NCBI GenBank assembly: GCA_937914815.1
Contig: CALDMI010000389.1
Span: forward strand, 1 to 15,459
From: an uncultured Clostridia bacterium
Lineage (GTDB): Bacteria; Bacillota; Clostridia; Oscillospirales; CAG-272
DNA length: 15,459 nucleotides
Direction of reading: 5' to 3'
Shown: positions 1 to 15,459 of the stretch, one piece after another
Position numbering within the stretch: the first letter of the stretch is position 1
Layout of the letters: the number at the start of each line of letters is the position of its first letter
Made by a program: the position numbers and the translations under genes
Notes under the pieces: generated by a model
What the model was told of the DNA's origin: nothing
What the model saw: only the letters and a program-made list of their open reading frames with translations
The model's database searches: none

Positions 1-41
1 CATATAAAATGCAGACACGCTGTTTTCTTCACCGTCGTATA

Positions 42-70
42 TTCATAAAGCGCTCCGAAAGGGCTATAAT
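42..70 (+). promoter_or_regulatory. Possible promoter of the recombinase gene
   Basis: A perfect -10 box TATAAT lies at 65-70, and 17 bp upstream is TTCATA at 42-47, which matches the -35 consensus at 4 of 6 positions. The predicted start near 77 falls just before the ribosome site at 79-85, so the leader would be very short. The first 41 bases hold no other feature I can support. Confidence 0.45.
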
Positions 71-93
71 AAGGCAAAAAAGGAGCATTGAAA

Positions 94-1026
94 ATGACGA
101 CAAATGAACTTATGATTACGTGGCTCGACGGCTTCGAGCGAGAAAGAGTCAAACCGCGGACATATTCGAGGTACAGGGGCTTGATCGTCCGGCATATCCT
201 GCCTGCGCTCGGCGGTATGGCTGTTGACGATCTCGGGAGGCGGCAGATCTCTGAATTTCTGGCAGAGCATAGGGCAGGGGGAAATCTCCGCGGCGGTAAT
301 TCATTATCTGCAACCAGTACAAATCTGATGTTGACCGTACTGAATTCCGCCCTCTCGTATGCTTGCGATATGGAGATAATCTCCGACAACCCATGCGACC
401 GTATACGGCGTGCGCCGAGCCCGCCGACAAGGGTTAAAGCCTTTACCCGGGAAGAACAGATAAGGCTTGAGAGAACTATCACGGACTCGTGCGACCGACG
501 ACTGTTCGGCGTCCGTATATGCCTGTATACAGGGCTCCGTATAGGAGAGCTGCTCGGACTTGAATGGCAGAATGTTGATCTTGAGAAAGGCGTCCTGCAT
601 ATTGAAAAGACGGTTTACAGAGAAAAGAACGCCGTCGGCGAGTGGCAGCTGTTTGTAGACCGACCGAAAACAGCCGCATCTGATCGAATGGTCCCACTGC
701 CGGATTATCTTGCGGAGGAGTTGCGCGACTACAAAGCGGGCGCGCAGAGTGAGTTTGTTATAGAAAATAAAAAAGCCGGGCGAATGTCAATCCGCTCGTA
801 TCAGTATTTGTTTGAACGCCTGACAGAAAAGGCGGAGGTCAGAAAGCTTAACTTCCACGCCCTGCGACACACATTCGCCACCCGCGCTCTTGAGTGCGGA
901 ATGGACATTAAGACGCTCTCCGAGCTTATGGGGCACAAAAATGCGACAATTACGCTGAACCGCTATGCACATAGCATGTTGGACACAAAAATTACAGCCA
1001 TGAATAAATTGGAAAAGCTTTTTTGA
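94..1026 (+). CDS. Tyrosine site-specific recombinase (phage-integrase type), probable DNA invertase
   Basis: This is a 310-residue tyrosine recombinase that cuts and rejoins DNA at short paired sites through a covalent 3'-phosphotyrosine. An N-terminal SAM-like core-binding domain (about 1-105) precedes the catalytic domain. The full catalytic set is visible: R149 in TGLRIGE, K192 in RPKTA, H255 and R258 in HALRHTFATR, H281 in GHK, and nucleophile Y291 in NRYAH. I chose ATG 94 over TTG 88 because AAAGGAG (79-85) lies 8 nt before the ATG but only 2 nt before the TTG. The gene ends 9 bp before the first of two inverted sites that look like recombinase core sites, so it is probably the invertase for that element (inference). 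It could instead be an integrase left by the island. As sequenced, the leftward promoter of the element points into its 3' end and would give antisense RNA. Confidence 0.93.
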   Translation: MTTNELMITWLDGFERERVKPRTYSRYRGLIVRHILPALGGMAVDDLGRRQISEFLAEHRAGGNLRGGNSLSATSTNLMLTVLNSALSYACDMEIISDNPCDRIRRAPSPPTRVKAFTREEQIRLERTITDSCDRRLFGVRICLYTGLRIGELLGLEWQNVDLEKGVLHIEKTVYREKNAVGEWQLFVDRPKTAASDRMVPLPDYLAEELRDYKAGAQSEFVIENKKAGRMSIRSYQYLFERLTEKAEVRKLNFHALRHTFATRALECGMDIKTLSELMGHKNATITLNRYAHSMLDTKITAMNKLEKLF

Positions 1027-1034
1027 AGAAAAAA

Positions 1035-1059
1035 TGTATCGATTATAACATTCGGTACA
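1035..1059 (+). repeat. Left inverted repeat (IRL), recombinase core-site form
   Basis: Arms TGTATCGATT and ATTCGGTACA flank the spacer ATAAC (1045-1049). The arms match as inverted copies at 8 of 10 positions. The 16 bp at 1044-1059 match 1183-1198 exactly in reverse complement, and over the full 25 bp the two repeats agree at 22 positions. Arm-spacer-arm is the usual layout of a tyrosine recombinase crossover site. Confidence 0.85.
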
Positions 1060-1081
1060 TAATAATACATTTATTAATTCA

Positions 1082-1110
1082 AGTATAACATATAAAATCT
1101 TTTTTTTCAA
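1082..1110 (-). promoter_or_regulatory. Strong leftward housekeeping-sigma promoter inside the invertible element
   Basis: On the minus strand, TTGAAA (1110-1105) is followed by a 17-bp spacer and TATACT (1087-1082). TGT directly upstream of the -10 box forms an extended -10. The predicted start is near 1075, reading left through IRL into the recombinase 3' end. The spacing and boxes resemble the promoters at 10539-10567 and 10615-10643 in this window. After inversion it would face the methyltransferase operon. Confidence 0.8.
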
Positions 1111-1129
1111 CATTCAAAACTCAATTTCC

Positions 1130-1172
1130 AAGGGCACCCCGCCGATTTTCGTACACGGGGTGCCCTTTTTTT
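1130..1172 (+). terminator. Rho-independent terminator inside the invertible element
   Basis: AAGGGCACCCCG (1130-1141) pairs perfectly over 12 bp with CGGGGTGCCCTT (1156-1167) around a 14-nt loop, and T runs from 1166 to 1172. On the other strand the hairpin is followed by GGAAATTGAG with no T run, so termination should be directional. As sequenced it ends recombinase transcripts and insulates the genes to the right. Confidence 0.9.
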
Positions 1173-1182
1173 ATGCCCTCAC

Positions 1183-1207
1183 TGTACCGAATGTTATATT
1201 CGGTGCA
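1183..1207 (-). repeat. Right inverted repeat (IRR), recombinase core-site form
   Basis: Arms TGTACCGAAT and ATTCGGTGCA flank GTTAT (1193-1197), the complement of the spacer in IRL. The palindrome extends to 12 bp per side (1181-1192 and 1198-1209) with one mismatch. It lies just before the ribosome site of the next gene, so an ON transcript would carry it as a leader hairpin. It has no T run and is not a terminator. Confidence 0.85.
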
Positions 1208-1222
1208 GTAAGGAACGGAAAA

Positions 1223-1909
1223 ATGGAGAAAAAACAGGTCAAGTCAAAGGAGCGCGTCGCCGCGCACGGCGAGGTCTTTACCGCCGAGCGCGAAGTAAAG
1301 GCAATGTGCGACCTCGTAAAACCGGAGACCGAACGCATTGATTCCCGATTTCTGGAGCCCGCGTGCGGAGACGGAAACTTCCTCACCGAAATTCTTTCCC
1401 GCAAGCTCGCGTGTGAGCAGCTCAAAAAGTACCGCAAAAGCGGCTACGACTGGGAGCGTAATTCGCTGCTTGCGCTCGGCAGTCTGTACGGGGTGGATAT
1501 CCTCGCGGACAATTGCGAAGCCTGCCGCGAGCGGCTTTATGCAATTTGGAATACGGAGTACAGAAAGGTCTGCAAAAGCGAGTGCAACGATGATACACGG
1601 GCGGCGGCAAAATTTATTCTTTCCCGTAATATCGTTTGCGGGAATGCGCTGTCCCTTATGTGTGTAGACGGGGCGGGGAAGGATACGGAAAAACCGATTA
1701 TATTTTCTGAATGGACTTTCCCATTCAATGACGGGCGTATTCAGCGCAAGGATTATTCATTTGCCGAGCTTCTGAACAACGCCGACCGGAACGAAACCAA
1801 CCGGAAAACCGGTCAGCAGACTCTTTTCATGGACGAAAGCGGAGAGGAAGAACCGCTGTTCCTTGCACAATATATCACAAATTACAGGAGGCTCGCCGAC
1901 CATGAGTAA
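1223..1909 (+). CDS. DNA methyltransferase-fold protein lacking catalytic motif IV
   Basis: This 228-residue protein has the front half of an N6-adenine DNA methyltransferase. It shows a motif X-like GEVFTAEREVKAM (16-28), SAM-binding motif I FLEPACGDGNF (43-53), an acidic motif II-like YGVDIL (89-94) and NIVCGNALSL (136-145). No NPPY or DPPY loop follows; the equivalent region reads SEWTFPFNDG (162-171), so methylation by this chain alone is unlikely. From memory it resembles a recurring compact family rather than a random fragment, but I cannot verify that. ATG 1223 is chosen because TAAGGAA (1209-1215) lies 8 nt upstream; the in-frame GTG at 1160 sits inside the terminator stem and the invertible segment. 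It overlaps the next gene by 8 bp, so it may act as a SAM-binding partner subunit (inference). Confidence 0.8.
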   Translation: MEKKQVKSKERVAAHGEVFTAEREVKAMCDLVKPETERIDSRFLEPACGDGNFLTEILSRKLACEQLKKYRKSGYDWERNSLLALGSLYGVDILADNCEACRERLYAIWNTEYRKVCKSECNDDTRAAAKFILSRNIVCGNALSLMCVDGAGKDTEKPIIFSEWTFPFNDGRIQRKDYSFAELLNNADRNETNRKTGQQTLFMDESGEEEPLFLAQYITNYRRLADHE

Positions 1910-3479
1910 TGCGCTGTTTGAAAATGTCTATAACCCGGATGTGTTGTCCTGCCTTGCAAACCTCTCGAATGACGAGGTCTTTACGCCTCCGGATGTTGTC
2001 AACAAGATGTTGGACATGCTCCCGCAGGAGCTGTTCCGCAACCCCGACACTACATTTCTTGATCCCGCATGTAAAACCGGCGTTTTTCTGCGTGAGATTG
2101 CAAAGCGACTGATTGTTGGATTGGAGCCGCAGATACCCGACCTGCAGGAACGTATTGACCACATCTTCCATAAACAGCTTTACGGAATTGCTATTACCGA
2201 GCTGACGAGCCTTCTCTCCCGCCGGGGAGTGTATTGCTCTAAATATCCGAACAGCGAGTTTTCGGTGAGCCGCTTTGACGACGCACAGGGGAATATCCGT
2301 TATAAGCGTATTCAGCATACATGGGGTAAAACGACCTATGATAACGACGGAAAACCGAAAGCATCATGTGTATGGTGCGGCGCGTCAAAAACGGAATATG
2401 ACCGCTCTAAAGAACTGGAAACTTACGCATATGAGTGGATTCATATGCAGAACCCGGAGGAGATTTTCAAAATGAGATTTGATGTGATTATAGGGAACCC
2501 GCCGTATCAATTGAGTACAGGCGGTAGCCTGGATATGCAAGCCACTCCGATTTACAACAAATTTGTTGAAGTCGGAAAAAAGATGAAGCCAAGATACCTT
2601 AGTATGATCATTCCTTCGCGTTGGATGAATGGTGGCTTTGCATTGGATAATTTTCGAGAAGAAATGATAAGCGACAAATCAATTCGCATTTTACATGATT
2701 TTTTGAATGCAGAAGACTGTTTTTCCGGTATCAACCTCACAGGCGGCGTATGTTATTTCTTGTGGGACAGAGAATATTCTGGAAAATGCCTTATTTTTAC
2801 GCACGAGAAAAAAGATCAAACAATTGAATCCGAACGATATTTGAAAGAAGATGGATGCTCAACTTACATAAGATACAGCCAAGCACTCTCTATTCTTAAA
2901 AAAGTAAGAAATTATGGTGAAGCTAAATTTTCCGAAATTGTCAGTCAAAGAGATCCTTTTGGTTTGAATTACTATGACGGAAAAACAGAGCATATGTTTA
3001 AGCCAACGAAGTTTAGTCCATTTCCAAATTCAATAAAACTTTATTATTTTGGTTGGCAATCCAATGGTGTCGGATATATTGAACCAGAGAGAATAACCAC
3101 AAGAAGGGATGCAGTAGATAAATACAAAGTATTGATCTCAAAAGCAAATGGAGCAGCAAGCAAACAGGCTCCTTATGCCGTAATTTCACAACCTTTCATT
3201 GCAGCTCCTCAGGAATGCTGCAACATGACTTATTTATGTATTGGTCCGTTTGAAAATAAACAAGAAGCGAAAAATTGCTGCTTGTATATAACAACTAAAT
3301 TTTTTCGATTTCTCGTTAGCCTACTAAAAAACACGCAAAACGCATTAAGAAAAGTGTACTCGTTTGTCCCCATGCAAGACTTCTCAAAACCATGGACAGA
3401 TGCAGAATTATATGCAAAATACAACCTGACGCAGGAAGAAATCGGCTTTATTGAATCAATGATAAAACCAATGGAATAA
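1902..3479 (+). CDS. Eco57I-like N6-adenine DNA methyltransferase
   Basis: This 525-residue protein probably transfers a methyl group from SAM to adenine in a specific DNA site. It has motif X-like DEVFTPPDVV (24-33), motif I FLDPACKTGVF (52-62), a CVWCG pair (156-160) and catalytic motif IV NPPY (199-202). The remainder is a large C-terminal target-recognition region ending in DFSKPW and FIESMIKPM. ATG 1902 is supported by AGGAGG at 1886-1891; an in-frame TTG at 1863 lies upstream without such a site. From about residue 200 the DNA becomes clearly AT-richer: hand counts are 33 of 60 GC at 1981-2040 but 18 of 60 at both 2641-2700 and 3001-3060. That suggests the recognition half was swapped in. 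I see no nuclease motif, so restriction probably depends on the downstream GIY-YIG helicase. Confidence 0.9.
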   Translation: MSNALFENVYNPDVLSCLANLSNDEVFTPPDVVNKMLDMLPQELFRNPDTTFLDPACKTGVFLREIAKRLIVGLEPQIPDLQERIDHIFHKQLYGIAITELTSLLSRRGVYCSKYPNSEFSVSRFDDAQGNIRYKRIQHTWGKTTYDNDGKPKASCVWCGASKTEYDRSKELETYAYEWIHMQNPEEIFKMRFDVIIGNPPYQLSTGGSLDMQATPIYNKFVEVGKKMKPRYLSMIIPSRWMNGGFALDNFREEMISDKSIRILHDFLNAEDCFSGINLTGGVCYFLWDREYSGKCLIFTHEKKDQTIESERYLKEDGCSTYIRYSQALSILKKVRNYGEAKFSEIVSQRDPFGLNYYDGKTEHMFKPTKFSPFPNSIKLYYFGWQSNGVGYIEPERITTRRDAVDKYKVLISKANGAASKQAPYAVISQPFIAAPQECCNMTYLCIGPFENKQEAKNCCLYITTKFFRFLVSLLKNTQNALRKVYSFVPMQDFSKPWTDAELYAKYNLTQEEIGFIESMIKPME

Positions 3480-3491
3480 AGGAGGAAAATT

Positions 3492-3749
3492 GTGAGTTAC
3501 GAATTGGATTGCCAGCGTTACGCAAAATGCCCCTGCGGAAATGGACGAATTGTTGAAAAGAGTTATTCAAATGACTGGGGGCAGAGCGATGAGATGTATA
3601 CCATAGAATGTGCTGATTGCAATAAGCTTTTTCACATAGAAAAGGTTCTACACATAGCATGCGACGGCGAATTTTACTATGTTCCGTACATAGTAAGTGA
3701 TAACGATGGTAGCAGAAGTAAAGTTACCTTTAATAATACGGAGGACTAA
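3492..3749 (+). CDS. Small zinc-ribbon-like protein of unknown function
   Basis: An 85-residue protein with a clear ribosome site, AGGAGG at 3480-3485, six nt before GTG 3492. Cysteines at 13, 15, 40 and 43 (CPCGNG and CADC) could bind one zinc ion in a ribbon; C7 and C57 are additional. I do not recognise the family and see no membrane segment. It starts 12 bp after the methyltransferase stop and ends 2 bp before the helicase start, so it is translated as part of the same operon. A DNA- or protein-binding accessory subunit of the restriction system is possible but only inferred from position and cysteines. Confidence 0.75.
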   Translation: MSYELDCQRYAKCPCGNGRIVEKSYSNDWGQSDEMYTIECADCNKLFHIEKVLHIACDGEFYYVPYIVSDNDGSRSKVTFNNTED

Positions 3750-3751
3750 AC

Positions 3752-6712
3752 ATGCCAACCGACTTTTTCACCGAACGCCCGGCGGTCACGCCTACAATTT
3801 ACGCCTATGCGCTCCCCGGCGTCGCATCGCATGCAGGATATATCAAGGTCGGATATACCGAGCGCGATGTTGAAAAAAGAATTTATGAGCAGACGCACAC
3901 AAGCGGTGTGAAGGCGCAGATCCTTTATCGCGAGTCCGCCATGCGTCCGGACGGCTCCTGCTTTACAGACCGCGATGTGCACCGTATTCTCGAACGGAAA
4001 AGGTTTCGTCGGCTGAACGCGGGGGATGACCGCAACGAATGGTTCAATTGCACGGTCGGCGATGTCAGGGCGGCGGTAGATGAGCTGAAAACCGGGATCC
4101 GCCTTGACGGAGAGCGCACGGCAACCTTCCGTATGCGCCCGGAGCAGGTGCGCGCCGTCGAGAGAACGGCTGAATATTTCAAAAAAGCCAAGGCGGATGA
4201 GCCGGGGCAGACCCCGAAATTTTTGTGGAATGCCAAAATGCGTTTCGGCAAGACATTTGCCGCATATGAGCTCGCAAAGAAAATGGGACTCACAAAGATA
4301 CTTGTCCTTACCTTCAAGCCTGCGGTTGAGTCGGCATGGCGCGAGGACCTTGTCACTCATGTTGACTTTGACGGTTGGCAGTTCGTTTCCAACAAGGACG
4401 CGCATATGGGAGATATGAATATCGACCGCCAGTATGCCATGGCGGACAAGTCCCGTCCGGTTGTGGTATTCGGCTCCTTTCAGGACCTGCTTGGCACCAA
4501 TGAAGCCGGAGGTATCAAGGCGAAAAACGAGTTTATACATATGACCAACTGGGATCTTGTCATTTTTGACGAGTACCATTTCGGCGCGTGGCGCGAGAAC
4601 GCGAAAAAGCTGTTTGAAAATCCGGACGAGGAAGAATCAGCCGATTTTGATGCCGAAAAGTACAGCATTGAGGAAGCGGGGAATGCCTACAATGAGACAT
4701 TTCTGCCTATCACGACGAGTTACTATCTTTTCCTTTCCGGCACTCCCTTCCGCGCTATCAATTCCGGAGAGTTCATAGAGGAGCAGATTTTCAACTGGAC
4801 CTATTCCGACGAGCAGCGGGCAAAGAAAAACTGGATAGGCTCCGGAAATCCGTATCTGTCTCTGCCGCGCATGGTAATGCTGACATACCGTATCCCCGAC
4901 AGCATACGGCAGATTGCCATGCAGGGGGAGTTCAACGAGTTCGACCTTAATATTTTCTTTTCTGCAAAGGGAAAGGGAGAGGACGCAAGGTTCGTATACG
5001 AGAACGAGGTGCAGAAATGGCTTGATCTCATTCGCGGCTCATATTTACCATCGAATGTTGACGATATGAAGCTCGGACAGGATAAGCGACCGCCTATGCC
5101 ATATTCAGATACGCGGCTTCTGAATGTGCTTTCACATACGCTTTGGTTTTTGCCGAATGTTGCGTCTTGCTTTGCAATGTACAACCTGCTCATGCAGAAG
5201 CAAAATGCATTTTACCGTGACTATGAAATCAATGTCTGCGCCGGGACGCGTGCGGGCGTCGGTCTTGATGCGCTTGCCCCCGTGCTTCGGTCAATGGGTG
5301 ACCCGCTGAAAACCAAAACAATTACGCTCTCTTGCGGAAAGCTGACGACCGGAGTTACGGTCAAGCCGTGGACGGGAGTTTTCATGCTTCGGAATCTGAA
5401 ATCGCCGGAAACTTATTTTCAGACTGCATTCCGCGTGCAGTCGCCGTGGGAAATTAACGACGAGGCGGGAAACAAGACCATTATGAAAGAGGAGTGCTAT
5501 GTCTTTGACTTTGCGCTCGACCGTGCGCTCCGTCAGATATCCGACTATTCCTGCCGCCTCGATGTAAACGAATCGAATCCGGAGCGAAAGGTGGCGGAAT
5601 TTATTGATTTTCTCCCGGTGCTTGCCTATGACGGCAGTACAATGCGTCAGATAAGTGCGCAGGATGTACTTGATATTGCTATGGCGGGTACGAGCGCGAC
5701 CCTGCTTGCAAAACGGTGGGAGTCCGCACTCCTTGTAAATGTGGATAACGATACACTGGGGCGTCTCCTCTCGAATAAGGATGCGCTCGCCGCTCTTATG
5801 AATATTGAGGGCTTCCGCTCTCTGAACAGCGATATTCAGACTATAATAAACAAGTCCGAGGCGGTGAAAAAGGCAAAGAAGGCGGGAGAGGAAAAACTCA
5901 CACCAAAGGAAAAGAAAGAACTGTCAGCCGAGGAAAAGGAATACAAATCCATGCGCAAGCAGATTCAGGAAAAACTTATAAAGTTTGCTACGCGCGTGCC
6001 GGTATTCATGTATCTGACTGATTACAGGGAGCGCTCGCTTCGCGATGTCATCACACAGCTTGAGCCGGGGCTTTTCAAGAAGGTAACCGGACTTGATGTC
6101 GGGGATTTTGAGATTCTCTGTTCTCTCGGCGTTTTTAATGCAAGCCTTATGAACGACGCTATTTTCAAATTCAAGCGTTACGAGGATTCGAGCCTTACAT
6201 ATACTGGACTCAACAAGCACGCTGGAGAGGACATAGGAGGCTTTGATACCGTTATCCGCCGCGAGGAGTATGCGAAGCTGTTCTATAATCAGCAGGCAAC
6301 AATGAAAAATGACCGCCCGACACAGCAGGCACAGGCAGAGGCACAAGAGAAAGAGAGCGAGCCGGAGGCTCCGCATGTGACAGCGCCGGCGAATACTGGT
6401 AAACCCGCGCCCTGGACTTCGCATATACAGCATAATCCCCCTCCGCTTGTGAGCAGGCAATATGAAACAAATCACCTCGCCGCAAAGCCGTTCGCATCGC
6501 AGACTCCGCAAAATACCGTGGTTTACACCGTGCCCGATGTTCATGAGGGAGATACGGTCGTACATAAGAGTTTCGGAAACGGAACCGTAATACGGTTTGA
6601 TAAGGCAAGCAAACATATCCGCGTTCGCTTTGAAGCCGGGGAAAAGACATTTATTTTCCCGGATGCCTTCAGGGCGGGATTTCTGAAAATGCCGGAGCCT
6701 GCTGCGAAATAA
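3752..6712 (+). CDS. GIY-YIG/T5orf172 nuclease-SF2 helicase fusion (restriction-type subunit)
   Basis: This 986-residue protein joins a nuclease-like domain to an ATP-driven DNA translocase. Residues 14-100 resemble T5orf172/GIY-YIG: YAYALP (17-22), GYIKVGYTERDVEKRI (29-44) with R43, H77 and NEWF (95-98) with E96. The SF2 helicase core follows: Walker A MRFGKT (163-168), Walker B DEYH (273-276), SGTP (329-332), and a motif V/VI region near 528-566 ending AFRVQSPW. A charged Lys/Glu stretch lies near 700-740, then a Pro/Gln-rich linker. Residues about 928-980 (HEGDTVVHKSFGNGTVIRF) resemble the small beta module at the end of UvrD/PcrA helicases. ATG 3752 has GGAGG at 3740-3744. It probably translocates on and cuts unmodified DNA (inference). 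The domain order is unlike classical HsdR, where the nuclease is PD-(D/E)XK. Confidence 0.88.
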   Translation: MPTDFFTERPAVTPTIYAYALPGVASHAGYIKVGYTERDVEKRIYEQTHTSGVKAQILYRESAMRPDGSCFTDRDVHRILERKRFRRLNAGDDRNEWFNCTVGDVRAAVDELKTGIRLDGERTATFRMRPEQVRAVERTAEYFKKAKADEPGQTPKFLWNAKMRFGKTFAAYELAKKMGLTKILVLTFKPAVESAWREDLVTHVDFDGWQFVSNKDAHMGDMNIDRQYAMADKSRPVVVFGSFQDLLGTNEAGGIKAKNEFIHMTNWDLVIFDEYHFGAWRENAKKLFENPDEEESADFDAEKYSIEEAGNAYNETFLPITTSYYLFLSGTPFRAINSGEFIEEQIFNWTYSDEQRAKKNWIGSGNPYLSLPRMVMLTYRIPDSIRQIAMQGEFNEFDLNIFFSAKGKGEDARFVYENEVQKWLDLIRGSYLPSNVDDMKLGQDKRPPMPYSDTRLLNVLSHTLWFLPNVASCFAMYNLLMQKQNAFYRDYEINVCAGTRAGVGLDALAPVLRSMGDPLKTKTITLSCGKLTTGVTVKPWTGVFMLRNLKSPETYFQTAFRVQSPWEINDEAGNKTIMKEECYVFDFALDRALRQISDYSCRLDVNESNPERKVAEFIDFLPVLAYDGSTMRQISAQDVLDIAMAGTSATLLAKRWESALLVNVDNDTLGRLLSNKDALAALMNIEGFRSLNSDIQTIINKSEAVKKAKKAGEEKLTPKEKKELSAEEKEYKSMRKQIQEKLIKFATRVPVFMYLTDYRERSLRDVITQLEPGLFKKVTGLDVGDFEILCSLGVFNASLMNDAIFKFKRYEDSSLTYTGLNKHAGEDIGGFDTVIRREEYAKLFYNQQATMKNDRPTQQAQAEAQEKESEPEAPHVTAPANTGKPAPWTSHIQHNPPPLVSRQYETNHLAAKPFASQTPQNTVVYTVPDVHEGDTVVHKSFGNGTVIRFDKASKHIRVRFEAGEKTFIFPDAFRAGFLKMPEPAAK

Positions 6713-6842
6713 ACATCTCGTGAAAAAATACCGGAATTAAGCTGCTTTCCCCCTCCTCGCAATAATTTTTCTCTCAAAAATACCGAAAAACCCCATGTTC
6801 TGCGAGTTTTATCTTTGATAATTCCCTGAACTCAAAAAAATG

Positions 6843-6872
6843 CCCCCGGCGCGACGTATGGCGCACCGGGGG
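6843..6872. terminator. Bidirectional hairpin terminator between convergent genes
   Basis: CCCCCGG (6843-6849) pairs with CCGGGGG (6866-6872). Rightward it is followed by TAACTTTT; leftward it is followed by CA and then seven T (complement of 6834-6840), a good terminator for the regulator operon. In the rest of this gap (6713-6967) I see only a 10-bp direct repeat AAAAATACCG at 6724-6733 and 6776-6785, and no gene. Confidence 0.75.
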
Positions 6873-6967
6873 TAACTTTTATCAATTGAAAACTTCCGCT
6901 TTTGTCAGCCTGAAAGCCTGACTTTTATTAATCGGAACGCTTTGCTTCGGTTTTTAGCCCATCATTT

Positions 6968-7363
6968 TCACTTCTGCGGCTTCGCGGGCTTTTGCGTGAG
7001 CACTTTTGCAGACTCGGTATAGAGGTTTATAGTGCTTTCAATCGTCTCGCGGAGCGCCGCGCGCAGGGGCTTCGGGATAGTTCTTGACTTGCGGTAGAGG
7101 TGGACGAGGTGCATTTCGTCCTCCGAGAGCTCGGAGGAATCTCTGCCGACGGGAAGCGAGAGCAGCTCGCTTATCCCCGTGCCGAACAGGCGGGACAACT
7201 CCGGGAGCATGCGCATAAAGGAAGCCGAGCGGCCACGCCGCCAGTTATTCACCGTTTTGTCCGGTATTTTTACGGCGCGCTCAAACGCCGCGTCGCTGTC
7301 ATATGTCGAGGCGATGAGCGCGAGAACCTTCTCCCGCACAGCCTCCGTACATGTGTCACTCAC
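6968..7363 (-). CDS. XRE (Cro/CI-type) helix-turn-helix regulator
   Basis: A 131-residue protein with a Cro/CI-like helix-turn-helix: SDAAFERAVKIPDKTVNNWRRG (23-44), followed by MLPELSRLFGTGISELL, the usual packing helices of the XRE family. The rest is a helical C-terminal segment. Its start is GTG, which overlaps the TGA stop of the upstream gene as GTGA (7360-7363), a typical sign of translational coupling. GAAAGGAAG lies about 10 nt upstream. It is the last gene of the leftward set. It might control that operon or the nearby island, but no operator can be assigned from the sequence. Confidence 0.82.
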   Translation of the reverse strand: MSDTCTEAVREKVLALIASTYDSDAAFERAVKIPDKTVNNWRRGRSASFMRMLPELSRLFGTGISELLSLPVGRDSSELSEDEMHLVHLYRKSRTIPKPLRAALRETIESTINLYTESAKVLTQKPAKPQK

Positions 7364-8136
7364 TTCCGTTTCTTCCTTTCGCTTGTGTTTCCGCGGCTCT
7401 TTGCGCCTCCGGCGCCCTTGCCGCCATTTCCGCCTTTACCGCCGTTTTGCGCTTTGTCACCGTTTCCTGCCTTTTTGCCGTCGGCGCTGCTTTTCTCCCG
7501 CATGTTTTCTTTGGCGCCCTTGCCGCCGCTCCTGCCGTTTGCGGACTTGCCGCCATTCTGTGCTTTTCCGCCCGGCTTCTTTTTAGTAGCCGAGAAGCCG
7601 AATTTGCCTATCTTTCTCCCGAGCTCAAAGTATTCGCCGTGACAGTATGCCATGAGCCCCGCGCGGTCAAGGCAGATTCTGCCGTCAGCGTCGAGTATCT
7701 CCGGGGAAACCGAGATGTTGACAATGTCCGCGACAAACATGTCATGTGAGCCGAGGGGGATAATATCCGTCACCCGACACTCGAGCGAGAGGGGACACTC
7801 TGCAATCGTCGGCGGGGCGACAACCGCACTCTTGCCTTCGGTAAAATGGCACTTTTCAAACTTATCGACCTTTTTACCCGTGAAAATTCCGCAATAATCC
7901 ACCTCGCGCACCATGCGAGATGTCGGGAGGTTTATTACAAATTCCCGTCCCGCCGCGAGAATATCGTGCGAATGGCGGGTAGGGCGCACCGAAACATAGG
8001 TTTTCGGCGGGTTTGTATTGAGAATACCCGTCCATGCGACGGTTATTATGTTGGCTTTCCCCGGCTCTCCGACCGTGACGAGCACGGCGGGGAGGGGCGC
8101 CGTCATGGCTCCGGGCTTGAAATTCTGTCTTTCCAT
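7360..8136 (-). CDS. Flavin-reductase-like FMN-binding split-barrel protein with Gly/Lys-rich tail
   Basis: Residues 1-183 form a flavin reductase-like domain (FMN-binding split barrel): NIITVAWTGILNTNPP (29-44), the SVRPTRHSHDIL region (49-60), FVINLP (66-71) and SHDMFVADIVN (130-140). Members bind FMN and either reduce flavin for partner enzymes or act as small oxidoreductases; the substrate here is unknown. Residues 184-258 form an unusual low-complexity basic tail rich in G, K and N, with AQNGGK occurring twice and ending ERKKRK. Related proteins usually end near 180-190 residues. The tail could bind nucleic acid or be a variable repeat (inference). The ATG at 8136 has only a weak ribosome site (AAAGG adjoining it). 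The stop overlaps the GTG start of the XRE gene. Confidence 0.85.
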   Translation of the reverse strand: MERQNFKPGAMTAPLPAVLVTVGEPGKANIITVAWTGILNTNPPKTYVSVRPTRHSHDILAAGREFVINLPTSRMVREVDYCGIFTGKKVDKFEKCHFTEGKSAVVAPPTIAECPLSLECRVTDIIPLGSHDMFVADIVNISVSPEILDADGRICLDRAGLMAYCHGEYFELGRKIGKFGFSATKKKPGGKAQNGGKSANGRSGGKGAKENMREKSSADGKKAGNGDKAQNGGKGGNGGKGAGGAKSRGNTSERKKRK

Positions 8137-8224
8137 ACCTTTGTCTGCGCTTTTTGCTTTATTTCGTTTGCTTTTTCGGTTCTTTTTGGCTCGTCTTACC
8201 GTTTTTTGCCTGCCGCCTTATCTT

Positions 8225-9019
8225 TTAGCCGCGGTCGCTCTCCTTGTCGGGGTTCTTCTTTAACATTTTCATCCACGTGTTCGTGAGCATCTTATCCGGC
8301 AGGAGCTTGAAGAGCACATGCTGAAGCTTCGTATACCAGTTCGTGACGCACATGGTCCTGCCCTTGACGCTCGCCTTTATGCACCGGCGGACGACATCGC
8401 TGACTTTCAGCAGCGGCTCGGTTTTCTTCGGCACATATGCGCCGGGGACCGCCGTCGCGAGCGGGAGAAACTCGGTCTCCACCCACCCGGGGCAGAAGCA
8501 GGTAGCCCGCAGTCCGTATGGCTTTATTTCGTAGTTCAGCGCCTTTGTATAATGGAGCACGAACGCCTTTGACGAGGCATAAATATTGAAACTCGGGAGC
8601 GGGGTAAAGCATGAGCCGCTGCCCATTTCAATTATCCTGCCGCCCTTCGCCATATAGGGAATACACATGTGAGTTATCAGGACAAGCGCCTTGACATTGA
8701 GATCTATCATGCGGCGCACCTCGCCCTCGTCAAGAACATCGAATGAGCCGAATTTTCCGAACCCTGCGGCATTTATAAGATAGTTTACAACCGGCTTCTC
8801 ACTCTCGAGCGCGGCGCGCACCTTTTCTATTCCTGCGTCGGTCGTGAGATCCGCGGATATTATTTTTGCTTTTACCGAGAGGTCGCGTGCGAGCTCCTCC
8901 ATGCGCTCTGCCCGCCGGGCAATGAACCAGAATTCATCTATTCCGAGTGTCTCATGGAGCTGTTTTGCAAATTCGCGCCCTATACCGCTGGACGCCCCGG
9001 TGATTATTGCGAGTGACAT
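8225..9019 (-). CDS. Short-chain dehydrogenase/reductase (SDR)
   Basis: A 264-residue classical SDR that moves hydride between NAD(P) and a carbonyl or alcohol. It has the cofactor loop TGASSGIG (7-14), NAAG (83-86), N108 in DLNVK, a Ser-rich active-site strand MGSGSC (132-137), the catalytic pair Y147 and K151 in YASSK, and PGWVETEF (177-184). The arginines after strand 2 (ARRAER) favour NADP(H). The last 60 residues are basic and amphipathic (NWYTKLQHVLFKLLPDKM) and could touch the membrane. AAAGGAG stands 7 nt before ATG 9019, and an 8-bp inverted repeat lies just upstream. The substrate cannot be named from sequence. Confidence 0.92.
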   Translation of the reverse strand: MSLAIITGASSGIGREFAKQLHETLGIDEFWFIARRAERMEELARDLSVKAKIISADLTTDAGIEKVRAALESEKPVVNYLINAAGFGKFGSFDVLDEGEVRRMIDLNVKALVLITHMCIPYMAKGGRIIEMGSGSCFTPLPSFNIYASSKAFVLHYTKALNYEIKPYGLRATCFCPGWVETEFLPLATAVPGAYVPKKTEPLLKVSDVVRRCIKASVKGRTMCVTNWYTKLQHVLFKLLPDKMLTNTWMKMLKKNPDKESDRG

Positions 9020-9032
9020 AATAATTCTCCTT

Positions 9033-9054
9033 TTTGTAAAGTATTATTTACAAA
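9033..9054. promoter_or_regulatory. Perfect 8-bp inverted repeat upstream of the SDR gene, possible operator
   Basis: TTTGTAAA (9033-9040) and TTTACAAA (9047-9054) are exact inverted copies separated by GTATTA. The site lies directly before the SDR ribosome site. There is no GC-rich stem or T run, so it looks more like a dimeric repressor site than a terminator. I could not place a convincing promoter over it. Confidence 0.45.
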
Positions 9055-9078
9055 GTGCAGGCTTTCCGGTCGCTTTCA

Positions 9079-9874
9079 TCAGTTTCCGTTTTCCCGCTGT
9101 TCCTTCTTTTCCTGCTTTGCTCTTTTGCGTTCGGCTTTTCTCTCCGCCGCTTTTTCCGCGGCATATGCACGGAGCTGTGCGAACTTCTGCCTTGCGGCGG
9201 TGAGCGCCTCACCGTGCCGCTTTGAGTTCATGGTAGGGAACGCGTCGAGCAGTCGGCGCATCGCGCGCCTGCTCCGCTTTGAGAGATTTTCGAGTCCGTC
9301 GTACATCGTGAGCGTGCCGGAGGAGATCTTCTCGCCTATGGCGTCGCTCCCGCGGTGGAGCCCGTCGCCGAGCTTCTGTATAGCGTCGAGCCGCTTTGAA
9401 AATCCGAACGCGGCAGAGACCGACACAACCGTGTCAACGAGGTGAACCGCTATAAACACGCCGAGCACGGTATATCCGACCGGGCGCGGTATCTTCGCTA
9501 TAAGATTATCTATCGGGGTGAATGTGAGTTTCACAACCGCGGTGCAGAGCACACCCCATATGAGAGAGAACAGGAGGCAGACATACCCGCCTATATTGAA
9601 TTTCCGCTTTGAATAGTCCCACCATTTGTTGTGAAAGACCTTGTCGAGGACGAACCCGGTAACGAGCTCAATTCCGGTTGTCAGCGCGGCGGAGGCTAAA
9701 AACGATAAGATAAACGAGCACGACGCCGTAGCCGTATATCGGGCAGACCGGACCGTTGTCAAATCCGCGGTTTACAAACCGCCCGCTCTTCACGGCGGCG
9801 TAGGCTACCTCCATGCACCACCCGAGAAAGGCAAACAGGAAGAAATACCATAAACAGTAATAGAGTTTTTCCAT
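9079..9874 (-). pseudogene. CmpB-like (DUF1113 type) membrane protein, frameshifted
   Basis: Two overlapping frames hold the two halves of one protein. Frame 1, from ATG 9874, reads LYYCLWYFFLFAFLGWCMEV and then NRGFDNGPVCPIYGYGVVLV, ending at a TGA at 9668-9670. Frame 2 continues the family with FILSFLASAALTTGIELVTG, KWWDYS and GGYVCL, and ends at 9079 in a highly basic Lys/Arg/Glu tail. Recalled from other family members, about 11 residues are missing where the frames change, near 9705-9740. The cause is therefore probably a small deletion that is not a multiple of three rather than a single-base error. A sequencing error or a programmed frameshift cannot be excluded. The family has several membrane helices and is annotated as a putative ABC-transporter permease. 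The nearest good ribosome site (AAAGGAG, 9906-9900) is separated from the ATG by a small GCCCC/GGGGC hairpin. Confidence 0.75.
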
Positions 9875-9959
9875 AGAAAGCTTGTCCGCCCCGGAGGGGC
9901 TCCTTTCGACTTTTATATATTGTTTTCCCGGCATGCGCCGCGCCGCTGTGGCAGCGACG

Positions 9960-9985
9960 AAAAGCATACACGGGTACGGGCTTTT
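9960..9985. repeat. Hairpin with 14-nt loop shared with 14335-14368
   Basis: AAAAGC (9960-9965) pairs with GCTTTT (9980-9985) around the loop ATACACGGGTACGG (9966-9979). The same 14 bases form the loop of a second hairpin at 14335-14368, whose stem is different. This copy begins directly after the PAP2 stop codon on the minus strand. Confidence 0.6.
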
Positions 9986-10489
9986 TCAGAATATCCCGCG
10001 GAGTATCAGCATGCCGGCTATCCCGGAGATAAGCCCTGTGAGAGCCCCCGCCAGAACATCGCGCACAAAGTGAATACCGAGTATGACGCGGCAGACGCAG
10101 AGAAGTATTCCGAGCGCGAAGAGGAGAATCCCGAACCACAAAGAATGAAATATGACGACCGCCGCAATAACGAATGCGGACGCCGCGTGGCGGGAGGGGA
10201 AGGAATGACCTTTTTTATTTTTCGGCTTTATCTCGTAGAAGTCGAGAACCTCGTACGGACGCGGAGCGTTTATCAGCGCGCGCACCACCGTCACGATGAG
10301 AAACGGCACAGCCATAACCACCGCGAGCGCCACCGTATATTCCGCGCTCACCGAAAGCTCGGTAAGCAGCAGCCACACGACAGCATATGCCGCGACACAG
10401 GCGGAGAACACCGACCCTACGTGCAGCGCGTCGGAGAGACGGCGGTCATTATATGCCGCGCGGCGCAGTGCATTGAGCTTTTCTGCCAT
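9986..10489 (-). CDS. PAP2-family membrane phosphatase
   Basis: A 167-residue integral membrane protein with several hydrophobic segments (about 24-46, 50-70, 104-134 and 146-165). It has the three-part phosphatase signature of the PAP2 superfamily: R70 with R77-P78 (RALINAPRP, first Lys replaced by Arg), PSRH (98-101) with H101, and R134, H140 and D144 in CRVILGIHFVRD. Such enzymes remove phosphate from lipid phosphates such as phosphatidic acid or undecaprenyl pyrophosphate, at the outer face of the membrane; the exact substrate is unknown. AAAGGA lies about 7 nt before ATG 10489. It is the first gene of the leftward set, with a promoter at 10539-10567. Confidence 0.92.
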   Translation of the reverse strand: MAEKLNALRRAAYNDRRLSDALHVGSVFSACVAAYAVVWLLLTELSVSAEYTVALAVVMAVPFLIVTVVRALINAPRPYEVLDFYEIKPKNKKGHSFPSRHAASAFVIAAVVIFHSLWFGILLFALGILLCVCRVILGIHFVRDVLAGALTGLISGIAGMLILRGIF

Positions 10490-10538
10490 GTTACTTTCCT
10501 TTCGTACTTTTTGCGCCGTGTCGGCGCCCTTTTCTTAC

Positions 10539-10567
10539 ATTCTACTACATCTGTGAGAAATTTTCAA
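10539..10567 (-). promoter_or_regulatory. Promoter of the leftward PAP2-SDR-flavin reductase-XRE set
   Basis: On the minus strand, TTGAAA (10567-10562) is followed by 17 bp and TAGAAT (10544-10539). The predicted start is near 10532, giving a leader of about 43 nt to ATG 10489. The leader contains a perfect hairpin GCGCCG, loop TGT, CGGCGC (10513-10527). Confidence 0.75.
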
Positions 10568-10575
10568 GGAAAATC

Positions 10576-10594
10576 CGGAAAAATGTATTTTCCG
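10576..10594. promoter_or_regulatory. Palindrome between the divergent promoters
   Basis: CGGAAAA (10576-10582) and TTTTCCG (10588-10594) are exact inverted copies around ATGTA. The site lies between the leftward -35 box (10562-10567) and the rightward -35 box (10615-10620), so it could be a shared operator. It may equally be a simple hairpin. Confidence 0.35.
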
Positions 10595-10614
10595 CTTTAT
10601 TTTGCGCGCACGCC

Positions 10615-10643
10615 TTGAAATTACGCGCGGGATATGATAGACT
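10615..10643 (+). promoter_or_regulatory. Promoter of the rightward PHP-rhamnosidase set
   Basis: TTGAAA (10615-10620) is followed by a 17-bp spacer and TAGACT (10638-10643), with TGA directly upstream forming an extended -10. The predicted start is near 10650, about 55 nt before ATG 10705. Confidence 0.65.
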
Positions 10644-10704
10644 TTTAGTATAACGAATTTTCGGCGGGGGACTTTCCCGCAGAGCCTTTGTCCGGGAGGA
10701 AAAT

Positions 10705-11382
10705 ATGGAATACAGATATGAGACACATCTTCATACGAGCCCTGTGAGCCGATGCGCCACGGCGACGGTGGCGGACTCGCTTCGGTTTTATAAGAGCTCC
10801 GGCTATGACGGGGTTTTTATAACAAATCATTTCCTCGACGGAAATATAAACTTTGATAAGAGCCGCCCCTACCGCGATAAGATAGAATTCTACTTCTCGG
10901 ACGCCGAGGAGGGCGAGAGAATAGGGAAACAGATAGGACTGAAGGTCTTCACGGGGGTCGAAATGTCGAATCACGGCACCGACTTCCTCGTTTACGGGCT
11001 CTCGAAGCTCTGGTACCTCTCGCACCCCGGTATAATGGACATGCCGTACCGTGAAAGGCTCGATTTCCTGCGCGCGAGCGGGGCATTCGTCGTTCAGGCG
11101 CACCCGTACCGCGAGGCAAATTATATAGACCATATCCGTCTCTTCCCCCGGAGTGTCGACGCCGTCGAGGTTCTGAACGGCATGAACGGAAAAGAGACGT
11201 ATGACCTGACCGCGCTGTATGCAAAGCATTACGGGCTCCCCGGCGTCGCGGGCTCGGATAACCATAACGGCAGTAAATTCCCCGCGGCGAGCCTTGCGGG
11301 AATAGTGACCGATGAGCCGATTTTCTCCGTAGCCGACTACCGGCGGATAGTGAAGTCGGGAAAATACCGCATATTCGGCTGA
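10705..11382 (+). CDS. PHP-domain metal-dependent phosphoesterase
   Basis: A 225-residue stand-alone PHP protein, a metal-dependent hydrolase of phosphate esters. The metal ligands appear in order: H8 and H10 (HLHTSP), H42 (TNH), E86 (TGVE), H133 (AHPY), and D185 and H187 (GSDNHN). The size fits small cytoplasmic PHP proteins, some of which cleave nucleoside monophosphates or histidinol phosphate; no substrate can be assigned. GGGAGGA lies 4 nt before ATG 10705. It is first in the rightward set, 31 bp before the rhamnosidase. Confidence 0.92.
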   Translation: MEYRYETHLHTSPVSRCATATVADSLRFYKSSGYDGVFITNHFLDGNINFDKSRPYRDKIEFYFSDAEEGERIGKQIGLKVFTGVEMSNHGTDFLVYGLSKLWYLSHPGIMDMPYRERLDFLRASGAFVVQAHPYREANYIDHIRLFPRSVDAVEVLNGMNGKETYDLTALYAKHYGLPGVAGSDNHNGSKFPAASLAGIVTDEPIFSVADYRRIVKSGKYRIFG

Positions 11383-11413
11383 GCCGGCAGAAAAACTTTT
11401 TCGGGAGGGCAGT

Positions 11414-13642
11414 ATGAACAGAAAATCAAAATGGATAATGCCGCCGGAGGACACCGGCTCCGCCGCTGTTGAGTTCCGCGGGAGCGCGGACATCGCGGGC
11501 GGTTTAAAAAGGGCTTCCGCCTGCGTCAGCGCCATGGGCGTGTATAAATTCCGCGTGAACGGCAGGGAGGTGTCCTCCGCCGTCCTCGCCCCCGGCTGGA
11601 CCTCATATAAAAACCGCGTCCTCTATCAGAGATACGATATAACCGATATGCTGAGCGAGGGGAAGAACACCCTGTCGGTGAGTGTCGGAAAGGGCTGGGC
11701 GCGCAGCCCGCTCTCGCTTATGCGGGAGGGCAATCTCTATGCCGACCACCCGTCGGCAATCTTCTATCTGAAGCTCGAATACGAGGGCGGAAAGACAAAG
11801 GAAGTATTCAGCGACGGAAAATGGGAGGTCTGGACCACCCCGGTTATAAATTCCGAGATATACGACGGCGAGACGGTTGACCTGACTGTCGCGCCCCGCC
11901 TGATAGGTGAGGCACTGCCGGATAAGGGGATAGATGTGCGCCTCGCACCCCAGTATTCCGGGCTCGTTACCGAGCACGAGAGGGTAGCCGCGCGCAGGCT
12001 CATCACCGCGCCGAACGGCGAGAAAATAATTGACTTCGGGCAGAACCTCGCCGGATATGTCGAGATAAGAATTACCGGAAAAGCCGGGGAGCGTGTATCA
12101 ATATCGCACGCCGAAGTACTTGATAAAGACGGCAATTTCTATACGGGAAACCTCCGCGAGGCAAAGCAGAGGGATACATATACCCTCTCAGGCGGGCGCG
12201 ATGTCTTGAAGCCGTCGTATACCTATCACGGCTTCCGCTACGTAAGAATAGACGAATTTCCGGGAGAGCCCGCCCCCTCGGCGTTCACCGCCATAGCGCT
12301 TTACAGCGACATGAAGAGAACGGGCTACTTCACATCGGCAAATCAGGATGTGGACAGACTGTTCCGTAATGTCGTGTGGGGCGAACGCAGTAACTTTGTG
12401 GATATACCGACCGACTGCCCGCAGAGGGACGAGCGCCTCGGCTGGACGGGAGACGCGCAGGTCTTTTGCCGCACGGCGTCAATGATATATGATACCTCGC
12501 GATTCTTTGATAAATGGCTCGCCGACCTCGCGGCAGAGCAGAGAGCCGACGGCTCCGTCCCGCGCTTTTGCCCTATGGTACCCGGTATGGACGAGGAGGG
12601 GAACTCCGCCGGGTGGGGAGACGCCGCGGTGATCTGCCCGTGGGAGCTCTACCGCGCGTACGGCGACCCTGATGTGATACGCAGGAATTTCCCGCTTATG
12701 CGCGGCTGGATAGAATATATGCACTCCGCCGGAGACGAGGAATACCTATGGATAGGCGGGAACCATTTCGGCGACTGGCTGGCGACCGACGCGGGCGAGG
12801 GCGCCTATGTCGGCGCAACACAGACCGATTTTATTGCCTCGGCATACTATGCCTACTCGCTCTCCCTCTTTGTGAAAATGGGTCAGGTGATAGGCGAGGA
12901 TATGACCGGGTATGAAAAGCTCTATACCTCCGTGCGCCGCGCCTTCCGCGAGACATTTATGTCCTCCGGCATGCCGGTAGTGTATAAAAAGGGCGACGGC
13001 GCGAACAAAGCCCGCCGCACAAAAGCGGTAACGCAGACGAGCCTTGCAATCCTCCTCGCCTTTGACCTCGCCGACCCCGGAGAGCGCGGGGCGATAGCAA
13101 AGAAGCTCGTCGCGCAGATAAAGGAGAACGGCGGGAAAATGAGCACCGGCTTTATCGGAACTCCGCTCCTGCTCCCGGTCCTCTCCTCGGAGGGCTATGT
13201 TACGGAGGCGTATAATCTTCTCCTGCAGACAAAGGCGCCGTCATGGCTCTATCCCGTCCGCCACGGCGCAACCACAATGTGGGAGCACTGGGACAGTCTC
13301 CGCACGGACGGAACATTCTGGTCGGACGATATGAATTCCTTCAATCACTATGCTTACGGCGCCGTCGCCGCATGGCTCTTTGAGACGGCGCTCGGAATAC
13401 GGCAGACGGAGGACAGCGCCGGGTATTCGCAGCCGGTGATAGCTCCTCGCCCGGACAGGCGGCTCGGCTCCGCGTCCGGCTCTCTTGACACCCCGCACGG
13501 CAAAATAGGCGTTTCATGGCAGTATACCGACGAGTCGGTGAGATATGAAATAAGTATTCCGGACGGAATGTGCGCGCGGGTCGAGATACCCGGCAAGCCC
13601 CCGGTGAATGTAACCGGCGGCGAATATATCTACACAACCTGA
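11414..13642 (+). CDS. GH78 alpha-L-rhamnosidase
   Basis: This 742-residue enzyme probably hydrolyses terminal alpha-L-rhamnose from plant glycosides or rhamnose-containing polysaccharides. An N-terminal beta-sandwich (about 30-160: YKFRVNGREV, LAPGWTSY, YDITDML) precedes a middle beta domain (TYHGFRYVRI). The (alpha/alpha)6 catalytic barrel begins near 305 (GYFTSANQDVDRLF), and the C-terminal beta domain is short. The active-site signature DCPQRDERLGWTGD occupies 334-347, and its Asp and Glu residues are the likely general-acid region; GWGDAAVICPW follows. There is no signal peptide, so it acts in the cytoplasm on imported oligosaccharides or glycosides. It is shorter than many GH78 enzymes. 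GGGAGG lies 5 nt before ATG 11414. No transporter or rhamnose catabolic gene is in view. Confidence 0.92.
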   Translation: MNRKSKWIMPPEDTGSAAVEFRGSADIAGGLKRASACVSAMGVYKFRVNGREVSSAVLAPGWTSYKNRVLYQRYDITDMLSEGKNTLSVSVGKGWARSPLSLMREGNLYADHPSAIFYLKLEYEGGKTKEVFSDGKWEVWTTPVINSEIYDGETVDLTVAPRLIGEALPDKGIDVRLAPQYSGLVTEHERVAARRLITAPNGEKIIDFGQNLAGYVEIRITGKAGERVSISHAEVLDKDGNFYTGNLREAKQRDTYTLSGGRDVLKPSYTYHGFRYVRIDEFPGEPAPSAFTAIALYSDMKRTGYFTSANQDVDRLFRNVVWGERSNFVDIPTDCPQRDERLGWTGDAQVFCRTASMIYDTSRFFDKWLADLAAEQRADGSVPRFCPMVPGMDEEGNSAGWGDAAVICPWELYRAYGDPDVIRRNFPLMRGWIEYMHSAGDEEYLWIGGNHFGDWLATDAGEGAYVGATQTDFIASAYYAYSLSLFVKMGQVIGEDMTGYEKLYTSVRRAFRETFMSSGMPVVYKKGDGANKARRTKAVTQTSLAILLAFDLADPGERGAIAKKLVAQIKENGGKMSTGFIGTPLLLPVLSSEGYVTEAYNLLLQTKAPSWLYPVRHGATTMWEHWDSLRTDGTFWSDDMNSFNHYAYGAVAAWLFETALGIRQTEDSAGYSQPVIAPRPDRRLGSASGSLDTPHGKIGVSWQYTDESVRYEISIPDGMCARVEIPGKPPVNVTGGEYIYTT

Positions 13643-13649
13643 GGTTAAT

Positions 13650-14339
13650 ATGATAAAGCATTTGTTTTTTGACCTTGACAATACGATATTTGACTTTTCG
13701 ATAGCCGAGCGCATAGCCCTTGACGGCGCGCTCCGCGAGGTCGGCGTGATACCGACGGAGGAAATGATTGCCGATTATATCCGAATAAATAATGAGCACT
13801 GGCGCGCGCTCGAGCGCGGGGAGGTGACGCGGGACTATGTTGCATATCACCGCTTCCGTGAGCTCTTCGATAAGTACTCTCCCGCCGCCTCGGAGGTCGC
13901 GGCAGAGGATAGCTACGCCCGCCGCCTCGGCGACAGGCATTACTATATTGACGGTGCAGAGGAGCTTATCCGCTCGCTCTGCGGGAAGTATCACCTCTAT
14001 ATAATTTCCAACGGCACAAAGTCGATACAGGACAGGAGAATTGACTCCGCCGGAATACGCGACCTCTTTGACGGGATATTCATCTCGCAGGAGATAGGAT
14101 ACGAGAAGCCGAGCGCGGAGTTCTTCGCCGCGGCGTTCCGGGAAATTGCGGATTTTCACCGCGACGAGGCGCTTGTGATAGGCGACAGCCTGACATCGGA
14201 TATAAAGGGCGGGATGAATGCCGGGGTGCGCACCGTGTGGTATAACCCGTCGGGCGCTGTCGCCCCTCCGGATATTACTCCGGACTATGAGATAAAGGAG
14301 CTTCGTGAGCTTCCGGAACTTCTTTCTGAAATGCCGTGA
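13650..14339 (+). CDS. HAD-superfamily phosphatase, YjjG-like
   Basis: A 229-residue HAD hydrolase with all four motifs: D8 and D10 in FDLDNT (nucleophile and acid/base), S120 in ISNGT, K153 in GYEKPS, and D179 with D184 in GDSLTSDIKGG. The N-terminal pattern and the C1 cap (AERIALDGALREVG, RFRELFDKYSP) resemble YjjG, a 5'-nucleotidase active on pyrimidine and non-canonical nucleotides. The YjjG-type substrate is inference. Its ribosome site GAGG (13641-13644) overlaps the rhamnosidase stop codon, so the two are co-translated. The stop is part of a hairpin with the shared 14-nt loop. Confidence 0.9.
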   Translation: MIKHLFFDLDNTIFDFSIAERIALDGALREVGVIPTEEMIADYIRINNEHWRALERGEVTRDYVAYHRFRELFDKYSPAASEVAAEDSYARRLGDRHYYIDGAEELIRSLCGKYHLYIISNGTKSIQDRRIDSAGIRDLFDGIFISQEIGYEKPSAEFFAAAFREIADFHRDEALVIGDSLTSDIKGGMNAGVRTVWYNPSGAVAPPDITPDYEIKELRELPELLSEMP

Positions 14340-14368
14340 AAATGATACACGGGTACGGCGATTTCACG
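14335..14368. repeat. Hairpin with 14-nt loop shared with 9960-9985
   Basis: CGTGAAA (14335-14341) pairs with TTTCACG (14362-14368), and TG pairs with CG inside one mismatch. The loop is ATACACGGGTACGG (14345-14358), identical to 9966-9979. The HAD stop TGA lies in the left arm. A-rich sequence follows instead of a T run, so it is not an ordinary rightward terminator. Confidence 0.6.
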
Positions 14369-14407
14369 AAAAAAAATACTTGATTTTTTGAGGTTTTGAA
14401 AAGGTAA

Positions 14408-15459
14408 ATGTATTACGGATACGATATAAGTGACAATACGGTAAAGCTCGCCGAGAGGGCAGAGGCTGACCTTACGGAGATATTCAAAAAAATAGACGAG
14501 AACGCCCTTATCTGCTCGGCAAAGGTGCTCCGCGCCTTTCAGGAATGTAAGCTCTCGAGTTCGGATTTTATAGAGGTGACGGGCTACGGGTATACGGACG
14601 CGGGAAGAGAAAAGCTTGAGGAGATATATGCGAAAATTTTTAACGCGGAGGACGCCCTCGTCCGCCCGCAGCTGATGTCCGGCACCCATGCCCTCTATGT
14701 AACGATGAGCGCATTGCTCCGCGCGGGCGAGACGCTGGTCTATATCTCCGGCACCCCGTATGACACCCTCCAGAGCGTCATAGGAACATCGGGCGACAGC
14801 CGGAATTCCCTTATAAAATGGGGAGTAAAATATGACGAGGTCGCCCTCCGCGGCGACGACTTTGACCTTGACGCGATAAGAGAGCGGCTTTCCCGCGGGG
14901 ATGTCCGCGTCGCCGCCATACAGCGTAGCCGCGGCTACGCCCACAGAAGAAGTCTCACAATAGATAAGATAGCCGAGGCAATAAAGGTCTGCCGCGAGGC
15001 GTCGCCGGATACAATTATCATGGTCGATAACTGCTACGGCGAGTTTACCGAGGACAGGGAGCCCTCCGACGTCGGCGCGGATGTCTTTGTCGGCTCGATG
15101 ATGAAAAACCTCGGCGCCGGACACGCCGTCAGCGGGGCGTACTGCGTCGGTCGCCGGGATGTTATAGAGGATATAGCCGAGCGGCTGACCGCACCTTGTG
15201 TCGGAAAGAGCCTCGGCGCAAACTTCAATCAGCTTGCATCTTTCTACAAGGGACTGTTCATGGCGCCTTCTGCCGTCGCCGCGACGCTCAAATCAATGGC
15301 GTTCGCCGCCCGCATGCTTGAGCTCTCGGGGTATGCCGACGTCTCGCCGAGATACGACGAGAAGAGAACGGATATAGTGCAGACGGTGGATCTTCACTCG
15401 GCGGAGAAGCTCATTAAGTTCTGCGTCGGAGTTCAGAAGGGCTCGCCGGTAGAGGCATA
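14408..15459 (+). CDS. PLP-dependent enzyme of the Alum_res / methionine gamma-lyase-like family, partial
   Basis: The reading frame is open from ATG 14408 to the window end, giving 350 residues; the C-terminus is outside. It matches the PLP-dependent family called aluminium resistance protein or methionine gamma-lyase family protein: FKKIDEN, TGYGYTDAGREKLEEIYA, ALVRPQLMSGTHAL, ISGTPYDTLQSVIG, IQRSRGYAHRRSLT, VDNCYGEFTE, GSMMKNLGAGHAVSGAY and SPRYDEKRTDIVQ. K233 in SMMKN is the expected PLP Schiff-base lysine, and D in VDNCYGEF should contact the cofactor. The true reaction of this family is poorly defined. AAGG lies only 3 nt before the ATG and GAGG (14390-14393) 14 nt before, so the start signal is not ideal, but the N-terminus fits the family. 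Confidence 0.92.
   Translation, partial: MYYGYDISDNTVKLAERAEADLTEIFKKIDENALICSAKVLRAFQECKLSSSDFIEVTGYGYTDAGREKLEEIYAKIFNAEDALVRPQLMSGTHALYVTMSALLRAGETLVYISGTPYDTLQSVIGTSGDSRNSLIKWGVKYDEVALRGDDFDLDAIRERLSRGDVRVAAIQRSRGYAHRRSLTIDKIAEAIKVCREASPDTIIMVDNCYGEFTEDREPSDVGADVFVGSMMKNLGAGHAVSGAYCVGRRDVIEDIAERLTAPCVGKSLGANFNQLASFYKGLFMAPSAVAATLKSMAFAARMLELSGYADVSPRYDEKRTDIVQTVDLHSAEKLIKFCVGVQKGSPVEA

Follow-up and report, generated by a model that had tools for sequence, protein, structure and literature searches.

Does the short stretch between a tyrosine recombinase gene and a restriction-like operon, found in an uncultured Clostridia bacterium, act as an invertible switch of that operon? The window (the whole stretch of DNA that was analysed, 15,459 nt in length) carries at this place a pair of inverted repeats that enclose a predicted promoter and a predicted terminator, as listed in Table 1. 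The initial annotation read this arrangement as a promoter-terminator switch caught in OFF. After analysing the window together with its relatives, we consider it very probable that the segment is an invertible promoter-terminator switch of the operon and that it is run by the adjoining tyrosine recombinase.

Table 1. Positions of the switch, the recombinase gene and the operon genes in the window.
Feature	Position	Strand	Remarks
Tyrosine recombinase, putative invertase	94..1026	+	310 aa from ATG 94; TTG start at 88 possible
Left crossover site	1035..1059	+	Dyad TGTATCGAT-TATAACA-TTCGGTACA
Invertible segment, 123 nt, putative OFF orientation	1060..1182		Called from promoter direction and from relatives found both ways
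Leftward sigma-70-type promoter TTGAAA-17-TATACT	1082..1110	-	Predicted; TG precedes second hexamer
Rightward intrinsic terminator, 12-bp stem, 7 T	1130..1172	+	Predicted by folding
Right crossover site	1183..1207	-	22/25 identical to left site, same 7-nt spacer
Methyltransferase-like subunit MTase-N, 228 aa	1223..1909	+	FLEPACGDGNF present, NPP motif absent
Eco57I-type DNA methyltransferase	1902..3479	+	PF07669 E 2e-33; FLDPACKTG and NPPY in translation
Small Cys-containing protein, 85 aa	3492..3749	+	No family found
T5orf172 nuclease domain fused to ResIII-type helicase	3752..6712	+	PF10544 E 5.2e-11, PF13455, PF04851

The repeats reported by the initial annotation were re-found in the repeat listing of the window, where they were the top of 72 pairs, with 25-nt arms that are 88% complementary, lie 123 nt apart and match at 22 of 25 positions, the inner 16 nt being exact. 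Among 1000 shuffles of the local 700 nt, one reached 22/25 within 1 kb, as did 2 of 60 shuffles of the whole window; taken alone, the repeat is only moderately surprising, and it is notable because of its content and place. Both arms are dyads around the same asymmetric 7-nt spacer, TATAACA, as expected for the crossover sites of a recombinase. The consensus-like leftward promoter between the arms was also re-found and was the sole match in positions 800-1500, but it is weak when taken alone since shuffles average 0.5 matches (sd 0.8). Its score was 20.3, while the opposite strand reached 17.1 at best. The rightward terminator held up more strongly, with a folding energy of -24.8 kcal/mol (z -5.06) and 0 of 200 shuffles as good, although a first terminator scan with a loop limit of 8 passed over it and gave a minus-strand site at 1444-1431 instead. 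Called from the direction of the promoter, the window is predicted to be in OFF, in agreement with the earlier reading. In the inverted form, the computed positions place the promoter at about 1132-1160 on the + strand, towards the operon, and the terminator at about 1070-1112, directed away from it. In OFF the leftward promoter is directed at the recombinase gene's 3′ end and could possibly affect the recombinase; ahead of this end stands a hairpin with six T, which is weak at -4.2 kcal/mol. An Rfam scan of the window gave nothing at gathering scores.

Pfam matches agreed that a tyrosine recombinase lies on one side of the segment and a methyltransferase-helicase operon on the other. The recombinase matched PF00589 (E 3.4e-31) and PF14659, and residues R149, K172, H255, R258, H281 and Y291, which we take to be the catalytic residues of a tyrosine recombinase, were invariant across 19 aligned recombinases, the one in the window included. 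The solved chain closest to it in sequence was 6en0 (E 8.2e-18), an 'Int protein' that presumably originates from Tn1549. The 19 aligned sequences were picked from 120 matches listed, and a scan of genome and viral contigs with this family alignment gave 72 loci in genome contigs and one locus in viral contigs. When the genomes of one family were searched, 19 of 41 contained a relative of the recombinase at E 1e-50. Nothing nearer than 65% was found for the window recombinase in the samples around G002, G001 and G006, and the window gene at 14408-15457 was found in 0 of 297 genomes in the order of G002, a search that had no positive control.

In total, 109 recombinase matches resolved, after duplicates and short flanks were taken out, into 86 distinct loci, one of them the window, whose downstream sequence extended for at least 330 nt. 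A repeat pair of at least 17/20 with a gap of 75-200 nt was present at most 400 nt downstream of the recombinase in 48 of the 86 loci, or 47 without the N-gapped scaffold L092, compared to 8 of 688 mononucleotide shuffles. When the threshold was lowered to 16/20, the repeat was present in 56 of the 86 loci and in 17 of the 688 shuffles. These 56 loci minus L092 (the same as L013) gave a set of 55 segments; L019, L043 and L071 have doubtful repeats and were kept in this set and in the counts of OFF and ON states but left out of the site profile. In L043 the 16/20 pick passed over a second pair, with starts at 11174 and 11286. Most of the genome-contig loci come from records titled MAG. Several loci are kin, so the counts overstate independence. 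The switch is part of a broad family that has varied cargo and comes mainly from records titled Clostridia. In the L013/L092 scaffold, a 124-nt mirrored segment at L013:9081-9387 has a run of N between its copies, and the scaffold may have joined both orientations. In 8 of 53 loci (from 73) the contig ended no more than 250 nt downstream of the recombinase, where the density at greater distance predicted about 0.5, and in 1 of the 53 it ended no more than 250 nt upstream; this 250-nt limit was picked after the list had been inspected. Such ends fit mixed orientations in a sample, and short repeats alone might break assemblies too.

Strand exchange by tyrosine recombinases requires identical spacers. 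In the 45 loci of the site profile, all with repeats of 17/20 or better, the eight central positions (-3 to +4) were identical between the arms in 45 of 45, and the identity between left and right arm dropped outward to 0.42-0.6 at the ends. Dyad symmetry was highest at offsets 5-6 and 9-10, but part of the profile was favoured by the way it was built, with the dyad centre picked for symmetry and the loci for repeat identity. The best promoter score was at least 19 in 37 of the 55 segments, compared to 14 of 1100 dinucleotide shuffles, and averaged 19.3 compared to 16.9. The two strands differed in score by 2 or more in 44 of the 55 segments and in 10% of the shuffles, and the weaker strand was slightly over the shuffles (16.35 versus 15.96, p 0.002). 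The promoter-based prediction was OFF for 41 of the 55 loci and ON for 14, or 36 and 12 when a score difference above 1.5 was required. The OFF majority also fits slow or biased switching.

Each of the 55 loci was then compared with its own in-silico inverted form for a rightward terminator. A terminator was present only in OFF at 14 loci, only in ON at 1, in both forms at 2 and in neither at 38, so the terminator half is not universal by the rule used. The 14 loci include kin (L036/L038/L042 and L052/L096/L099/L100), and a hand count by lineage gave about 9 versus 1; the opposite case, with its terminator in ON, is L058. An earlier and looser rule, with a loop of up to 10, gave 10 OFF-only, 3 ON-only, 12 both and 30 none, and by strength the OFF form was stronger at 15 loci, the ON form at 3 and the two were equal at 37. 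This rule overlooked the terminator of the window, and the longer-loop, stricter-tail rule was adopted after its result was known. In L036, L038, L042, L044, L052, L096, L099, L100 and L111 the stem of the terminator sits at the left crossover site, which suggests that in OFF this site may also form a complete terminator. The downstream repeat pairs, the one-strand promoters and the OFF-biased terminators of the relatives, together with the inverted segments described below, support the reading of the window as a promoter-terminator switch.

The first gene of the operon encodes MTase-N, which matched MmeI_Mtase below the cut-off of that family and had weak MTase_II matches. MTase-N retains the motif FLEPACG[DN]GNF, whereas NPP was absent from all 32 MTase-N sequences recovered from 35 loci, and 19 of the 32 had SEW about 116 residues after the motif. 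MTase-N is possibly a non-catalytic partner subunit. In a comparison with 12 other loci, of which L015 and L087 are incomplete, the 85-aa protein found no counterpart. The last gene joins the T5orf172 domain, which we take to be a GIY-YIG-type nuclease domain, to the helicase, and its product is the presumed restriction subunit. A PADLOC model, REase_MTase_IIG (PDLC03626), spans residues 120-768 of this protein (2.9e-32) and also matched the methyltransferase gene (3.1e-47), where it came second to the top match, MTase_II PDLC03375 (6.9e-53). The helicase and the methyltransferase are homologous to the type IIG/ISP-like REase_MTase_IIG family, but the type IIG/ISP class joins restriction and methylation in one polypeptide, whereas here they are in separate genes and a T5orf172 domain is added. 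Since it is split over separate genes, the system may work like IIG/ISP but is not filed there.

Searches with MTase-N hit 7 of 394 genomes in an order sample, 19 of 297 in a second order and 2 of 146 in a family (one of them already found). They gave 27 distinct loci, 26 of which had enough upstream sequence. A recombinase and a repeat were present upstream of MTase-N in 5 of these 26 loci (L186, L188, which is L044, L199, L202 and L206), or in 4 of 25 when L188, which belongs to the genome at the centre of the first sample, was left out; 20 of the 26 had neither. One further locus, L196, lacks a recombinase nearby but carries the repeat and a promoter that faces as in OFF, and is possibly an orphan switch or a switch served in trans. 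Its repeat pair (18/20) lies ahead of MTase-N at L196:1276-1459, which is at about 6.7-6.9 kb in L216, and no recombinase relative was present in 14 kb of L216. The genome of L196 has two other copies, one beside a different repeat and one with none found.

Eight loci combine the switch with the operon, namely the window, L015, L044, L111, L186, L199, L202 and L206. The predicted state is OFF for the window, L044, L111, L186 (relative to the strand of its operon), L199 and L202, and ON for L015 and L206. The repeats of L111 and L199 are only 16/20, a level reached by 17 of the 688 shuffles, and L015 is a short contig with MTase-N and part of the methyltransferase. The initial annotation had suggested that the pairing with a restriction-like set was new; the pairing is not limited to the window as it recurs at 7 further loci. 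The eight recombinases do not form one clade, and a tree that kept them together was worse by 291 log units (AU p 7e-17). The operon label changed 6 times over 54 tree rows; if the count is limited to labelled rows, starred branches force at least 2 changes. The tree omits L018, L019, L043, L058 and L071 and adds four RM recombinases; its bootstrap was unsettled, and long branches meet at the clade of the window. That the recombinases are not one clade suggests that the switch and the operon were joined more than once, or were re-sorted. The same type of operon is found on the viral or phage-like contigs L083-L088 and in the phage record PV036449.1, with helicases that in some are 77-78% identical over the full length. 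Small helix-turn-helix-like genes were seen by eye upstream of the operon in L083-L088, and the upstream sequence there held no strong repeat (at most 16/22). A recombinase relative was not found in L083-L088, all of which except L086 were tested. Relatives of the helicase were present in 79 plasmid and 5 phage records.

The order of the genes allows another reading of what is switched, in which the segment serves chiefly the methyltransferase, as a phasevarion-type epigenetic regulator, and not anti-phage restriction. The methyltransferase genes come first in the operon, and passages of two papers describe phasevarions on other RM systems (PMC12707154, PMC11868660). We find this reading unlikely, although the two roles are not exclusive and can coexist. 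Of the other operon loci, all 10 whose sequence reached far enough carried the nuclease-helicase gene (L044, L212-L217, L001, L003 and L004; L015 and L087 are incomplete), which argues that restriction is used too.

A single orientation in many diverged strains had been named by the initial annotation as the outcome that would speak against a switch, but both orientations are present in four orthologous groups. The segments were compared all against all, and a match was required both in the segment and in the downstream DNA. Of the 13 locus pairs that matched in this way, 8 had the same orientation and 5 were inverted. The segment of L036 is inverted compared to L038 and L042 (89%; recombinases 98% and 97% identical), that of L099 compared to L100 (91%; recombinases 91% identical), and that of L113 compared to L129 (86%; recombinases 90%) and L118 (79%; recombinases 88%). 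In all five pairs the downstream DNA runs in the same direction and the promoter calls are opposite. The fourth group, L202 and L206, comes from two genomes and lies before the same type of operon as in the window, with MTase-N, methyltransferase and GIY-YIG-helicase in order in both. Their recombinases are identical at 280 of 315 positions, the left flanks at 61 of 70 and the right flanks at 70 of 78. The inner segments are identical at 121 of 150 positions when one is inverted (score 140), compared to a score of 22 in the same orientation and a maximum of 30 in 500 shuffles. The longest downstream frames of L202 and L206 (the same loci as L213 and L212) are identical at 296 of 473 positions, or 63% compared to 89% for the recombinases. 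By length these frames are partial Eco57I methyltransferases, and the methyltransferase may be changing more quickly than the switch ahead of it.

We also considered that the promoter and the terminator are simply fixed, which the relatives with an inverted segment make unlikely. Separately, the 15-nt core of the window was present in 52 stretches of viral contigs, none of which had two oppositely oriented copies; they were taken as chance, with no expectation computed.

The opposite orientations are known from relatives and not from the window's own copy, which could instead be a former switch that was locked in OFF when the recombinase or a site decayed. The outer halves of the arms differ (TGTATCGAT versus TGCACCGAA), with 3 of 25 arm positions changed, and OFF prevails in the family (41/55). 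We consider locking very unlikely, as the recombinase frame is open with its presumed catalytic residues kept, the spacer and the inner arm halves are identical, and similar differences in the outer halves are present in loci found both ways, for example L036/L038. Least credible is that the recombinase is the integrase of a mobile element, with the arms as attachment or accessory binding sites and the promoter and terminator as fixed regulation: the solved chain nearest to it in sequence is an 'Int protein' and the restriction operon is found on phage-like contigs too, but the constant layout of recombinase, short segment and cargo before unrelated genes, the segments inverted between orthologues and the lack of a mobile-element family match in the six other window proteins that were scanned all speak against it.

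The anatomy of the locus, the symmetry of its sites, the family-wide association and the opposite orientations in orthologous relatives were observed directly, and with the invertible switch as the preferred reading we propose the following model. The recombinase would bind both dyad arms and carry out the inversion, and strand exchange inside the identical 7-nt spacers would invert the ~148-bp piece between the crossover points, so that the copy in the window presumably flips. In OFF, the best promoter would face away from the operon and the strong terminator would halt transcripts arriving from the recombinase side, and we propose that the restriction-modification operon is silent because of this combination. 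In ON, the promoter, if active as its sequence suggests, would stand about 60 nt ahead of the first operon gene with the terminator behind it and directed away. A population would be a mix of silent cells and cells that methylate their DNA and presumably restrict foreign DNA. Methylation may start first when the switch turns ON, as two methyltransferase genes lie ahead of the nuclease-helicase gene. If the model is correct, part of a restriction-system family is silent in many cells and turned on at random, so phage resistance and gene-transfer barriers would vary within a clone. It would also offer a compact natural part with distinct OFF and ON states, built from a recombinase, two sites, a promoter and a terminator, and would allow a test of whether bacteria hedge their bets on costly defence as they do on surface structures.

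Invertible promoters, or invertons, in gut bacteria were reportedly described by Jiang and colleagues in 2019. Like the switch in the window, gut invertons are short promoter segments within inverted repeats ahead of a regulated gene, often with an invertase near. Passages of a published survey of such promoters in gut bacteria describe inverton group 139, with 33 invertons, 32 of them from Clostridia, tied to the tyrosine-recombinase invertase group 35 (PMC11892184). The switch family of the window may be this inverton group and invertase group. The gene links named in those passages are surface products, invertases and hsdS, with the restriction cargo of the window unnamed there, and terminators are raised only as a possibility for future work, whereas the segment in the window contains a predicted one (PMC11892184). 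Invertible promoters as such were already known; what is new is that this restriction system recurs together with such a switch and that the switch unites a promoter and a terminator. The fimS/FimB-FimE switch of E. coli also has a tyrosine recombinase, inverted repeats and an invertible promoter, features that the window shares. The fimS element is given as 314 bp in a passage of PMC9993118. The window differs in its size of about 148 bp, its one recombinase, the terminator inside and the restriction cargo. RecV of C. difficile acts on several distant sites, unlike the recombinases in the family of the window, each of which adjoins its own segment. Passages on RecV-controlled switches describe recombinase-driven invertible segments upstream of operons (PMC7446863, PMC9286219), a clostridial arrangement like that in the window.

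Control of an RM system by DNA inversion has parallels as well. Dybvig and Yu are said to have described hsd inversion in Mycoplasma pulmonis in 1994, and hsd is a type I system there. Shuffling of hsdS in type I RM systems by DNA inversion is described in passages of PMC4948785 and PMC5903667, the latter also covering clostridial inversions near signalling genes. Shuffling of hsdS changes specificity, whereas the segment in the window would turn the whole split Eco57I-MTase/GIY-YIG-helicase operon on or off. The passages of a 2025 review of RM biology treat promoter exchange and site-specific recombinases in general terms, without the words 'inversion' or 'invertible'. Among the top-ranked titles and abstract beginnings of the open-licence PMC literature, none treats promoter inversion of such a restriction system.

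The switch also stands before genes of other kinds. From the 55 loci, 40 downstream proteins were scanned, of which three are the L044 operon and several are the second gene, and 17 of the 40 had no Pfam match at 1e-5. The surface-like matches included List_Bact, LRR and InlB-type repeats, pilin-like N_methyl and collagen-like; further matches were to glycosyltransferase, SPFH, HSP70, AraC-type and radical SAM/SPASM families, the last in the second frame of L033. A gene with an NRPS condensation domain lies behind the switch in L089 (the same as L010), and TIR-domain genes do so in L102 and L110. In L016, a fused ResIII helicase-Eco57I protein starts 954 nt from the repeat; L090 shares the downstream sequence of L016 in a translated comparison, and its contig piece stopped before any such gene appeared. 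With moderate confidence we propose that a transferable cassette, made of a tyrosine recombinase and a promoter-terminator segment in which the site is sometimes the terminator, has repeatedly come to lie before unrelated genes throughout the Clostridia, turning defence systems (the split Eco57I/GIY-YIG restriction system and perhaps the fused helicase-MTase and TIR genes) into bet-hedged ON/OFF traits.

Elsewhere in the window, the minus-strand gene of a flavin-reductase-like protein contains GC-rich repeats at 9-nt spacing (7403-7572), which encode a low-complexity Gly/Ala/Lys-rich tail on the protein.
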